A stretch of DNA of 64,000 nucleotides. It comes from Acidobacteriota bacterium (GTDB taxonomy: Bacteria > Acidobacteriota > Aminicenantia > Aminicenantales > Saccharicenantaceae). The position numbers were made by a program, and so were the translations under genes. The stretch's first letter is position 1, and every line of letters begins with the position of its first letter. The notes beneath the pieces were generated by a model, which was given only the letters and a program-made list of their open reading frames with translations, was not told where the DNA came from and did no database searches. Positions 1-64,000 of this stretch are shown here, piece after piece. The stretch is from assembly GCA_039683095.1 (NCBI GenBank), contig JBDKSB010000008.1:1-64000 (forward strand), in the 5' to 3' direction.

Positions 1-331
1 CCACGGCCGCCGCGAGGATGAGCCCGTAGGTCGAGGCCATCGACAGGAGGAAGAAGGCCCCGGCGACGAGCACGGCGCTCGCGACGAGGAGGGCCTTGAA
101 GCCGAAGCGGTCGACCATCGGGCCGAAGAACAGGGTCATGACGAGCATGGCGAAGTTCATGGTCAGGAAAAGGTCGCCGGCCGCCCCCTTGTCGAACCCG
201 ACCTTGGCGAAGAGCTCCGGCAGGATGGCCCCCAGGATGGCCATGACGATGCCGAACACGAACATCCCGGCCCAGGCCGAGGCCTGGAGCCGGGCGACGC
301 CGGCGGCGGCAGCCCGGTCGGGGACGTCCAT
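1..331 (-). CDS. MFS transporter, N-terminal part (runs off the window)
   Basis: About 110 N-terminal residues of a major facilitator superfamily permease are present; the rest lies beyond base 1. After a short cytoplasmic N-terminus there are about three hydrophobic segments. Between the second and third is an MFS motif-A-like loop, GPMVDRFGFKALL, typical of the TM2-TM3 cytoplasmic turn. The ATG lies 2 bp after the stop of the SIS gene, with GGGGAAG as ribosome site inside the upstream gene, so it is the last visible gene of the GH18/GH42/ROK/SIS operon. In that context it probably imports a sugar or amino sugar released by the two hydrolases; the substrate is inferred from neighbours only. 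Confidence 0.85.
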   Translation of the reverse strand, partial: MDVPDRAAAAGVARLQASAWAGMFVFGIVMAILGAILPELFAKVGFDKGAAGDLFLTMNFAMLVMTLFFGPMVDRFGFKALLVASAVLVAGAFFLLSMASTYGLILAAAV

Positions 332-333
332 CG

Positions 334-1131
334 TCACTTCCCCTTCCCGCGCCTGGCCGCGGCCGGCTTTTCGCCCTTGAACGGCCGGGCGTAATAGAAC
401 TCGGTGAAGGCCCGATAGACCCGGTCCATGTGGCCGGGCGGCACGCCGTGGACGTTGGGCGAGACGAAGGTCGGCGGCACCTTCCCGGTCCTGGCCAGCA
501 CGGCGGCCGTCTCGGCCACGAGCGACATGGCGATCGAGACGGCGGCCACGGTCGAGCCGGCGGCAACGCGCTCGATCTGCCCGACGTCGACCAGGGCGTC
601 CTCGGGCGGGACGTGGTTGTCGATGGCCACGTCGGCGATCTCGGACAGGACCTTGCCGGACGAATGGGTGCGCTTGGCGATCCCGACGTTGGCGTGCGAG
701 GAGACGGTGACGACCTTGAGGCCGCGGGCCCTGGCTTCCAGGGCCATGTCGATGGGCGCGGCGTTCAGCCCGCCGTGGGAGAAGACCAGCATGACGTCGC
801 GCTTCTCGAGCGGATAGCTCTGGAGGAAGACCTTGATGTAGCCCTCCTGGCGCTCGATCCAGAGAAGCTCCCGGGCGCCGCCGGGGCCGATGACGTTCGA
901 CCACATCAGGCGCGGATCGTAGAGCGGGAAGAACCCGACGAAGCCGCCGTAGCGCGGGAAGATATCCAGGACGGGAATGACCGAGTGGCCGCTGCCGAAC
1001 ATGTAGACGCGGCCCTTCTTCCGGATCGAGGCGGCCATGAGCTTGGCCGCGGCCTTGATGGCGGGCATCTCCCGCGCCTGGATCTCCGACAGGATCCACT
1101 GCATGATGCCGAGATAGTTCTGAGCGGACAT
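334..1131 (-). CDS. SIS-domain sugar-phosphate-binding protein
   Basis: A 265-residue cytoplasmic protein of the SIS (sugar isomerase) fold, close to the UPF0309-type single-SIS proteins. Family hallmarks are GRVYMFGSGHS near residue 42, the Ser-rich phosphosugar-binding edge around VFSHGGLNAAP, and a long C-terminal helix region. The Lys/Arg-rich tail ends RRGKGK. ATG at 1131 is preferred over the in-frame TTG six bases upstream because AGGAAGGAG sits six bases before the ATG. It follows the ROK kinase and precedes the MFS permease. A role as isomerase/deaminase or sugar-phosphate sensor in amino-sugar catabolism fits; the reaction cannot be read from sequence. Confidence 0.88.
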   Translation of the reverse strand: MSAQNYLGIMQWILSEIQAREMPAIKAAAKLMAASIRKKGRVYMFGSGHSVIPVLDIFPRYGGFVGFFPLYDPRLMWSNVIGPGGARELLWIERQEGYIKVFLQSYPLEKRDVMLVFSHGGLNAAPIDMALEARARGLKVVTVSSHANVGIAKRTHSSGKVLSEIADVAIDNHVPPEDALVDVGQIERVAAGSTVAAVSIAMSLVAETAAVLARTGKVPPTFVSPNVHGVPPGHMDRVYRAFTEFYYARPFKGEKPAAARRGKGK

Positions 1132-1144
1132 GGGCAACTCCTTC

Positions 1145-2314
1145 CTAGGCCTTTTGGTTCTTCTTCGGATTGCGGAGGATCCCTCTCTCCGGCTCCGCTC
1201 GGGGTATTGCCTTTAGCTCCCCGGCCCCCCGGGAACCAGTCGTCCGGTTCCCCCCGCTTCGCGGGTCCCCTCTCCACGGACGGGGATCCTCAAGGCAATA
1301 CCCCTCGCTGCCTCGAGAGGGAATCCCGTGAACGGACGAGTGAGCCGATTTTTCCCACGCCAGGCGGCCGCAACCGTAGAGGCCGGCGTCCTCGCCCAGG
1401 GCGGAGGGAACGACCCGGACCGAGCGGGCGGCCAGGGGCTGGGCCCAGCGCCGGAATTCGCGGCGCACGGGCTCGAGGAAGAGGTCGGCGGCCTGAAAGA
1501 GCCCGCCGCCGAGGACGACGACCTCGGGATCGAGCAGGCTGACGATGTTGGCGACGCCCATGGCCAGGTAGGTCACGGCCTCGGCGACGACCTCCCGGGC
1601 CAGGGGGTCGCCCTGGCGGGCCGCCGCGGCGACGGTCTCGGCCGTGACGGCCTCGATGGACCCGCCGGCCAGGCCGAGCAGGGCCGACGGTCTTCCGGCG
1701 CGCAGCGCGGCGCGGGCCTTGCGGCCTACCGAGTTGCCGGAAGCCTCGGCCTCGAACGAGCCCATCGCCTCGTATTCCGGCTTGAAGCGCGGGTCGAGCC
1801 CGAACCAGCCGACCGCGCCGGCGATGTCCTCGTGGCCGTGGACGATCCGGCCGCCGGAAACGATGCCGGCCCCGATGCCCGAGCCCACGGCGAGGAAGAC
1901 GGCGTCGCGGGCGCCGGCCGCCGCGCCGCGCCAGGCCTCGCCGGCGACGTAGGCGCTGCGGTCGGATTCGAGGACCAGGGGGAACGTCACCGCGGGCAAC
2001 CGCCCCTCCGGCCTTGTGATCTTATCCAGCAGCGGATACTGGTCCCAGCCGGGGATGTTCGGCGCCCAGACCCTGCCGCTCGCCGAATAGGCGATGCCCG
2101 GGACGCAGACGCCCGCGGCGAGCAGGCGCCCCCCGGCGGCGCGGGCCGCCCCGGCCAGGGCCTCGATCCGCCCGCGGACCTGGCCGGCCGCGGCGTCGCC
2201 CCCCGCCTTATCGATGGGGACCTTCTCCCGGGACAGCATCTCTCCGTCCCTGGTGAACAGGGCCGAGGCGATCTTGGTCCCGCCGACGTCGATGCCGCCG
2301 CAGAAGTCGATCAT
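1145..2314 (-). CDS. ROK-family sugar kinase with repeat-encoded C-terminal tail
   Basis: ROK (repressor/ORF/kinase) protein, 389 residues, probably phosphorylating a hexose or N-acetylhexosamine with ATP. Visible are the phosphate-binding DVGGTK (residues 9-14), the catalytic-Asp segment ESDRSAYVAGE (Asp118), GSGIGAGI (144-151) and LGGGL near 268. The usual zinc motif (GH followed by CxCGxxGC) is absent: the segment reads AGAVGWFGLDPRF and has no cysteines. The normal kinase fold ends near residue 322. The remaining ~67 residues are Arg/Gly/Pro-rich and encoded by the inverted-repeat element. The ATG overlaps the GH42 stop as ATGA, implying translational coupling. Catalytic activity is likely but unproven given the missing zinc site. 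Confidence 0.88.
   Translation of the reverse strand: MIDFCGGIDVGGTKIASALFTRDGEMLSREKVPIDKAGGDAAAGQVRGRIEALAGAARAAGGRLLAAGVCVPGIAYSASGRVWAPNIPGWDQYPLLDKITRPEGRLPAVTFPLVLESDRSAYVAGEAWRGAAAGARDAVFLAVGSGIGAGIVSGGRIVHGHEDIAGAVGWFGLDPRFKPEYEAMGSFEAEASGNSVGRKARAALRAGRPSALLGLAGGSIEAVTAETVAAAARQGDPLAREVVAEAVTYLAMGVANIVSLLDPEVVVLGGGLFQAADLFLEPVRREFRRWAQPLAARSVRVVPSALGEDAGLYGCGRLAWEKSAHSSVHGIPSRGSEGYCLEDPRPWRGDPRSGGNRTTGSRGAGELKAIPRAEPERGILRNPKKNQKA
1177..1326. repeat. 150-bp imperfect inverted-repeat element (MITE/REP-like candidate)
   Basis: Three nested complementary pairs define the element. The ends are GGATCCCTCTC (1177-1187) against GAGAGGGAATCC (1315-1326), differing by one base. An inner 13/13 pair is GGGGTATTGCCTT (1201-1213) against its exact complement (1292-1304). 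A central GGGAACC/GGTTCCC stem lies at 1231-1252. The transcript could fold into one long hairpin. It sits between ROK and SIS and is translated as the C-terminal tail of the ROK reading frame. I saw no second copy in this window, so calling it a mobile repeat is inference from its architecture. Confidence 0.6.
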
Positions 2315-4632
2315 CGTTCCGCGATCCGGACGACCCAGACTTCGCGCGGCTGGAGGGACTTCTCGACGACGGCCCGGTCGCCGTCCCGGGTCAGGGCGAC
2401 GGCCCGGCCCGACTCGAGGTCGGCCGCCGCGGCCCCGGCGGCGTCCGTCCGGACGCCGAACCTGGCCGTGACCGCCTTGTCCTCGCGGTTGAACCCGAAG
2501 AGAATGGCGTAGCCGTTCCCGCGGAGGAGCCGGCCCTCGACCAGGGCGTCCGGCGGGGAGACCGAGACGCGCACCGGGGCGGAGATCTTCAGCCAGTCGG
2601 CCAGCCCGGCGAAGAGCTTGCCGTTGTTGGGGTTCTTGAAATGGTGATAGGCCGAGGCGAGGAAGGAGCCGGCGATGATGGCCCTCCCCTTGCCGAACGG
2701 CGCGGCCACGATGGCCGGCCGCCCGTCGGGGAACGCGGCCACGACCCGGCTCGCCTGCCCGAAGACGTCCAGGCTCTCCTCGAAGAACAGGCTGTCGAGC
2801 TTGTCGCCGGGCCGGAGCAGCGGGAAAGCCTCGTCGGCCGACTTGATCTCGACGACCCCCGTCTTGGCCAGGGGCGTCAGCTCGAGTTCGCGGCAGCCGA
2901 AGACCTGGTCCAGGCCGCCGCCGGGGACGACCGGGCTGGAGGCGCCTTTCTCGTCCACCCAGCCGCAGCGGGCCTCGGTCAGGAGCGCGCCGCCGCCGCG
3001 GACGTATTCGACCAGGGCCTTGACGTGCGGCTGCGACATCATGACCGGGTAGGGCGCGATGATCAGCTTGTAGCCGGCGGCGCGGGGCGTCCCGAGGTCG
3101 CGGACGTGGAGGAAGTCGACCGGGATGTTGCGCTCGAAGAAGGCCCGGTGGACGCCCTGCAGGGATTCGCTCAGGTTGTTGACCCCGACCGTCTGGCCCT
3201 CGCCCGTGAAGGACTGCTGGCCGCCGACCATGTGCGACAGCGGATTGTACAGGACGGCGATCTCGGCCTTGACCGGCAGGGCCCCGAGGAAGAGGTCCTT
3301 GTTGGCCGTGACGGTCCGGGCGATCCGGCCGCCGGCCTCGGCCCGCTCGGTGACCTTGCCGTCGAGCTCGACCAGGCCGTAGCCGCCGGCCTCGTAGCCC
3401 GTGCTCATGGGATAGTAGGCGTAGATGTTGACGGCCCGGGCGCCGTAGGCGATAGCGCTCCACATCCAGTCGCGCGTGTCCGCGGCCACCACGGGGTAGC
3501 TCATCTTCAGGCCGAAGACCCCGTAGCCGCCCTGGAGCTCGCCAATGTAGAAGCCGCCGTTGCCGATGCCCATGGACCGGACGAAATCGAGGCCCGCGGC
3601 GCGGTAGAAGGGCGACCAGGGCTTTATGGTCCAGGCGTGCTTGGGGTAGATCGAGGCGCCGTAGAAATCGGCGCTGTCGGACATCTTGCGGTCGTCCGGC
3701 GTGCCCGACCAGTCGGGCCGGGTGAAGATGCCAGGGGCGGCCGAGTGGCTGGTGACGACCGTGTCGGGCAGGACCGACTTGACGGCCGCGGCCTTGAGGG
3801 CCAGGTCCTCGGCCAGCTTGTCGGAGATGAACTCCTTCCAGTCGATGTAGTCGGTGAATGTCAATATGGTGCCGTAGCGGGGCGGCTGGACCTCGTCGAA
3901 CGACTTCATCGTCCGGTACCAGGCCTTGTTCAGGGCCTCGATCGCGCCGTACTTTTTCTTCAGCCAGTCCCGGAAGCGGGCCTGGGTCGAAGGGCAGTAG
4001 CAGAACTGGACCGAGGCCAGGTCGCCGACATAATAGACCTCGGCCCAGTTGATGATATGGGGCTCGCTCCAGAGGTCCCAGCCGTAGAAGGCCGGCTTGC
4101 CCTTGACGGCCCGGGCCGCGGCCTTGAAGAACTCGAGGACCTTCGCCTGGACGCCGGCGTGGTCGAAGCAGAAGCCCGGCGCGGCCTGCGACTCGACGGC
4201 CACGCCGTTCGAGGAGACGAACTTGCTGTCCGGGTGCTTCTCCCCGACCCAGTCGGGCGCCGAGTCGATGTAGACCTGGACGATGACCCGGAGACCGGCC
4301 TCGCCGGCCAGGTCGGTCAGGAGCTCGAGGGCCGAGAAATCGTACCGCCCCTCGGCCTTCTCGCAGGCCGTCCACTCGATCCAGGTCCGGACGGTGTTGA
4401 AGCCCAGCCGCTTGATCTGGTCGATGTCCTTCTTCCAGGCTTCGCGCGACCGGGGCGTCACGGCCTCGAGCATGGGGGCCCGGGGCTTGCCGCCCGCGTA
4501 CCAGACGGAGACGGGGAAAAAGCCCCTGGTCTTGTCCGGTCCGGCCGGTCCGGCCGGGGCGGCGGCGGCCGGGAGGCCGGCCGCGGACAGGACGAGGGCG
4601 AGCACCATCGCGGCGGATCGTGCGTTTCTCAT
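2311..4632 (-). CDS. secreted GH42-like beta-galactosidase-type glycoside hydrolase
   Basis: A 773-residue exported hydrolase with an N-terminal signal peptide (hydrophobic run ending AAAAP). It has a TIM-barrel catalytic region (about 35-440), a GH42-type trimerisation/glutamine-amidotransferase-like domain (about 470-680, with SLQGVHRAFFERNIPVDFLH), and a small beta-sandwich tail. Clan-A catalytic glutamates are apparent: acid/base Glu190 in WDLWSEPH and candidate nucleophile Glu365 in YIGELQGG. ATG 4632 is preferred to the GTG at 4641 because GAAAGG lies eight bases before it. It is 25 bp downstream of the GH18 gene and overlaps the ROK kinase. The substrate is probably a beta-linked oligosaccharide; specificity for galactose, glucosamine or another sugar is open. 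Confidence 0.9.
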   Translation of the reverse strand: MRNARSAAMVLALVLSAAGLPAAAAPAGPAGPDKTRGFFPVSVWYAGGKPRAPMLEAVTPRSREAWKKDIDQIKRLGFNTVRTWIEWTACEKAEGRYDFSALELLTDLAGEAGLRVIVQVYIDSAPDWVGEKHPDSKFVSSNGVAVESQAAPGFCFDHAGVQAKVLEFFKAAARAVKGKPAFYGWDLWSEPHIINWAEVYYVGDLASVQFCYCPSTQARFRDWLKKKYGAIEALNKAWYRTMKSFDEVQPPRYGTILTFTDYIDWKEFISDKLAEDLALKAAAVKSVLPDTVVTSHSAAPGIFTRPDWSGTPDDRKMSDSADFYGASIYPKHAWTIKPWSPFYRAAGLDFVRSMGIGNGGFYIGELQGGYGVFGLKMSYPVVAADTRDWMWSAIAYGARAVNIYAYYPMSTGYEAGGYGLVELDGKVTERAEAGGRIARTVTANKDLFLGALPVKAEIAVLYNPLSHMVGGQQSFTGEGQTVGVNNLSESLQGVHRAFFERNIPVDFLHVRDLGTPRAAGYKLIIAPYPVMMSQPHVKALVEYVRGGGALLTEARCGWVDEKGASSPVVPGGGLDQVFGCRELELTPLAKTGVVEIKSADEAFPLLRPGDKLDSLFFEESLDVFGQASRVVAAFPDGRPAIVAAPFGKGRAIIAGSFLASAYHHFKNPNNGKLFAGLADWLKISAPVRVSVSPPDALVEGRLLRGNGYAILFGFNREDKAVTARFGVRTDAAGAAAADLESGRAVALTRDGDRAVVEKSLQPREVWVVRIAER

Positions 4633-4657
4633 GCTTTTCACCTTTCGCGGCGCTTAG

Positions 4658-5779
4658 TCAGTTCCGGGCGGAGCGGGCGCCGAACGACTTGCCGACGACC
4701 TCGAGCAGGTCCGCGTTCCCCGAGCGGTAGTCGCCGCCGAGCTCCCAGATGATGACGCCGGCCGAGCCCTTGTCCTTGACATACTGGGCCTTGAGCCCGG
4801 CCGAGCTCATGTCGTCGTAGGAGATGACCAGGCCCCCGTCCGTCCGCCGCAGGTAGGGCACCTGGGCCTCGCTGTCCCAGACGCGGGACCAGCCCGAGGA
4901 GGGCAGGTTCATGACGTCGACGTAGGACCAGCCCTGGCTGGCCGTGAACGGCGCCCCCATGGCGCCGCAGTCGAAGGACCGGCCGAAGAACGGCACGCCG
5001 ATGAGGAGCTTGTCCAGGGGCACCTGGCGGCTGCGGGCGTAGGCGAACGACTCGTCGACCGAGCCGCAGCTGTCTCCCGGCGGCTCGTACAGGGGCGAGT
5101 TGTGGCCGGAATGGTCGGACCAGCTGCCGTGGTAGTCGTAGGTCATGATGCCGATGAGATCGAAGGCGGCGGCCAGCCGCTCGAAATCTATCCAGCGTCC
5201 GTAATAGCTCCCGGACGGGGCCGCGATCGTCAGGAGGAGCGGCGGCGATTGGGCCCTGAAGGCGGCCGAGAGGGTCTCGACCAGGAGCGAGAAATCGGCC
5301 TTCTGCTGTTCGTTCGAGACGAACTCCCAGTCGAGGTCGGCCCCGTCATAGGCGTTGGCCCGGCAGAAATCGACCAGCGCGGCGGCGAAGCGGGACCGGT
5401 TCTCGGCCGTCGCGGCCGTGCCGGGAAAGCCGGCGCAGTTCCCCCAGCCGCCGAGGCTGACGATGATCTTGACGCCGTTCGCGCGTGCGGCGGCGTTGAG
5501 ATCGGGATAGAGGAAGCCGTCCGGGACGACGAGGTTCCCGGAGGAGTCGGGCCAGGCGAAAGCATGGGCGATATGGGTCAGGAAAGCGAAATCGATCGCG
5601 GTTTGAGGGTACTCGGCCTTGTTATCGGACCGGTAATAGCCCATGACGACCTTGTTCGGCTTGATCGGCTCGGTCGGGACCTGGGCGACCTCGCAGGCGA
5701 ACGAAGCCAGGAGGATGGCGGTCAAGGCAAGGGCCGGCCCGGCGGCAGGGACCGTTGTCCGTCGTCGGAGGCAAGACAT
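4658..5779 (-). CDS. lipoprotein GH18 chitinase-like hydrolase
   Basis: A 373-residue glycoside hydrolase family 18 protein. The signal ends in a lipobox-like LASFAC (Cys29), so it is probably lipid-anchored. The barrel carries SLGG (108-111) and the complete GH18 active-site signature DGADLDWE (145-152), with Glu152 as catalytic acid. Later landmarks are MTYDYHGSW and IIWELGGD, which line the (GlcNAc)n cleft in this family. AGGAG lies seven bases upstream of the ATG and a promoter is readable just before it. As first gene of the GH18-GH42-ROK-SIS-MFS operon it points to use of chitin, peptidoglycan-derived or other GlcNAc polymers. Endo-N-acetylglucosaminidase activity is an alternative to chitinase. 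Confidence 0.93.
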   Translation of the reverse strand: MSCLRRRTTVPAAGPALALTAILLASFACEVAQVPTEPIKPNKVVMGYYRSDNKAEYPQTAIDFAFLTHIAHAFAWPDSSGNLVVPDGFLYPDLNAAARANGVKIIVSLGGWGNCAGFPGTAATAENRSRFAAALVDFCRANAYDGADLDWEFVSNEQQKADFSLLVETLSAAFRAQSPPLLLTIAAPSGSYYGRWIDFERLAAAFDLIGIMTYDYHGSWSDHSGHNSPLYEPPGDSCGSVDESFAYARSRQVPLDKLLIGVPFFGRSFDCGAMGAPFTASQGWSYVDVMNLPSSGWSRVWDSEAQVPYLRRTDGGLVISYDDMSSAGLKAQYVKDKGSAGVIIWELGGDYRSGNADLLEVVGKSFGARSARN

Positions 5780-5792
5780 GAGCGCGCTCCTA

Positions 5793-5821
5793 TTCTTAGC
5801 TTATCGCCGCCCCTTTTTCAA
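5793..5821 (-). promoter_or_regulatory. sigma-70 promoter of the GH18 operon
   Basis: Read on the minus strand: TTGAAA (5821-5816), 17 bp, TAAGAA (5798-5793). Transcription would start about seven bases before the AGGAG site of the GH18 gene. The -35 box overlaps the stop codon of the upstream lipoprotein gene. Confidence 0.55.
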
Positions 5822-6942
5822 TGGACGAGACTCCGGAGGAGGGCCTGTTTCTCCGGCGACCTGGCCAGGGCGTCCCAGGACCAGAAAACAACCCCGATCG
5901 ACGGCGGCTTCAGGGCCTCGGCGGCCGCGGCCCGGAACTCGCCGGGCGGCAGCGTCTCCGTGACATAGGCCTCGGAGACTTGGGCGCTGGCCAGGACGGG
6001 TGCGCCGGTCCGCGACGAGATGTCCGCGACGACGTCGTGGATCCAGGCGGGCGGCCGCCGGACCATGTGGTGATAGCACATCGGCGAGATGAGGTCGACC
6101 AAGGGCGCCAGGCGGGCCAGGTCCTGGCCGGCCACGGCGCGGACGGCCCCGCCGAAATCGTCGTGCCGCCAGGGCACGGCGTGCAGGTTGACCTTGACGG
6201 CCGGCTTGGCCTCCCGGGCGGCCTTGGCCAGGCGCTCGACGGCCCGGGCGATCGTCCGGCACTTCCATTCCGTCCATTCGGCGGCACGGGCGGACAGGAT
6301 CCAGCGGGCCTTGTCGGCCGTCGTGCCCAGGGTGGCGGGAAGCGCCACGCCCATCTCCTTCTCGAAGCCGGCCAGGCAGACCGGGCAGAAGCAGGTCTGG
6401 GGCAGCGTTTCCGGGGCCCGGTCCGGCGCGACCTTCTCCCAGAACACGAAGTAGCGGATGAAGTCGAGGCTGACGGCATACGGGTCGCCGGCGGCGACGA
6501 GCGCCTTCAACCGCCCGATCTTGCGCCGGAGGTGATCCTCGCGGGCCGGGCAGACGAATTCGACCCAATCGTCGCGGGCGGGAACGCCGGAGGCGGTGAT
6601 CGCGGCCAGGCCCGGGTCCGCCTTGATGGCCTCGGGGTCCTGGAAGACCGGGAAGATGAGAAAGAGATCGAGGCCTTGGGACTTGGCCCCGGCCCGGAAC
6701 TCAGCGTTCCCGAGCAGGGCGTCGCTGACGAAGGCCGTATTGATCCCGAGATCCCGCCAGGCCCGGAAGAGGCCGTCGAAAGGCGGGGCGGCCTCGTAGA
6801 TCTTGACCCCGACGACGGGGCGCGGAGCGGCGGCCCGTCCTCCCCCGGCGCAGGCCGCGGCCAGGAAGATCAGGGCCGCGGCCAGGGCGAGGGCCGGGGC
6901 TGTCCTTGAAAAAAGCCTGACCGGTGGAGGTTCTGCGAACAC
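5818..6942 (-). CDS. lipoprotein with putative TIM-barrel glycosyl-hydrolase-like domain
   Basis: A 374-residue exported protein. GTG 6942 is chosen because AAGGAGG lies six bases upstream and the resulting N-terminus is a signal peptide with lipobox LAAAC; an upstream in-frame extension would bury it. The mature part looks like an alpha/beta barrel of the uncharacterised GHL/DUF4015-like type: VVGVKIYEA at its start, SLDFIRYFVFW in the middle, LISPMCYHHMV and a C-terminal VFWSWDAL strand. A cysteine pair, CFCPVC near residue 195, could bind metal or form a disulfide. It starts 23 bp after the HD-domain gene and is probably co-transcribed with it. Substrate unknown; the hydrolase assignment is fold-level inference. 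Confidence 0.72.
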   Translation of the reverse strand: MFAEPPPVRLFSRTAPALALAAALIFLAAACAGGGRAAAPRPVVGVKIYEAAPPFDGLFRAWRDLGINTAFVSDALLGNAEFRAGAKSQGLDLFLIFPVFQDPEAIKADPGLAAITASGVPARDDWVEFVCPAREDHLRRKIGRLKALVAAGDPYAVSLDFIRYFVFWEKVAPDRAPETLPQTCFCPVCLAGFEKEMGVALPATLGTTADKARWILSARAAEWTEWKCRTIARAVERLAKAAREAKPAVKVNLHAVPWRHDDFGGAVRAVAGQDLARLAPLVDLISPMCYHHMVRRPPAWIHDVVADISSRTGAPVLASAQVSEAYVTETLPPGEFRAAAAEALKPPSIGVVFWSWDALARSPEKQALLRSLVH

Positions 6943-6965
6943 CGTCCCTCCTTGGAGAAGATGGA

Positions 6966-7859
6966 TCAGCCCAGTTCGGGGAGGCAGAAGGAGATCGAGC
7001 GCCGCTCGCCGCAGGCGCCGCAGCGGAGCGCGGCCTCGAGCTTCTCGCACTTGAGCCCCTTCTCGGTGCGGATCTCGCTGGTCCACTTGCCGCCGCACGC
7101 GCCGCAGGACACCGGCAGGACGAGGGTGACCGTGGCCCGCCGGCCGCGACCGTCCGTCTTGGGGACGTCGACCGCCCGGACGCGGAAATCCAGGCCCTGG
7201 GCCTCCTTCAGCTCGCTCAGGAACGACCTGTAGAAGCGCAGCGTATCGGCCGATTTCTTGACGGCCAGGCGGCGTCCCGCGGCCGTGCGCATGTTGGCCG
7301 GCAGGACGGAGGCATAGGTCAGCTCCTTGCTCAGGGAATCCATGGCCGCCGACTCGAGGTTCCGGCCCCGGAGGGTCGACTTGACGAAGAAGTTGGCCAC
7401 GCCGAGATAGCCGAACTTCGACAGGAAATCGGCGTCGTGGACGATATCCGCCAGGCGGTTGCGGCTGGCGCCGGATTGGTAGAGCGAGCGCAGGGCCCGG
7501 AGGACGTGGCCGATATCGGCCATCTTCAGCCCGGCCTGCTCGAGCGTGGCCCGGGCCAGCTGGGCCGCCGCCTCCTCTTCGGGCTTGTCGTCGGCGTGAT
7601 AGCGCCCCCCGGCGAACTTCCCGGAGTCGTGGAAGAGGGCCACGAGCGCGGCCAGGTCCCGGTTCTCCTTTTCGGCCTTGGCCAGGCTGTAGGACTGGCC
7701 GGCCACGAGAACCGTGTGCTCCCAGAGGAAGCCCGGCCGGCCGTCCTTCTTCTTCGAGAACCTCTTCTCGGCCTCCTCGATCGTCCGCCGGACGCGCTCC
7801 ACGAGGCCGGGCGAAAGCGTCGTGAGAGAGCGGTAGAATTCCTGCTGCTTGAGAAGCAT
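6966..7859 (-). CDS. HD-domain phosphohydrolase with C-terminal zinc ribbon
   Basis: A 297-residue cytoplasmic protein. The HD superfamily metal site is visible as WEHTVLVAG (His), ALFHDSGKF (His-Asp) and a later DIVHDADFLSKFG (Asp). These metal-dependent enzymes cleave phosphoesters, often nucleotides. The last ~50 residues hold two CxxC pairs, CGACGG and CGACGE, forming a likely zinc ribbon. This pairing suggests nucleic-acid or protein binding. ATG 7859 has no purine-rich ribosome site; the promoter is only about 18 bp upstream, giving a leader of around a dozen bases. It heads a two-gene unit with the downstream lipoprotein. The substrate cannot be predicted. Confidence 0.8.
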   Translation of the reverse strand: MLLKQQEFYRSLTTLSPGLVERVRRTIEEAEKRFSKKKDGRPGFLWEHTVLVAGQSYSLAKAEKENRDLAALVALFHDSGKFAGGRYHADDKPEEEAAAQLARATLEQAGLKMADIGHVLRALRSLYQSGASRNRLADIVHDADFLSKFGYLGVANFFVKSTLRGRNLESAAMDSLSKELTYASVLPANMRTAAGRRLAVKKSADTLRFYRSFLSELKEAQGLDFRVRAVDVPKTDGRGRRATVTLVLPVSCGACGGKWTSEIRTEKGLKCEKLEAALRCGACGERRSISFCLPELG

Positions 7860-7877
7860 GGGGGTGTGTGCCCGCTC

Positions 7878-7906
7878 ATTATGTCCGGCCGCCGGACCTA
7901 AGTCAA
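7878..7906 (-). promoter_or_regulatory. sigma-70 promoter of the HD-domain gene
   Basis: Minus strand TTGACT (7906-7901), 17-bp spacer, CATAAT (7883-7878). It is back to back with the mobA promoter 37 bp away, so the two divergent units share a very compact control region. Confidence 0.6.
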
Positions 7907-7942
7907 GGCCGTGAACGCGTCCGCCGTTTCGCCGCCCGCGCA

Positions 7943-7971
7943 TTGAAATGGCGGGGCAGAGAACATATGAT
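7943..7971 (+). promoter_or_regulatory. sigma-70 promoter of mobA
   Basis: TTGAAA (7943-7948), 17 bp, TATGAT (7966-7971). The predicted start of transcription (about 7978) coincides with an in-frame GTG at 7979, so a leaderless mobA message is possible. Confidence 0.6.
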
Positions 7972-8011
7972 GGGCCGCGTGACAAGGACGATCAGGTGCG
8001 GGGGACGGGAG

Positions 8012-8638
8012 ATGACGGCCGTCGTGCTGGCCGGCGGGCGCGGCCGGCGGATGCGGGCCGACAAGGCCCGCCTGGACGTCGGCGGCCATACCCTGCTCGA
8101 TCATGTCCTGGCCCAGATAGAGCCGCACTTCGACGAGATCATCGTCTCGGTCTCGGACGGCCGGCCGCCAGGTACGGCAGGCCGGGCCGGGCGGCGGCCG
8201 GATGTCAGGGCCGTCACGGATGGCGTCCCCGGGCAGGGGCCGATCGCGGGGATCCTGGCCGGGCTGAAGGCGGCCCGGAACGACGCCTGCCTGGTCGTCG
8301 CCTGCGATATCCCGGACATCGACCTCGATCTCGTTCGAGTCCTGGCCCGCACGGCCTGCTGGTCCGAGATCGCCGTCCCGGTCGGCCCCGCCGGCTTCTA
8401 CGAGCCGCTCTTCGCCGTCTACCGGAAGTCCGTCATCCCCAGGATCGAGGGCCTGCTGGCCGGCGGCGAACGGAGCCTCCTGCCGCTCTTCGACCTCTGC
8501 CGCACGGCCGTCGTCCAGTTCGAGGACGCCGCCCGGATCCGCAACCTCAACACCCGCGAGGAATACGAGGATTATCTGCTCTCGCTCGGGCGCCGAAGGG
8601 CCCGCGGGTCCGGGAAGAAGCCGACGTCCGCGGGATAG
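8012..8638 (+). CDS. mobA: molybdenum cofactor guanylyltransferase
   Basis: A 208-residue enzyme that attaches GMP from GTP to molybdopterin, making the guanine dinucleotide cofactor used by the DMSO-reductase family. The nucleotide-binding N-terminus TAVVLAGGRGRRMRADKA matches the family signature (GGxSxRMGxDK, with the Ser replaced by Arg), and VACDIPDID is the metal-binding CDxP segment. It is convergent with dmsABC, whose catalytic subunit needs this cofactor. ATG 8012 has GGGGGA six bases upstream. The alternative is GTG 7979, 11 residues longer, seven bases after the -10 box and possibly leaderless. The ATG is preferred because known MobA proteins begin at the glycine-rich strand. Confidence 0.9.
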   Translation: MTAVVLAGGRGRRMRADKARLDVGGHTLLDHVLAQIEPHFDEIIVSVSDGRPPGTAGRAGRRPDVRAVTDGVPGQGPIAGILAGLKAARNDACLVVACDIPDIDLDLVRVLARTACWSEIAVPVGPAGFYEPLFAVYRKSVIPRIEGLLAGGERSLLPLFDLCRTAVVQFEDAARIRNLNTREEYEDYLLSLGRRRARGSGKKPTSAG

Positions 8639-8665
8639 GAGCGCCTGGAAGACCGTTTCGCCGGC

Positions 8666-9547
8666 TCAGTCGCCGGGCCGCGGAACCAGGCCGTAAAAAA
8701 GAAAACGGCCGGCCACCGCACCCATGAGGACCAGAACGAACGCAAGGTTCAGGGTCGGGCGAGAGCCGATCGGTCCGGCCGCGGGATGGGCCGTCGGCGC
8801 GGTCTCCGCTAAGGACAGGATGATGAGGATGAGCCCGCCGGCGAGCAGGGCCAGTCTCCCGAAGTGCAGCCGCCGAGGCACTCGCGTGGGGGGCCTGAGC
8901 GACGGTGCAGGCGACCTGTCAAGTCCGAAGACAGGCGTTTCCAAGGACTCGACTAGAACATCCACGGCGATCATAAGCGAAGACAGGAGCCAGAGCCCAG
9001 AAAAAAGCGGGTACGGATTGCCAGGCGGGGTGCCGGTGATCCAGGCTGTTGCCATGGCCCCGAGGGTCCCGGCGGTCAGGAAGAAAGACAGGCCCGTGTA
9101 TCCCGGTTCCCAGGACGGCACCGATCTGAGCATATAGATCTTCGACATGCTCACCAGGAATAGGACTCCGTCCACAGCCAATGCGCCCATCACGATACTG
9201 AACGATAAGTCGGCTGCATTCCCTGTCCGGACAAGGATATCGGCCAGGACGATGAGGGCCAGCAGCGCGAGCAGGCACAGGATCTCGCGGCTGAGCCAGG
9301 ACGTTCTCAGGTTCGCGAGGACCCGGAAGGCCCGGAAAGGGAACCGGAGATGGAAAAAGGAAAGGGCCGCGGCGATCCCGAGCAGGACGAGGGCCATTTC
9401 GAGGACGGTCAGGACGAGGTGCCGGGCCGGCATCAAGCTCCATCCCGGCGCGGCGAAAAAAAGCAGTATGGCGGACAGGACGAGGATCGCCCCGGCGGCC
9501 GTCTGGCCCAGAATGGTGAAGGCGACGAGCGGCCACTCCTTGAGCAT
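8666..9547 (-). CDS. dmsC: DmsC-like membrane anchor subunit
   Basis: A 293-residue integral membrane protein with about eight hydrophobic helices, the expected architecture of the DmsC/YnfH quinol-oxidising anchor of DMSO-reductase-type enzymes. It begins MLKEWPLVAFTILGQ, the usual DmsC N-terminus; the longer upstream extension is Pro/Ser/Arg-rich and overlaps dmsB, so it is rejected. The ATG lies 8 bp after the dmsB stop, GAAGAAG being the only purine-rich ribosome site. It passes electrons from menaquinol to the iron-sulfur subunit. It is last in the dmsABC operon, its 3' end facing mobA with 27 bp between. Confidence 0.88.
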   Translation of the reverse strand: MLKEWPLVAFTILGQTAAGAILVLSAILLFFAAPGWSLMPARHLVLTVLEMALVLLGIAAALSFFHLRFPFRAFRVLANLRTSWLSREILCLLALLALIVLADILVRTGNAADLSFSIVMGALAVDGVLFLVSMSKIYMLRSVPSWEPGYTGLSFFLTAGTLGAMATAWITGTPPGNPYPLFSGLWLLSSLMIAVDVLVESLETPVFGLDRSPAPSLRPPTRVPRRLHFGRLALLAGGLILIILSLAETAPTAHPAAGPIGSRPTLNLAFVLVLMGAVAGRFLFYGLVPRPGD

Positions 9548-9554
9548 CGGGGCC

Positions 9555-10172
9555 CTAGACTTCTTCCCAGTTGGCGACTTCGGCCCCCCGCTCGGCGGCG
9601 CGGGCGGCGTCCCGGTGGGGCCTGATGACCAGGGCCGGGTCGGTCTGGCCGGGATCGGGCAGCGGCACGATCTGGCGGACCTCGCCGTATTTCTTCCGCA
9701 GCTCGGCCAGGTCGCCGAAGTCGAGGGCCCGCTGGGGGCAGGCGGCGACGCAGGCCGGCGTCCCGCCGGCGTCGACGGCGTCATAACAGAAATTGCACTT
9801 TGAGACCGTGTTCGTCCGGACGTCGAAGCGGAGGGCGGTGTAGGGGCAGGCCCACTCGCAGTAGCGGCAGCCGATGCAGGCGCCCGTATCGACGAGGACG
9901 ATGCCGTCGTCGCGCTTGAAGACGGCCTTGACCGGGCAGGCCAGGCCGCAGACCGGGTTCTCGCAGTGGTTGCAGGCCATCGAGACGTTGTAAGCGACCA
10001 CGGAGGGGACCCAGACGCCGTCCTTCTTCTCCCAGCCGCCGCCCGTGACCTCGTAGACTCGGCGCCAGAGGAGGCCGGGCGCGAGGTCGTTGCGGTCCTT
10101 GCAGGCCATCTGGCAGGCCTTGCAGCCGCTGCAGGCCGCGGCGTCGAAGAAGAAGCCGTACTGGGTCACCAT
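9555..10172 (-). CDS. dmsB: DmsB-like 4x[4Fe-4S] electron-transfer subunit
   Basis: A 205-residue ferredoxin-like subunit with four cysteine clusters: CSGCKACQMAC (from about residue 14), CNHCENPVCGLAC, CIGCRYCEWAC, and a split fourth with CNFC and CVAAC. This is the DmsB/NrfC/PsrB-type fold carrying electrons between the membrane anchor and the molybdenum subunit. Its ATG follows the dmsA stop by one base, so the genes are translationally coupled. No signal peptide is present, as expected for a subunit exported with the Tat-targeted DmsA partner. Confidence 0.94.
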   Translation of the reverse strand: MVTQYGFFFDAAACSGCKACQMACKDRNDLAPGLLWRRVYEVTGGGWEKKDGVWVPSVVAYNVSMACNHCENPVCGLACPVKAVFKRDDGIVLVDTGACIGCRYCEWACPYTALRFDVRTNTVSKCNFCYDAVDAGGTPACVAACPQRALDFGDLAELRKKYGEVRQIVPLPDPGQTDPALVIRPHRDAARAAERGAEVANWEEV

Positions 10173-10173
10173 A

Positions 10174-12555
10174 TCAGCCCGCCTGCGCCTTCTCGACCTG
10201 GACCATGATCGTGTGCTGGGCGTTGCCGAAGGCCAGCGGCGTCCAGCGCTCCGACGACAGGACGTTGACCGAGCCGCGCCGGTCGACGCCGTTCGCGTCC
10301 GGCGTCCACCAGGCGCCCTGAGGCAGGGCGACGACCCCGGGCATGATCCGCGGCGTCACCCGGCACTTGACCAGGCAGGCGCCGCGGTCGTTCCAGACCC
10401 TGACGGTGTCGCCGTTCCGGATCCGTCTCGCCTCCGCGTCGACGGGGTTGAGGAACAGGCGCTGGGGAAAGGCCTCCTCGAGCCAATCGATGCCTTCCAT
10501 GGTCGAGTGGACGCGCGAGAGATAGTGGTGGCCGATGGCCGAGAGCGGGTACTTGGCCGCCTCGGGTCCGAAGGGGCTCTCCCATTCCTGGATGTACTTG
10601 GGCAGGGCCGGGATCTCGTCCGGCCGGTCCATGTCATAAAGCGTCTTGGAGAAGATCTCGATCTTGCCGGAGGGGGTCGGCAGGGGGTGCTTGACCGGGT
10701 CCCGCCGGAAATCGACGAAAGCCACGGCCGGACGCGTCACCGGGACCGAGTAGACGCCGGCGTTCGAGCGCTCGAACTCGTCGAGCGTCGGCAGGCCGGG
10801 GAAGCGGGTCGCCCGGTAACGGTCGAGCGACCAGGCCACCCAGTCGCGCTCGGTCCGGCCCTCGGTGTAGGCCTGTTCGAGGCCGAGCCGGGCCGCGATC
10901 CCGGCGCAGATGCGGTAATCGCTCCTGGCCTCGCCGGGCGGCTCGACGATCTTGGGCATGAGCAGGACCTCGTCGCCGTACTTCCAGCCGTCCTCGAGCC
11001 CCCAGGTCTCGAACTGGGTGCAGGCGGGCAGGACGAGGTCGGCGAACCGGGCCGTCGGGGTCAGGAAATTGTCCTGGACGATGATGAACTCGGCCTTCGT
11101 CTCGTCGGCCAGGATGCGGGCCGTCCGGTTGATGTTGCCGTGCTGGTTGATGAGGGCGTTGCAGGCCACGGCCCAGATGCACTTGATGTCTGAGGCGAGC
11201 TTCGACGCGCCGCGCAGGCCGTCGGCCGGGCCCATCGCGCGGCCGCGGAGGACCGCTTCGGTCCAGAGGAAGCTCGGGATCATGGCCTTGACCGGGTTGT
11301 CGCCCGTGGGGAAGACGAGCCAGAAGGGACCGCCGTCGGGGGCCTGGAGGGCTATGCCGCCGGCCCAGCCGCCGGGGACGCCGACGTTCCCGGTCAGGGC
11401 CGCGAGGACGCAGCCGGCCCGGACCGCCTGTTCGCCGTAGGCCCGCCTCTGCATGCCGTAGCCCTGGTAGAGGACGCCCGGCCGGGCGGCGGCGTATTCG
11501 CGGGCGATCCGGGCGATGGTCTGGCGCGGCACGCCGCAGATCCTCTCGGCCCATTCCGGCGTCTTGGCGACGCCGTCCCGCGTTCCGAGCAGGTAGTCCG
11601 TGTAGCTCTCGGCGCCCTCGGCCCCGGCGGGCATCTGGCTCCCGTCGAAGCCGACGCAGTGGCTGCGGACGAAGGCCGCGTCGTGGAGGTTCTCCCGGAC
11701 GATGACGTAGGCCATGGCCGTCATCATGGCCGCGTCCGTGCCCGGGCGGATGGGGATCCATTCGTCGGCGAGCGCGACGGCGCTCAGGGTCAGCCGCGGG
11801 TCGACGCAGACGACCCGGGCCCCCTTCTCGCGGGCCTTCTGGACGAAATACTCGCTGTTCGTCCCGTCGCGCATCTCGGCCGGGTTCCAGCTCCACATGA
11901 GGATGTACCTGGAGTTGAGCCAGTCCTGCCGCTGGTTGCCGGTAACGCCCGTGCCGTAGACGGTTGGGGTCGCCGCGGAGATGGCCGCCCAGGAGTAGCT
12001 GTTGTAGAAGCCGAGCGAGCCGCCGAAAAGGTTCATCAGCCGCTGGGCGGTCTGGCGGCCGTTGATCTGGTTGTAGCTGCCGGTGCCGTAAGGAACGTAA
12101 AAGGCCTCGTTGCCATAGGCCGCCTTGATCCGCTTGAACTCGGCGGCGATGCGGTCGAAAGCCTCGTCCCAGGAGATGCGCTCGAACTTGCCCTCGCCCC
12201 TCTTGCCGGCGCGCTTCAACGGATGCATGAGGCGGTCCGGATGATACTGCCGGCGGCGATAGGCCCGGCCGCGGACGCAGGCCCGGAGCTGGGGGTCGGC
12301 CACGGTGTCGGACGGTCGGTCGTCGGTCTCGATGCGGACGATGCGGCCGTCGCGGACGAAGGCCTTGAGCAGGCAGCGGCCGCCGCAGTTGTGGGAGGGG
12401 CAGCCCGTCCGGACCATCCGCTCTTCGGCCCCGGGAGGCGCCTGCTCGATCAGAACGTGGCGCGGGTCGCGGCGGCGGAATCCCGGAAGGCTTTTCGAAG
12501 AGGCCGCGGCCGATCCGACCGCGGCGGTCCAGCGAAGGAAGCCCCGGCGGCTCAT
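10174..12555 (-). CDS. dmsA: DmsA-like molybdopterin oxidoreductase catalytic subunit (Tat-exported)
   Basis: About 793 residues. A twin-arginine signal, SRRGFLRW, is followed by a hydrophobic stretch, so the mature enzyme is periplasmic or outward-facing. A [4Fe-4S] motif starts TGCPSHNCGGRC, with the fourth Cys in LRACVRG. The Mo-bis-MGD ligand is probably the Ser in NSYSWAAI, aligned with the DmsA Ser ligand. The C-terminal part has the cofactor-binding barrel (HHYLSRVHSTMEG, VALPQGAWWTP). Start is uncertain: ATG 12555 has GGAG nine bases upstream, ATG 12570 and GTG 12585 are in frame, and GTG 12585 lies six bases after the -10 box. The electron acceptor (DMSO, TMAO, other S/N-oxide, Se or As compound) cannot be determined. 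Confidence 0.9.
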   Translation of the reverse strand: MSRRGFLRWTAAVGSAAASSKSLPGFRRRDPRHVLIEQAPPGAEERMVRTGCPSHNCGGRCLLKAFVRDGRIVRIETDDRPSDTVADPQLRACVRGRAYRRRQYHPDRLMHPLKRAGKRGEGKFERISWDEAFDRIAAEFKRIKAAYGNEAFYVPYGTGSYNQINGRQTAQRLMNLFGGSLGFYNSYSWAAISAATPTVYGTGVTGNQRQDWLNSRYILMWSWNPAEMRDGTNSEYFVQKAREKGARVVCVDPRLTLSAVALADEWIPIRPGTDAAMMTAMAYVIVRENLHDAAFVRSHCVGFDGSQMPAGAEGAESYTDYLLGTRDGVAKTPEWAERICGVPRQTIARIAREYAAARPGVLYQGYGMQRRAYGEQAVRAGCVLAALTGNVGVPGGWAGGIALQAPDGGPFWLVFPTGDNPVKAMIPSFLWTEAVLRGRAMGPADGLRGASKLASDIKCIWAVACNALINQHGNINRTARILADETKAEFIIVQDNFLTPTARFADLVLPACTQFETWGLEDGWKYGDEVLLMPKIVEPPGEARSDYRICAGIAARLGLEQAYTEGRTERDWVAWSLDRYRATRFPGLPTLDEFERSNAGVYSVPVTRPAVAFVDFRRDPVKHPLPTPSGKIEIFSKTLYDMDRPDEIPALPKYIQEWESPFGPEAAKYPLSAIGHHYLSRVHSTMEGIDWLEEAFPQRLFLNPVDAEARRIRNGDTVRVWNDRGACLVKCRVTPRIMPGVVALPQGAWWTPDANGVDRRGSVNVLSSERWTPLAFGNAQHTIMVQVEKAQAG

Positions 12556-12591
12556 GGCCGAGGTCTCCATCCCTTTCTTGATCACGCCGCC

Positions 12592-12620
12592 ATTATTGAC
12601 GGGAAGCCCGGGGCAGTCAA
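12592..12620 (-). promoter_or_regulatory. sigma-70 promoter of dmsABC
   Basis: Minus strand TTGACT (12620-12615), 17 bp, AATAAT (12597-12592). Only six bases separate the -10 from the in-frame GTG 12585. No FNR-like TTGAT-N4-ATCAA palindrome was found next to it. Confidence 0.55.
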
Positions 12621-12689
12621 GACGGGCGGGCGCCGGGGGCGGGGGCGGGCTCGCCCCCCGGGCGCGTCCGGGACCGGCCGCCGGCCGGC

Positions 12690-13157
12690 TCAGCCGACCT
12701 GGGTCGTCAGGAAGATCTGCAGGCCCATCTGGCCGATCTGGTCCTGAATCTCCTCGATGCCGTCGATATGGGCGTCCTCGTCCTTGAGGATGCCCTCCAG
12801 GATCTCGCGGGTGGCAAAGTCCTTCACGTTCCCGGCCAGGACGATGGCCTCGTTGTAGGAGTTGATCGCGCCTTCCTCGGCCTTGTGGTCGTTCGCGAAC
12901 ATCTTCGGGATGTCGGCGCCGACGAAGATCTTCTTGAGGTCGCTCACGACCGGCAGGCCCTCGAGGAAGAGGATGCGGCCGATGAGCTTCTCCGCGTGCT
13001 TCATCTCGGCCACGGCCCGGGCCTCGATCGCCTTGTGGAGCTTGCCGTAGCCCCAGTTGTCGCACATCTCCGAATGGACCATGTACTGGTTGATGGCCGT
13101 CAGCTCGTCGGCCAGCAGCGAGTTGAGGACGTCGATGAGCTTGGGATCGCCTTTCAT
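12690..13157 (-). CDS. bfr: bacterioferritin
   Basis: A 155-residue four-helix ferritin that oxidises Fe(II) and stores iron in a 24-subunit shell. Every ferroxidase ligand is at its canonical position: Glu18, Glu51, His54, Glu94, Glu127 and His130. The haem-ligating Met52 is also present, so this is true haem bacterioferritin. GGAGGGTGAC precedes the ATG and a promoter is readable upstream. It lies directly upstream of the dmsABC promoter on the same strand but has its own promoter. Confidence 0.97.
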   Translation of the reverse strand: MKGDPKLIDVLNSLLADELTAINQYMVHSEMCDNWGYGKLHKAIEARAVAEMKHAEKLIGRILFLEGLPVVSDLKKIFVGADIPKMFANDHKAEEGAINSYNEAIVLAGNVKDFATREILEGILKDEDAHIDGIEEIQDQIGQMGLQIFLTTQVG

Positions 13158-13204
13158 GTCACCCTCCTTTTGGTTTCGGACCCGGTACGGTCCGTTCGGA
13201 AGAT

Positions 13205-13233
13205 ATTCTAGGCCCTTCCCCGGACAAAGGCAA
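13205..13233 (-). promoter_or_regulatory. sigma-70 promoter of bfr
   Basis: Minus strand TTGCCT (13233-13228), 17 bp, TAGAAT (13210-13205), leaving a leader of about 40 bases before the ATG. No obvious Fur-type palindrome overlaps it. Confidence 0.6.
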
Positions 13234-13325
13234 TCGGCCCCGGGAGGAGACGGCCGCCTTGCGGGCGGGGCTGGAGCGGGGAGCCGTTTTTGGCTAGAAT
13301 GCAGTCATCTCCGAAGGAGGGACGC

Positions 13326-13625
13326 ATGAGACGCTCGATCATCCTGGTCGCGATCCTTGTCGCCGCTCTGCTCCTGGCCGGGTGCGCGCCCGGCCCCAAC
13401 AGCGCCGAGAAGACGCCGAACGCCGGGGGCAAGACGGCCGGCTTTTTCTACGGGCTCTGGCACGGCTTCATCTCGCCGGTCACCTTCGTCATCTCTGTCT
13501 TCAGCCGGCATGTCCGCCTCTACGAGGTCCACAACAACGGGACCTGGTACAACTTCGGCTTCGTCCTCGGGGCGGGCCTGTTCCTGAGCGGCGGCATCCT
13601 CGGCCGGAAGAAGAAGCGAGGCTGA
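13326..13625 (+). CDS. small conserved lipoprotein with a hydrophobic C-terminal segment
   Basis: A 99-residue protein: short basic N-terminus, hydrophobic run, lipobox LLAGC, then a Pro/Asn/Lys linker. The conserved-looking aromatic segment FFYGLWHGFISPVTFV follows, then the hydrophobic stretch FGFVLGAGLFLSGGIL and a basic KKKRG tail. I recognise the GLWHGFI pattern from hypothetical proteins in many bacteria but know no function. Start chosen at 13326 because AAGGAGG lies six bases upstream. A TAGAAT box at 13295-13300 is the likely -10. Topology suggests one or two membrane helices after the lipidated Cys. Confidence 0.82.
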   Translation: MRRSIILVAILVAALLLAGCAPGPNSAEKTPNAGGKTAGFFYGLWHGFISPVTFVISVFSRHVRLYEVHNNGTWYNFGFVLGAGLFLSGGILGRKKKRG

Positions 13626-13637
13626 AGGGAGATCTGG

Positions 13638-13658
13638 GAAGGGGTTTGACTCCCCTTC
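13638..13658. terminator. bidirectional terminator-like hairpin between convergent genes
   Basis: Perfect 7-bp stem GAAGGGG/CCCCTTC with loop TTTGACT, flanked by CTGG and CCAG that can extend the stem. It lies between the ends of the small lipoprotein gene (+) and the M14 gene (-), overlapping the M14 stop codon. Only a weak T-tract follows. Confidence 0.5.
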
Positions 13659-16515
13659 ATTCCAGGGTAACCGTCTTCGCCGGGCCGTAGAGGATCCCGT
13701 TGAACAGCAGCTTGAAGGTGCCGTGGGGCTGGCCGCGGAACGCGATCTCCGGCCCGTAAAGGAAAAGCTTGCCCCGGCCGACCTCGGCCTCGGCGACCTG
13801 GACGCTCCGCCTCAGATAGGCCTCGCCCCAGGCCCAGCCGCTTCGCAGCAGCTTGCCGTCGTCGAACCAGGCCACCGGCTTCACGCCCTTGAGCTCGGCG
13901 TCGGGCGGCAGCGTGAAGGCCGGCGTATTGTCGTAGAAGACGTCCACCGTTTCCGGCATCCCCTGGCCCAGCGGATGGCTGTTGTCCACGCGGGCCCTGA
14001 GCACCGAGCCGGGGATATAGAACTTCGCGGCCTTGAGCGGCGCGGCCGTCCCGTCCGGCCCGATCTCGACCAGGGCGTTGGCCAGCGGCAGCCGGAAATG
14101 CTCGGCCAGGGCGGTGGCCGTGTCGAGGGCCAGGATGGTCCCGCCCGCCTCGACGAACCGGCGCAGGGCCGGGATCGTCTTCTCGGCCGTGATCCGGCCG
14201 ATCCGTCCCTTGTACTCGTCGGGAAGCGAGGCCGGCGGCTCCGGCTGGAAGCCCCGCGCCCCTCCCCCGCCGTCCGGGCCGGCCGCCGCGACGCGCGGGA
14301 TCGAGCCGCCGACGAAGATCAGGGCATCGAACCTGGCCGCGAGATCCTCGCGGTCGAGGTCCGGGGCGAAGACAAGCTCGAACGGGAACTCGAACTGCTC
14401 GAGGAGCCAGCGGATCCAGCCCGAGGCCATCGATCCGCCGTACGTGTCCCAGAGCCCGATCCGGACGGGCCGGAGCTCGAAAGCCGGCCCCTTGGGGGCG
14501 GAGGCTGCGGCGCCGATCTTCAGGCCCAGCTCAGCGGCCGCTTTCCCCAGGACAGCCGCCGCCTCTCCGGACGCCGGCGCCCAGATCGTCCCCGCGGCCC
14601 AGGTCCGGTCGCCGGTCTCTAGCGGCTCCCTCAGCCAATAGACCCTGGCGCCGGCCTTGAGCAGCCGGTTGACGGCCGTGAACGTGTCGTTGATGCGATG
14701 GTCGAGGAGATAGCCGGCCGCGCCCGGCGCGGCGTCGAAAACGCCCGCTGGCGGCTTGACCACGCCCGTCAGCCGTTCGAAGGGGCCGTCAAAGCCGTCG
14801 AGGATCCGGTCGAAAGCGACGCCCATCTGGTACGCCAGGGTCCAGCCTGCGGCGTCGTAGGGCGGATTGGGGGCGCCGCCCGGGTAGGGGAAGTCGTTCG
14901 GATGGTCCTGGGGCTCGAACATGGTCAGCAGGTGCGGCCGGAAGGCCTGGGCGGCCCTGATGACGTAGGAGCCGCGGGGGTAGCGCCGGCCGGCCGCGTC
15001 GAAGTCGGCCCTGGCCCGCTCGACGGCGATGCCGCTCTCGATGAGGGCGTTGACCAGCTTGGTCGCCGTCGGGAAATCCGCCTGGTCGGACGGGATGACG
15101 TAGCCCCGCGCGTCGCGGCGGGCCTTGTCGAAGATCGCTTCGTAGTACTTGACGTCGGCCCCGCGGCCGCGCCCGAAGCCGCCCGGGCCCGGCGCGCCGC
15201 TCCCGGCGCCGGCGGCGCCCCGGCCGGCCGCCCGGTCCTTTTCGATGGCGGCCTGGACGGCGGCCACCGTCCCCGGGACGATGGTCCAGGAGTCCCGGCT
15301 TCCCAGCTCGATGGCGTGCCGGCCCATGAGATAGCGCCGGTACAGGAAATCCTCCCGGTGCTTCGAAGCCACGTCGAGGATGGCCAGGTCGGCCGTGATC
15401 GAATACTCGACCGACTGGCGAAAATGCCATTTCTGGGGCGCGACGGGATAGGGATAATCCTGGCTGGGCAGCAGCCGCTCCGGGATGAAGGGGATGTCGA
15501 CCGGCGTCGGGCTGCCGATGGCCTCGGTCAGGATGCCGATGATGTTGTGGAAATAGCCGGTGCTCCGCAGGCCGCCGTTCCACCAGGTCGAGTACGGCGC
15601 GCCCGAGCGCATGGTCGCCCCCGGCTTGCCCTCGGTCACGAAGCGGTTGTGCATGGACGCCGCGACGAGGTCGATGCCCATGGGGATGAGCGGGTCGAAG
15701 TCATAGTTGAACGGATCGCGGAACGGCGGCGCGAACAGGACCGTTCCGGCCGGCCCGGTCTGGTGATGGTTGTAAAGGACCTGGGGGTGCCACTCGACGA
15801 ACAGCTGCCGGCTGATGGCCTTGGTCTCCGGCTGGGTGTTCATGTAGAAGTCGCGGTTGTTGTCGTGGCCGATGTACTTCTGGTAGAGGACGGGCAGGCC
15901 GTTCATCGACCGCTTGGCCGGCTCCTTCTCGCGCATGTACCAGTCGGCTACGAGGTCGAGCCCGTCGGGATTGGCCGGCACGGCCAGGAGCACGACGTCG
16001 TCGAGGATGCGGCGCGTTTCGGCGTCGTTCCGGCTGACCATCCGCCAGACCAGCTCGATGAGCTGCTGCGAGCCGAGGATCTCCGTGGCGTGGAGCCCGC
16101 CGTCGATCCAGACGACGGCCTTGCCCGCGGCGGCGAGCTTCCGGGCGCCCTCGTCGGTCAATCCCTCCGCTAGGGCCAGGCGCTTCGAGATGTCCCGATA
16201 CCGTTCCAGCCGGGCCTGGTTGGCCGGCGATGTGACGACGGCCATGATCATCGTCCGGCCCCCGGCCGTCTTCCCGATCTCGACGACCTTCAGCCGGTCC
16301 GACTCCGCGTCGAGCTTCTTCCAGTACGCGGCCAGCTGCCTGTAGCTGACCAGCTGGTAATCGTCGCCGATGGAAAAGCCGAATTGCTCCTGTGGGCTCG
16401 TCAGCCGGGCCGCGGCGGCGGGCATCCGCAAGGCCGCCAGGACGGCCAGGACCAGCAGGATGGACAGGGCGGGGCGCGGCGAGCGGCGGGTACGGGTCCG
16501 GCACGGGATGGACAC
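13657..16515 (-). CDS. secreted M14-family zinc carboxypeptidase
   Basis: About 952 residues with an N-terminal signal peptide. The M14 zinc site is recognisable: HATE (His about 142, Glu about 145) in WIDGGLHATEILG, and the third ligand in LYNHHQTG about 106 residues later. HDNNRDFYMNTQPE supplies the Asn-Arg substrate-binding pair. A long C-terminal region contains a glutamine-amidotransferase-like fold (DALIFVGGSIPR, GTILALDTATALAEHF), as in large M14 proteins of Acidobacteria and Bacteroidetes. The ribosome site GAGGAGG is one base from ATG 16521 but seven bases from GTG 16515, so the GTG is preferred. It likely trims peptides or peptide-like polymers outside the cytoplasm. Confidence 0.9.
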   Translation of the reverse strand: MSIPCRTRTRRSPRPALSILLVLAVLAALRMPAAAARLTSPQEQFGFSIGDDYQLVSYRQLAAYWKKLDAESDRLKVVEIGKTAGGRTMIMAVVTSPANQARLERYRDISKRLALAEGLTDEGARKLAAAGKAVVWIDGGLHATEILGSQQLIELVWRMVSRNDAETRRILDDVVLLAVPANPDGLDLVADWYMREKEPAKRSMNGLPVLYQKYIGHDNNRDFYMNTQPETKAISRQLFVEWHPQVLYNHHQTGPAGTVLFAPPFRDPFNYDFDPLIPMGIDLVAASMHNRFVTEGKPGATMRSGAPYSTWWNGGLRSTGYFHNIIGILTEAIGSPTPVDIPFIPERLLPSQDYPYPVAPQKWHFRQSVEYSITADLAILDVASKHREDFLYRRYLMGRHAIELGSRDSWTIVPGTVAAVQAAIEKDRAAGRGAAGAGSGAPGPGGFGRGRGADVKYYEAIFDKARRDARGYVIPSDQADFPTATKLVNALIESGIAVERARADFDAAGRRYPRGSYVIRAAQAFRPHLLTMFEPQDHPNDFPYPGGAPNPPYDAAGWTLAYQMGVAFDRILDGFDGPFERLTGVVKPPAGVFDAAPGAAGYLLDHRINDTFTAVNRLLKAGARVYWLREPLETGDRTWAAGTIWAPASGEAAAVLGKAAAELGLKIGAAASAPKGPAFELRPVRIGLWDTYGGSMASGWIRWLLEQFEFPFELVFAPDLDREDLAARFDALIFVGGSIPRVAAAGPDGGGGARGFQPEPPASLPDEYKGRIGRITAEKTIPALRRFVEAGGTILALDTATALAEHFRLPLANALVEIGPDGTAAPLKAAKFYIPGSVLRARVDNSHPLGQGMPETVDVFYDNTPAFTLPPDAELKGVKPVAWFDDGKLLRSGWAWGEAYLRRSVQVAEAEVGRGKLFLYGPEIAFRGQPHGTFKLLFNGILYGPAKTVTLE

Positions 16516-16547
16516 GGGCATGCCTCCTCGATGGGTTCGGAGGAGGT

Positions 16548-16577
16548 TCTATATCAGAGGATGCGGGAGGGTGTCAA
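16548..16577 (-). promoter_or_regulatory. sigma-70 promoter of the M14 gene
   Basis: Minus strand TTGACA (16577-16572), 18 bp, TATAGA (16553-16548). Transcription should begin near 16541. Confidence 0.6.
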
Positions 16578-16599
16578 AGGCGGAAGGGCGGCGCGGCCG

Positions 16600-17280
16600 T
16601 CACCAGACGCCCGGGATGAGACGGGACCGGACCGCCAGGGCGTATTCCTCGTACCAGAGGAGGTCCAGCTTTAGCATGCGGTCCTCGAGGCAGGTCCTGA
16701 GGATGAGCAGCAGGCCGGCCAAGCCCTGAGGGATAAGGGCCCAGGAGGAGCCGAGGGCGAGCGGCGTCGCCAGGCCGAAGAGCAGTCCGCCGAGGTAGCC
16801 GGGGTGGCGGCAGAACCGGTAAGGGCCCTCGCGGCAGACGGTCTGGCCCCGGTCAGATTGGATGCGGGCGACGCTCGAGAAGAAGGCGTTGACGCACTTG
16901 GCCCAGGTCATCAGCCCGTGGCCGGCGACGAAGGCGGCCAGGGCCAGGACATAGACGAACCAGGGTAAGGCGGCGCTCCAATGGAAGCGGCCCGCGTCCA
17001 GCGCGGCCAGGATGACCGCCGCGAAATAGAGCGGCGTCGAGAGCAGGTAATATCCCTTGTCCCACCATTTCATGCCCCGGCCGGGGCGGAGCCGCTCGGC
17101 GATGAGCCCGTTCTCGCTGCTCACGAGCCGCGAGGAGGCCGCGAAGGCGGCCGCGGTCCCGGCCAGGAAGAGCCAGCCCTGCCAATAATCCAGACGGCCC
17201 GCGGCCGCGAAAATAAAAGCGCCCAGGACGGCGATGCCGGCAAGGTGGGCGGAAACGAGCCGGACCCGGACTCTCCTCAT
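16600..17280 (-). CDS. ICMT/PEMT-family membrane methyltransferase
   Basis: A 226-residue protein with five to six transmembrane helices and the conserved C-terminal SAM-binding core of isoprenylcysteine/phospholipid methyltransferases: GPYRFCRHPGYLGGLLFG, a Glu-Asp pair in RTCLEDRML, and RLIPGVW at the end. It methylates a lipid-embedded substrate using S-adenosylmethionine; bacterial members act on diverse or unknown substrates. No ribosome site precedes the ATG. Instead a good promoter has its -10 only six bases before it, so the message may be leaderless. It is monocistronic. Confidence 0.87.
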   Translation of the reverse strand: MRRVRVRLVSAHLAGIAVLGAFIFAAAGRLDYWQGWLFLAGTAAAFAASSRLVSSENGLIAERLRPGRGMKWWDKGYYLLSTPLYFAAVILAALDAGRFHWSAALPWFVYVLALAAFVAGHGLMTWAKCVNAFFSSVARIQSDRGQTVCREGPYRFCRHPGYLGGLLFGLATPLALGSSWALIPQGLAGLLLILRTCLEDRMLKLDLLWYEEYALAVRSRLIPGVW

Positions 17281-17286
17281 AGTACC

Positions 17287-17315
17287 ATTATCGGCGAGAG
17301 CCCCGACGGATGCAA
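17287..17315 (-). promoter_or_regulatory. promoter of the ICMT gene (probably leaderless transcript)
   Basis: Minus strand TTGCAT (17315-17310), 17 bp, GATAAT (17292-17287), then GGTACT and the ATG. Confidence 0.6.
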
Positions 17316-17355
17316 TATCGCCCCTGCTCCTGTCCTGACGATCCGCCCGACCCGC

Positions 17356-20109
17356 CTACTTCCCGGCCTCGCCCCGGACGACCCGGAAGCCCGTGCACTC
17401 CGGCGAGGCCGCCGGGCGCGCCTTGGGATCGGCCGGCCGGTCGGCGCTGCCGCCGACCGCCTGGCCCGTGCCGTCCTTCGCGATCGCCCATTCGGCCGCG
17501 TTGCCGCCCAGGTCGAAGACGAGCTCCTCGCCCTCCTTGCCGGCCCCGGGGAAGCTGCCGGCTTCTTTCAGCAGGGCCGCCGGCCCGCCGATCTCCCTGA
17601 TCTTGGCCGCAAGCCGGAGCGCGTCGTCGGGATTCGCGGCGTAGCCGGCCCAATGATCGAGCGTGTTCTCCCCGCTCACCCCCTCCGACAGCCTGGCCGC
17701 TTCCTCCGTGGTCGGCAGGCGCCAGGCCGCGCCGGTCAGCTTCGAGAGCCAGGCCGCGTAGGCCCGGGCCTCGTCGAAGGTCACTCCCGTCGCGGGGAAG
17801 TTCTCCTGGCCCGGGGCCGGTTGACGCTTAGGGTCGAAGGCCGCGTACTGGGCCCGGGTGACCTCGAAGCGGCCGACCTCCAGGCCGGCCCTCTTGACGG
17901 CCTCGGGGACGAGGGCCCCGGCCGGCCCGGCCTCGACGCCGAAGCGGCCCCCGGCCCGGGCGATGGACAGCCGGCGGACCGCCTGGCCCAGCGGCGAATC
18001 CGGCTTGAGGGCCTCGTTGGCCGCTTTCTCCGTCTTGAAGAACCAGCGGTCGAACCAGGCCATGTCCTCGTCGAGCTTGCGCAGCTGGTGGGCGTATTCC
18101 TGGAGGCCGTGCGGCTCGCCGGGGAAGAGCAGGAACTTCACCGGCACCTTGTCCAGGTGGTAGAGGGCCCGGTAGTGCGTCCAGCCCTGGCTCGTCGGGA
18201 CGTTGCGGTCCTCGGTGCCGAAGAAGATGATGGTCGGCGCCTTGACCTTGTCCATCTGGAACAGCGGCGAGATGCGCAGGTAAAGCTGGGGGTCCTCGAG
18301 CGGCGACTTGCCCAGGTAGTAGGCGTCGAAGGACTGGCCGAAGTCGACGTTGGCCCAGTCGCTGATGAACTCGACGTCGCCGGCGCCGGCCGAGACGACC
18401 TTGTAGCGGTCGGGATTGGCGATGGACACGGCGATCGACAGGATCGAGCCGTTCGACCAGCCGAAGGTGCCGACGCGCTGCGGGTCGGCCAGGCCGCGGG
18501 CGATCATGGCCTCGACGCCCTTCTCGATGTCCTCGACGGGATAGTCATAATAATGGCCGCAGCAGATCGATTCGACGAACTTGAGGCCGTAGTTGGTGCT
18601 GCCGTGATAGTTCGGCTTGAGGATGAAGGCGCCGCGCTGGTTGAGGAGCTGGTGGGCGTAGGCCCAGCTCTCGTCCCACATGTCGAGGTCGGCCCCGGCC
18701 GGGCCGCCGTGGGGGGCCGTCAGCAGGGGGTAGGCCTTGCCGGCCTCGTAATTGTGCGGGTAGTAAAGCAGGCCCTCGATCTCCTCGCCCAGGGCGCCGG
18801 TCCAGCGGACGATCTCGGTCCGGGCCACGGCCTTGTCCTTGAAGCCGGGGTTGAGGTCGGTCAGCCGCGCCGCCGGGCCGAGCTTGGCGCCGTCGAGGGG
18901 GGCCCGGAACCACTGGCCCGGCAGGCTGGCCGTCGAATGATCATAGACCAGGACCCTGGCGTCGCGGCTGACGGCGAAGCCGAAGATGTTGCGGACATGC
19001 TCGCCCGCAAGGTCGGTCCGCTTCCAGGCGTCGCCCGTCTTGACGTAGCGGGCCGGGCGGAGACGGACGCCGTCGGCGAGCAGGGCGATGAAGCCGTCCG
19101 GCGCCGGCTCGAGGCCGCCGCCCAGGCCGTTGGCCCAGCCGAGGTCGACCTGGAGGTCGCGGCCCGCGGCCAGGTCGTAATAGTAGAGGAGGGTCACTGT
19201 CGCGGTGAAGAAGCGGGGATCGGACGAGTAGGGCGCGGCGAAGTAGAAGCCGCGGCCGTCCCGGGCCGGCCGGATGGCGGACGGGATCAGGCGCCTGCCG
19301 GCCAGGATCTCGCGGCGCTCGCCGGTCGTCAGGTCGTAAAGGAACGACTTGGGCAGGATCTTGTGGTCCCACTCGAAGCTCAGGTACTGGCCATGGACGG
19401 TCAGCGCCTTCCGGCCGTCGGGGCTGACGGCCCAGGCCTGAATGAAGTCCGTGTTGTCGGTCAGCCGGGCGATCTTCCGGTCCTTGAGGGACAGCTTGAA
19501 GAGGCGGACCGGCGGCTCGTGGAGGACGTCGTCGACGACCCGGGTCGTGTCCTTGCGGCGCTTGACTTCCTGCTCATAGAACGCCGGGTCCTCCTGGGCG
19601 CTGAAGACGACCGTATCGTCGTCGACCCATTCGAAGTCCTCGACGCCGCGGACGAGCCCGGTCACCGGGAAGGGCTCGCCGCCGAAGGGGCTCATCTGCC
19701 AGAGCTGCGAGCGCGACAGGTCGGGGTTCGGCTTGGGCAGGGGCTTGGTGCTGCGGAAGAGGATGGCCTGGCCGTTCGGCGACCACTTGGCCGCGGTGTT
19801 CAGGTCGGTTCCCCGGGTCAGGGCGATCTCTTTCCCGGTCGCCAGGCTGGTCAGGTAGAGATTGGCGACGCGGCCGTTCTTGTCCTTGTCCATCCGGCTC
19901 CGCGTCCAGACGGCCCAGGCGCCGTCGGGCGAGATCTCCCAGCCGGAGGCCGTCTCGGCCAGGAGGACGTCCTCGGCCGTCCAGGCGGCCCCGGGCCGGC
20001 CGGGATTCCCGGGAGCCGGCTTCTCCGGCACGGCGGCGAAGGCCGCCGCGGTGATGAGAACGGCCAGGGCTGTCGCGAACCGGATCGCTCGGGGATGTCC
20101 GACCTTCAT
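17356..20109 (-). CDS. secreted S9 prolyl-oligopeptidase-type peptidase fused to FGE/SUMF1-like domain
   Basis: A 917-residue exported protein. After a signal peptide come WD40-like beta-propeller repeats (about 40-430, e.g. WEISPDGAWAVW and WAVSPDGRKALT). Next is an alpha/beta-hydrolase domain with Ser552 in FGWSNGS, Asp634 in FGTEDRNVP and His667 in GEPHGL, the S9 triad. The nucleophile motif is GxSxGS rather than the common GxSxGG. Residues ~725-917 form a formylglycine-generating-enzyme (FGE-sulfatase) fold: LEVGRFEVTRAQY, GVTFDEARAYAAWLSKL, WRLPTTEEA, GGNAAEW, GFRVVRG. The FGE catalytic Cys pair is not apparent, so that domain is probably non-catalytic. GAGGTGG precedes the ATG. Confidence 0.9.
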   Translation of the reverse strand: MKVGHPRAIRFATALAVLITAAAFAAVPEKPAPGNPGRPGAAWTAEDVLLAETASGWEISPDGAWAVWTRSRMDKDKNGRVANLYLTSLATGKEIALTRGTDLNTAAKWSPNGQAILFRSTKPLPKPNPDLSRSQLWQMSPFGGEPFPVTGLVRGVEDFEWVDDDTVVFSAQEDPAFYEQEVKRRKDTTRVVDDVLHEPPVRLFKLSLKDRKIARLTDNTDFIQAWAVSPDGRKALTVHGQYLSFEWDHKILPKSFLYDLTTGERREILAGRRLIPSAIRPARDGRGFYFAAPYSSDPRFFTATVTLLYYYDLAAGRDLQVDLGWANGLGGGLEPAPDGFIALLADGVRLRPARYVKTGDAWKRTDLAGEHVRNIFGFAVSRDARVLVYDHSTASLPGQWFRAPLDGAKLGPAARLTDLNPGFKDKAVARTEIVRWTGALGEEIEGLLYYPHNYEAGKAYPLLTAPHGGPAGADLDMWDESWAYAHQLLNQRGAFILKPNYHGSTNYGLKFVESICCGHYYDYPVEDIEKGVEAMIARGLADPQRVGTFGWSNGSILSIAVSIANPDRYKVVSAGAGDVEFISDWANVDFGQSFDAYYLGKSPLEDPQLYLRISPLFQMDKVKAPTIIFFGTEDRNVPTSQGWTHYRALYHLDKVPVKFLLFPGEPHGLQEYAHQLRKLDEDMAWFDRWFFKTEKAANEALKPDSPLGQAVRRLSIARAGGRFGVEAGPAGALVPEAVKRAGLEVGRFEVTRAQYAAFDPKRQPAPGQENFPATGVTFDEARAYAAWLSKLTGAAWRLPTTEEAARLSEGVSGENTLDHWAGYAANPDDALRLAAKIREIGGPAALLKEAGSFPGAGKEGEELVFDLGGNAAEWAIAKDGTGQAVGGSADRPADPKARPAASPECTGFRVVRGEAGK

Positions 20110-20139
20110 GGGCCACCTCGCTCTTCGGATTTGAAGGGG

Positions 20140-20169
20140 ATTCTTCCACCATTCGGCCGCGCCTGTCAA
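20140..20169 (-). promoter_or_regulatory. sigma-70 promoter of the S9-FGE gene
   Basis: Minus strand TTGACA (20169-20164), 18 bp, AAGAAT (20145-20140). Confidence 0.5.
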
Positions 20170-20266
20170 TGAGGCCATCCGGGACCCGTCCGATAATCAA
20201 TGTCCGGCCGCCCGAAGCGACTAAAGTTATCCAGCTGGCGGAAATACACTCCAGGAGGCTAGTTCG

Positions 20267-20863
20267 ATGTCCTTCAAGCGCACACTTCGCCCCGTTGCCG
20301 CCGTTGTCCTCGCCGCGCTCGTGCTCTCGACCGCCGGTTTCGGACAAACGCGCCGGCATGATCTCTCCGTATCCTACGGCGCCCTCTCGATCGACCAGAT
20401 GGCCGACATCCTCCAGGACGTGGTGACCATCGTCCTCACGCTCGGCTCGTTCAACAAGACCGACGCCAAGTATACGGGTGTGCCCTTCCTGACCTACCAT
20501 TACTCGGCCAACTCCCGCTTCGGGTTCGGTTTCGCGGTCGGCGGCTACAACGTCTCGGGCACCCTGCAGTCGGGCGGAACCGACCAGGGGACGTTCAAGG
20601 AGCGGAACGCCATCGGGGCCGTCGAACTCGACTACCGCTGGATCATGCGTCCCGGCTTCCAGCTCTACTCCGGGGCCGGCTTCGGGCTCCGGTACCGGCA
20701 CGGGACTTATCAGGCCGCCGATTCGGACACCGTCAACAAGTTCCTGCCGACGTTCCACATCAACGCCATCGGCCTGCGCTTCGGCCGGGCCGTCGGCGTC
20801 TTCTTCGAGCTCGGCGCCGGCTACAAGGGCGTCCTTTCGGCCGGGATCAACGGCCAGTTCTGA
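20267..20863 (+). CDS. small outer-membrane beta-barrel protein
   Basis: A 198-residue protein with a cleavable signal peptide (hydrophobic run ending TAGFGQ) and alternating amphipathic strands (FLTYHYSANSRFGFGFAVGG, AVELDYRWIMRPGFQLYSG, FGLRYRHGTY). It ends in phenylalanine (GINGQF), the classic BamA recognition residue. Size fits an 8-stranded OmpA/OmpW/PagP-like barrel. No function can be assigned. AGGAGG lies eight bases before the ATG. It is divergent from the S9-FGE gene; I could not identify a convincing promoter. Confidence 0.75.
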   Translation: MSFKRTLRPVAAVVLAALVLSTAGFGQTRRHDLSVSYGALSIDQMADILQDVVTIVLTLGSFNKTDAKYTGVPFLTYHYSANSRFGFGFAVGGYNVSGTLQSGGTDQGTFKERNAIGAVELDYRWIMRPGFQLYSGAGFGLRYRHGTYQAADSDTVNKFLPTFHINAIGLRFGRAVGVFFELGAGYKGVLSAGINGQF

Positions 20864-20887
20864 AGTCCCCGGCGGCCGGCCGGAACC

Positions 20888-20916
20888 TTGCCGCCGCGCG
20901 GTTCCTGGCGTAGCAT
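20888..20916 (+). promoter_or_regulatory. sigma-70 promoter of the UPF0145 gene
   Basis: TTGCCG (20888-20893), 17 bp, TAGCAT (20911-20916), about 20 bases before the ATG. Confidence 0.45.
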
Positions 20917-20936
20917 AGCGTCACGGGAGGTGCGGC

Positions 20937-21392
20937 ATGAGATGCAGGGTCTGCGGCAAGGATTACCCGTCGCTCTATCACTTCAAGACGGCCGACGTCT
21001 GCCTGAGCTGCTACGAGGGCATGGGCGAGGATGAGCGGGCGAAGGCGGCCCAGCCGAAGGAGATCTTCCAGCGGACGACGACGGCCTTCACCATCGACGG
21101 CTATCGCATCGTCAAGTCGTTCGGCGTCGTCCGGGGGATCACCGTCCGGTCCAGGTCGGTCTTCGGGACGATCGGGGCCTCGCTCCAGACGATCGTCGGC
21201 GGCAACATCACCCTCTTCTCCGAGCTCTGCGAGGAGACCCGGGCCGAGGCCTTCGAGATGATGGTCAACCACGCCGTCGAGCGCGGCGCCAACGCCGTCA
21301 TCGGCGTGCGCTACGACGCGACCGAGATCATCCAGGGCGCGACCGAGGTCCTGTGCTACGGCACGGCCGTGCTCGTCGAGCCGGCCGGATGA
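20937..21392 (+). CDS. UPF0145 (YbjQ-like) protein with N-terminal zinc-ribbon half-sites
   Basis: A 151-residue protein. The N-terminus carries CRVCGKDY and CLSCYEG, a four-Cys zinc ribbon. From about residue 50 comes a YbjQ/UPF0145 domain, a pentamer-forming fold once labelled heavy-metal-binding, with the typical GANAVIGVRYDATEI and CYGTAVLV segments. No catalytic role is established for the family. The zinc-ribbon fusion is less common than the stand-alone domain. GGGAGG precedes the ATG. Confidence 0.85.
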   Translation: MRCRVCGKDYPSLYHFKTADVCLSCYEGMGEDERAKAAQPKEIFQRTTTAFTIDGYRIVKSFGVVRGITVRSRSVFGTIGASLQTIVGGNITLFSELCEETRAEAFEMMVNHAVERGANAVIGVRYDATEIIQGATEVLCYGTAVLVEPAG

Positions 21393-21444
21393 GCCGGGCG
21401 GAGCCGGGGCCGGCCCGCGAGCGCGGCGGCAGCCCGGCCGCCGA

Positions 21445-21473
21445 TTGTCTGAGGGGAACGTCTATCGTATAAT
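21445..21473 (+). promoter_or_regulatory. promoter of tRNA-Leu
   Basis: TTGTCT (21445-21450), 17 bp, consensus TATAAT (21468-21473), 25 bases before the mature 5' end. Confidence 0.7.
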
Positions 21474-21498
21474 CGGCCACGGTCCCGAGAAAGCCGGC

Positions 21499-21582
21499 GC
21501 CCGGGTGGCGGAACTGGCAGACGCACGACACTTAAAATGTCGCGGCCGCAAGGCCTTGCGGGTTCGATTCCCGCCCTGGGCA
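21499..21582 (+). tRNA. tRNA-Leu(TAA)
   Basis: An 84-nt class II tRNA. The acceptor GCCCGGG pairs with CCTGGGC (one G-U). The anticodon stem CGACA/TGTCG closes loop CTTAAAA, giving anticodon TAA. A long variable arm precedes the T-arm GCGGGTTCGATTCCCGC. The discriminator is A, as expected for leucine, and CCA is not encoded. Confidence 0.95.
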
Positions 21583-21653
21583 TTCCCCTTCCCCCTCTTC
21601 GGGTCCGGCCGGAAGGAACGATCGGGGCGCAGCCCGACTCCTGATCCGAGGGA

Positions 21654-23147
21654 TCATTTCCTTTCCAGGAACGCCAGGGCCCGCTCCAGGACCGGGTCGC
21701 GGCCAGCCAGCAGGTCGCCGATCGTCGGCCTCACCGGGAAGTCCGGGACAAGGCCGCGGTCCCCGGGATAACCGTCGACGGCCATCGTGGTGCGGACGAG
21801 CGGCACGGAGACCCGGATGCGGCTGCGGGGCAGGGTCGCCAGGACCAGGCAGGCGGTATTGCCGTAGTAGCCCGCCCCGCCTTCCTCGCCGAAGAACACG
21901 GCCTTCTTGTAGAAATGGAAGGCCGAGACCGCTTCGCCGGCGGCCGAACGGCTGCCTCCGTCGATAAGGATGGCCACCCGCCCGGCGAAATGCGGCGATC
22001 GGGGCATCTGGAGCCCGCGGTTCGGATGACCCACGACGTCGAACCGTCCGGCCGCGTTCTTCCGCAGGGGCCGGGCCAGCTCGGCGACGCTCTCCACGGT
22101 CTCGCTGGTAAAGCGAAAAAGATCGTAGCGATCCTTTTTGGCCTCCATGGCCCAATAATAGAGGAACGGCCGGTCGGCGACGTGGGCGAAGAGCATCTTG
22201 CCGTATTCGTCGAACCCGCCGCCGTTCCCGCGGAGGTCGATGACGAGGCCCGGGGTATTCTTCTCTTCGAGCGAGCGGAACGTTTCCGCCAGGAAGGCCG
22301 GGAACCCGGGCCGGGACTTGTCCTGGTCGTCGCCGAGGGCCCGGATGGTCAGGACGGCCGTCGAGCCCCGGAAGGACAGCTCATAATTCGGCCGGCGCCC
22401 GGCAGTCGCGGGATACCGTTCGCCCGGGATCCGGGCGATGTCCCCCGCCGTGATCCCCGGCACCGCGACCTCCCCGGTCTCCCCGGAGGTGCGGGAGCGG
22501 AGGCGGGCCCGGAAAGCCTCCGGCATTCCGAACCGGACGGCATAGAGCAGGCCGAAGGCGGCCGGATCCTCGAGCCGGCGGAGCTTGGCGGTCCTGATCC
22601 CGGCGTCGGCCGGGACGAGCGGCAGGAGGGCCTCGATGATCTCCCGCATGGGCCGGCCGTCGATCGCCAGGACTTCGGCGCCCTCGCCGACGCTCCGATC
22701 GCCGCTCAGGTTCCTGAGGATATGAACGCGGTCGCCGAGAATGCGGAGGGCGAACGGGAAATGAACGGGCTTGGCGTCTAAATAGGCCGCGGCCCCCTCG
22801 GACAGGGCGAGACGCGTATGGCCGTCCTGGATCGCCGCGATCAGGGGAAGGAGCCGGCCGTAGAGATCGATCTCCGTCAGCGGCCCGGTCAGGCCGCTCT
22901 TGACGGCCTCGAAGCTCTTCTCGAGCTCCGCGACCGGCGCGTACCTGTCCAACCCTCCATGGCCTTCCTCCAGGATGTCCCAGAGGACCGAGAGATCGGC
23001 CTTGAGGGCCTCGACGGGGAGCGTTCCCTGGGGATCGAAAGGGCCAGCCGGGGCTCCGATCTGACCGACGGCCGCCGGGGCGACAAGGACGGCCGCGGTC
23101 AATAGGACGAGGGCCGAAATCCCCGGCTTTCTACCCGTCCGCCGCAT
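21654..23147 (-). CDS. secreted S41-family (tail-specific-like) serine peptidase
   Basis: A 497-residue protein with an N-terminal signal peptide and an S41 catalytic domain. Conserved strand LVIDLRGNGGGFDEYG (around 301-316) is followed by the nucleophile segment LIDGGSRSAAGEA, with Ser401 as likely nucleophile, and GEEGGAGYYGN. An N-terminal helical region (45-115) includes AAIQDGHTRL. No clear PDZ domain is visible between, unlike CtpA/Prc, so it is closer to the compact S41 group. The -10 box TAAACT ends six bases before the ATG; AGGGAT lies in those bases, so leaderless and SD-led starts are both possible. It is convergent with tRNA-Leu. Confidence 0.88.
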   Translation of the reverse strand: MRRTGRKPGISALVLLTAAVLVAPAAVGQIGAPAGPFDPQGTLPVEALKADLSVLWDILEEGHGGLDRYAPVAELEKSFEAVKSGLTGPLTEIDLYGRLLPLIAAIQDGHTRLALSEGAAAYLDAKPVHFPFALRILGDRVHILRNLSGDRSVGEGAEVLAIDGRPMREIIEALLPLVPADAGIRTAKLRRLEDPAAFGLLYAVRFGMPEAFRARLRSRTSGETGEVAVPGITAGDIARIPGERYPATAGRRPNYELSFRGSTAVLTIRALGDDQDKSRPGFPAFLAETFRSLEEKNTPGLVIDLRGNGGGFDEYGKMLFAHVADRPFLYYWAMEAKKDRYDLFRFTSETVESVAELARPLRKNAAGRFDVVGHPNRGLQMPRSPHFAGRVAILIDGGSRSAAGEAVSAFHFYKKAVFFGEEGGAGYYGNTACLVLATLPRSRIRVSVPLVRTTMAVDGYPGDRGLVPDFPVRPTIGDLLAGRDPVLERALAFLERK

Positions 23148-23153
23148 ATCCCT

Positions 23154-23182
23154 AGTTTATCGCTTGCTCCCGGACACGTCCA
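23154..23182 (-). promoter_or_regulatory. promoter of the S41 gene
   Basis: Minus strand TGGACG (23182-23177), 17 bp, TAAACT (23159-23154), six bases from the ATG. Confidence 0.5.
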
Positions 23183-23248
23183 TCGAAGCCCTCGGCCCCC
23201 GAAGACCGAGTTCGGGGAGTACCGCGTGATCCTCGAGATCGACAGCCG

Positions 23249-25795
23249 TCATCTCCCCCGCCCCTCGTTCCAGACGATATCGCCACGGTCGAGCGACCAG
23301 TCGTTGCCGAACCAGCCGATGGCCCGGACGCCGTCCGTCCCGGAACGGAGCGCCTCGGCCGAGAAGAGCATCAGGTCGGGGAAGCCGGCGCCGCTGACGA
23401 AATATTGAACGGGCGAGGCGGCCACCCAGCCGGCGCTCCCGGTCCAGGCGACGGCGCCCACCGAGGCGACGTCACTCCCGGGGCGCGGCCGGACGAAGTA
23501 GGCCGCGTGGTCGGCTCCGTTGAAACGCTTCTGCCCGATCCGCGCCCACCCGCTCCGGACCTCGATCGGCGAGCCCGTCAGAAGCTTCCGCCAGGCGGCA
23601 TTGGTGTCGGCGTTGCCGTAGAGGATGACGCTCCGGTCCTTGAATTTGGCCGGGTCGAAGGCCGTGTCCGGCAGGATCTCGATGCCGGCGTTGCCGCGGA
23701 CCCAAAACGTCTCGGCGTCGTAGCGGGCCTTGGTGAAGGCCCGGAAGTCCTCGGCATCGTCGCCCCGCGTGCCGTAGACGAAGACGAAGCCGTGGCGGAA
23801 CGCGTCTTTGAAGCCGCCCGAGCGCTGAGGGCCTTTGAGCGCCGGCGCGGGGCGGTCGATGATCCGCCAACCCTTCTCGCCGCGCTCGAGCCGGAGCCGG
23901 AGCGGGTCTATCCCGGTCTCGGACTGGATCTTCGAACCGTCGAGATCGATCGCGGCGATCTCGCCCGACGGCAGGGCCGGAAGATCGATGGCCAGCTGCT
24001 CGACATTCTCGGTCGTGCCCTTGAATATCTTGCCGGCCTCGTCCCGCTCGATCGCGACCGTGCTGTACTCGAGCGGCTTCCGCTGGGCCAGGATCTCGAC
24101 CCAGCGCGACCGTGACGAGATCCCGGGGTTGGCCGTGACTAACTCGACGCGCCGGACCTCGGCGTCCGCCGGCCCGACATGGTCCTTCAGGAATTCGAAG
24201 AGCGGCGGCCAGTCGACGCACTCGCTCCCCCACCAGTGCCCCGCGCCCGGCCGCTCGTAATAGGCGAAATCCGGGTGGAACCCGCCCAGGAGCTGGCGCA
24301 TGAAGCGGGCCTGGTCCACGGGCACGTTGTCGTCCTGGTCGCCATGAAGCACGTAGATGCCGTAATGAAGGAAGTTCCGGGCCAGGTTCGCCGTCTCGCT
24401 GGGATTGTTCGCCCGCAGGAGCATCCGCTCGACCGGCGATGGGTCCTTGTAGGCCATCCCGCCGCCGTACGAGGTGAAGCTCGTCCAGCCCGCGCTCGGG
24501 GCGATGGCCGCCCAGAGGCCGGGCACGGTCGCGCCGACCTGCCAGGCGCCGTGGCCGCCCATCGAATGCCCCGTCAGATAGGTCCGGGCGGGGTCGGTCC
24601 CGAAGAGCCGCTCCGCCTCGGCCCGGACCTCGAGCACGTCAAGCCGGCCCCAATCCTCCCAGTCGAAGCCGTAGGGGCGGCGGTTGGTCGCGGCCGCGAT
24701 CCAGGCCCAGTCCTTCGGCTTATAGGCCCGGGCCTGGCCGCCGGCCTCGACGCTCGCCCCGTGGAGCGAAACCACGAGAGCGGGCTTCCGCCCGTCCGGC
24801 GTCCTGGCGCCTTTGACCATCGGCGCCACGCCGAAGTACTGGACGCTGCCGTCGATGTCGCTGATGAAAGTCCGATTGTGGTGGGCCGTGGCCGCGACCG
24901 CGTTGAGCTCGAGCGGGAGAACGGGCGTTTCGAGCGCCCTGCGGCCCGCCTTCGCCCGGGCCAGGACCTCGATCCTGACCGGCCCTTCGGACGCCGGCGC
25001 GTCGACGGCCAGCGGCACGGCCAGCTTCTGGGTGAAGAACGGGGCGACGGTCACGCCCAGGGGCGTCCGGATCTCCCGGCCGCCGACCCGGAGAAGGATC
25101 TCGACCCGCTCCAGTCTCACGGCCGTGGCGTTGACCAGGCGCAGCCCCGCCCAGACCGGGCCTTTCTCCCCGACGACGAGGTCCGGCAAGGTCATGTCCT
25201 TGTCGGTGAAGGAGACCTCCGCCGGCGGCTCATAGAGGCGGCCTTTGAAGCGGCCGCGCTCGCCCCGGAAGAGAAGCACGTTCCGCCCCCTGACCAGGCG
25301 AACGGGATGGCGCAGGTAGTCGGCGCCGTATTTTTCGCCGCCGCGGAGCTCCCCGTTGATCCAGGCGACATAGAATCCGGTCGCGTCGAGGATCATCGTC
25401 CTGGCCTCGTCGGCATCGACGGCCATGAACAGGTAGCCGCCCGTGAGCGCCTTGTCCTCGATCCAGCCGTCCCTGTTCGCCTCGACGGGAGCCCAAGCCT
25501 GGTCCTCGCCCTTGGAGTTCTTTCCGACAACGAGACCCTGGCGCGGCGCCACTATCGCGCCAGTCGCCATCTGCCAGGCCAGCAGGTCCGAAGCGACGGC
25601 CGAACGCCCATAGAAGCCGATGAGCCCGACGGCCAGCCCCTTCGTCAGGGCCAGCTCGGCCGCGCCGGCCGCGAGCCGCAGGGCGGGCGGCGCGCCGGCC
25701 GGCGGATTCGGGGTTCCGCCGGACCGCGCGAAAACTGCGACAAGAGAGATCATGACGACCGGAAATGAGGCGGTCCGGGCCGTTCGGCATCTCAT
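23249..25795 (-). CDS. secreted prolyl-oligopeptidase-like alpha/beta hydrolase
   Basis: An 848-residue exported protein: signal peptide, beta-rich N-terminal domains (about 30-330), then an alpha/beta-hydrolase catalytic domain. The nucleophile elbow is TGHSMGGHGAW, with Asp in YVLHGDQDDNVP and His in PGAGHWWG, the order seen in PHB-depolymerase/S9-like esterases. A C-terminal region of ~300 residues (from FLKDHVGPADAEVRR) has no recognised domain. GGAGGAG lies seven bases upstream of the ATG. It could be a peptidase or a carboxylesterase; the neighbourhood of peptidases favours but does not prove the former. Confidence 0.85.
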   Translation of the reverse strand: MRCRTARTASFPVVMISLVAVFARSGGTPNPPAGAPPALRLAAGAAELALTKGLAVGLIGFYGRSAVASDLLAWQMATGAIVAPRQGLVVGKNSKGEDQAWAPVEANRDGWIEDKALTGGYLFMAVDADEARTMILDATGFYVAWINGELRGGEKYGADYLRHPVRLVRGRNVLLFRGERGRFKGRLYEPPAEVSFTDKDMTLPDLVVGEKGPVWAGLRLVNATAVRLERVEILLRVGGREIRTPLGVTVAPFFTQKLAVPLAVDAPASEGPVRIEVLARAKAGRRALETPVLPLELNAVAATAHHNRTFISDIDGSVQYFGVAPMVKGARTPDGRKPALVVSLHGASVEAGGQARAYKPKDWAWIAAATNRRPYGFDWEDWGRLDVLEVRAEAERLFGTDPARTYLTGHSMGGHGAWQVGATVPGLWAAIAPSAGWTSFTSYGGGMAYKDPSPVERMLLRANNPSETANLARNFLHYGIYVLHGDQDDNVPVDQARFMRQLLGGFHPDFAYYERPGAGHWWGSECVDWPPLFEFLKDHVGPADAEVRRVELVTANPGISSRSRWVEILAQRKPLEYSTVAIERDEAGKIFKGTTENVEQLAIDLPALPSGEIAAIDLDGSKIQSETGIDPLRLRLERGEKGWRIIDRPAPALKGPQRSGGFKDAFRHGFVFVYGTRGDDAEDFRAFTKARYDAETFWVRGNAGIEILPDTAFDPAKFKDRSVILYGNADTNAAWRKLLTGSPIEVRSGWARIGQKRFNGADHAAYFVRPRPGSDVASVGAVAWTGSAGWVAASPVQYFVSGAGFPDLMLFSAEALRSGTDGVRAIGWFGNDWSLDRGDIVWNEGRGR

Positions 25796-25840
25796 GAGCG
25801 CTCTCCTCCGTATTTGATCGGGGCAAATTCGAACGGCCGC

Positions 25841-25870
25841 ATGATAGCCGCTTTTGCTCCGGAGCGTCAA
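25841..25870 (-). promoter_or_regulatory. sigma-70 promoter of the alpha/beta-hydrolase gene
   Basis: Minus strand TTGACG (25870-25865), 18 bp, TATCAT (25846-25841), giving a leader of about 40 bases. Confidence 0.6.
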
Positions 25871-25947
25871 CGCCGGGAACCCGGCAGCCGGTCGGGACGA
25901 TCCGGGGCCGCGGAGCCGGGGGACTCGTTCCGCCGGGGAGCCGTCCG

Positions 25948-27033
25948 TCAGCGATACCTCTGCTTGTTCCGCTTGATCTCCTTGAGCCGGACGGCGAAGT
26001 CGCGGCCAGCCGCCTTTTCGCGCTGCCGGCGGGTCTTCTCGTCCTTCTTGAGCTCGAGGAAGCGCAGCTCGCGGCGGAGCTTGAGGTAACTCTCCCGGCG
26101 CGCCGGGTCGAGGGCGCCGTCCTCGACGGCGGCCCTCACGGCGCAGCCCGGCTCCCCCCCGTGGCCGCAATCGGGGAAGCGGCAGCGGGCGGCCAGGCGC
26201 TCGATCTCGTCGAAGGTCCGGTCGAGCCCGTCGTCGTCCGCCCAGAGCCCGAGTTCGCGCAGGCCCGGCGTATCTACGAGCAGGGCCCCGCCGGGAAACC
26301 GGACGAGCTCGCGGCAGGTCGTCGTGTGCCGGCCTCGCCCCTCCCGGGCGTCGCTGACCTCGCCGGTGGCGAACCGTTCCTCGCCGAGGAGGCGATTGAT
26401 GATCGTCGATTTGCCCACGCCGGAGGAGCCGAGCAGGGCCACCGTCTTCCCCGGCTCGAGGTAAGGCGCCAGAGGGTCGAGCCCGCCGGCGGCCCGGGCG
26501 CTGACCGTCGCCACCGGCACGCCCGGGGCGACGGCGGCCGCCGCGGCCGCGGCCTCGGCCAGGTCCTCCGGGCGGAGGTCGGCCTTGTTGAGCACCAGGA
26601 CCGGCGCGGCGCCGCTCGACCAGGCCGTGGTCACGTAGCGTTCGATGCGCCGGATGTTGAAATCGCCGTCCAGCCCGCTGACGAGGAAGACAGTATCCAC
26701 GTTGGCCGCGACGACCTGGGCCTCGACGGCCTCCCCCGCAGCCTTGCGGATGAAGGCGCTCCGGCGCGCGAGCAGGGCCTCGATGAGGGCCCGGCCGCCC
26801 TCGACCTGCCGCAGGACGGCCCAATCGCCCACGGCCGGGTAGTCCGCCGCTCCCGCGGCCTTGCGCCGGAACCGGCCCGAGACCCCGGTCTCGAGCTCGC
26901 CGCCGGCCGCGGCGGCCGTCCACAAGCCGCGTTGCTGCCGGATGACCCGCCCGGGGACGAGGCCGCGCCCGGCGAACGGCGCGAACAGGTTTTCGAGGCC
27001 GGCCGACCAGCCATAATCCATCATCTCCATCAT
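25948..27033 (-). CDS. rsgA: ribosome small-subunit-dependent GTPase A
   Basis: A 361-residue circularly permuted GTPase that assists late 30S maturation. An N-terminal OB-fold is followed by G4 (VLNKADL), then G1 (LLGSSGVGKST) and G3 (VDTPGLRELG), the diagnostic G4-G1-G3 order. A C-terminal zinc site CRFPDCGHGGEPGC has the family's three Cys and one His, and a long basic helix follows (KKDEKTRRQREKAAG). Four ATG codons cluster at the start; the first, 27033, has GGGAG nine bases upstream. Confidence 0.96.
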   Translation of the reverse strand: MMEMMDYGWSAGLENLFAPFAGRGLVPGRVIRQQRGLWTAAAAGGELETGVSGRFRRKAAGAADYPAVGDWAVLRQVEGGRALIEALLARRSAFIRKAAGEAVEAQVVAANVDTVFLVSGLDGDFNIRRIERYVTTAWSSGAAPVLVLNKADLRPEDLAEAAAAAAAVAPGVPVATVSARAAGGLDPLAPYLEPGKTVALLGSSGVGKSTIINRLLGEERFATGEVSDAREGRGRHTTTCRELVRFPGGALLVDTPGLRELGLWADDDGLDRTFDEIERLAARCRFPDCGHGGEPGCAVRAAVEDGALDPARRESYLKLRRELRFLELKKDEKTRRQREKAAGRDFAVRLKEIKRNKQRYR

Positions 27034-27139
27034 CGTCGGAAACTCCCTGTCAAATGACGCCTGGGGTCGGCGCCGCGGATGCGCGCCGGCCCTTCCCGCC
27101 CGCCGGGCCGCGGGCCCGGTCAACGTCCCGGGACCGGTC

Positions 27140-27397
27140 CTACGGGACGACCTTGTAGACCTTGTCGCCTTCCCGGACGTGCTCCTTGACCTTCAGGCCG
27201 GCCGAGATGCCCTTCGCGACCTCGGGGACCTGCAGGTGCTCCTGCTGGAGCGAATCCACGGTCTGGGTGAAGTCGCTCGTGTGCCCCTTGATGCGGATGG
27301 TCTCCCCGACCTTCAGGTTGCCGGCCGTGACCTCGATCACGGCCACGCCGATCTTCGGGAAATAGTGGGTGATGTGCCCGATCTCTTCGTCCGCCAT
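27140..27397 (-). CDS. EF-Tu domain 2-like small beta-barrel protein
   Basis: An 85-residue stand-alone domain resembling the second (beta-barrel) domain of translational GTPases: GHITHYFPKIGVAVIEV, LKVGETIRIKGHTSDFTQ, and VKEHVREGDKVYKV. Single-domain proteins of this sort are annotated translation-elongation-factor-like, with no G domain; their role is unknown, and some are encoded near U32 peptidases. Here it has its own promoter and lies upstream of rsgA on the same strand, 106 bp apart, so co-transcription with a ribosome-assembly gene is possible. Confidence 0.85.
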   Translation of the reverse strand: MADEEIGHITHYFPKIGVAVIEVTAGNLKVGETIRIKGHTSDFTQTVDSLQQEHLQVPEVAKGISAGLKVKEHVREGDKVYKVVP

Positions 27398-27439
27398 GGT
27401 CCCTCCTCCCCGTCCTCCCGGCGCTCCCGCCCGGGCGGA

Positions 27440-27468
27440 ATGATACCCCCGAACGGCGGGACCGTCAA
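27440..27468 (-). promoter_or_regulatory. sigma-70 promoter of the EF-Tu-domain-like gene
   Basis: Minus strand TTGACG (27468-27463), 17 bp, TATCAT (27445-27440). Confidence 0.6.
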
Positions 27469-27484
27469 TCGGCCCGCGGGGGGC

Positions 27485-29551
27485 CTATTTCAGGAACGAG
27501 TAGTCCCGGCCGTACCGCAGCATCTGCTCGACGTAGCCCTCGGTGAGATCGATCTTGACGTCGACGATCCGGCCGCTCTCGACGACCGGCGTGTAGACCG
27601 GGTTGACGAACCCGGCGTAGGGGGCCAGGTGGAGCCTGGCGTAGCGCTCCAGCACTTCCTTGTGGAGCTCGGGGTCGACCTGGACGCCGTAGCCCTCGAT
27701 CAGGGCCTTGGCCGCATCATAGTCGCCCTCGCTCGTGATCCGCTGGATCTCGGCCAGGAGCCGGCCGTAGAGGGCCCGCAGCTTCTGGTAGTCGTTGATG
27801 ACGAAGAAGGTCTTGCCGTCCCTGGCCACCCGCTCGATGACGTTCTCGGGCCGGCCCTGCTCGTAGACCCAGTGGGCGATCAGGGCCCGGTCGCGCATGT
27901 GAGCCTCCTCGACCGTTTTGCCGGGCTGGATGCGGACCAGCTGGGTCATCAGGCCGTTGCGGACGTCGAGGTCGTACTCGGCCATGGCCGCTTCCTTGTC
28001 GGGCAGGAGGCCGAGCTCGATCATCTTGTCGTCCATGATGTAGTAGAGCCCGAACAGGTCGGCCCGGGCCTCCTCGATGGCCGAGTGATAGTTCTTGAGC
28101 GACTCCGACCCGACGCCGGGCATGAGCTGGCCCGAGCCGTGGCCGAGGACCTCGTGGAGGTCGGTGTGGATGTTGCCGGCCAGGGCGCCGTACTTCCGGG
28201 CCCGCTCGAGGAGCTCGGGGGTATAGGTGAACTCCGGCCCGAAAGGCGACTTGAGCGAGGACTGGTCGTAGGCGTAGGTGAAGTTCTCGATGGTCACGGA
28301 CTTGGAGCCGTAGTCCCTGCGGATCCAGTTGGCGTTCGGCAGGTTGATGCCGATGGGCGTCGAGGGATAGCAGTCGCCGCCGATCATGGCCGCGGTGATG
28401 ACCTTGGCCGAGACGCCCTTGACCTCCTTCTTCCTGTACTTGGGATCGACCGGCGAGTGGTCCTCGAACCACTGGGCGTTGGCCGAGATCGTGTCGGCCC
28501 GCTTGGTCGCGGCCAGGTCCTTGAAGTCCACGACGGACTCCCAGGTGGCCTTCATGCCCAGCGGGTCGTTGTAGACCTCGATGAAGCCGTTGACGAAATC
28601 GACGAGCGAGGCCAGGTCCTTGACCCAGAGGATGTTGTATTCGTCGAAGCGGGCCAGGTCTCCCGACCTGTAGTAGGCCACCAGGGCGGCGATGGCCTTC
28701 TTCTGGGCCTCGTTCTCAGCCACGGCGGACGCCTTCTCGAGCCAAGAGACGATCTCGGCGATGGCCGGCCCGTAGAGGCCGTTGAGCGAGTAGACCTCCT
28801 CGACGACCCGGCCGTCCTTCTTGACCAGCCGGGAATTCAGGCCGTAGGAGACGGGGGTCGGGTCTTTCGGGTCGACGATCCCCCGGTAGTACTGTTCCAC
28901 CTCGGCCTGGCTGACGCCGTCATAGAAGTTGACCGCGGAGCTTCGGACCAGGTCCCTGGTCGAATCCAGGGAGACCTTCTTGGCGTCCACGGCCGGGTCG
29001 AAGAGGATGGGCTTCAGGAAGGCCAGGAAGTCGTCGATCGACTGGCCCGGGGCGAGCGGCAAGGCCTCGCCCTCGGCGCCCTTGACCAGCGCGGCGAAGT
29101 AGTCGGCGTCGAAGCCGGGCACGAACTTGTCGTTCGAGTAGTGGTGGTGGATGCCGTTGGAGAACCAGACCCGCTTGACGTAGGTCATGAACTCGGCCCA
29201 GCGGGGGTCGTTCCGGTCGCCCTTGTAGCCCCGGACGACGGCGTCGAGGGTGCGGCGGATGATCAGGTTGTGCTTGTAGTTCTGGTCGAAGATGATGTCC
29301 CGGCCGCAGAGGGCGGCCTGGCTGAGATAATAGACGAGCTCCTTCTGGGCCGGCGCCAGGGCCTCGAAGCCCGGCACCTGGTAGCGGAGGATGCGCAGGT
29401 CGGCGAACTGGTCGATCTGCCACTGGAACTCGGCGGCGGCCGCCGGGGCGGGCGCCGGGGTCTCCGGCCCCTTCTTCCTGCAGCCCCCGGCCAGGCTGAT
29501 CAGCCCGAGGCAGAGAACGGCCAGGAGCGAGCTCTTGATGTTCGTATTCAT
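27485..29551 (-). CDS. lipoprotein M49 dipeptidyl-peptidase III
   Basis: A 688-residue zinc metallopeptidase. The N-terminus is a lipoprotein signal with LAGGC followed by a Pro/Ala linker, so the enzyme acts in the periplasm or at the cell surface. The M49 zinc motif is HEVLGH (HExxGH form), with the third ligand in EEARAD about 50 residues later, in the usual DPP III spacing. DPP III removes dipeptides from the N-terminus of short peptides. ATG 29551 has GGGAGG nine bases upstream; a promoter is present. It is divergent from the M28 peptidase, and the two could act in sequence on peptide pools. Confidence 0.94.
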   Translation of the reverse strand: MNTNIKSSLLAVLCLGLISLAGGCRKKGPETPAPAPAAAAEFQWQIDQFADLRILRYQVPGFEALAPAQKELVYYLSQAALCGRDIIFDQNYKHNLIIRRTLDAVVRGYKGDRNDPRWAEFMTYVKRVWFSNGIHHHYSNDKFVPGFDADYFAALVKGAEGEALPLAPGQSIDDFLAFLKPILFDPAVDAKKVSLDSTRDLVRSSAVNFYDGVSQAEVEQYYRGIVDPKDPTPVSYGLNSRLVKKDGRVVEEVYSLNGLYGPAIAEIVSWLEKASAVAENEAQKKAIAALVAYYRSGDLARFDEYNILWVKDLASLVDFVNGFIEVYNDPLGMKATWESVVDFKDLAATKRADTISANAQWFEDHSPVDPKYRKKEVKGVSAKVITAAMIGGDCYPSTPIGINLPNANWIRRDYGSKSVTIENFTYAYDQSSLKSPFGPEFTYTPELLERARKYGALAGNIHTDLHEVLGHGSGQLMPGVGSESLKNYHSAIEEARADLFGLYYIMDDKMIELGLLPDKEAAMAEYDLDVRNGLMTQLVRIQPGKTVEEAHMRDRALIAHWVYEQGRPENVIERVARDGKTFFVINDYQKLRALYGRLLAEIQRITSEGDYDAAKALIEGYGVQVDPELHKEVLERYARLHLAPYAGFVNPVYTPVVESGRIVDVKIDLTEGYVEQMLRYGRDYSFLK

Positions 29552-29583
29552 GCGGCTGGACCTCCCACGGGATATCACGGGGT

Positions 29584-29613
29584 ATGATAGCCGAATGTCG
29601 AAGAAGCGGTCAA
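29584..29613 (-). promoter_or_regulatory. sigma-70 promoter of the M49 gene
   Basis: Minus strand TTGACC (29613-29608), 18 bp, TATCAT (29589-29584). Confidence 0.55.
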
Positions 29614-29675
29614 CCGGAAGAAATCCCGGGCGCCGCCGTCCAAAGTGAGGCTGTGAATTCTAGGTGGAGGTATCC

Positions 29676-31544
29676 ATGAAGAAGCACGTTTGGACAGTCG
29701 TTCTCGTCTTCGCCCTGATCGTCGGCCTGCGGGCCCAGGGCCCGCCGCCGCAGCAGCAGATGAAGCTCGAGGACGTGCAGAAGGCGCTGAGTCTGGTCGA
29801 CAAGCCCCAACCCGCGCCGGCCAAGTTCAAGGCCGGCCTGGAGGCCATCACCGCCAAGGACTCGATCGCGATGCTGAGCTACATCGCGTCCGACCTCCTG
29901 GAAGGCCGCGAGACGGCGACCCGGGGCTACGCCCTGGCCGCGGAGTACGCCGCGTCCCTCTTCAAGATGTGGGGCGTCAAGCCGGCCGGCGACATGCCCA
30001 TGATGCAAATGAGCTCCCGCATGGGCGGCCCCCAGGGCGGCGGCGCCCCGCAGGCTCCCCGGGAGAGGACCTATTTCCAGGAATTCGCCCTCAAGGAGAC
30101 CACGGACTCCCAGTCGGACATCACCATCGAGGTCGCCAAGGGCGGCGCCCTGAAGACCCGCGCCTTCCATGGCGGGCAAGACTATCAGGGCGGGATGGGC
30201 GGCATGGGCGGCGGCACCGAAGGCACGCTGACCGCGCCCGTTGTCTTTGTCGGCTATGGCATCACGGAGCCGTCCGTCGGCTTCGACGAGCTCAAGGGCC
30301 TGAACCTCAAGGGCAAGATCGTCCTCGTGCTCAGCGACGCGCCGGGCCGGGACGATCCCAAGTCCCCCCTTCAGTCGAAGAAGGAGCTCAAGGACAAGTA
30401 TTTTCCGGCCATGCCCCAGGGCGGCGACATGATGGCCATGATGATGCGGGGCGGTCCCCAGCGGTTCAACAAGCTCACGGAGATCCAGAAGCTCGGGCCG
30501 GCAGCCATCATCCAGGTCTCGAGCGCCGGCAACGATGCCGCCATCTTCAACGCTCTCTCCATGGTCCGCAAGCCCAGTGATGATCGCGCGATCGTCAACA
30601 AGCCCCGCCGGCGGCTTTCGCTGGCCAGCGACATGGGCGCCGCGGAGATGGGCCGGTTCGGCCCCTCGGCCACCCAGATCACCCGGGAGATGGCCAACTT
30701 CCTCCTCGAGGGAACCGGCCAGACGGTCGATGAGCTCAAGAAGAAGATCGATTCGACCAACAAGTCTGCCTCGATGGACATCCCCGGTGCCAAGATGACG
30801 ATCGCCACGACGGCCAAGGTCGCCCTGGTCCGGGGCACCAACGTCCTGGGCATCATCGAGGGCTCGGACCCCAAGCTCAAGGATGAGTACTTCGTCGTCG
30901 GCGCCCACTACGACCACAACGGCATGTGGGGCGACTACATCTATAACGGCGCGGACGACAACGGCTCCGGCTCGGTCGGCGTCCTGAACATCGCCAAGGC
31001 CATCGCCGCCAGCCCGGTCAAGCCCAAGCGGTCCATCATCTTCGCCCTGTGGACGGGCGAGGAAGAGGGCCTCCTCGGGTCGCGCTATTACGCCCAGAAT
31101 CCCATCTTCCCGATCGCCAAGACCGTCGGCTATCTGAACTACGACATGATCAGCCGGCCCTACGACGCCGAGACCCTGGCCCGCTCCGCGCGGATGTACA
31201 CCCAGGCCGGCGCCGAGGCCGAAGCCCTGGTCAAGAAGATCCGCGCCCCCTGGTTCGTCAGCGTCAACCTGACCGAGGGCACGCCCTTCGCTGACATCGC
31301 CCGGGAGATGAACCAGTACGTCGGGCTCGACCTGGCCTTCCGCTTCAACGCCCCCGGCGTCGGCAGCGGCGGGTCCGACCACGCCTCGTTCGCGGCGGTC
31401 AAGGTCCCCTTCGTCTATTACATGGCGGCCATGACGGCCGATTACCACCAGCCGAGCGACAGCGTCGAGAAGGTCAGCGGCGACCTCATCGCCAAGATCA
31501 GCCAGCACGGCTTCCTGACCGTTTACGCGTTCGCCGACAGATAA
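29676..31544 (+). CDS. secreted M28-family zinc aminopeptidase with PA-like insert
   Basis: A 622-residue exported peptidase with a signal peptide ending GLRAQ. The two-zinc M28 site is complete: His in VVGAHYDHNG, bridging Asp in NGADDNGSG, catalytic Glu in WTGEEEGLLGS, Asp in LNYDMIS, and His in DYHQPSDS. A protease-associated (PA) domain is suggested around 190-340 (LKGKIVLVLSDAPG), with a Met/Gly-rich insertion (GGMGGMGGG, MMAMMMRGG) that is probably a flexible loop. GGTGGAGG lies five bases before the ATG. Followed by a strong GC hairpin. Confidence 0.94.
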   Translation: MKKHVWTVVLVFALIVGLRAQGPPPQQQMKLEDVQKALSLVDKPQPAPAKFKAGLEAITAKDSIAMLSYIASDLLEGRETATRGYALAAEYAASLFKMWGVKPAGDMPMMQMSSRMGGPQGGGAPQAPRERTYFQEFALKETTDSQSDITIEVAKGGALKTRAFHGGQDYQGGMGGMGGGTEGTLTAPVVFVGYGITEPSVGFDELKGLNLKGKIVLVLSDAPGRDDPKSPLQSKKELKDKYFPAMPQGGDMMAMMMRGGPQRFNKLTEIQKLGPAAIIQVSSAGNDAAIFNALSMVRKPSDDRAIVNKPRRRLSLASDMGAAEMGRFGPSATQITREMANFLLEGTGQTVDELKKKIDSTNKSASMDIPGAKMTIATTAKVALVRGTNVLGIIEGSDPKLKDEYFVVGAHYDHNGMWGDYIYNGADDNGSGSVGVLNIAKAIAASPVKPKRSIIFALWTGEEEGLLGSRYYAQNPIFPIAKTVGYLNYDMISRPYDAETLARSARMYTQAGAEAEALVKKIRAPWFVSVNLTEGTPFADIAREMNQYVGLDLAFRFNAPGVGSGGSDHASFAAVKVPFVYYMAAMTADYHQPSDSVEKVSGDLIAKISQHGFLTVYAFADR

Positions 31545-31556
31545 GGATCCCTTCGC

Positions 31557-31588
31557 GCGGGGGGCGGGCCGCCCGGCCTGCCCCCCGC
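31557..31588 (+). terminator. GC-rich terminator-like hairpin after the M28 gene
   Basis: Perfect 9-bp stem GCGGGGGGC/GCCCCCCGC with a 14-nt loop, 12 bp after the stop codon. No real T-tract follows, so termination efficiency is uncertain. Confidence 0.45.
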
Positions 31589-31670
31589 TTCATCATCCCT
31601 CCCCCCGTCCTATCCCCGCCCCGCCGCCGCGAAAAAAGCCGGAGCCCGCGCCCGGTCCGCGTGACGGGGC

Positions 31671-31700
31671 TTGCGGGAACTTCCGGAAATAAATTAGAAT
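31671..31700 (+). promoter_or_regulatory. promoter of the ATP-grasp gene
   Basis: TTGCGG (31671-31676), 18 bp, TAGAAT (31695-31700). The spacer contains the palindrome TTCCGGAA. An ATG overlapping the -10 cannot be the start of this transcript. Confidence 0.5.
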
Positions 31701-31725
31701 GGGCCCAAGGGCCATCATCAAGCCC

Positions 31726-32796
31726 ATGAATAAACTTCGTGTCGCGCTCATCTACAACGCCTTTACGGACGCCCAGCCCGACGAGAAGGCCGATACCGGC
31801 AGTCTCCATTATCTGCGCCAGATGATCCGGGGCATCGCCCGCGGCCTGCGCCGCCGCCGCCACCTGGTCACGGTCGTGCCGCTGGCCGGCGACCTGGCCG
31901 TCCTCCAGCGGCGTCTCGACCGCATCCGTCCGGACGTCGTCTTCAACCAGTATGACGACGTCGTGCACGGCGCCCTCTACGAGATGCGCGTGGCCGCCTT
32001 CATCCGCATGCTCGGCTATCCCCTGACGGGGTCGCCCGCGCTGGCCCTCGGGCTGAGCCGGGACAAGTACATGTCCCTGAGCCTGCTGAAGGGCGCCGGG
32101 CTGCCCATCCCGCCCTCGACGGTCCTGATCGAGCGGCTGCGCGACGTCGACGAGCACAAGTGGACGTTCCCCCTCATCGTCCACGCCGCCCAGGAGCACG
32201 CCGGCATCGGCCTCGACCGCAACTCCGTCGTCGAGACCAAGACGGCCCTGCGCGATAAGGCCAGGGAGATCCTGCGGACCTACCGGCAGCCGGCCCTCGT
32301 TCAGCACTTCCTCAAGGGCCGGGAGTTCAACGTCGGCGTCGTCGGGGGCCGGACCCTGCGGGCCATGCCGCTGGCCGAGGTCGACTACTCGCGCCTGCCG
32401 CACTCCATCCCGCCGATCATGTCCTACGCCGCCAAATGGGTCGCGACCTCGGTCGAGTACAAGCGGACCTCCGTCATCTGCCCGGCTAGGGTGGATCCGG
32501 AGCTGGCCGCCCTGATCAGCCGGACGGCCATCAAGGCCTTCCGCGCGGTCGGCGGCTGGGGCTACGGCCGCGTCGATATCCGTCTCGGCGAGAACGGCGA
32601 GCCGGTCATCCTGGAGGTCAACTGCAATCCCTGCCTCGACAGCGGCATGGGCCTGGCCCGGTCGGCGGAGCGGGCCGGCCTGGCCTATCCCGACCTCCTG
32701 CAGGCGATCGTCAAGGCCGCCTTCGAGGGCCCGCCGTACGACATGCACCTGCCCATCTTCAAGGCGGCGGGGACCGGCGCGGCGCGGGGCCGCTGA
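31726..32796 (+). CDS. D-Ala-D-Ala-ligase-like ATP-grasp enzyme
   Basis: A 356-residue ATP-grasp ligase of the DdlA-related group, which joins a carboxylate to an amine via an acylphosphate. Evidence: N-terminal Rossmann-like start VALIYNAF, FNQYDD, the PLTGSPALALGLSRDK lid region, VQHFLKGREFNVGVVG, and the Mg/ATP-binding DIRLGENGEPVILEVNCNPCLD. It is not the cell-wall Ddl by context: no mur genes are near, and its partner is a convergent metallopeptidase. The amine-binding region differs from Ddl, so the product may be another dipeptide or a peptide/cofactor modification. Start 31726 follows the promoter; no strong ribosome site. Confidence 0.85.
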   Translation: MNKLRVALIYNAFTDAQPDEKADTGSLHYLRQMIRGIARGLRRRRHLVTVVPLAGDLAVLQRRLDRIRPDVVFNQYDDVVHGALYEMRVAAFIRMLGYPLTGSPALALGLSRDKYMSLSLLKGAGLPIPPSTVLIERLRDVDEHKWTFPLIVHAAQEHAGIGLDRNSVVETKTALRDKAREILRTYRQPALVQHFLKGREFNVGVVGGRTLRAMPLAEVDYSRLPHSIPPIMSYAAKWVATSVEYKRTSVICPARVDPELAALISRTAIKAFRAVGGWGYGRVDIRLGENGEPVILEVNCNPCLDSGMGLARSAERAGLAYPDLLQAIVKAAFEGPPYDMHLPIFKAAGTGAARGR

Positions 32797-32821
32797 ACCG
32801 GCTCGCGGGACGGCCTGCCGC

Positions 32822-33859
32822 TCAGCCCGTCAGACGGCCGGTATAGGCGTAATCGAGGGCCAGGGCGATGACCAGCGAGACGACGTCCATCATCCGCTGC
32901 CCCTCCGCGCCCGGCCGGTAGCTCAGGCCGAGGGCGCCGGCCCGGACCTCGAGCTTGCGCAGCAGCGATTCGGCCTCGGCCGGGGTCAGCACGGACCAGT
33001 GGACCACCCGTTCGACCAGGCGGTCGTGGAACCGCCTGAACAGGGCGGCGGCGGGCCTCAGGACCTGCCCCCGCGAGGCGGGGAACGCGTCCCGGAGGCT
33101 GTCGTCGACGTAGCCGCGGGCGTCCCGGCGGAAGCGCTCGGCCTTCTTGCCGTAGTGTTCGGCCAGCGTCAGGTTCATGCGGTCGGCGGCCCTGAGGTGC
33201 CGGCCCCGGCGGCTCTCCGGGGCGGCGCCGCGGATCTCCTCCATGAGCCGGTCGACATAGAGGAGCTTGCGGATGACGGGCCAGTTCCGGTAGCGCTTCC
33301 GCCAGCCGGAGCGCGGCGTCAGCCAGACGGCGAAGGTCTCGGCGAAGTCCTCGTCCGGGTGCTTCTGGGCGTAGGTCCGGCCATAGGGGTAGGCGGCGAC
33401 GTGGCGGACGTAATTGCGGCTGGCCCGGTCCGGACGGAACGCGTCCCGGTAGGGCCTGGTGAACGGCCCGAAGATCTCCGCCCAGCTCGGCCGTCGCCAG
33501 AGGCGGTAGGCGTAATTGACGGCGTGGCCGGCCTCGTGGCGCAGGAGCATCATGATCGTCCTGGGGTCTTCGATGTCCCCGGCCTGCTCCTTCTCGAGGC
33601 GGGTCAGCCGGGGGTCGGCCAGGTAGAACGGAACGCCGATGACGGGGGTCCGGTCCGGGCAGCCCCAGCTGTCCGTCAGGTAGACCTCGGGCTTGAACCG
33701 CAGCTTCTTGGCCTCCATCTCCCGGCGCAGCCGGCCGACAAAGCGCTCCAGGGGGGAGCCTTCGATGGCCAAAGGGAGGTCCGAGACGCGGGTCTTCAGG
33801 AGCTCGAAGCGGACCGTCTCCCAGCTCTGGACCAGCGCCCGGATGGTTTTGCCGCTCAT
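32822..33859 (-). CDS. putative zinc metallopeptidase (HExxH with distal Glu)
   Basis: A 345-residue cytoplasmic protein without a signal peptide. Zinc motif LRHEAGHAVNYAYRLW (HExxH near 110) is followed about 60 residues later by HPDEDFAETFAVWL, a typical gluzincin third-ligand helix. It recalls the putative zinc-binding metallopeptidase families (COG4307-like) but is not a clear member. The C-terminal ~150 residues are helical and Arg-rich. The -10 box is 11 bases from the ATG and no ribosome site is present, so the leader is nearly absent. It converges on the ATP-grasp gene with 25 bp between them. Confidence 0.72.
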   Translation of the reverse strand: MSGKTIRALVQSWETVRFELLKTRVSDLPLAIEGSPLERFVGRLRREMEAKKLRFKPEVYLTDSWGCPDRTPVIGVPFYLADPRLTRLEKEQAGDIEDPRTIMMLLRHEAGHAVNYAYRLWRRPSWAEIFGPFTRPYRDAFRPDRASRNYVRHVAAYPYGRTYAQKHPDEDFAETFAVWLTPRSGWRKRYRNWPVIRKLLYVDRLMEEIRGAAPESRRGRHLRAADRMNLTLAEHYGKKAERFRRDARGYVDDSLRDAFPASRGQVLRPAAALFRRFHDRLVERVVHWSVLTPAEAESLLRKLEVRAGALGLSYRPGAEGQRMMDVVSLVIALALDYAYTGRLTG

Positions 33860-33870
33860 GACAGAAGGTG

Positions 33871-33899
33871 AAAATAGGTCAACGGGGAGGGCTTGTCAA
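33871..33899 (-). promoter_or_regulatory. promoter of the metallopeptidase gene
   Basis: Minus strand TTGACA (33899-33894), 17 bp, TATTTT (33876-33871). Confidence 0.6.
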
Positions 33900-33939
33900 G
33901 ACGCCAGGGGCCGGGCGGCCCTCCCCGGGAGGGGCGGCC

Positions 33940-33968
33940 TTGAGGGGCCGGCCGCCTTATGGTAAAAT
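33940..33968 (+). promoter_or_regulatory. promoter of the DEAD-box helicase gene, with a structured leader
   Basis: TTGAGG (33940-33945), 17 bp, TAAAAT (33963-33968). The predicted leader of about 120 bases (33975-34097) holds hairpins: CGGAA/TTCCG near 34010, GCCTCC/GGAGGC near 34033, and the perfect palindrome GCCCGGCGCCGGGC followed by TTT near 34060. Confidence 0.55.
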
Positions 33969-34097
33969 AGTTTTTCGATCGGATCAACCAATCAGAAAGA
34001 CGTTGCGGAAGGATATTCCGGACCGAGAGCCGCCTCCCCTCGCGGAGGCCGGCCCGGCGCCGGGCTTTGCCCCCCACCCGTCGGATAAGGAAATAAC

Positions 34098-35357
34098 ATG
34101 CGTTTTACGGAACTCGACCTCGATCCCAGGCTCCAACAGGCCGTCGCCGACCGCGGCTACGTCAACCTGACCGCCGTCCAGGAACTGACCCTGGCCAGGT
34201 CCCTCCAGGGCCAGGATGTGGCCGTCCAGTCCCAGACCGGGACCGGCAAGACGGCCGCCTTCCTGATCACCCTCTTCGCCCACATGCTGAAGCATCGCAA
34301 GGCCTCCCGCCGGAAGGCGCTCATCATCGTCCCGACGCGCGAGCTGGCCGTCCAGATCCAGGGCGAAGCGCTGCTCCTCAACCGGGCCCTCGGGCTCGAG
34401 ATCGGCTGCTTCTACGGCGGCGTCGGCTACGCGGCCCAGCTGGCCCAGATCAAGGCCGGCCCGGACCTCATCATCGGCACGCCGGGCCGGCTGCTCGACC
34501 TGGCCGAGCGCAAGCGCCTGGATTTCAAGGAGTGCGGCTTCCTGGTCATCGACGAGGCCGACCGCCTCTTCGACATGGGCTTCCTACCCGACCTGCGGGA
34601 CCTCGTCCGGCAGATGCCGGACCGGACGCGCAGGCAGAGCATGCTCTTCAGCGCCACCCTGAACAAGCTGTCCCGGCGGGTGGCCGAGGCCTACCTCAAC
34701 GACCCGGCTTTCATCGAGGTCACGCCCGACCAGATGACCGTGGACACGATCTCCCAGGAGCTCTACCGGGTCGGCAGCCACATCAAGCTCAATCTCCTGC
34801 TCGGCCTGCTGCAGCAGCGGGCGCCCCGGAACGTCCTGATCTTCACCAACATGAAGCACACGGCCTTCCTGGTCGCGAAGCAGCTCCAGGCCAACGGCTA
34901 CAAGGCCAAATTCCTCAACGGCGACCTGCCGCAGAGCGAGCGCCTCAAGATCATCGAGGACTTCATGGCCGACCGCTTCCCCATCCTGGTGGCCACGGAC
35001 GTGGCCTCGCGCGGCCTGCACATCGACGACCTCGAGATGGTGGTCAACTACGACATCCCCCAGGACATCGAGAACTACGTCCACCGCATCGGCCGGACGG
35101 CCCGGGCCGGCGCGACCGGCCTGGCCATCACCCTGGCCAGCGAGAAGACGGCCGACCAGCTCGAGGCCATCGAGAAGTTCATCGGCCAGAAGATCCCGGA
35201 GATCCCCGTGACGAGCGGCATGTTCGCGCGGGACATGAGCCTCGAGCGCCTGGCCGGCCAGGACCTGGAGCGGCGCCCGCCTTCGAGACGGCGGGGGCAC
35301 GGACGGTCCGGCGGCCGCGCCGGCCGGACGGGCGGGCGGCCCCGCTCCTCGCATTGA
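34098..35357 (+). CDS. DEAD-box ATP-dependent RNA helicase (RhlE/DeaD-like)
   Basis: A 419-residue RNA helicase with all core motifs: Q motif NLTAVQELTLARSL, motif I SQTGTGKT, Ia PTRELAVQ, Ib TPGR, motif II VIDEADR, motif III SATL, IV LIFTNMK, V VATDVASRGLHIDD, and VI HRIGRTARAG. The C-terminal tail after residue 385 is Arg/Gly/Ser-rich, a nonspecific RNA-binding tail. AAGGA lies about eight bases upstream of the ATG. Enzymes of this kind unwind mRNA or pre-rRNA, often in the cold. The long folded leader suggests post-transcriptional control. Confidence 0.95.
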   Translation: MRFTELDLDPRLQQAVADRGYVNLTAVQELTLARSLQGQDVAVQSQTGTGKTAAFLITLFAHMLKHRKASRRKALIIVPTRELAVQIQGEALLLNRALGLEIGCFYGGVGYAAQLAQIKAGPDLIIGTPGRLLDLAERKRLDFKECGFLVIDEADRLFDMGFLPDLRDLVRQMPDRTRRQSMLFSATLNKLSRRVAEAYLNDPAFIEVTPDQMTVDTISQELYRVGSHIKLNLLLGLLQQRAPRNVLIFTNMKHTAFLVAKQLQANGYKAKFLNGDLPQSERLKIIEDFMADRFPILVATDVASRGLHIDDLEMVVNYDIPQDIENYVHRIGRTARAGATGLAITLASEKTADQLEAIEKFIGQKIPEIPVTSGMFARDMSLERLAGQDLERRPPSRRRGHGRSGGRAGRTGGRPRSSH

Positions 35358-35382
35358 CAGGCCGCGGACGGCCGCATAGAAT
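35354..35382 (+). promoter_or_regulatory. consensus sigma-70 promoter of the sugar-kinase gene
   Basis: TTGACA (35354-35359), 17 bp, TAGAAT (35377-35382), overlapping the helicase stop codon, so the kinase is transcribed separately. Confidence 0.75.
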
Positions 35383-35431
35383 GGGCGCCTGACCCGGGAG
35401 GGCCCGGGGATCCCGACGCCGAGGTCGTCCG

Positions 35432-36541
35432 ATGGAAAAGAAGCCGTTGCCCGAGCTGGACCGGATCTGCGCCGCCTTCGATTGTCCGGGGACCTGGGTC
35501 TCGTCCTGCGCCATCCCCTCCGGCCACATCAACGACACGTATTGCTCCGAGTTCGATGAGCGAGGCCGGCGGGTCAAGTACGTCAACCAGAGGATCAACC
35601 ATCACGTCTTCCGGGAGCCCGAGCGGCTCATGGAGAACATCGAGCGGGTGACCGGCTTTGCCCGCGAGCAGATCCTGGCCGCCGGGGGTGACCCCGACCG
35701 GCGGACGCTGACCATCGTCCCGGCCCGCGACGGGAGATCCTTCCACCGGACGCCGGAGGGCGACTACTGGCGGATGTTCCGCTTCATCGACGGCGCCCGG
35801 ACCTATGACCGGGTCGAGGACATCCGCCATGTCTACGCGGCCGCCCAGGCCTTCGGCCGCTTCCAGAAGATGCTGGCCCGCCTGCCGGGCGAGCGGCTCC
35901 ACGAGACCATCCCCGATTTCCACCATACCCGCAAGCGCTACGAGGCCTTCCTGGCCTCCGTCGGGCGCGACGAGGCCGGCCGGGCGGCGGCGGTCCGGCC
36001 CGAGATCGATTTCGTCCTGGCCCGGGAGAAAGACGCCGGCGTGGTCGTCGACGGGCTCGGCTCGGGGCGCATCCCCGAGCGGGTCACGCACAACGACACC
36101 AAGTTCAACAACGTCATGATCGACGACCGGACCGGCGAAGGCATCTGCGTCATCGACCTGGACACGGTCATGCCCGGCTCGGTCCTCTATGATTTCGGCG
36201 ACTCGGTCCGGCTCGGCGCGGCCACGGCCGCGGAGGACGAGCGTGATCTGGGCCGGGTCGGCTTCGACCTCGGGATGTTCGACCGTCTGGCCGCGGGCTA
36301 CCTCGACGCGGCCCGGGACTTCCTGGCGCCCGCCGAGGCGGAGCTGCTGGCCTTCTCGGCCAAGCTCCTGACCCTCGAGTGCGGCATCCGCTTCCTGACC
36401 GACCACCTCCAGGGCGACGTCTACTTCAAGATCAGCCGCGAGGATCACAACCTCGACCGGGCCCGGACCCAGTTCAAGATGGTCGCCGAGATGGAGAGCC
36501 GGATGGGGGCGATGGAGTCGGTCGTCAGGAAATACCTCTGA
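35432..36541 (+). CDS. NahK-like sugar 1-kinase (aminoglycoside-phosphotransferase fold)
   Basis: A 369-residue protein-kinase-like small-molecule kinase. Catalytic loop THNDTKFNNVM and metal-binding IDLDTVMPG closely match N-acetylhexosamine 1-kinase (NahK) and related phosphotransferases; YWRMFRFIDGARTYD is the hinge region. The probable reaction is ATP-dependent phosphorylation of GlcNAc/GalNAc or a related sugar at the anomeric hydroxyl. GAGG precedes the ATG. It converges on the ACT-GlmU-TPR operon, and GlmU acts on hexosamine 1-phosphates. A different small-molecule substrate remains possible. Confidence 0.85.
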   Translation: MEKKPLPELDRICAAFDCPGTWVSSCAIPSGHINDTYCSEFDERGRRVKYVNQRINHHVFREPERLMENIERVTGFAREQILAAGGDPDRRTLTIVPARDGRSFHRTPEGDYWRMFRFIDGARTYDRVEDIRHVYAAAQAFGRFQKMLARLPGERLHETIPDFHHTRKRYEAFLASVGRDEAGRAAAVRPEIDFVLAREKDAGVVVDGLGSGRIPERVTHNDTKFNNVMIDDRTGEGICVIDLDTVMPGSVLYDFGDSVRLGAATAAEDERDLGRVGFDLGMFDRLAAGYLDAARDFLAPAEAELLAFSAKLLTLECGIRFLTDHLQGDVYFKISREDHNLDRARTQFKMVAEMESRMGAMESVVRKYL

Positions 36542-36584
36542 CCCGCCGGGGCCGGTCCCGGACAGCCGGGGCGCGGCCGCCCGC

Positions 36585-36980
36585 TCAGCGCAGGCGAACC
36601 GTCATGCCCAGCTTTTCGAGCGATTTGACGGCCGTCTCCAGCTTCTGGTTCTTGACGAAGAAGTGATCGGTCGTGTAGGCGGAGACAGTGAAGATATTGA
36701 CCCCGGCCTCGGCCAGGGCCCCGGAGACCGCGGCGAAGAAGCCGACCAGGCTCAGGGGCAGGACCATGTCAAAGGTGATCATGCGCCAATCGCCCTCGAA
36801 CCCCAGGAACTTCTGCGAGCCGAGCTTGGACTCGTCGATGATGCAGGTCGTCTCCCGGTCGTCCTTGATGACCGCGAACGAGTTGACCAGGGCCCGCTTC
36901 GACTTGACGATGGCGTAGGTGCCGGGCGCGACCACGGCCCGGCCGTTCTTGAAGTACTTGCGCAGCTCGCTGCGTTTCAT
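36585..36980 (-). CDS. ACT-domain protein
   Basis: A 131-residue protein with a C-terminal ACT-type ligand-binding fold, resembling small two-ACT proteins (COG3602-like): ITFDMVLPLSLVGFFAAVSGALAEAGVNIF, then AYTTDHFFVKNQKLETAVKSL. The N-terminal half has a beta-rich ALVNSFAVIKDDRETTCIIDE segment. Such proteins bind amino acids or other small ligands allosterically. It follows glmU by 3 bp (ribosome site GGGGGTAA) in the TPR-glmU-ACT operon, where it may regulate amino-sugar flux; that link is inference. Confidence 0.83.
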   Translation of the reverse strand: MKRSELRKYFKNGRAVVAPGTYAIVKSKRALVNSFAVIKDDRETTCIIDESKLGSQKFLGFEGDWRMITFDMVLPLSLVGFFAAVSGALAEAGVNIFTVSAYTTDHFFVKNQKLETAVKSLEKLGMTVRLR

Positions 36981-36983
36981 GGC

Positions 36984-38288
36984 TTACCCCCCCTTGCGCG
37001 CCTTCGTCCTGGCGCGGGCCCTCTCCCGCGCCCAGCCGGTCTTCTCCACCTGGCGGGCCCTGGCGATGGCCAGGGCCCCGGCGGGCACGTCCTCGGTGAT
37101 GGTCGAGCCGGCGGCCACGTAAGCGCCCCGCCCGACCGTGACCGGGGCCACGAGCTCCGTGCCCGAGCCGATGAAGGCCCCGGCTTCGATCCGGGTGGGG
37201 TTCTTCCGCACTCCGTCGTAGTTGCAGGTGATCGTCCCGGCGCCGACGTTGACCCCTTCCCCGACCTTGCTGTCGCCCAGGTAGCTCAGGTGCTGGGCCT
37301 TTGAGCCGGGCCCGAAGTCGGTGTTCTTCATCTCGACGAAATTGCCCACCTTGGCGCCGGCCCGGACGCGCGTCCCCGGCCGGAAGCGGGAGAACGGCCC
37401 GACCTGGGCGTCGTGCTCCAGGACGGCGTCCTCCATGACCGTGGAGCTCAGGACCCGGACCCGGTCGCCGAGGACGGACGACATGATGTGGACGTGCGGG
37501 CCGATGCGAACGTCGGCCCCGATCCTCGTCTTCCCCTCGACGACGACGAAAGGCTGGACGACGGTCCGCGGGCCGATCCGAACGTCCCATTCGATCCAGG
37601 CGGACGCGGCGTCGAGGAAGACGACCCCCCGGCGGGCCAGGTCTTCGTTCTTGCGCCGTCTCAGCTCGGCCGCGGCCAGGCCGGCCCCGGCGGCGTCGCC
37701 GGCGGACCGGACCTCGGCCGGGTCCGGGCATTCGGTGAAGCCGATCTTCCGCCCGGCCAGGGCCAGGCGCCGCGCCAGGGCCTCGAACCCGGCCGGACCG
37801 GCGGCCTGCGGGAGGGTCTTAAGGAACGGGAAGACGTCGGCCGATCGGATCGCCACGACCCCGGCCAGCCCTTCCGCCGCGCTCAGGAACGTCAGGGACC
37901 AGCCCCTGGCCCGATGGGCGCGGAGGAGCGACTTCAGGGTCCGTTCCCGGAGCAGAGGCAGGGCGGCCGGAACGGCGAGGATGTCGCAGTCCGGATACCG
38001 CTCGAGGATCGGGCGCGCCGCCCGCAGGGCCGCCAGCGCGGCCGGCCGCGCCGCGCCCCCGGCGGCCCCGCCGGGCAGGACGAAGACGGGCCGCCGCGTC
38101 CCGAGGCCGGCCGCGAGGCCCGGCCAATCGTCCCGGCCCGGCCGTTCCGGGCCGGCGAGGATCAGGACTGCGTCGGGGTCGAGGCGGACGGCGGCCTCGA
38201 GAGCGAAGGCGCCGAGCGGCCGCCCCAGGACCGGCTGGAAGACCGTTCGCTCTCCCCCCCAGAAAAGAACGACGGTGGAGCGTTTCAT
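36984..38288 (-). CDS. GlmU-like protein with decayed uridylyltransferase and intact acetyltransferase domain
   Basis: A 434-residue protein aligned with bifunctional GlmU. The C-terminal left-handed beta-helix (from about 210) retains the glucosamine-1-phosphate acetyltransferase features: [26 protein letters not shown] (His333), and GTITCNYDG. The N-terminal domain lacks the nucleotidyltransferase loop (LAAGxGTRMxS): it starts [18 protein letters not shown] and has no recognisable uridine- or Mg-binding residues. It probably makes GlcNAc-1-P but not UDP-GlcNAc. ATG overlaps the TPR gene stop (ATGA). Confidence 0.85.
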
Positions 38289-38791
38289 GGGACTTTGGTG
38301 ATCAGCTTGAACTTCTTGTCTTCCCAGAGCCGCTCGAAATCGGTCTCGTTCTGGGCCAGGACCGCGAAATTCTTGTCCTTCTGGATGGCCTTCTTGAGCA
38401 TCTCGAGCGACTCGTCGGTCAGGCCCATCAGGCAGGAGGCGTCGGCTTGCAGGTAATAGACGAGCCCCTCGCGCTCCTTGAATTCGAGGGCCTTATCGAG
38501 GGCCTTGAGGGCCGCCCCGTAGTCCTTCTGGTTGATCTTGGCCACGGCCAGATGGTAGAAATCGTCGAAGCCCTTGGGCGAAACGGCCTCTTTCTTCGGC
38601 CTTTTCTGGGCGATGGAAAGGTAAGCCCGGGCCCGGTCGATGATCTCCTTTTCGGCGGGGAATTTCTCGATGAAGTCCTTGAACCCGGCGACCGCCTTGT
38701 CGAGATCGCCTTTCTGGAAGTCCTTGACGGCCAGGCCGAAGGCCGCGAGGGCTTTCTGGTATTCGTCCTTTTTCGATCGTTGTTCGCGCAC
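38285..38791 (-). CDS. TPR-repeat protein
   Basis: A 168-residue soluble protein with two to three tetratricopeptide-like repeats ([60 protein letters not shown]). It ends with [14 protein letters not shown], a common ending of TPR proteins of this type. GTG 38791 is chosen because AGAGGA lies seven bases upstream; the N-terminus is Lys/Glu-rich. First gene of the TPR-glmU-ACT operon. A scaffold role is likely; partner unknown. Confidence 0.8.
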
Positions 38792-38825
38792 GGCAGTTCC
38801 TCTCGAGTGGAGTCGAAGTGCGCTT

Positions 38826-38854
38826 ATTTTACACGACTTGCCGCCTTTTGACAA
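38826..38854 (-). promoter_or_regulatory. promoter of the TPR-glmU-ACT operon
   Basis: Minus strand TTGTCA (38854-38849), 17 bp, TAAAAT (38831-38826). Confidence 0.65.
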
Positions 38855-38891
38855 CAGCCCGCCCGCGGCCCGGGCCCGGGGGCCGGCCGTT

Positions 38892-40457
38892 TCAGAGCGG
38901 CCGGTAGGAGAAATCCCGGAATTCGGCTTCGGCCGCCCCGCGGCCGCAGGCGAAGAAGGCCGGGCGGAGGCTGCGGAAGCCCCCCAGGAGGTTGGTCTGG
39001 CGGGGCGAGACGTCAACCGCGTCCTCGATCCGCTTCCAGGCTTTGCCGTCCGGCCCGAAATACAGCCCGACCGTCTGGTCGTCGCAGACGATCTTGAAAT
39101 GGACGGACCCGCCGCCGGGGAGACCGGCCATCTTTTCGCGGCGATCGACGCCGAAGGCGTAGACGCCGTCCGGCCCCAGGCCGCAGCCGTAATAGAAGCC
39201 CCGGCCGTAATAGAGCATCAGTCCCCGGAAGCCGGGCCCTCCGGCCGCGATCTCGGCCGTGATCTCGTAGCGGTCGTGATGGGCCTGGAGGAGCAGCGGA
39301 GCGGACTCTTCCGGCGTGTCGCCGCGGGGCTTCATCCTCAGGACGGCCCCGGAGAAGGCGTAGCGGGCCGGGTCGAACGATCCGGCGGCCTGGAAACGGT
39401 GATCCCGGTAGAGCGTCTCGAGATCGCCCCGCAGGTCGATGGTCGAGCCGACGTTCTCGCCCCGGGGCATCGGGATGGGCCGCGAGGGATCGACGCCCTC
39501 CCTGAGGCGGGGCCAGCCGTCCGCCGTCCATTCGACGGGCTCGAGGAGCGTCATCCGGCCGCGCGTGCGGCGGTTGTTCCTGGCCGCGTGATAGACGACG
39601 TACCAGTCGCCGTCCGGCGTGTCGACGAAGCTGGCGTGGCCCTTGGACCACCAGGCTTCGGCCGACGAGAACGTGCGGATCAGGGGAGAGAAGGGCGAGT
39701 TCCGCCACGGGCCGAAGACCGATCTCGACCGGGCGACGACGGCCATGTGGCCGGTGGCCGGGCCCGACGTTCCGCCCTCAGCCGAGACGAGATAGAAATA
39801 TTCGCCGCGCTTGAAAAGCTTGGGCGATTCGAGGCAGAAGCATTCGACCAGCCAGTCTTCCGGATACGTCCAGCCGTCATAGACCTTGCGGGCCTCCCCC
39901 ACCGTCGAGAGCCCGTCGGGAGCCAGGCGGATCATGTAGCCGTCGGAAAAATAGAGATAGCGGTGGCCGTCCTCGCCGACGATATGCCCCGGATCGATGT
40001 TCCCGATCTTCAGGTCCACCGGGGCCGACCATGGCCCCGCCGGCGAGGCGGCCGTCACGACGCAGTTCGAACGGGTCGTCTGGTTGGGATAGTAGATGTA
40101 GTAGCGGTCGCCGTACTTGACGAGCTCGGGAGCCCAGATCTCTCCTTCTCCCCCGGTCAGGGCGACGCCGATGGCCCTCCAGTTCACCAGGTCCCGGGAG
40201 TGCCAGACGACCAGCCCGGGCTTGTTGTCATGGGGCGTGTGGGTCATGTAGTAATCCGCCCCGTCGCGCAGCACGGTCGGATCGGGATAGTCGCCGGGAA
40301 AAACCGGGTTCAGGTAAAAGCCGTTGCCGAGGTCGCCGAACGAGCCCGGCGGGACCGTCCCCGGCCCGGCGGCTTTCGACGGCGGGTCCGCGGGACGGCA
40401 GGACGCGGCCAGGAAGACGATCAAACCGGGAAGCAGGAGCCTGATTCGGGAGCCCAT
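38892..40457 (-). CDS. lipoprotein GH43-family glycoside hydrolase
   Basis: A 521-residue lipoprotein (FLAASC lipobox) with a five-bladed propeller of glycoside hydrolase family 43. Catalytic acidic residues are visible in family context: base Asp in GDYPDPTVLRDG (near 60), pKa-modulating Asp in GNIDPGHIVGEDG, and acid Glu in CLESPKLFK. The last ~190 residues form a beta-sandwich typical of beta-xylosidase C-terminal domains (YGRGFYYGCGLG, FKIVCDDQTVGLYFG). Likely an exo-acting xylosidase/arabinofuranosidase on plant polysaccharide. There is no ribosome site; the -10 ends eight bases before the ATG. Confidence 0.92.
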   Translation of the reverse strand: MGSRIRLLLPGLIVFLAASCRPADPPSKAAGPGTVPPGSFGDLGNGFYLNPVFPGDYPDPTVLRDGADYYMTHTPHDNKPGLVVWHSRDLVNWRAIGVALTGGEGEIWAPELVKYGDRYYIYYPNQTTRSNCVVTAASPAGPWSAPVDLKIGNIDPGHIVGEDGHRYLYFSDGYMIRLAPDGLSTVGEARKVYDGWTYPEDWLVECFCLESPKLFKRGEYFYLVSAEGGTSGPATGHMAVVARSRSVFGPWRNSPFSPLIRTFSSAEAWWSKGHASFVDTPDGDWYVVYHAARNNRRTRGRMTLLEPVEWTADGWPRLREGVDPSRPIPMPRGENVGSTIDLRGDLETLYRDHRFQAAGSFDPARYAFSGAVLRMKPRGDTPEESAPLLLQAHHDRYEITAEIAAGGPGFRGLMLYYGRGFYYGCGLGPDGVYAFGVDRREKMAGLPGGGSVHFKIVCDDQTVGLYFGPDGKAWKRIEDAVDVSPRQTNLLGGFRSLRPAFFACGRGAAEAEFRDFSYRPL

Positions 40458-40465
40458 GGGGGGAT

Positions 40466-40493
40466 GTTATCAGCGGGTCCGCGGCCAAGTCAA
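40466..40493 (-). promoter_or_regulatory. promoter of the GH43 gene (probably leaderless transcript)
   Basis: Minus strand TTGACT (40493-40488), 16 bp, GATAAC (40471-40466), then eight bases to the ATG. Confidence 0.55.
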
Positions 40494-40543
40494 ACCGCCC
40501 CGGGTCGCCGGGCCGGCGGACAGGGGCAAAAGGCGGGCCGATG

Positions 40544-40552
40544 TGGTAGAAT
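40544..40552 (+). promoter_or_regulatory. extended -10 promoter of larB (probably leaderless)
   Basis: TGG-TAGAAT, an extended -10, with no good -35. Seven bases (GGCCAGG) separate it from the larB ATG. The same TGTGGTAGAAT string recurs upstream of the histidine-kinase gene. Confidence 0.5.
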
Positions 40553-40559
40553 GGCCAGG

Positions 40560-41303
<744 letters not shown>

Positions 41304-41351
41304 CGCAGAGAAACGGACGGCATCGTCCTGGGAAATAGCCCGTCGGGTGCC

Positions 41352-41380
41352 TTGACAAGGCGCGGTGCCGCCCCTATATT
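41352..41380 (+). promoter_or_regulatory. consensus promoter of the dnaG-rpoD unit
   Basis: TTGACA (41352-41357), 17 bp, TATATT (41375-41380), about 30 bases before dnaG. Confidence 0.75.
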
Positions 41381-41410
41381 CTATGAGAAAGTCCGGGCCA
41401 GATATCATTC

Positions 41411-43135
41411 ATGGAGATCATTGACCAGGTCAGGCAGGCCTCGTCCATCGTCGAGATCGCCTCTCAGTACACGACCCTGAAGCGGCGGGGCCGTAAATGG
41501 GTCGGGCTCTGCCCCTTCCATACCGAAAAGACCCCCTCCTTCACGATCGACGAGGACAAGCAGCTCTATCACTGCTTCGGCTGCGGCGTCGGCGGCGACA
41601 TCTTCTCCCTGCTCATGGAACGGGAGAACATGACCTTCCCCGAGGCCCTCAAGAGCCTGGCCGAGCGCTACCACGTCCCGCTGCCGGCCCAGCAGCGGGT
41701 CCGGCCCGAGGTCCTGAAGCTCGAGGAGAAGCTGTTCAAGATCAACGAGCTGGCCCTCGGCTATTTCCGCAAGAACCTGGCCGGCACCGCGGAAGGCCGC
41801 AAGGGCCTCGAATACCTGAAGAAGCGCGGCCTCTCGGACGAGACCATACAGACGCTCAAGATCGGCTATGCCCTGAACGCCTGGACGGCGCTCATCGATT
41901 TCTTCAAGTCCCAGGACGTCCCCGTCCCGCTCCTCGAGAAGGGCGGCCTGGCCCTGCCGGGCTCGCGGCCGGGCGAGTTCCGCGACCGCTTCCGCGGCCG
42001 GGTCATCTTCCCCATCTTCAGCCTGACCGGCCGCGTCGTCGCCTTCGGCGGCCGGACCGTCTTCGACGCCGAGCCGAAGTATCTCAACTCCCCGGAGACG
42101 CCCCTCTATTCCAAGGGCAAGCTCCTTTACGGGCTGAACTTCACCAAGGACGCCATCCGCCAGGAAGGGACGGCCATCCTGGTCGAGGGCTACACCGATC
42201 TCTCGTCCCTCTACCAGGCCGGCGTCACCAACGTCGTCGCTTCGCTCGGCACGGCCCTGACGCCGTGGCAGGTCGGGCAGGCCCTGCGCTTCGCCCCGCG
42301 TCTCGTGGTCAGCTACGACGGCGACAGCGCCGGCCGGACGGCCGCGGCCCGGGCGGTCCCGCTCGGCCTCGAAAAGGGCCTGAACGTCGACGTCCTCGTC
42401 CTGCCCGACGACCTGGATCCCGACGCCTTCATCCGCCGGCACGGCCGCGACCGCTACCTGGCCCTGATGAAGAAGGCCGCCCCCGGCCTCGACTTCCTGG
42501 TCGACTCGCTCGTGGCCGGGGTCCGCATGGACATCCCCGAGGAGAAGGGCAAGGTCGTCCGGACCGTCGTCCGGGAGATCGAGAAGGCCCCCGACCCGGT
42601 CGCCCGGGGAGAGTACCTGCGCCGGGCCAGCGCCAAGCTCGGCGTCGCCGAGGACCTGCTCCGCAACATCATCGAGCGGAAGGCCCCGGACAAGAAGGCG
42701 GAGGAGCCGGGCCTCTTCTGCCCGGCCGAGAAGCGGCTGTTCCAGATCCTCATGAGCGCCCCGGCCCTCGCCACTGACGTCTTCGCCGAGTGCAGCGAGG
42801 AAATGTTCCAGGGCCTGCGGAGCGAGCCGGTCTTCCATTACTTCCTGGAGTGCTTCCGGAACAACGAGGCCTGGAGCTTCCCCGGGCTCCAGGGCCGCGT
42901 GCCGCCGGCCCTGCTGTCGCAGCTGGCCCAGGCCCTGTTCGAGAAGTCGGCCGGGGGATCTGCCGAGGAGGCCCAGGAGTGCCTGCGCTCCCTGCGCAAG
43001 GTCCATCTCCAGAACCGGCTCAAGGACATCCAGCAGAAGATCGCCCGGTCGGAGAGGTCCGGAGAGAAGGAGGAGCTCCTGTCCCTTCTCTACCAGAAGC
43101 AAGACGTGACCAAGCAGATCCTGTCGATGACGTGA
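41411..43135 (+). CDS. dnaG: DNA primase
   Basis: A 574-residue replicative primase that makes RNA primers at the fork. The CHC2-type zinc-binding domain at the N-terminus shows CPFHTEKTPSF and YHCFGCGVGGD. The TOPRIM catalytic core includes ILVEGYTD (about 255) and VVSYDGDSAGRTAA, the acidic metal-binding sites. The C-terminal helicase-interaction region is helical (EKRLFQILMS to LLSLLYQKQDVTKQIL). The ribosome site is weak. It precedes rpoD by about 65 bp, a classic macromolecular-synthesis arrangement without rpsU. Confidence 0.97.
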   Translation: MEIIDQVRQASSIVEIASQYTTLKRRGRKWVGLCPFHTEKTPSFTIDEDKQLYHCFGCGVGGDIFSLLMERENMTFPEALKSLAERYHVPLPAQQRVRPEVLKLEEKLFKINELALGYFRKNLAGTAEGRKGLEYLKKRGLSDETIQTLKIGYALNAWTALIDFFKSQDVPVPLLEKGGLALPGSRPGEFRDRFRGRVIFPIFSLTGRVVAFGGRTVFDAEPKYLNSPETPLYSKGKLLYGLNFTKDAIRQEGTAILVEGYTDLSSLYQAGVTNVVASLGTALTPWQVGQALRFAPRLVVSYDGDSAGRTAAARAVPLGLEKGLNVDVLVLPDDLDPDAFIRRHGRDRYLALMKKAAPGLDFLVDSLVAGVRMDIPEEKGKVVRTVVREIEKAPDPVARGEYLRRASAKLGVAEDLLRNIIERKAPDKKAEEPGLFCPAEKRLFQILMSAPALATDVFAECSEEMFQGLRSEPVFHYFLECFRNNEAWSFPGLQGRVPPALLSQLAQALFEKSAGGSAEEAQECLRSLRKVHLQNRLKDIQQKIARSERSGEKEELLSLLYQKQDVTKQILSMT

Positions 43136-43150
43136 AGGGAAGAAAGAGCG

Positions 43151-43199
43151 ATGAGCGGACGTCCAAAAGGATCAAACGGTCGGAAAAGAGGTGCGCCCC

Positions 43200-43213
<14 letters not shown>
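43151..43213 (+). CDS. possible 20-residue basic leader peptide between dnaG and rpoD
   Basis: ATG AGC GGA CGT ... TAA encodes a 20-residue, strongly basic Gly/Arg/Pro peptide ([14 protein letters not shown]...). AGGGAAGAAAGAG precedes the ATG. Its stop lies 9-11 bases inside rpoD as called at GTG 43200, so ribosomes finishing it could re-initiate on rpoD. It may equally be a chance ORF in the intergenic region. Confidence 0.35.
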
Positions 43214-44816
<1,603 letters not shown>

Positions 44817-44839
44817 ACGGCCTCGGCGGGGTGCGGTCG

Positions 44840-44859
44840 CCGGCCTTTCCGCAGGCCGG
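44840..44859 (+). terminator. terminator-like hairpin after rpoD
   Basis: Perfect 7-bp stem CCGGCCT/AGGCCGG, six-base loop, followed by TTCAATT. It separates rpoD from the tRNA promoter. Confidence 0.55.
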
Positions 44860-44864
44860 TTCAA

Positions 44865-44893
44865 TTGACGCCGGGTCAATATTTTGTTATAAA
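44865..44893 (+). promoter_or_regulatory. promoter of tRNA(CAT) and the downstream zinc-ribbon gene
   Basis: TTGACG (44865-44870), 17 bp with an AT-rich end, TATAAA (44888-44893), about 12 bases before the tRNA. Confidence 0.7.
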
Positions 44894-44904
44894 GAGGGGC
44901 TTGA

Positions 44905-44976
44905 GGGCCTATAGCTCAGCGGTAGAGCCGCCGGCTCATAACCGGTAGGTCCCAGGTTCGAATCCTGGTAGGCCCA
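44905..44976 (+). tRNA. tRNA-Met(CAT), elongator or Ile2 type
   Basis: 72 nt. Acceptor GGGCCTA pairs perfectly with TAGGCCC. The D-arm is GCTCAGCGGTAGAGC. Anticodon stem GCCGG/CCGGT closes loop CTCATAA, anticodon CAT. The T-arm is CCAGGTTCGAATCCTGG; discriminator A, no encoded CCA. The perfect first pair argues against initiator tRNA. Distinguishing elongator Met from lysidine-modified Ile2 needs a covariance model. Confidence 0.93.
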
Positions 44977-45006
44977 TGGGACCGAGAGACCGAGGATGCG
45001 TATACC

Positions 45007-45750
45007 GTGGAAATTGATTTCGACCTGATAGTCGAGCTCCAACGCCTGGATTCCGAGATCCGTGACGCTTCCCTCGTCCTCGAAGGCATCCCGCGCCTCG
45101 TCCAGGACGTCGACAGGAAGATCGAGGCCACGACCAGGCTGGTCGCCGACGCCAGGGACAAGATGGCCCAGAACCAGAAGAAGCGGCGCGACCTCGAGAA
45201 CGACGTCAAGGACCTGAAGATCGCCATCGGCAAGTACAAGCGTCAGCTCAACGAGGTCAAGAGCAACAAGGAATACACCGCCCTTCTCCACGAGATCGAG
45301 GAGACCCAGCACAAGGTCGACGCCCTCGAGGAGCAGATCATCGCCGAGATGCTGGCCGCTGACGACGTCGAGCAGGACATCCAGGCCGCCCTCCGCCGCC
45401 AGGCCGCGGAGGAGGACCTGCTCAAGAAGGAAAAGGTCGTCCTCGACGTGAAGATGAAAGAGACGGAGGCCCGCCACGCCGCCCTGGCCGGGGAGCGCGA
45501 GGCCCTGCTGCCCAAGATCCCCCGCGAGCAGCTCAAGCTCTACGAGGCCATCTCCCAGAAGAGGGGCGGCACGGCCCTGTCCCCCGTCACGGGCGACTTC
45601 TGCGCCATGTGCCACATGCGCGTCCGCCCGCAGATGCTCAACGAGATCCGGGACAAGACCAAGGTCATCCTCTGCGAGGCCTGCGGCCGGATCCTCTACT
45701 GCCCGGCCAAGCCCGAGCCGATCAAGACCGAGCCCCCGGCCGCGGAATAG
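45007..45750 (+). CDS. coiled-coil C4 zinc-ribbon protein (CdsZ-like)
   Basis: A 247-residue protein: a long antiparallel coiled coil (about 5-185, rich in Lys/Glu/Asp heptads, RDLENDVKDLKIAIGKYKRQ) then a zinc ribbon with FCAMCHMRV and LCEACGRILY. This is the widespread zf-RING_7/YbgI-like family linked in some bacteria to ribosome or DNA functions (CdsZ). It begins with GTG 30 bp after tRNA(CAT) with no promoter between, so tRNA and mRNA probably share a transcript that RNase P and RNase Z must cut. Confidence 0.88.
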   Translation: MEIDFDLIVELQRLDSEIRDASLVLEGIPRLVQDVDRKIEATTRLVADARDKMAQNQKKRRDLENDVKDLKIAIGKYKRQLNEVKSNKEYTALLHEIEETQHKVDALEEQIIAEMLAADDVEQDIQAALRRQAAEEDLLKKEKVVLDVKMKETEARHAALAGEREALLPKIPREQLKLYEAISQKRGGTALSPVTGDFCAMCHMRVRPQMLNEIRDKTKVILCEACGRILYCPAKPEPIKTEPPAAE

Positions 45751-45761
45751 CCCCGCCGGCC

Positions 45762-47585
45762 TCAGGCGCCGGCCCCGCCGTCCTCCCGCCCGTTCCCGTT
45801 CTCGGCCTCTTCCCCGTACAGGGCCTCGATGTCCGCCTGGTACTCGGCCGTGACGTTGGCCCGCCGGACCTTGAGCGACGGCGTCATCTCGCCCTTCTCG
45901 ATGTCGAAGTCGCGCGGCAGGACGGCGATCTTCTTGATCCGCTCGTACGAGGCCAGCAGCGGCGTCGCCTTGTCGACCTCGGCCTTGAGGAACTCGACGA
46001 TCCGCGGCTCCCGGCACAGCTCCTCGATCGAGCCGGAGGCGATCCCCAGCGCCCGGGCCAGGTCCCGGAGCTTGTCGAAATGCGGCACGATCAGGGCCGC
46101 GGCGAAACGGCGGCGGTCCCCGATGACCACGGCGTTGGCGATGTAGGGGCTGGTCTTGAGCAGGTTCTCGATCGGCTGGGGGGCGATGTTCTTCCCGCCC
46201 GACGTGACCAGGAGGTCCTTCTTGCGGTCGGTGATGACCAGGAAGCCGTCGGCGTCGAAGCGGCCGATGTCCCCGGTGTGGAACCAGCCGCCCTCCAGGA
46301 TCTCCCGCGTTTCCGCCTCCCTCTTATAATAGCCCTTCATGACGTTCGGCCCGCGGGCCAGGATCTCGCCGTCTTCGGCGATCCTGATCTCGACGCCGGG
46401 GACGGGCTTGCCGACCGTCCCCAGCCGCAGGCCGTCGAAGGTGTTGACGGCCAGAACCGGCGAGGTCTCCGTCAGGCCGTAGCCCTCCAGGATGACCAGG
46501 CCGATGGCGTAGAAGAACTCGGCGATGTCCTTGGACAGCGGCGCCCCGCCGGAGACGAAGAAACGGACCCGGCCTCCCGTCCGGCCGATGATCTTGGAAA
46601 AGACGAGCTTGGCCGCGACGGCCTTCTTCAGCTTCAGCCCGGGCGGCAGGGTCCTGCCGGCCAGGGTCAGGGCCCCGGCCTGCCGGCCGACGCCGACCGC
46701 CCAGAAGAAGATCCGTCGCCGCAGGGCCGGGCTGGCCAGGATCTGGTCCATGACCTTGGTGTAGATCTTCTCGAAGACCCGGGGCACGCTGACCATGATG
46801 TGCGGCCGGACCTCGAGCAGGTTCTGGGCCACGGCGTCGACGCTCTCGGCATAGGCCACCGTGCAGCCCTTGTATAGGTAGGTGAACATGACCATGCGCT
46901 CGAGGACGTGGGACAGGGGCAGGAACGACAGCACCGTATCCTTGTCCGAGAACGCCAGGACGTCCGAGGCCGCCTGGATGTTGGAGAGCAGGTTGGCGTG
47001 GGTCAGGATGACCCCCTTGGGGACGCCGGTCGTTCCCGAGGTGTAGATCAGCGTCGCCTCGTCCTCGGGCTTGATCCGGTCCACGAGCGCCTCGAACAGG
47101 CCCGGCTCGGCCGCGGCCGCGGCCCGGCCCTTGTCCAGGACCTCCCGGAGGGTCAGGACCCCGGCCGGGGCCTCGTCGGCGAAGGTGAGGTAGTGCTTGA
47201 CCTTGGCCAGGCCGGCCCGGAGAGGTTCGATCTTCTTCCACTGGTCGGCATTGGAGACGACGACGACGCTGGCGTCCGAATCGTCCACGATGTAGCGGAT
47301 CTGCTCGGAAACGAGGGTCGTGTAGATGGGCACCGTCAGCCCGCCCGCGGCGAGCGTCGCGAAGTCGGTCGCGGTCCACTCCGGCCGGTTCTCGGACAGG
47401 ATGCATAGCTTCTGGCCCGGCCCGAAGCCGAGGGCCCGCAGGCCGAGGGCCAGATGCCTGACGCTGTCCCCGAACTCCGCGGCGGCGATGGGCCGGTACG
47501 CGCCGTCCTTCTTGACCAGCATGTAGTCCGGCTTCGGGTAGGCCGCGACCGAATGGACCAGCAAATGCGCGAGTGACGACACCAT
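45762..47585 (-). CDS. long-chain acyl-CoA synthetase (AMP-forming)
   Basis: A 607-residue ANL-superfamily ligase that activates fatty acids as acyl-adenylate and then acyl-CoA. Motifs: ATP loop LIYTSGTTGVPKG (A3), GYGLTETSPV (A5), HTGDIGRFDADGFL (A7/A8), and the C-terminal hinge and SLKVRRANV region. No signal peptide; probably membrane-associated like FadD. AGGAG lies ten bases upstream of the ATG and a near-consensus promoter precedes it. It converges on the zinc-ribbon gene with 11 bp between. Confidence 0.94.
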   Translation of the reverse strand: MVSSLAHLLVHSVAAYPKPDYMLVKKDGAYRPIAAAEFGDSVRHLALGLRALGFGPGQKLCILSENRPEWTATDFATLAAGGLTVPIYTTLVSEQIRYIVDDSDASVVVVSNADQWKKIEPLRAGLAKVKHYLTFADEAPAGVLTLREVLDKGRAAAAAEPGLFEALVDRIKPEDEATLIYTSGTTGVPKGVILTHANLLSNIQAASDVLAFSDKDTVLSFLPLSHVLERMVMFTYLYKGCTVAYAESVDAVAQNLLEVRPHIMVSVPRVFEKIYTKVMDQILASPALRRRIFFWAVGVGRQAGALTLAGRTLPPGLKLKKAVAAKLVFSKIIGRTGGRVRFFVSGGAPLSKDIAEFFYAIGLVILEGYGLTETSPVLAVNTFDGLRLGTVGKPVPGVEIRIAEDGEILARGPNVMKGYYKREAETREILEGGWFHTGDIGRFDADGFLVITDRKKDLLVTSGGKNIAPQPIENLLKTSPYIANAVVIGDRRRFAAALIVPHFDKLRDLARALGIASGSIEELCREPRIVEFLKAEVDKATPLLASYERIKKIAVLPRDFDIEKGEMTPSLKVRRANVTAEYQADIEALYGEEAENGNGREDGGAGA

Positions 47586-47620
47586 GATGCGGCGCTCCTT
47601 ACTCCATTGAAATTGGTCCG

Positions 47621-47649
47621 ATTCTAGTTTTGCCGGGCGCCCGTGTCAA
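47621..47649 (-). promoter_or_regulatory. consensus sigma-70 promoter of the acyl-CoA synthetase gene
   Basis: Minus strand TTGACA (47649-47644), 17 bp, TAGAAT (47626-47621). The -35 overlaps the stop codon of the ABC ATPase gene. Confidence 0.75.
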
Positions 47650-48341
47650 GCCGTGCGGATCTTCCCGTCGACGAGCTCGATCGTCCGGTCGGCCAGCGCG
47701 GCCAGCTTCGGGTTGTGGGTGACCAGGAGAATCGTCAGCCCTTCCCTCCCGTTGAGGTCCTGGAGGATGCGGCCGATCTCGTCGCTCCGGGCTGTGTCGA
47801 GGTTCCCGGTCGGCTCGTCGGCCAGCAGGATGGAGGGCTTGTTCACCAGGGCCCGGGCGATGGCCACCCGCTGCATCTCGCCGCCGGAGAGCTGGCCGGG
47901 CAGGTGGTCGGCGCGCTTGTCCAGGCCGAGGAGCGCCAGGAGGCGGCCGACGTCCTCCTCGGCCCCCGGCTTCTTGAAGAAGGTGAACGGCAGGACGACG
48001 TTCTCGAGGACCGTCAGGGTCGAGACCAGGTAGAACTTCTGGAAGATGTAGCCGAAGACATCGCGCCGGATGCGGGTCAGCTTGGCCTCGGACAGCCCCT
48101 TGCCGTTCTTGAAGACGACTCGGCCGTCGAGCGCCAGCCGGCCCGAGCTCGGGTTGTCCAGGCAGCCCAGGACGTTGATCAGGGTGGTCTTGCCCGAGCC
48201 CGACGGCCCGATGACCGAGACGAACGATCCTGTCTCGATCCGGACGGAGACGTCGTCGACGGCGGCGATCTCCTCCGGGCCGCGGCGGTAGAGCCGCCTC
48301 AGGTGCTCGGCCTCGAGGGACCAGCGGGACGCGGCGCTCAT
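47646..48341 (-). CDS. MacB/LolD-type ABC transporter ATP-binding protein
   Basis: A 231-residue ATPase with Walker A GPSGSGKTTL, Q-loop region YIFQKFYLVSTLTVLENV, signature LSGGEMQRV, Walker B ILLADEPTGNLD, and H-loop LVTHNP. This subfamily drives mechanotransmission or extraction rather than solute import. The ATG overlaps the permease stop (ATGA). Last gene of the FixH-like/porin-like/FMN-binding/permease operon. Confidence 0.95.
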   Translation of the reverse strand: MSAASRWSLEAEHLRRLYRRGPEEIAAVDDVSVRIETGSFVSVIGPSGSGKTTLINVLGCLDNPSSGRLALDGRVVFKNGKGLSEAKLTRIRRDVFGYIFQKFYLVSTLTVLENVVLPFTFFKKPGAEEDVGRLLALLGLDKRADHLPGQLSGGEMQRVAIARALVNKPSILLADEPTGNLDTARSDEIGRILQDLNGREGLTILLVTHNPKLAALADRTIELVDGKIRTA

Positions 48342-49537
48342 GACTCCGCCTCGCTGCGGATGGTGTCGAGGGGCCTCATCCGGGCCGCCTTCCAGGACGG
48401 GTAAACGCCGCTCGCCAGGCCGATGGCCGTGACCACCCCGAGGGCCATGAGGACCAGGCCCGTGTCGATGGACACCAGGCCGCCGCTCGGCGAGTACGGC
48501 AGGAGCCTGCGGACGAGGACGTCCGTCAGCCGGGCCGTCACCAGGGCCAGCCCCGTGCCGATCAGGCCGCCGCCGATGCAGAGGATGATCGTCTCGAGCC
48601 AGACTAGCTTGAAGATGTCGCCGGCCATGGCCCCCATCGACTTGAGGATGCCGATCTCCTGCCGCCTCTCCATGACGGACATCAGGACAGTGTTGACGAC
48701 GCCCATCATGGCGATGAGGATGGCGATGACGGCGATCGAGAGGACCATGACCCGGGCCGTCGAGACGAGGGTCATGATGGTCGTCTTGACCTGGGTCAGG
48801 CTGACGACCTGGACGTCGGGCAGCTTGTACATCTTGTCCTCGAAGGCCTTCATGTTGGCGTCCTTCCTGACCTTGATGCCGATCGACGTCAGCTCCGGGA
48901 CCCCGAATATCCTCTGGACGGTCTTGATGGGCAGGAAGATCGTGCCGTCGTCCTGCGTCCCCGTCCGCTCCAGGATGCCGACGACCTTGACCTCGACCCC
49001 CTTCTCGGGGATGAGATAGAGGTCGCCGATCTCCCGCTGTTCGAGCTCGGCGACCTCGTAGCCGAAGACGGCCTCGGCCGCCTCGGCCTCGCGGAACCAG
49101 CCGCCGGCCTTGAACGGCAGGGCGCTCTTCATCTTCGGGTAGGTGGCCGGGTCGACGCCCAGGAACGCGGCCAGCCCGCCGCTCTCGCCCTTGTTCGGGT
49201 CGAAGACGACCTGCATGAGCATGGGCGTGACGCTGTCGACCTCGGGCTCGGCCGCGACGGACGCGGCGATGGCCGGATCCATGTACTTGAGGCCGGTCCC
49301 GCCCTTGAGCATGAGCGTCGCCGCCTCGTAGGGGCAGCCCTTGGCCACGACGAGCATCTGGAAGCCGAGGTTGTCGATGTCCTTGTTGAGGGACGCCTCG
49401 TAGCCGCGGTTGAAGCCGAAGAGGCTGACCAGGACCCAGGCGGCCATGGCGATGCCCAGGACCGTCAGCAGGCTCCGCGTCTTCTTGCGCAGCAGGTTCT
49501 TGTAGGCGACCTGGAAGACCGAGATCCTTTTTATCAC
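48338..49537 (-). CDS. MacB/FtsX-type ABC transporter permease
   Basis: A 399-residue membrane protein with the MacB topology: one N-terminal helix (RSLLTVLGIAMAAWVLVSLF), a large periplasmic domain (about 45-265), then three C-terminal helices ending with the cytoplasmic YPSWKAARMRPLDTIR motif. GTG start; the ribosome site GGATAGGAAC overlaps the stop of the FMN-binding gene 4 bp upstream. With its ATPase it probably moves or couples a periplasmic factor rather than a small solute; the presence of an FMN-binding neighbour is unusual for MacB systems. Confidence 0.92.
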   Translation of the reverse strand: MIKRISVFQVAYKNLLRKKTRSLLTVLGIAMAAWVLVSLFGFNRGYEASLNKDIDNLGFQMLVVAKGCPYEAATLMLKGGTGLKYMDPAIAASVAAEPEVDSVTPMLMQVVFDPNKGESGGLAAFLGVDPATYPKMKSALPFKAGGWFREAEAAEAVFGYEVAELEQREIGDLYLIPEKGVEVKVVGILERTGTQDDGTIFLPIKTVQRIFGVPELTSIGIKVRKDANMKAFEDKMYKLPDVQVVSLTQVKTTIMTLVSTARVMVLSIAVIAILIAMMGVVNTVLMSVMERRQEIGILKSMGAMAGDIFKLVWLETIILCIGGGLIGTGLALVTARLTDVLVRRLLPYSPSGGLVSIDTGLVLMALGVVTAIGLASGVYPSWKAARMRPLDTIRSEAES

Positions 49538-49541
49538 GTTC

Positions 49542-50228
49542 CTATCCTTTGAAGAATTTCAGGTGGGCGTTGCCCAGGAGGAACTCGTCGGCCAGGACGA
49601 GGTTCTTCTTGGTCGCGCGGAGGATGGCCCGGAAATCGCGGTCCGAGCCCGGGTCGGGATTCGCGATCCGGCTGACGGGCCCGGGCGGCTCCTCCTTCCC
49701 CGTGACGACATCGTACCTGTAGAAATCCCGCAGGCTGAGGCCGAGGAACTGGTTCCCGAAAGCGGGATCGCGGAAGGCCTTGGCCGCCTTGGAGGTGAGC
49801 TTCTGGAGATAGAAGCCGCGGATGACCCCCTCGCGGTCGAGGGCCAGGAAGACCTGGAGCCCGCCGTAGGTCCCCTTCTGGTTGGCGCCGTGGATGTAGC
49901 CGATGAGCTCCGTGCCCTTGTAGATTTCGTACATGGTGTAGGGGACGTCGGCCGTCTCGAACAGCCCGGTGAACTTGTCGCCCAGGCGGGCCTCGATCTG
50001 CCGCAGGAGGCCGTCGCCGCCCTTCCTGGAGACTGAGACATAGAGCGTCTTGTAGCCGGTCGAGCCGGGGAAGAGACGCTTGACGTCCCGGTCCGGGTCG
50101 TTGAGGTCGCAGCCGACCGCGGCGTAGAGCGCCAGGGCCGCGGCGCCGAGAAGGATGCCGGCGGCGGCCGGGACGAGCGCCCGGACCGGCCGGGACCGGC
50201 CGGTCGATGATCCGCGGATGTCACTCAT
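49542..50228 (-). CDS. membrane-anchored FMN-binding-domain-like protein
   Basis: A 228-residue protein: an N-terminal transmembrane/signal segment (VPAAAGILLGAAALALYAAVG) followed by an extracytoplasmic domain resembling FMN_bind (RnfG/NqrC/PceC-type). It has IGYIHGANQKGTYGGLQVFLALD and IRGFYLQKLTSKAAKAFRDP. The Ser/Thr-Gly-Ala-Thr motif for covalent FMN is not obvious: the equivalent stretch reads DVVTGKEEPP. Flavin may therefore bind noncovalently or be lost. AAGGAAC lies just before the ATG. Middle gene of the operon; suggests periplasmic electron transfer. Confidence 0.75.
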   Translation of the reverse strand: MSDIRGSSTGRSRPVRALVPAAAGILLGAAALALYAAVGCDLNDPDRDVKRLFPGSTGYKTLYVSVSRKGGDGLLRQIEARLGDKFTGLFETADVPYTMYEIYKGTELIGYIHGANQKGTYGGLQVFLALDREGVIRGFYLQKLTSKAAKAFRDPAFGNQFLGLSLRDFYRYDVVTGKEEPPGPVSRIANPDPGSDRDFRAILRATKKNLVLADEFLLGNAHLKFFKG

Positions 50229-50238
50229 TTCCGTTCCT

Positions 50239-51264
50239 TTACAGCCGCTTGTAGTAATAAAGCTGGACGACGAATCGGACCCCGGGGCCGGCGCTGTCGC
50301 GGAGGACCATGAAGCGGCCGGCGAGGTCCGCGTTGAAGAGGTAGGTCAGCCCGGAGCCGAGGGAAAAATCCCAGTCGCCGGCCCGCCGCATGAGCGCGGG
50401 CTGGAGCTCGATCTTCAGCCGGCCTTCCTCGAGAAGGGACAGGCCCGGGCGCCAGAAGGCGAGAAAGGTCCCAGCCCCGCCTCGGCGGCCGGCCAGGATC
50501 TCGGCCCGGCTTTCCAGGTTCCTCCAGGCGAAGGACCAGTCGAGGCCGGCCGCGGTCCAGGCGGCGGGATCAGGGTCCGCCAGGGTATAGCCCATGGTCT
50601 CGAGGACGCGGCCCTGGGACAGCGACAGCCCGACGCTGTGGCCGTCCCGGGCGAGAACGCCCTTGAAGATCCTGGCGGCGGCCAGGTAGTTGCCTTTTAG
50701 ATAGAGGGGCATGCCGGAGCCCGCGGTCAGCGAGGCGGCCACCCCGCCCCAGGCGAAATCGCGGTCGAGGCCGACGCCCCAATCCCGGTCGAAGCCGAAC
50801 CCGAACATGGTCGCGTCGGGCAGGAGCAGGGCGTGATTGTCGAGGACGGAGGCGAGCCCCATGGCCGGGCGGCTGTGCCCGATCCAGATGTTGGCGAATT
50901 TAGGCTTGAGGCGGAGATAGGCGTTGTAGAGCTGCGGCTTCGGCCGCTTCGTCTCCTGGTCATAGACCAGCCGGGCCTGGACCCCCAGGACGCCTATATC
51001 CCGGGTTTCGGCGCTCAGGCGCTGGACGAAGTCGAACCCGAGGCCCGGCTTCTGCATCGCGTCGGCGGCCATGAACGAGAAGAGATCGACCCGGCCCGGC
51101 GCCGTGGCGTAGGCCCCGACCGCCTGGAGCTCGAGGTAGAGGAGAGAGCTCTGGGCCCTGAGGCCCGGCGCGAACGCCCCGAGGAGAGCCAGGCAGGCCG
51201 CGCCGAAACGGACGGCGGACCGGCGGCCGGGGCGGCGGCTCCCCGCCCCGCCGGCCTCAGACAT
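50239..51264 (-). CDS. porin-like outer-membrane beta-barrel protein
   Basis: A 341-residue exported protein with a signal peptide ending in LRAQ. Alternating strands dominate the rest (ARLVYDQETKRPKPQLYNAYLRLKP, NIWIGHSRPAMGLASVL, MFGFGFDRDWGVGL), resembling phosphate/selective-porin-type barrels. It ends in FVVQLYYYKRL rather than a terminal Phe. Its ATG overlaps the last codons of the FixH-like gene by eight bases, so it is translationally coupled. A substrate pore for whatever the operon processes is a reasonable guess. Confidence 0.72.
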   Translation of the reverse strand: MSEAGGAGSRRPGRRSAVRFGAACLALLGAFAPGLRAQSSLLYLELQAVGAYATAPGRVDLFSFMAADAMQKPGLGFDFVQRLSAETRDIGVLGVQARLVYDQETKRPKPQLYNAYLRLKPKFANIWIGHSRPAMGLASVLDNHALLLPDATMFGFGFDRDWGVGLDRDFAWGGVAASLTAGSGMPLYLKGNYLAAARIFKGVLARDGHSVGLSLSQGRVLETMGYTLADPDPAAWTAAGLDWSFAWRNLESRAEILAGRRGGAGTFLAFWRPGLSLLEEGRLKIELQPALMRRAGDWDFSLGSGLTYLFNADLAGRFMVLRDSAGPGVRFVVQLYYYKRL

Positions 51265-51727
51265 CGAAGGCGACCCGGCCGCGGAAGACGACGACGCCGT
51301 TGCGGGCGAAGGTCAGCCGGACCTCCCAGTCGCCGGGCATGACCACGCTGACCGGCAAGAGGTAGTCGCCGGCTTTGTTGGTCTTGAAGGCAACCTCGCC
51401 CGAATCGTGGGCGCCGCGCATCGACGGCATGTCCGAGCGGCCGGTGATGGACAGGTCGGTGACCCGCTTCCCGTCCTTGTCATAGATCTTGACGATGAGG
51501 ACCGAGGTCCCCATCTTCGGCGTCTTGTCGAATTCCCAGGTGAAGTAGTTGACCTCGCCGATCCAGCACTTCTTGCCCGCTTTGGGCAGGTCCTGGAAAA
51601 CGGGTTCCTGGCCGCCGGGCACAAGGCCGGGGGAATTGCAGCAGGAGCCGGCGGGCTGGGCCGCCAGGGCCGTCGCCGCGCCCAGGAAGATCGCCAGGGA
51701 GATCATCAGGATATTGGTCGTTCTCAT
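51257..51727 (-). CDS. FixH/YtkA-like periplasmic protein
   Basis: A 156-residue exported protein with a signal peptide (hydrophobic run ending TALAA) and a Cys-Cys pair (SCCNSPG) soon after. The Ig-like YtkA/FixH fold is suggested by TDLSITGRSDMPSMRGAHDSGEVAFKT and LPVSVVMPGDWEVRLTF, which place Met and His residues as in copper-related members. First gene of the five-gene operon; GGAGG is eight bases before the ATG, and a palindrome covers the -10 box. A role in metal (copper) handling is inference. Confidence 0.75.
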   Translation of the reverse strand: MRTTNILMISLAIFLGAATALAAQPAGSCCNSPGLVPGGQEPVFQDLPKAGKKCWIGEVNYFTWEFDKTPKMGTSVLIVKIYDKDGKRVTDLSITGRSDMPSMRGAHDSGEVAFKTNKAGDYLLPVSVVMPGDWEVRLTFARNGVVVFRGRVAFDV

Positions 51728-51753
51728 CGATAGCGCCTCCGATCCGGTCCCGA

Positions 51754-51776
51754 ATTCCGATCCATTATATCGGAAT
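51754..51776. promoter_or_regulatory. palindromic operator overlapping the -10 of the FixH-like/FMN/ABC operon
   Basis: Perfect 8-bp arms ATTCCGAT and ATCGGAAT separated by seven bases. On the minus strand TATAAT (51769-51764) sits inside it, about 30 bases before the ribosome site. No good -35 is visible. A repressor bound here would block the -10, so this looks like a dimeric-regulator operator. Confidence 0.6.
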
Positions 51777-51830
51777 CCCGCCCGGTCATCCAGGAGGCGG
51801 CCCGGCCCCGGACCGGGATCACGGCCCGGG

Positions 51831-52313
51831 TCACTTCTCGTTGTCGAGGACCTGTTCGAGGATATCGCGGGTCACGAACCACGTCCAATGGAGCTTCTCG
51901 AGGGTCTTGCGGTCCATCGTGAACGCCGAGAACGGCTTCCACAGGGGGGGCGGCGCGGGATTATTGGTCTCGATCTCGACGCGGACGACATCGAGGTTCT
52001 TGAACTTGCGGTAGAGCATCTGGAGCTTCGGCCCGATCTCGGACGCCAGGTCCGTCTCGTAATTGTCCTGGTCCACATCGTAATAATGATAAGCGATGAG
52101 GACCTCGCCCTTGTCGCCCAGGCTGAAGTCCGAGACGCCGGAGCTGTCATCCCGGGGCGTGCCGAGCACGGAACGCATCTCCGGGAGGCTCAGCTCCTTG
52201 ATGATCTTCTCCTTTTCGGGCTTGACCTGCCCGGGCGCCGCCGTCTGGCCGGCCAGCAGGGCCGCCGCGAGCAGGGCCGCGACGCCCGCCCCCACGACTG
52301 TCCATCTTCTCAT
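51831..52313 (-). CDS. secreted hypothetical protein
   Basis: A 160-residue exported protein with a signal peptide (hydrophobic run ending LLAGQTAA) and a soluble, charged C-terminal part (HYYDVDQDNYETDLASEIGPKL, LHWTWFVTRDILEQVLDNEK). I recognise no domain. ATG 52313 has AGGAG seven bases upstream; the longer in-frame extension has no ribosome site. It lies 103 bp upstream of the FixH-like gene on the same strand, but the operator/promoter between makes it a separate unit. Confidence 0.65.
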   Translation of the reverse strand: MRRWTVVGAGVAALLAAALLAGQTAAPGQVKPEKEKIIKELSLPEMRSVLGTPRDDSSGVSDFSLGDKGEVLIAYHYYDVDQDNYETDLASEIGPKLQMLYRKFKNLDVVRVEIETNNPAPPPLWKPFSAFTMDRKTLEKLHWTWFVTRDILEQVLDNEK

Positions 52314-52698
52314 GTCCGGTCTCCTTTCGTTCGGCGCGGCCACGGTCTCATCCAGGATGGAAGGACCTTCTTTTCCTGAAGGCCCGCCCTCCCCTCTTGG
52401 GCCTGACCTCGACGCGGACCGCGCCGTCACTGCAGATCCCGGCCGGCGTCGGGCGGACGCGACGGACCGCCTTTTTCGGACGCTCCGGACCGGCGGGACT
52501 CGTTTTCATGAAAACCCATAATCCAAGATATGTGCCAAGCGCGGGTGGGCGGGCCCGGACGGGGGCGCGGCGTCCGCCCCATGGGACCGGGAGGCCGGAC
52601 CGGGGCCTCATACCGCCGGGCGGGAATGTGTCCTGGCCGGTGAGAAACGTAAAGGCCGGATGTTCCCCGAAGCCCCGGCGCCGGGGCGGGCGGAGGCA
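52314..52698. other. 385-bp intergenic region with a 14-bp AT-rich perfect palindrome
   Basis: No convincing gene. It contains GTTTTCATGAAAAC (52502-52515), a perfect 14-bp palindrome and one of few A/T runs in the area. CATAAT lies just after it on the plus strand. Possible operator or factor-binding site; it is also the only visible candidate control region for the 160-residue secreted protein. Confidence 0.4.
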
Positions 52699-55233
52699 TC
52701 AGGCCTTCAGGCGGGAATAGAAGACCTTTTTGACCGCCTCGGCCGCGAGGACGTAAAGGGCGGTGATCCCGGCCAGCCAGGCCAGGATCGGCGCCGGCAG
52801 GGGGGTGAAGCCAAGCAGGGCGTTCAGCGGCGTGTAGGGCAAGGACAGGGTCACGACGGCGATGATCAAGGTCGAGACCAGGAGCCACCGTCCGGGCCGG
52901 CTCCTGACGAACGGGCGGCGGGTGCGAACGACCAAGGCGACCAGGAGCTCCGTCAGGACGGACTCGACGAACCAGCCGGTCCGGAAGACATCCGGCGGCA
53001 CCTTGAGCAGGAGGAGGAGCACGGCGAAGGTGACGGCGTCGAAGATAGAGCTGGTCAGGCCGAAGACGACCATGAAAGAACGGATGAAGCGGATGTCCCA
53101 GCGGTGGGGCGACCGGACCATCTCCGGATCGACGTTGTCCCCGGCGATGGCGAGGGCCGGGATGTCGGACAGGAAGTTGTTGAGCAGGACCTGCTTGGCC
53201 AGCAGCGGCAGGAAGGGCAGGACGACCGAGGCCGCGGCCATGCTGAGCATGTTGCCGAAGTTGGCGCTGGTCGTCGTGAAGATGTACTTGAGCGAATTGG
53301 CGAAGGTGACCCGGCCCTCCTCGACGCCGCGCCGGATGACGTCCAGGCCGGGCTCGAGCAGGACGATGTCCGCGGCCTCGCGGGCCACGTCGACGGCCCC
53401 CTCGACGGAGATGCCGACATCGGCGTCGTGGAGGGACGGGGCGTCGTTGATGCCGTCGCCCAGGTAGCCGACGACATGGCCGGCCCGCTGCATGGCCCGG
53501 ATGATGCGCTCCTTGTCGTTCGGGTCCGTCTCGGCGAACAAGGTCGTGCCCTCGACGGCGTGGACGAGGGCGTCCTCCGGCATCACGGCCAGATCGGAGC
53601 CGGTGATGACGCCCCGGACCTCGAGACCGACCATCCGGGCGACGCTTTCGGCGACGCGGCGGTTGTCGCCGGTGACGATCTTCAGGCCCACTCCCCGTCC
53701 GGCCAGGTCCTCGATCGCCCCCAGCACGCCGGGCTTGGGCGGATCGAAGAAGCGGAGGAAGCCGGCGAAGGCCAGGCCGCGCTCGTCGCCGCGGGTGTAG
53801 GCGGCCTGGACAGGCACGGGCTTGACGGCCACGCCCAGGACCCGGTACCCGGCCTCGCTCCAGCGGGCGAACAGGTCGAGGATCCGGTCCTTCTCGGCCG
53901 CGTCCAGCGGGACGGCCGCGGCGCCCCGCCGGGAAGAGACGCAGACGCCGAGCAGGGGCTCCAGGGCGCCCTTGGCGATGAGCATCGGCCCGGCCTCGCC
54001 TTCCCGGGCGACGATGCTCAGGCGCTTGCGAACGAAATCGTAGGGGATCTCATCCAGCTTGACCGCCGCCCCCGGGACCATCGAGCGCGCGCCGGTGATG
54101 GCCTCGTCCAGGGGGTTGGCCAGCCCCGTCTGGAGGCGGGCGTTGAGGAAGGCCCAGCGAAAGACCTCGTCGGACGGTCGGCCGTCGGCGTCGAGGGCGC
54201 CGTCGAGCTCGACGACCCCCGCGGTCAGCGTGCCCGTCTTGTCGGTGCAGAGGATGTCCATGCTGCCGAGGTTCTCGATCGAGCTCAGCCGCCGCACGAT
54301 GACGCCGCTGCGGGCCATGGCCCGGGCGCCCTTGGAGAGGTTGATGGTGATGATGGCCGGCAGGAGCTCCGGCGAGATGCCGACGGCCAGGGCGATGGCG
54401 AACAGGAGCGAGTCGAGGGGCGGCTTGACCGAGATGATGTTCATGCCGAAGACGACCAGGATGAGGGCGATCATGACCTCGGACAGCATCAGGCCGAAGC
54501 GGCGGATGCCGCGCTCGAATTCCGTCTCGGGCGGCCGCCGGACGATCCGGTCGGCGATGCGGCCGAAAGCCGTCCCGGCTCCGGTCACGGCGACCAGGGC
54601 CAGTGCGGTCCCGCTGCGCACGTTCGTGCCGGCGAAAACGCAGTTGGTCCGCTCGGCCAGGCTCGAGACCGGGGCCGCCTCTCCGGGTTTTTTCTCGGCC
54701 GGGAACGTCTCCCCGGTCAGGGCGGCTTGGCTGACGAAGAAGTCCTTGGCCTCCAGGACCCGGCCGTCGGCCGGGATGAGGCTGCCGGCGGACAGCATCA
54801 CGATATCGCCCGGGACGAGGTCCTCCGCCGGCACCGACGCCGGCGCCCCGTCGCGGAGCGCCGTGACCTTGTGGGCCAGCCGGCTCCGCAGCTTCTCGAC
54901 GGCCCGCGAGGCGGAGTATTCCTGGGCGAAGGTGATGGACGCGCTCCCGATGACGATCGCCAGGATGACCAGGGCGTCGGCGAAGTCCCGGGCCAGGGCT
55001 GATACGAACGTGCCGAAGAGAAGGATCAGGACGAGCGGGCTCTTGAACTGCCTCAGGAAAAGGCCCGCGGCCGGGGACCTCTTCCTGACCTTGAGGGCGT
55101 TCGGCCCGGCCGCGGCGAGCCGGGCCCGGGCCTCGGCCTGGCCGAGACCCCGCGGCGCCGCCCCGAGCCCGGCCAGGACCTCGGCGGCGGGAGGGCTCCA
55201 GTAATCGATCGCCGGGAGCTTTCGATCGGGCAT
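52699..55233 (-). CDS. mgtA: magnesium-translocating P-type ATPase (MgtA-like, P3B)
   Basis: An 844-residue P-type ATPase. Cation-ATPase N-terminal domain, then two helices, actuator domain with TGE in QAALTGETFP, membrane region with VGISPELLPAIITI (the P3B Mg-type M4 signature), phosphorylation loop DKTGTLT, nucleotide domain, and hinge GDGINDAPSLHDADVGI. The C-terminus has six helices. Subfamily features fit Mg2+ import into the cytoplasm at the expense of ATP. AGGGA is ten bases before the ATG. The leader is only about 27 bases, so no Mg riboswitch fits. Confidence 0.93.
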   Translation of the reverse strand: MPDRKLPAIDYWSPPAAEVLAGLGAAPRGLGQAEARARLAAAGPNALKVRKRSPAAGLFLRQFKSPLVLILLFGTFVSALARDFADALVILAIVIGSASITFAQEYSASRAVEKLRSRLAHKVTALRDGAPASVPAEDLVPGDIVMLSAGSLIPADGRVLEAKDFFVSQAALTGETFPAEKKPGEAAPVSSLAERTNCVFAGTNVRSGTALALVAVTGAGTAFGRIADRIVRRPPETEFERGIRRFGLMLSEVMIALILVVFGMNIISVKPPLDSLLFAIALAVGISPELLPAIITINLSKGARAMARSGVIVRRLSSIENLGSMDILCTDKTGTLTAGVVELDGALDADGRPSDEVFRWAFLNARLQTGLANPLDEAITGARSMVPGAAVKLDEIPYDFVRKRLSIVAREGEAGPMLIAKGALEPLLGVCVSSRRGAAAVPLDAAEKDRILDLFARWSEAGYRVLGVAVKPVPVQAAYTRGDERGLAFAGFLRFFDPPKPGVLGAIEDLAGRGVGLKIVTGDNRRVAESVARMVGLEVRGVITGSDLAVMPEDALVHAVEGTTLFAETDPNDKERIIRAMQRAGHVVGYLGDGINDAPSLHDADVGISVEGAVDVAREAADIVLLEPGLDVIRRGVEEGRVTFANSLKYIFTTTSANFGNMLSMAAASVVLPFLPLLAKQVLLNNFLSDIPALAIAGDNVDPEMVRSPHRWDIRFIRSFMVVFGLTSSIFDAVTFAVLLLLLKVPPDVFRTGWFVESVLTELLVALVVRTRRPFVRSRPGRWLLVSTLIIAVVTLSLPYTPLNALLGFTPLPAPILAWLAGITALYVLAAEAVKKVFYSRLKA

Positions 55234-55266
55234 GGTTCCTATATCCCTGGGGTGTCGCGCGCCCCG

Positions 55267-55295
55267 ATGATAGGCCTCGGTCCGGAGGGTGTCAA
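55267..55295 (-). promoter_or_regulatory. sigma-70 promoter of mgtA
   Basis: Minus strand TTGACA (55295-55290), 17 bp, TATCAT (55272-55267). Confidence 0.7.
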
Positions 55296-55316
55296 GGAAC
55301 GTCCGGGCGGGGTTGT

Positions 55317-55346
55317 TTGACACCCGGGCCGGGCATTCCCTATAAT
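55317..55346 (+). promoter_or_regulatory. consensus sigma-70 promoter of the NtrC-type regulator
   Basis: TTGACA (55317-55322), 18 bp, TATAAT (55341-55346), 21 bases before the ATG. The regulator itself is therefore made by the housekeeping sigma. Confidence 0.75.
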
Positions 55347-55367
55347 CGGCCTGATCAGTGGGATTCC

Positions 55368-56774
55368 ATGGCCAAGATCCTGATCATCGACGACGATCCG
55401 CTTGTCTCCGACTCCCTTTGCCAGGTCGTGGACAAGATGGGGCACGGTTCGTCCGTCGCCAGGAGCGTGGCCGCGGCCCTGGAGGCCGTCCGGGACGGGG
55501 CCTTCGACATCATCTTCTGCGACGTCCGCATGCCCGACGGCTCCGGCCTGGACATCCTGCCCGAGCTGAGGGCCGGCCAGCTCCCGCCCGAGGTCATCAT
55601 CATCACCGGCTACGGGGACCCCGACGGGGCCGAGCTGGCCATCAAGAAGGGGGCCTGGGATTACGTCGAAAAGCCCCTGTCCGTCAAGGACGTCGCCCTG
55701 GCCGTGGAGCGGGCCCTCCAGTATCGGGACAAGAAGCGGGCCGCCCCGGCGCCGGTGGCCCTCAAGACCGAGGGCATCATCGGCAAGAGCCCGAAGCTCC
55801 GCGCCTGCCTGGACGCGCTGGCCCAGGCCGCCTCGAGCGAGGCCAACGCCCTGATCACGGGAGAGACGGGAACGGGCAAGGAGCTGTTCGCCTGGGCCAT
55901 CCACCAGAACAGCGACCGCGCTTCGCGGAACTTCGTGGTCGTGGACTGCGCCGCGCTGCCGGAGACGCTCGTCGAGAGCACGCTCTTCGGCCACGTCCGG
56001 GGCGCCTTCACCGGGGCCGACAAGCCCCGCGACGGGCTGGTCCGGCAAGCGGACGGGGGGACGCTCTTCCTCGACGAGATCGGCGAGCTGCCCCTGTCCA
56101 TCCAGAAATCCTTCCTCCGCGTCCTCCAGGAGCGCCGCTTCCGCCCGGTGGGGGGCGGGCAGGAGGTGACCAGCGATTTCCGGCTGGTCACCGCGACCAA
56201 CCGGAACCTCGAGGACATGGTCCGGGCCGGAGGTTTCCGCGAGGATCTCCTCTTCCGGATCCGGACCCTCGTCCTCGCCCTGCCGCCCCTGCGGGAGATG
56301 AGAGAGGACCTCAAGGAACTCGTCATCCATTACGTCGTCAGGTTCTGCGATCAATACGGCATCCCGATGAAGAGCTTTTCGCCCGATTTCGAGCAGGTCC
56401 TGACGGCCTACGACTGGCCCGGCAACGTCCGCGAGCTCATCCAGTCGCTGGAAAAGGCCATCGTCAGCGCCAAGGACGAGCCGGTCCTCTTCCCCAAGCA
56501 CCTGCCGGAGCATATCCGCGTCCGGCTGGCCCGGGACGCCGTTTTGAAAAAGAAGGTTTCCGAGCCCGTTCGGCCCCCCCTTCCGGGAGAGACGGCCGCG
56601 CCGGCCTCCATGAAGGACTTCCGCGAAGCGGGGCTGGCCCGGCTGGAAAGCGAGTACCTGGCCGGCCTGATGCGTTCGACCTCCCGCAATATCGCCGAGG
56701 CCTGCCGCCTCTCCGGGCTGTCCCGCTCGCGCCTCTACACGCTCCTCAAGAAATACGGCATCCCCCTGTCCTGA
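55368..56774 (+). CDS. NtrC-family sigma-54-dependent response regulator
   Basis: A 468-residue enhancer-binding protein: receiver domain (1-120) with phospho-acceptor Asp52 in FCDVRMPDGSG and Lys in EKPLSVKD. The AAA+ domain has Walker A GETGTGKE (about 165), the sigma-54-contact loop GAFTGA (about 212) and DWPGNVREL. A C-terminal Fis-type helix-turn-helix reads NIAEACRLSGLSRSRLYTLLKKYG. It activates RNA polymerase carrying sigma-54 from a distant site after phosphorylation. The sigma-54-like promoters and shared palindromes downstream suggest its targets are local. The histidine kinase 700 bp downstream is the obvious partner. Confidence 0.95.
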   Translation: MAKILIIDDDPLVSDSLCQVVDKMGHGSSVARSVAAALEAVRDGAFDIIFCDVRMPDGSGLDILPELRAGQLPPEVIIITGYGDPDGAELAIKKGAWDYVEKPLSVKDVALAVERALQYRDKKRAAPAPVALKTEGIIGKSPKLRACLDALAQAASSEANALITGETGTGKELFAWAIHQNSDRASRNFVVVDCAALPETLVESTLFGHVRGAFTGADKPRDGLVRQADGGTLFLDEIGELPLSIQKSFLRVLQERRFRPVGGGQEVTSDFRLVTATNRNLEDMVRAGGFREDLLFRIRTLVLALPPLREMREDLKELVIHYVVRFCDQYGIPMKSFSPDFEQVLTAYDWPGNVRELIQSLEKAIVSAKDEPVLFPKHLPEHIRVRLARDAVLKKKVSEPVRPPLPGETAAPASMKDFREAGLARLESEYLAGLMRSTSRNIAEACRLSGLSRSRLYTLLKKYGIPLS

Positions 56775-56782
56775 AGCCGGCC

Positions 56783-56794
56783 GTCCCGCGGGAC
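56783..56794. promoter_or_regulatory. candidate enhancer palindrome 1 for the NtrC-type regulator
   Basis: GTCCCGCGGGAC, a perfect 12-bp palindrome, about 130 bp upstream of the -24 element. Its TCCCGCGGGA core recurs upstream of the second sigma-54-like promoter. It could also act as a terminator stem, being nine bases after the regulator stop. Confidence 0.45.
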
Positions 56795-56924
56795 CGGCCG
56801 GGACGGCCATCGAGTCCCGCCCGGCAGAATTCCTCCTCCCGACGGCCCGGCCGGCGGCGGCGGCGGCCCCGGGGCCCCAGGGCGGGCGTCCGCGGCCGGA
56901 CGCCGTCAGGGCCCGCGCCGGACT

Positions 56925-56939
56925 TGGCACAATTCTTGG
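56925..56939 (+). promoter_or_regulatory. sigma-54-type -24/-12 promoter 1
   Basis: TGGCAC-N5-TTGG followed by A; consensus is TGGCAC-N5-TTGC. The spacing is exact and a single base differs (GC to GG at -12). It lies about 36 bases before the receiver-like gene. Confidence 0.6.
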
Positions 56940-56975
56940 AATCTCCCTTTGTGAACGATGGCGGAAAGGACCGCT

Positions 56976-57377
56976 ATGGCCTTGAACGTGTTCTTCCTGA
57001 TGGCCAGGCCCTCCGAGGACGGGCGGGCGTTGGTGGGCGCGGCCGGGTCGCTCGTCACGGACGGCCGCATCGAGGTCTTCTCGAACCTTGCCGACTTCGA
57101 GGCCCGGATGCGCGGGCCCAAGGCGCCTCGCTCGCCGGCGATCGTCTGGAACCCGACGCACGACGACCTGCGCGCGCTCGCGGGCCTGAGCGATCTCCTC
57201 GCGGGCCTGAGGCTTCTTCTGGTCCTGCCCGATGACGAGGCGATGACTGTCGCCCTGGCCCACAAGCTGCGGCCGGCCTATGTCTCCTACATGGACGACG
57301 GGATCTCCGAGATCGTGGCCGTGCTCGGGCGCCTGACGGCCCCCGGGGAGGATGCGCCGGGTCCGGGGTCGGCGTGA
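56976..57377 (+). CDS. small receiver-like protein without evident phospho-acceptor
   Basis: A 133-residue soluble protein of alternating hydrophobic strands and helices (LNVFFLMA, IEVFSNLADFEARM, PAIVWNPTHDDL, LRLLLVLPDDEAMTVALAHKL, RPAYVSYMDDGISEIVAVLG), a pattern like a CheY-type receiver. The central strand that should end in the phospho-Asp reads AIVWNPTHDD, and no acidic pair follows the first strand, so it is probably a degenerate (pseudo) receiver. ATG 56976 has AAAGGA five bases upstream; ATG 56958 is an in-frame alternative. It sits between a sigma-54-type promoter and the histidine kinase. Confidence 0.65.
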   Translation: MALNVFFLMARPSEDGRALVGAAGSLVTDGRIEVFSNLADFEARMRGPKAPRSPAIVWNPTHDDLRALAGLSDLLAGLRLLLVLPDDEAMTVALAHKLRPAYVSYMDDGISEIVAVLGRLTAPGEDAPGPGSA

Positions 57378-57416
57378 TGGAACGCCGCCCCCGGGTTCGC
57401 CCCACTGCCCGTCCTG

Positions 57417-57425
57417 TGGTAGAAT
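57417..57425 (+). promoter_or_regulatory. extended -10 upstream of the hybrid histidine kinase
   Basis: TGG-TAGAAT, no good -35; the string TGTGGTAGAAT is identical to that before larB. It would allow kinase expression independent of the sigma-54 promoter. Confidence 0.4.
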
Positions 57426-57460
57426 CGCTCCCGACGATCCAGTCCGCGGAGGGGATGGCC

Positions 57461-60400
57461 ATGGACAGGGCGATGAGAGATTCCGGCATAAGGATCCTGG
57501 GCCGGGTCCCTTGGGGGACCCATTTCTGCCAGTTCTATAAGACCCGCAAGGATCTCCTGGACGTCCTCGTGCCCTATTTCCAGGCGGGCCTGGCCTCGAA
57601 CGAATATTGCATGTGGATCTGCTCGGAGCCGCTGGGGATCGCCGACGCCAGGAAGGCCCTGCGCCGGGCCGTGCCGGGGCTGGACCGGAAGATCCGGGCC
57701 GGCAAGATCGAGATCCTGTCCCACGACGAATGGTATCTCCGGAACGGCCGCTTCAGCTCCCGCCGGGTTCTCAGGGGCTGGGTCGAAAAGCTGAACGCCG
57801 CCCTGGACCGCGGCTTCGCCGGGCTGCGGCTGTCCGGGAGCGCCTTCTGGCTGGAGAAAGGGCAATGGGACGCCTTCACGGCCTACGAAGAGGCGATCAA
57901 CGCCATGATCTCCAAATATCCGATGCTGGCCCTGTGCACGTACTCCCTGGAGCGATGTGATGCCCGGGAGATCATCGACGTCCTGGACAATCACGAGCAG
58001 GCGCTGGTCCGGCGGGGCGGAAAGTGGATCCTGGTGGCCAGCTCGGTCGCCCGGAAGGCCCGTATCGACCTCAAGGCCAGCCAGGACCGTTTCCGGGAGG
58101 TCTTCGACAAATCGCCCATCGGCATCGAGCTCTTCGACGCCGGGGGCCGCCTTCGAGAGGCCAACCGGGCCTGCCTGGAGATGTTCGGCGTCGCCGATCC
58201 GGACGAGGTCCGTGGTTTCCGGCTGTTCGAGGATCCGAACCTGACGCCCGACATCGCCGGGAAGATCCGGAAGGGGTTTCCCGTCCGGCGCGAGTTCCGG
58301 TACGATTTCACCAAGATCAGCCGGGCCGGCCTATTCCGCACCCGGCGGTCCGGCCCGGCCTCGCTCGACGTCCAGATCACGCCGCTCCGGAGCGCAGGGA
58401 GGACCGTCGAGGGCTACCTCGTCCAGATCATGGACATCAGCGAGCGGAAGGCGGCCGAGACGGCCCTGCGCGCGTCCTACGAGATGATGGAGAAGCGCAT
58501 CTCCGAACGGACGTCCGAGCTGGTCCGGACGGTCCGGCAGCTCCGGCGGGAGATCGCGGAGCGCCATGAGCGCGAGCAGGACCTGCGCCAGCAGTCCGCC
58601 CTCCTCAACCTGGCCCGCGACGCGATCATCGTCCGCGACCCCGATTACCGGATCACGTTCTGGAACGACGGCGCCCAGAAGATCTACGGCTGGACCGACA
58701 GGGAAGCGACAGGGCGCGTCGCCCACGTTCTCCTGGGGACCCAATTCCCTGAAAGGCTGAAGGCCGTCCAGGACAGCCTGATGAAGGCCGGGCATTGGGA
58801 GGGCGAGATGGTCCGGACCCGGAAGGACGGGCAGCGGATCGTCGTCGAGAGCCGCTGGGCCGTGCTGCCGGGAAAATCAAAGCGCCGGCCGGAGGCCATC
58901 CTGGAGATCAGCCGCGACGTCACCCAGCGGCGGCACGTCGAGGGAGCGCTGCGGTCGGCCTCGGCCTACACCCGGGGGCTGATCGAGGCCAGCCTGGACC
59001 CGCTCGTGACGATCAACTCCGAAGGGAAGATCACGGACGTGAACCGGGCCACGGAGGCCGCGACCGGCCTGCCCCGGGCGCTGCTGATCGGCACGGATTT
59101 TTCGACCTGCTTCACGGAGCCGGAAAGGGCCCGGGCCGGCTACCGGCAGGTGTTCGACAAGGGCGAGGTCCGCGACTATCCCCTGGCCATCCGCCACGTC
59201 TCGGGCGCCGTGACGAAGGTCCTCTACAACGCGGCGGTCTACCGGGACGCCGACGGCAAGGTCGACGGCGTCTTCGCGGCGGCCCGCGACGTCACGGCGC
59301 TCCGGAACGCCGAGCAGGCCCGGCAGCGGCTGGCGACGGCGGTCGAGCAGCTCGCCGACGGGATCGCCATCACCGACCTGGACGGCCGGGTCCTGTCCAC
59401 CAACCCGGCGTTCGGGGACCATCACGCGCTCCGGCCCGGCGAGATCGTAGGCCGGTCTCTGCAGGAGATCCTGCGGATCGACGGGAGGGGCCTGGAGACC
59501 GCCGGGACCATGGACCGGACGATCCGGGCGGGCAAGGTCTGGAACTGGCATGTCGCCCGGCGGGTGCCCGGCAAGCAGGTCCGCGAATACGAGCTGTCCG
59601 TCTCGCCTATCCGCGACGACGAGGGACGGCTGATCCACTGCATCGCCGTGAGCCGCGACGTCACCCAGGAGATCCAGCTCCAGGAACGGATCCGCCAATG
59701 GCAGAAGATGGAGGCCCTGGGCACCCTGGCCGGGGGGATCGCCCACGATTTCAACAACATCCTGCTGCCTATCCTGATCAACACCGAGCTCACGCTGAGC
59801 GAGGAGCCGCCCGACGCCCCGGCGACCCGGCGCCTTGGCCAGGTCCTGGAGGCGGCCAAGCGCGGCAAGGACATGGTCCGCCAGATCATCGCCTTCTCGC
59901 AGCAGAAGGAGCAGGACCGCCGGCCGGTCGAGATCGCTCCCATCGTCCGGGAGGCCCTCAAGCTGCTCAGGATCTCGATGCCCAAGACGATCGAGATCGC
60001 CGAAAGGATCGAAGCCGGATCCGCCGTGATCGTGGCCGACCCGACGCAGATCCAGCAGGTCCTGATGAACCTGGGCAACAACGCCGCCTATGCCATGCGG
60101 GAGACCGGCGGCGTCCTGGACGTGTCCGTTTCCGAGGTCTCCCTCGACAAGGGCATGGCCGAGCGTTTCCTCGACATCAAGCCGGGCTCGTATGTCCGGC
60201 TGTCCGTGCGCGATACCGGCCAGGGCATCCCGCCCGAGGTCATGGACCGGATCTTCGAGCCCTTCTTCACGACCAAGAAGAAGGGCGAAGGGACGGGCAT
60301 GGGTCTGGCCGTCGTCCACGGCGTCGTCAAGGGCCACGGCGGGGCGATCTCCGTCTCGAGCGAGGTCGGCAAGGGGACGACGTTCACCGTCTACCTGCCC

Positions 60401-60829
60401 CGGGTGGCAGGCGAGGCCGCCAGGACGGAAGAGAGCCCGGAACCGTTCGCGAAGGGGACCGAGAGGATCCTGTTCGTGGACGACGAAGACATCCAGGTCC
60501 GGGCCATGACCAAGCTCCTGGAGCACCTCGGCTACAGGGTCGTCGGCCTGACCGACGCCGTCGAGGCCCTCGAGCTCGTCCGCAAGGACCCCGGCGCGTT
60601 CGACCTGGTCATCATGGACCAGACCATGCCCAGACTGAGCGGGGGCGAGATGGCCGGAGAGATCCTGCGCCTCCGCCCAGGCCTGCCCCTGATCCTCTGC
60701 ACCGGCTACAGCGAGACCCTGGACGAAGAGCAGGCCCTGGCCATGGGCATCCGGGCCTTCGTCATGAAGCCGTTCTCGGTCAAGGAGATCGCCCTCAGCA
60801 TCCGCCGGGCCCTGGCCCCGGCCGCCTGA
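57461..60829 (+). CDS. MEDS-PAS hybrid sensor histidine kinase
   Basis: A 1122-residue cytoplasmic sensor with no transmembrane segment. N-terminal MEDS domain (about 10-195; WGTHFCQFYKTRKDLLDVLVPYFQAGL, CMWICSEP), as in DcmR/MtrR-type sensors of one-carbon and methanogen organisms. Then about four PAS domains (roughly 205-330, 385-510, 520-640, 645-745). HisKA has His762 in GIAHDFNN; HATPase follows with DTGQGIPPEVMDRIFEPFF and GTGMGLAVVHG; a C-terminal receiver has acceptor Asp1053 in VIMDQTMP. The ATG has GGAGGGG six bases upstream. Likely phospho-donor to the NtrC-type regulator; ligand unknown. Confidence 0.93.
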   Translation: MDRAMRDSGIRILGRVPWGTHFCQFYKTRKDLLDVLVPYFQAGLASNEYCMWICSEPLGIADARKALRRAVPGLDRKIRAGKIEILSHDEWYLRNGRFSSRRVLRGWVEKLNAALDRGFAGLRLSGSAFWLEKGQWDAFTAYEEAINAMISKYPMLALCTYSLERCDAREIIDVLDNHEQALVRRGGKWILVASSVARKARIDLKASQDRFREVFDKSPIGIELFDAGGRLREANRACLEMFGVADPDEVRGFRLFEDPNLTPDIAGKIRKGFPVRREFRYDFTKISRAGLFRTRRSGPASLDVQITPLRSAGRTVEGYLVQIMDISERKAAETALRASYEMMEKRISERTSELVRTVRQLRREIAERHEREQDLRQQSALLNLARDAIIVRDPDYRITFWNDGAQKIYGWTDREATGRVAHVLLGTQFPERLKAVQDSLMKAGHWEGEMVRTRKDGQRIVVESRWAVLPGKSKRRPEAILEISRDVTQRRHVEGALRSASAYTRGLIEASLDPLVTINSEGKITDVNRATEAATGLPRALLIGTDFSTCFTEPERARAGYRQVFDKGEVRDYPLAIRHVSGAVTKVLYNAAVYRDADGKVDGVFAAARDVTALRNAEQARQRLATAVEQLADGIAITDLDGRVLSTNPAFGDHHALRPGEIVGRSLQEILRIDGRGLETAGTMDRTIRAGKVWNWHVARRVPGKQVREYELSVSPIRDDEGRLIHCIAVSRDVTQEIQLQERIRQWQKMEALGTLAGGIAHDFNNILLPILINTELTLSEEPPDAPATRRLGQVLEAAKRGKDMVRQIIAFSQQKEQDRRPVEIAPIVREALKLLRISMPKTIEIAERIEAGSAVIVADPTQIQQVLMNLGNNAAYAMRETGGVLDVSVSEVSLDKGMAERFLDIKPGSYVRLSVRDTGQGIPPEVMDRIFEPFFTTKKKGEGTGMGLAVVHGVVKGHGGAISVSSEVGKGTTFTVYLPRVAGEAARTEESPEPFAKGTERILFVDDEDIQVRAMTKLLEHLGYRVVGLTDAVEALELVRKDPGAFDLVIMDQTMPRLSGGEMAGEILRLRPGLPLILCTGYSETLDEEQALAMGIRAFVMKPFSVKEIALSIRRALAPAA

Positions 60830-60879
60830 CCCCGGCGCCTGTCACGATGCCGGTCCGGGCGGCCGCGGGCGCTCGCTCC

Positions 60880-60911
60880 GTCCCGGCCGGCGGGACCCTT
60901 TCCCGCGGGAA
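60880..60911. promoter_or_regulatory. candidate enhancer palindrome pair 2 for the NtrC-type regulator
   Basis: Two neighbouring dyads: GTCCCG-N5-CGGGAC (60880-60896) and the perfect TTCCCGCGGGAA (60900-60911), about 90-120 bp upstream of the second -24 element. The TCCCGCGGGA core matches palindrome 1. Confidence 0.45.
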
Positions 60912-60999
60912 TAGACAGCCGGGCCCCCGGCCGTCCCGATCGGCGGTCACTCCTCCCTCGCGGTCTGGCCGCCGGCCCATCCGCCCTGTCTATGGATCC

Positions 61000-61014
61000 T
61001 GGCACGTTTTTTGT
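61000..61014 (+). promoter_or_regulatory. sigma-54-type -24/-12 promoter 2
   Basis: TGGCAC-N5-TTGT followed by A, with G right after the -24 block as in the consensus and a T-rich spacer. One base deviates (C to T at -12). It is embedded in an ATCCTGG/CCAGGAT inverted repeat (60996-61002, 61017-61023), about 50 bases before the microprotein gene. Confidence 0.6.
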
Positions 61015-61065
61015 ATCCAGGATGGCGCCGTAAGTGATGTCCGCAAGAAAGGAGAAGGTCCATCC

Positions 61066-61167
61066 ATGAGCAAGAACGGGCTTCGCTGGCTCATGATCGT
61101 GTCGCTCGCCCTCGGCTATTTTTTGGGCCGGAGGGCATCCGCGCCAAAGACCGGCCCGGCCCGGTGA
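61066..61167 (+). CDS. 33-residue single-span membrane microprotein
   Basis: Encodes MSKNGLRWLMIVSLALGYFL followed by GRRASAPKTGPAR: a short N-terminus, one hydrophobic helix (about residues 6-20) and a basic tail. The pattern suggests a membrane helix with the basic tail in the cytoplasm. GGAG and GAAGG lie 7-11 bases before the ATG. First gene behind sigma-54-type promoter 2, 13 bp before the Cys-rich gene. Too short for most gene callers; translation is supported by ribosome site, promoter and operon position, but function is unknown. Confidence 0.6.
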   Translation: MSKNGLRWLMIVSLALGYFLGRRASAPKTGPAR

Positions 61168-61180
61168 ACGGGAGGAACCT

Positions 61181-61516
61181 GTGAAGGGAAGATGCCCCTT
61201 CTGCCTTGACCGCAGCGCCAGCCGGGTCGGCTCCGGGCCGCGCCCCTCGAAAAGGGTCGACGCCGAGAGCCGGCTCATGACCTGCGAAGACTGCGAGCGG
61301 TGGTACTGGGCCGATTCCGGCCAGGAGGTCGTCCGGCTGTGCGAGATCTGCACGACGCCGCTGACCGAGCCGCGGAAGTGCTTCGAGGATGTCCGAGAGC
61401 TCCTGGGCTCCGGGGGCTCCGCGTTCCCGCGGCAGCGCACCGCCGAGTTCAACCGGATCTGCAGCCTCTGCCCCAACGCGAGCTTCGCGCCGGGCCCTCT
61501 GGGCGCGCAGGCGTGA
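61181..61516 (+). CDS. small protein with four CxxC motifs (double zinc ribbon)
   Basis: A 111-residue soluble protein with CPFC, CEDC, CEIC and CSLC, enough for two zinc ribbons; a Trp-Tyr-Trp patch (RWYWADSG) lies next to the second. Zinc ribbons of this spacing mediate protein or nucleic-acid contacts; a redox role is an alternative. GTG start with GGGAGG five bases upstream. Co-transcribed with the microprotein behind the second sigma-54-type promoter. I recognise no family. Confidence 0.72.
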   Translation: MKGRCPFCLDRSASRVGSGPRPSKRVDAESRLMTCEDCERWYWADSGQEVVRLCEICTTPLTEPRKCFEDVRELLGSGGSAFPRQRTAEFNRICSLCPNASFAPGPLGAQA

Positions 61517-61537
61517 AGGCCGGCCCGGCGGGCGGGC

Positions 61538-62317
61538 TCACCCCGCCTTGGACAGGAGGTAGAGCACGCCCATGATCACCGGCTGGTGGACCAGGTAGAT
61601 CAGGAGGGAGTGGCGGCCGGCGACGTTGACGAAGGTCACGGGCAGGCGCCAGGGCAGCAGGCTCCGCCTCGAGGCATAGGCCCACTTGCCCAGGGCCGCC
61701 CCGATCAGGAAGATGCCGAGCCAGGGGATCAGGGGGAAGTAGTCGAACGACGAGAACGACGGGCTGGTGAGGCCGAGCGGCATCAGCCAATCGGTCCGGA
61801 CGGCCAGAGTCCTTTTCACGGCCGGCAGGGCCGCGGCCAGGGCGATGACCGGCGCGCCCCAGGCCGCGCAGACGGCCGCGCGCGCCTTCGCGAACGCCGC
61901 GCCGTAGAGGAGCATGGAAACGGCCAGGCACTGGAGGATGCCGAACCAGACGGCCGACTCCCGGTCGAACACGTAGGTGGCCGCTGTCACAAGGAACGAG
62001 ACCGCGAGGAGACGGAGACCCCGGCGGAGGTTGTTCCGGCTCAGGGTGCTGCTTGTCCCCGAAAGGACGACGAAAAGGCCGGCGAAGAACAGCTGCGCGG
62101 CCGTCCAGGCGGCCGTCGACAGGTCGGTCGAGAAGCCGAGGAACCTCCGGACGCCGCGGAACTCGGCCAGATCGAAGAGCAGATGATAGCCGACCATCAG
62201 GATGATCGCCAGCCCGCGCAGGAAGTCGATCTCCCAGATGCGCGGCGGACGCCCGCCCGGCGCGTTCGCGGCCCCGGTCACGGGGGCGGTCCTGGTCACC
62301 GGCCCGTCGCTGTTCAT
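61538..62317 (-). CDS. heparan-alpha-glucosaminide acetyltransferase-like membrane protein
   Basis: A 259-residue integral membrane protein with about seven helices. The N-terminal signature RIWEIDFLRGLAIILMVGYHLLFD and later RHSLLIYLVHQP identify the HGSNAT/DUF1624 acyltransferase family, which moves an acetyl group across the membrane to a sugar amine in characterised eukaryotic members. The bacterial substrate is unknown. There is no ribosome site and a short leader. It converges on the Cys-rich gene. Confidence 0.88.
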   Translation of the reverse strand: MNSDGPVTRTAPVTGAANAPGGRPPRIWEIDFLRGLAIILMVGYHLLFDLAEFRGVRRFLGFSTDLSTAAWTAAQLFFAGLFVVLSGTSSTLSRNNLRRGLRLLAVSFLVTAATYVFDRESAVWFGILQCLAVSMLLYGAAFAKARAAVCAAWGAPVIALAAALPAVKRTLAVRTDWLMPLGLTSPSFSSFDYFPLIPWLGIFLIGAALGKWAYASRRSLLPWRLPVTFVNVAGRHSLLIYLVHQPVIMGVLYLLSKAG

Positions 62318-62330
62318 GGTCGTGGGACAG

Positions 62331-62360
62331 AGGATAGTCCGGGTCCCGAAACTCTGTCAA
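62331..62360 (-). promoter_or_regulatory. promoter of the acetyltransferase-like gene
   Basis: Minus strand TTGACA (62360-62355), 18 bp, TATCCT (62336-62331), 13 bases from the ATG. Confidence 0.6.
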
Positions 62361-62381
62361 GCGGAACGGCCGTCCGGGGGA

Positions 62382-63146
62382 TCAGACGGGCGGCGCCCCG
62401 GGCCGGCGGAGGCCGAGCATCCCGCCGAGCCGGAGCCCGTTCTCGACGGCGAAGCCCCTATAGTCGTTGTTGAAGTAGACGAAGCACTCGGCCGCCCGGA
62501 CCCGGCCGATGACGGCCGCCCAGGCGGCCAGGTCCTCGTCCGGGTAGCTTGAATCGTACCGGCCCGTCGGCCCGTGGAAGCGGAAATAGGCGAGGTCCGT
62601 CGTTTCGACGGTAGTGTCGGGGACCCGGCCCGAGGGCACCGTGCAGAACGCCGCCCGGTGCTTCCTCATCAGATCGTACGTCGCTTCGTCGTACCAGCTC
62701 GCGTCGCGGAACTCGATCACGTTCCGGCGCCCGGACGGGAGAGCCTCCAGGAACCGGGCCAGGAGGCCGAGGTCCCGCGCGAGCGACGGCGGCAGCTGGA
62801 AGAGCACGGCGCCGAGCTTCTCGCCGAGGGAATCGCCCAGGGCGTAGAAATCGCGGACGTCTCCCTGGACGTCGCGGAGCCGCTTGAGATGGGTGATCCG
62901 GCGGTTGGCCTTGAGGGTGAAGAGGAACCCGGGCGGGGTCCGGTCGCGCCAGCCGGCCAGAATCCCCGTCTTGGGGAGGCGATAGAACGTCATGTTGATC
63001 TCGACCGTGGCGAAGCGCGAGGCGTAGAACTCGAGCCATTGCCGGGACGGCAGGTCGGGCGGGTAGAACGGCCCTTTCCAGCCCGGATAGCTCCAGCCGG
63101 ACGTGCCCAGATGGATGACCGGGCCCCGTTCTCGCGGACCTGACAC
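62382..63146 (-). CDS. DUF72 (YecE-like) protein
   Basis: A 254-residue TIM-barrel protein of the DUF72 family: HLGTSGWSYPGWKGPFYP at the N-terminus, ATVEINMTFYRLP, FLFTLKANRRITH, GAVLFQLPPS, IEFRDASWY, YFRFHGPTGRYD and FVYFNNDYRG. No enzymatic activity is established; metal-dependent hydrolase/isomerase roles have been suggested for the fold. GTG start with GGAGG five bases upstream. Confidence 0.93.
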   Translation of the reverse strand: MSGPRERGPVIHLGTSGWSYPGWKGPFYPPDLPSRQWLEFYASRFATVEINMTFYRLPKTGILAGWRDRTPPGFLFTLKANRRITHLKRLRDVQGDVRDFYALGDSLGEKLGAVLFQLPPSLARDLGLLARFLEALPSGRRNVIEFRDASWYDEATYDLMRKHRAAFCTVPSGRVPDTTVETTDLAYFRFHGPTGRYDSSYPDEDLAAWAAVIGRVRAAECFVYFNNDYRGFAVENGLRLGGMLGLRRPGAPPV

Positions 63147-63230
63147 GGGCGCCTCCTAGGAGCGGCCGATCTTCCCCCCCCGCCCGAACGATCGTTCCCT
63201 TCCATTCCGGCAGACAAGCGGGCCCGGCGC

Positions 63231-63250
63231 AAGCCGCGCGGACGCGGCTT
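63231..63250 (-). terminator. terminator-like hairpin after the VKOR/DsbA-like gene
   Basis: Perfect 8-bp stem AAGCCGCG/CGCGGCTT with a 4-base loop, 45 bp after the stop codon, without a long T-tract. Nearby is GAACGATCGTTC (63186-63197), a perfect 12-bp palindrome ahead of the DUF72 gene. Confidence 0.4.
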
Positions 63251-63294
63251 AACGCCGTCCGGCAAAGCTCCGGTCCCCGCCGTGCCGGCGGAGC

Positions 63295-64000
63295 TCAGGA
63301 AGCCGGCCTGTCTTTCAAGGCCTGCTCGACGGCCCTCTTGAGCTGGATGTAGCTCGGGGCGACGAAATCCTGTCCGTTGACCAGGAAGGTCGGGGTCCCG
63401 GAAATGCCCGCGGCTACTCCCTCGGCGATGTCCCGTTCGATCTCCCGGGCATGGCCTTTAGCGGCCTGGCACGCCCGGAAGCGATCGACGTCGAGTCCGA
63501 TGCTCCGGGCCAGGGCCTCGAGCTCCGCCGGGCCGAGCCGCCCGTCGGCCGCGAAGACGCGCTCATGGAACTCCCAGAACCTGCCCTGGTCCCGGGCGCA
63601 GCGCGGGGCCCGGGCCAGCTCCCGGGCGCCCGGGTGGATATCCAGCGGAAAATCCATGTAGACCCACCGAACGAGCCCCCGGAACTCCCGCCTGATCCTC
63701 CTGGCCGCCGGCTGGACCCGCCGGCAATGCGGGCAGAGGTAATCCGAGAATTCGATCACCCGGACGGGGGCGTCGACCGGTCCGAGGACCGGGTTGAGCC
63801 CCTGCTCGGTCTCCACCTCGATCCCGTCCAGCACCTCGTCCTCCGGCGGCTTCCTGAAATGGACCCGGTTCTCGCGGGACAGGGCCGCGAAGGACCCGGC
63901 GAAGGCCGCGGCGGCCAGGGCCAGCCCCGGCCAGGCCCGGGGCGGGTCGAACGCGACGATCGCGAGCAGGGCGACGATGGCCGCGTCCAGCAGGCAAAGG
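63295..64000 (-). CDS. VKOR-DsbA-like fusion, C-terminal part (runs off the window)
   Basis: The frame is open to base 64000; 235 codons are visible. The first ~45 residues are hydrophobic (CLLDAAIVALLAIVAF, then a second helix rich in Ala), matching the last helices of a vitamin-K-epoxide-reductase-type membrane domain just after its CxxC. After a linker (ENRVHFRKPPEDEV) comes a DsbA-like thioredoxin domain with active-site CPHC, and GISGTPTFLVNG supplies the cis-Pro loop. Such fusions make disulfides using quinone as acceptor. A fragment starting at GTG 63834 would be just the thioredoxin domain. Confidence 0.85.
   Translation of the reverse strand, partial: LCLLDAAIVALLAIVAFDPPRAWPGLALAAAAFAGSFAALSRENRVHFRKPPEDEVLDGIEVETEQGLNPVLGPVDAPVRVIEFSDYLCPHCRRVQPAARRIRREFRGLVRWVYMDFPLDIHPGARELARAPRCARDQGRFWEFHERVFAADGRLGPAELEALARSIGLDVDRFRACQAAKGHAREIERDIAEGVAAGISGTPTFLVNGQDFVAPSYIQLKRAVEQALKDRPAS

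Follow-up and report, generated by a model that had tools for sequence, protein, structure and literature searches.

Tandem 17-bp dyads as probable enhancer sites of an NtrC-type response regulator at sigma-54 promoters of Aminicenantes

The palindromes found upstream of two sigma-54 promoters in an Aminicenantes genome very probably belong to upstream activating sequences of the NtrC-type response regulator encoded at positions 55368-56774, and the unit in these sequences would be a pair of 17-bp dyads. This putative functional unit consists of the motif KTCCYG-N5-CRGGAY present twice, with starts 20 bp (about two helical turns) apart, and it usually ends 72-86 bp upstream of a TGGCAY-N5-TTG promoter; at some divergent promoter pairs, a single tandem unit is placed between both promoters. 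We computed the conservation of the unit, its geometry, its promoter association and its linkage to the regulator gene. From the sequence we infer binding, phosphorylation and activation by the regulator: phosphorylated dimers would bind both sites on the same face of the DNA through the Fis-like helix-turn-helix and form the AAA+ ring; looping would then bring them to the sigma-54 RNA polymerase, and the promoter would be opened. The likely phosphate donor is a MEDS-PAS hybrid kinase. Activation by looping after phosphorylation is expected because the protein has the features of its family, namely an AAA+ domain with a GAFTGA loop and a receiver domain.

The window, that is, the whole 64-kb stretch of DNA that was analysed, belongs to a genome of 3.29 Mb (G000) whose near kin are Candidatus Aminicenantes bacterium RBG_16_66_30, Candidatus Aminicenantes Chersky.35_14 and Acidobacteria bacterium RA.bin134. 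Statistics for this genome were obtained from pattern searches together with retrieved stretches of it. Three sigma-54-type promoters lie between 52.3 and 61.2 kb, in the order p0, NtrC-type response regulator gene, p1, gene for a MEDS-PAS-histidine kinase-receiver protein, p2. Promoter p0 (TGGCACATATCTTGG, 52523-52537, minus strand) has an orthologous promoter in the closest relative, G002; p1 (TGGCACAATTCTTGG) and p2 (TGGCACGTTTTTTGT) are on the plus strand at 56925-56939 and 61000-61014, respectively, and 13 of 14 columns of p2 are invariant in four genomes. In the related genomes G002, G005 and G012 the regulator orthologues are 74-86% identical, and gene order and both p1 and p2 are retained; of 19 homologous loci in a broader set, 16 have a -24/-12 element 3′ of the regulator gene. 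The pattern TGGCAYN5TTG has 41 matches in the whole genome, compared with 7 for a reversed control, and the TGGCAY-N5-TTG(C) arrangement is kept across orthologues. We read p0, p1 and p2-type elements as sigma-54 promoters. The preliminary description had already proposed those at p1 and p2, and their -24/-12 elements, conserved in orthologues, bear it out; p0 was absent from it.

The protein encoded at 55368-56774 (plus strand), the proposed binder, combines a receiver, a sigma-54 AAA+ domain and a Fis-like helix (SGLSRSRLYTLLKK), as expected of an NtrC-type response regulator. Pfam matches comprised Response_reg (1.7e-22), Sigma54_activat (1.7e-64) and AAA_lid_14, with no separate HTH_8 match at 1e-3; a Fis-like helix-turn-helix was recognised in the C-terminal segment IAEACRLSGLSRSRLYTLLKKYG, which aligned in 17 homologues. 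The GAFTGA loop is present as RGAFTGA at residues 211-217, invariant in the same number of homologues. The protein encoded downstream of p1 (57464-60829, plus strand; Pfam MEDS 1.6e-46, HATPase_c 7.6e-26, Response_reg 3.3e-21) is the MEDS-PAS hybrid kinase and likely the partner kinase of the regulator.

Alignment of the p2 region from four Aminicenantes genomes revealed a single conserved block upstream of the -24 element. This block spans 37 bp and resolves into two 17-bp dyads of the form KTCCYG-N5-CRGGAY whose starts are 20 bp apart, the pair being located 72-85 bp upstream of the -24 element in the four genomes. It reads GTCCCGGCCGGCGGGAC CCT TTCCCGCGGGAATAGAC in G000, GTCCCGTTCTCCGGGAC GCT TTCCCGCCGGAACGGAC in G002, GTCCCGCGCGGCAAGAC GCC TTCCCGCCGGAGCGGAT in G005 and TTCCCGCCTCACAGGAC GTA TTCTCGCCGGCCCGGAT in G012. 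Invariant columns amounted to 16 of 24 in the half-sites, 0 of 5 in the first spacer, 0 of 3 in the linker and 17 of 156 in the flanks (Fisher 1e-8), while 3 of 5 columns were conserved in the spacer of the second site. Site 1 (GTCCCG-GCCGG-CGGGAC, 60880-60896, plus strand) corresponds to what had been described as a third dyad; it is conserved in G002, G005 and G012 with a fully changed spacer. Site 2 (TTCCCG-CGGGA-ATAGAC, 60900-60916, plus strand), which has orthologues at the same 20-bp offset, contains the palindrome TTCCCGCGGGAA at 60900-60911. This palindrome is the left two-thirds of site 2, half-site plus spacer, and a single spacer base makes it perfect: the relatives carry TTCCCGCCGGAA, TTCCCGCCGGAG and TTCTCGCCGGCC at this position, so that the perfect form occurs in G000 only of the four. 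Judged from these alignments, the true signal at the palindromes is a pair of 17-bp dyads 20 bp apart, and the NtrC-type enhancer element postulated in the preliminary description does exist at the usual distance, in the shape of these tandem dyads. Given the partly conserved spacer of the second p2 site in these four sequences, an inner palindrome (TTCCCGCCGGAA, with inner CCGG) may also serve there, which counts against the tandem-dyad reading.

The tandem arrangement was then sought in the rest of the genome with a symmetric matrix built exclusively from the p2 dyads of G002, G005 and G012 (six sites), spacers being ignored, which was run upstream of all 41 -24/-12 candidates of G000. Six of these promoters reached a tandem score of at least 14 at 20-bp spacing, as did 0.08% of 5104 null windows, none of which reached 16. 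The scores were 23.5 for p2, 22.8 for C12:999914, 20.1 for p0, 18.6 for the divergent pair C1:375836/376022, both of whose promoters are among the six, and 16.8 for C12:105618; when spacings from 14 to 45 were scanned, the best was 20. The motifs at p0, p2 and C12:999914 had been spotted by eye before the matrix was run, and the two loci not spotted beforehand (C1:375836 and C12:105618) alone give p = 7e-4. At p0, the sites are TTCTCACCGGCCAGGAC (52630-52646) and, 20 bp from it and 72 bp from the -24 element, TTCCCGCCCGGCGGTAT (52610-52626), both on the minus strand. The tandem pair is retained in the G002 orthologue of C12:999914 (L165), and in G005 and G012 one tandem pair is common to divergent sigma-54 promoters (L160, L184). 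A combined search for a promoter plus one dyad matched 17 times in the four genomes of the genus that have the close orthologue, about 4 times in the nine others and once for the reversed control. Two simpler predictors were discarded: a single 17-mer is of no use alone, with about 300 one-mismatch genome matches per strand, and an order-wide tandem pattern with 3 mismatches was over-permissive in G+C-rich genomes.

The situation at p1 is different. No tandem pair was found at p1 in G000, G002, G005 or G012, which counts against the regulator reading. The palindrome GTCCCGCGGGAC (56783-56794, plus strand), whose role as an enhancer is unsupported, begins 9 nt past the regulator stop codon and is not conserved in any of these three relatives; in G002, whose regulator is 86% identical, p1 is otherwise alike and the counterpart of the palindrome is absent. 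A weak, non-tandem 17-mer, GTCCCGCCCGGCAGAAT (56814-56830, plus strand), is kept in G002 as GTCCCGCCCGGCGGAAC (single-site p ~0.05-0.11). The p1 palindrome is probably not an operative site, and it may be a chance occurrence, a 3′-end hairpin or a weak auxiliary site. The promoter 3′ of the regulator gene does carry a pair in group-B Aminicenantes, with GTGCT half-sites, and in Syntrophaceae. A possible though rather doubtful explanation is that the 56783 palindrome has nothing to do with an enhancer and acts in the regulator mRNA, as a hairpin or terminator at its 3′ end. Its position just past the stop codon and the presence of hairpins of different sequence at this place in relatives speak for it. 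However, the hairpin at 56783-56794 showed no significant folding relative to shuffles (z -0.40), folding was no better than shuffles across four genomes (z -0.3 to -0.7), and a U-tract is lacking in G000; a hairpin would, besides, account for p1 and leave p2 out. The hairpin/terminator reading was rejected for want of a folding signal beyond shuffles.

Evidence on the identity of the protein that binds the tandem dyads came from other genomes. Homologues of group-B Aminicenantes (56-59% identity) are followed, 3′ of the regulator gene, by a promoter with GTGCTCATTTATTGGAA TRA GTGCTGTTTAAGAGAAC in the same geometry. In a Syntrophaceae genome (UBA2208, ~45% G+C), which belongs to another phylum and encodes a regulator 58% identical, the pair TTCCTGTGAAACAGGAT TCC GTCCTGCTCTACGGGAC precedes the promoter 3′ of the regulator gene by 86 bp and a second pair, TTCCTGTCATAGAGGAT TTC GTCCTGTACAACAGGAC, is found at another promoter 4.7 kb further on. 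No other tandem pairs with 0-1 mismatches exist in its 3.6 Mb; the two promoters, both of the sigma-54 type, lie 64 bp and 4.7 kb past the regulator gene. We then scanned 148 relatives of this genome, 22 of which carry the regulator, with a degenerate tandem pattern from which the promoter had been left out. Tandem pairs occurred in 6 of the 22 regulator-bearing genomes and in 3 of the 126 others (P = 3.5e-4; P = 0.007 without two previously seen genomes), and a perfect TGGCAYN5TTG was found near 9 of 12 tandem sites in regulator-bearing genomes, compared with 0 of 4 in the others. Because the tandem pairs are linked to and co-occur with the regulator, and because its recognition helix (SGLSRSRLY) is nearly invariant among Aminicenantes homologues, the adjacent NtrC-type regulator (55368-56774) is likely the binder of the tandem dyads. 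The recognition helix is almost the same in all subfamilies while the half-sites vary, an observation that counts against this reading. It is improbable that the tandem sites are real but serve another sigma-54 activator, and that the adjacent regulator has other targets. The genome encodes about 20 sigma-54-activator homologues, which counts against assigning the adjacent one, and p1, right beside the regulator, has no tandem pair; against this stand the near-perfect Syntrophaceae pairs, found only flanking the operon of the regulator, and the co-occurrence over 148 genomes.

The preliminary description had taken the gapless 10-mer TCCCGCGGGA, shared by both palindromes, as the recognition sequence of the regulator. 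The positions given for the palindromes (GTCCCGCGGGAC at 56783-56794, TTCCCGCGGGAA at 60900-60911 and GTCCCG-GCCGG-CGGGAC at 60880-60896) are exact, and the distances to the -24 elements, about 130 bp at p1 and about 88 bp at p2, are correct. The 64-kb window contains 2 copies of the 10-mer where 0.67 are expected, a number equalled or exceeded in 15 of 100 shuffles. The whole genome contains 9 copies, compared with 25 of a reversed control, and at least 5-6 of the 9 look coding. The three copies that look non-coding (56784, 60901 and C2:100302) all lie no more than 200 bp upstream of one of the 41 TGGCAYN5TTG candidates (binomial P ~1e-6). The association of the 10-mer with sigma-54 promoters is real, without saying which letters matter. 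In the genome-wide scan suggested in the preliminary description, the 10-mer is not dense and its few non-coding copies are near sigma-54 promoters; the element conserved there is a longer, different one. This placement of every non-coding copy is what favours the gapless TCCCGCGGGA as the recognition sequence itself, with one dimer site each at p1 and p2, a reading we regard as quite improbable. The right half of the 10-mer is lost at p2 in G002, G005 and G012, the whole element is missing at p1 of the closest relative, neither p0 nor the other tandem promoters carry it, and its gapless 10-bp spacing is unlike the 17-bp dyad of every supported promoter. Related members of the genus lack the 10-mer at either promoter, and it was dropped as a site for this failure of conservation; of the earlier regulator reading, the adjacent protein as likely binder stands and the gapless palindrome as its recognition sequence does not. 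It is scarcely credible that everything is coincidence in G+C-rich intergenic DNA. One-mismatch single dyads do number about 300 in the genome and the window has no notable excess of the 10-mer, but no null window scores as high as the tandem pairs with their fixed 20-bp spacing next to sigma-54 promoters, and such pairs turn up again in another phylum, in a genome of 45% G+C.

The tandem dyads resemble known enhancers in several respects. NtrC binds 17-bp dyads, TGCACC(A/T)4TGGTGCA, upstream of glnA and other nitrogen promoters (PMC4987338). Like these, the element described here is a 17-bp dyad, its two half-sites of six bases being separated by about 5 bp, and it occurs in pairs upstream of TGGCAY-N5-TTGC; the activator has the same receiver-AAA+-Fis-like make-up. 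Unlike them, its half-site is KTCCYG and not TGCACC, so the TGCACC-N5-GGTGCA pattern of the E. coli/Salmonella nitrogen regulon is absent; the tandem spacing is a regular 20 bp, the partner is a MEDS-PAS hybrid kinase and, in the loci examined, the targets are not nitrogen genes. We propose that the tandem element works like an NtrC enhancer and is not an NtrC site. Its geometry fits such a role, because a spacing of about two turns would put two dimers on one face of the DNA, usually 72-86 bp upstream of the -24 element. Desulfovibrio vulgaris Hildenborough has 36 sigma-54 regulons (PMC4641369); in Desulfovibrio the distance from a sigma-54 promoter to the activator site is mostly no more than 100 nt, and activator genes are frequently neighbours of the promoters under their control (PMC4641369). 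The regulon predicted here is likewise small, with the activator gene beside its own promoter and enhancers mostly less than 100 nt away, and the main text of that paper contains no GTCC, TCCTG or CAGGA motif (PMC4641369). GlrR (QseF), whose site is TGTC-N10-GACA (PMC4987338), NorR and FhlA are further sigma-54 activators, of the response-regulator or sensor type, that use dyad enhancers, and hydrogenase, formate dehydrogenase or NO reductase genes are likewise among the targets predicted here; the half-sites of these activators are different, however, and NorR and FhlA are not response regulators.

The predicted recognition motif and regulon are new: the tandem motif was not found in the open literature searched, nor was a paper that contains both Aminicenantes and sigma-54. 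Tentatively, and at somewhat less than even confidence, we suggest an undescribed family of sigma-54 response regulators, with a MEDS-PAS hybrid kinase partner in Aminicenantes and present also in Desulfobacterota, that would command a redox/stress regulon. Its tandem enhancer would have a fixed 17-bp/20-bp layout; the half-site would have diverged between subfamilies (TCCCG, TCCTG, TCTTG, TGCTC), with little change in either spacing or recognition helix. Members of such a regulon would be hydrogenase, a formate dehydrogenase-like enzyme, NO reductase, OsmC, multihaem cytochrome and efflux. Uncultured Aminicenantes would gain a concrete testable regulon, whose motif, regulator and target list can be carried over to other genomes; the connection with another phylum allows the motif to be tested in a more tractable relative, and half-site drift under a nearly fixed recognition helix would be a usable case of coevolution between activator and site.

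Predicted targets in G000 comprise p2, p0 and at least three further loci. Downstream of p2 they are a small membrane protein and a cysteine-rich protein; downstream of p0, a secreted protein, a YtkA-like protein and a MacB-type ABC transporter. A receiver protein and a molybdopterin oxidoreductase are predicted for C12:999914, a DUF6600 protein for the C1:375836 locus and an outer-membrane efflux operon for C12:105618. A redox or stress theme is suggestive only. Among the genus relatives, predicted targets include a NiFe hydrogenase small subunit in G005, and OsmC and HycI in G012; in Syntrophaceae they include NO reductase, OsmC and a multihaem cytochrome.

The gene located directly downstream of the sigma-54-type promoter at 56925 (56976-57377) encodes a 133-aa product for which a Pfam search returned no match. 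Its Syntrophaceae counterpart, a 122-aa protein encoded at an equivalent location in the locus carrying the orthologous regulator (L083:10185-10550), shares 32% identity with it across 90 residues (E 7e-19). The 133-aa product is possibly a degenerate receiver domain. Downstream of the promoter at 61000, a putative 33-codon peptide with a single membrane span, MSKNGLRWLMIVSLALGYFLGRRASAPKTGPAR (61066-61164), belongs to no known family.

A second Syntrophaceae homologue of the NtrC-type regulator, in locus L080 (UBA10514), has the recognition helix SRSH in place of SRSR. Between its stop codon (about 4224) and the promoter that stands 3′ of its gene (4393) lies GTCCGATATTCCGGAC GGT GTCCGGTATCACGGAC, that is, 16-bp dyads spaced 19 bp apart upstream of this promoter. 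The helix change together with the 16-bp dyads might be a case of coevolution. Two sigma-54 promoters elsewhere in the window's own genome also presented 16-bp dyads, GTCCCTTTTTCAGGAC upstream of C6:12355 (L067:4356) and GTCCTTAAAGGAGGAC upstream of C9:116578 (L074:6579), with a spacer 1 base shorter than in the 17-bp dyads KTCCYG-N5-CRGGAY; both are perhaps bound by a related activator.

The palindromic 10-mer TCCCGCGGGA has a third non-coding copy in this genome (C2:100302; L065:5303), 175 bp upstream of TGGCACGAATCTTGC. Taken as a 17-mer, it reads TTCCCGCGGGACGGAAT, with 1 mismatch in the right half, and is single, without a tandem partner.

Some predicted enhancers seem to comprise three 17-mers at 20-bp steps and not two; apparently consecutive triplets of this kind occur at G104:C119:14484-14538 and G094:C87:17235-17289.
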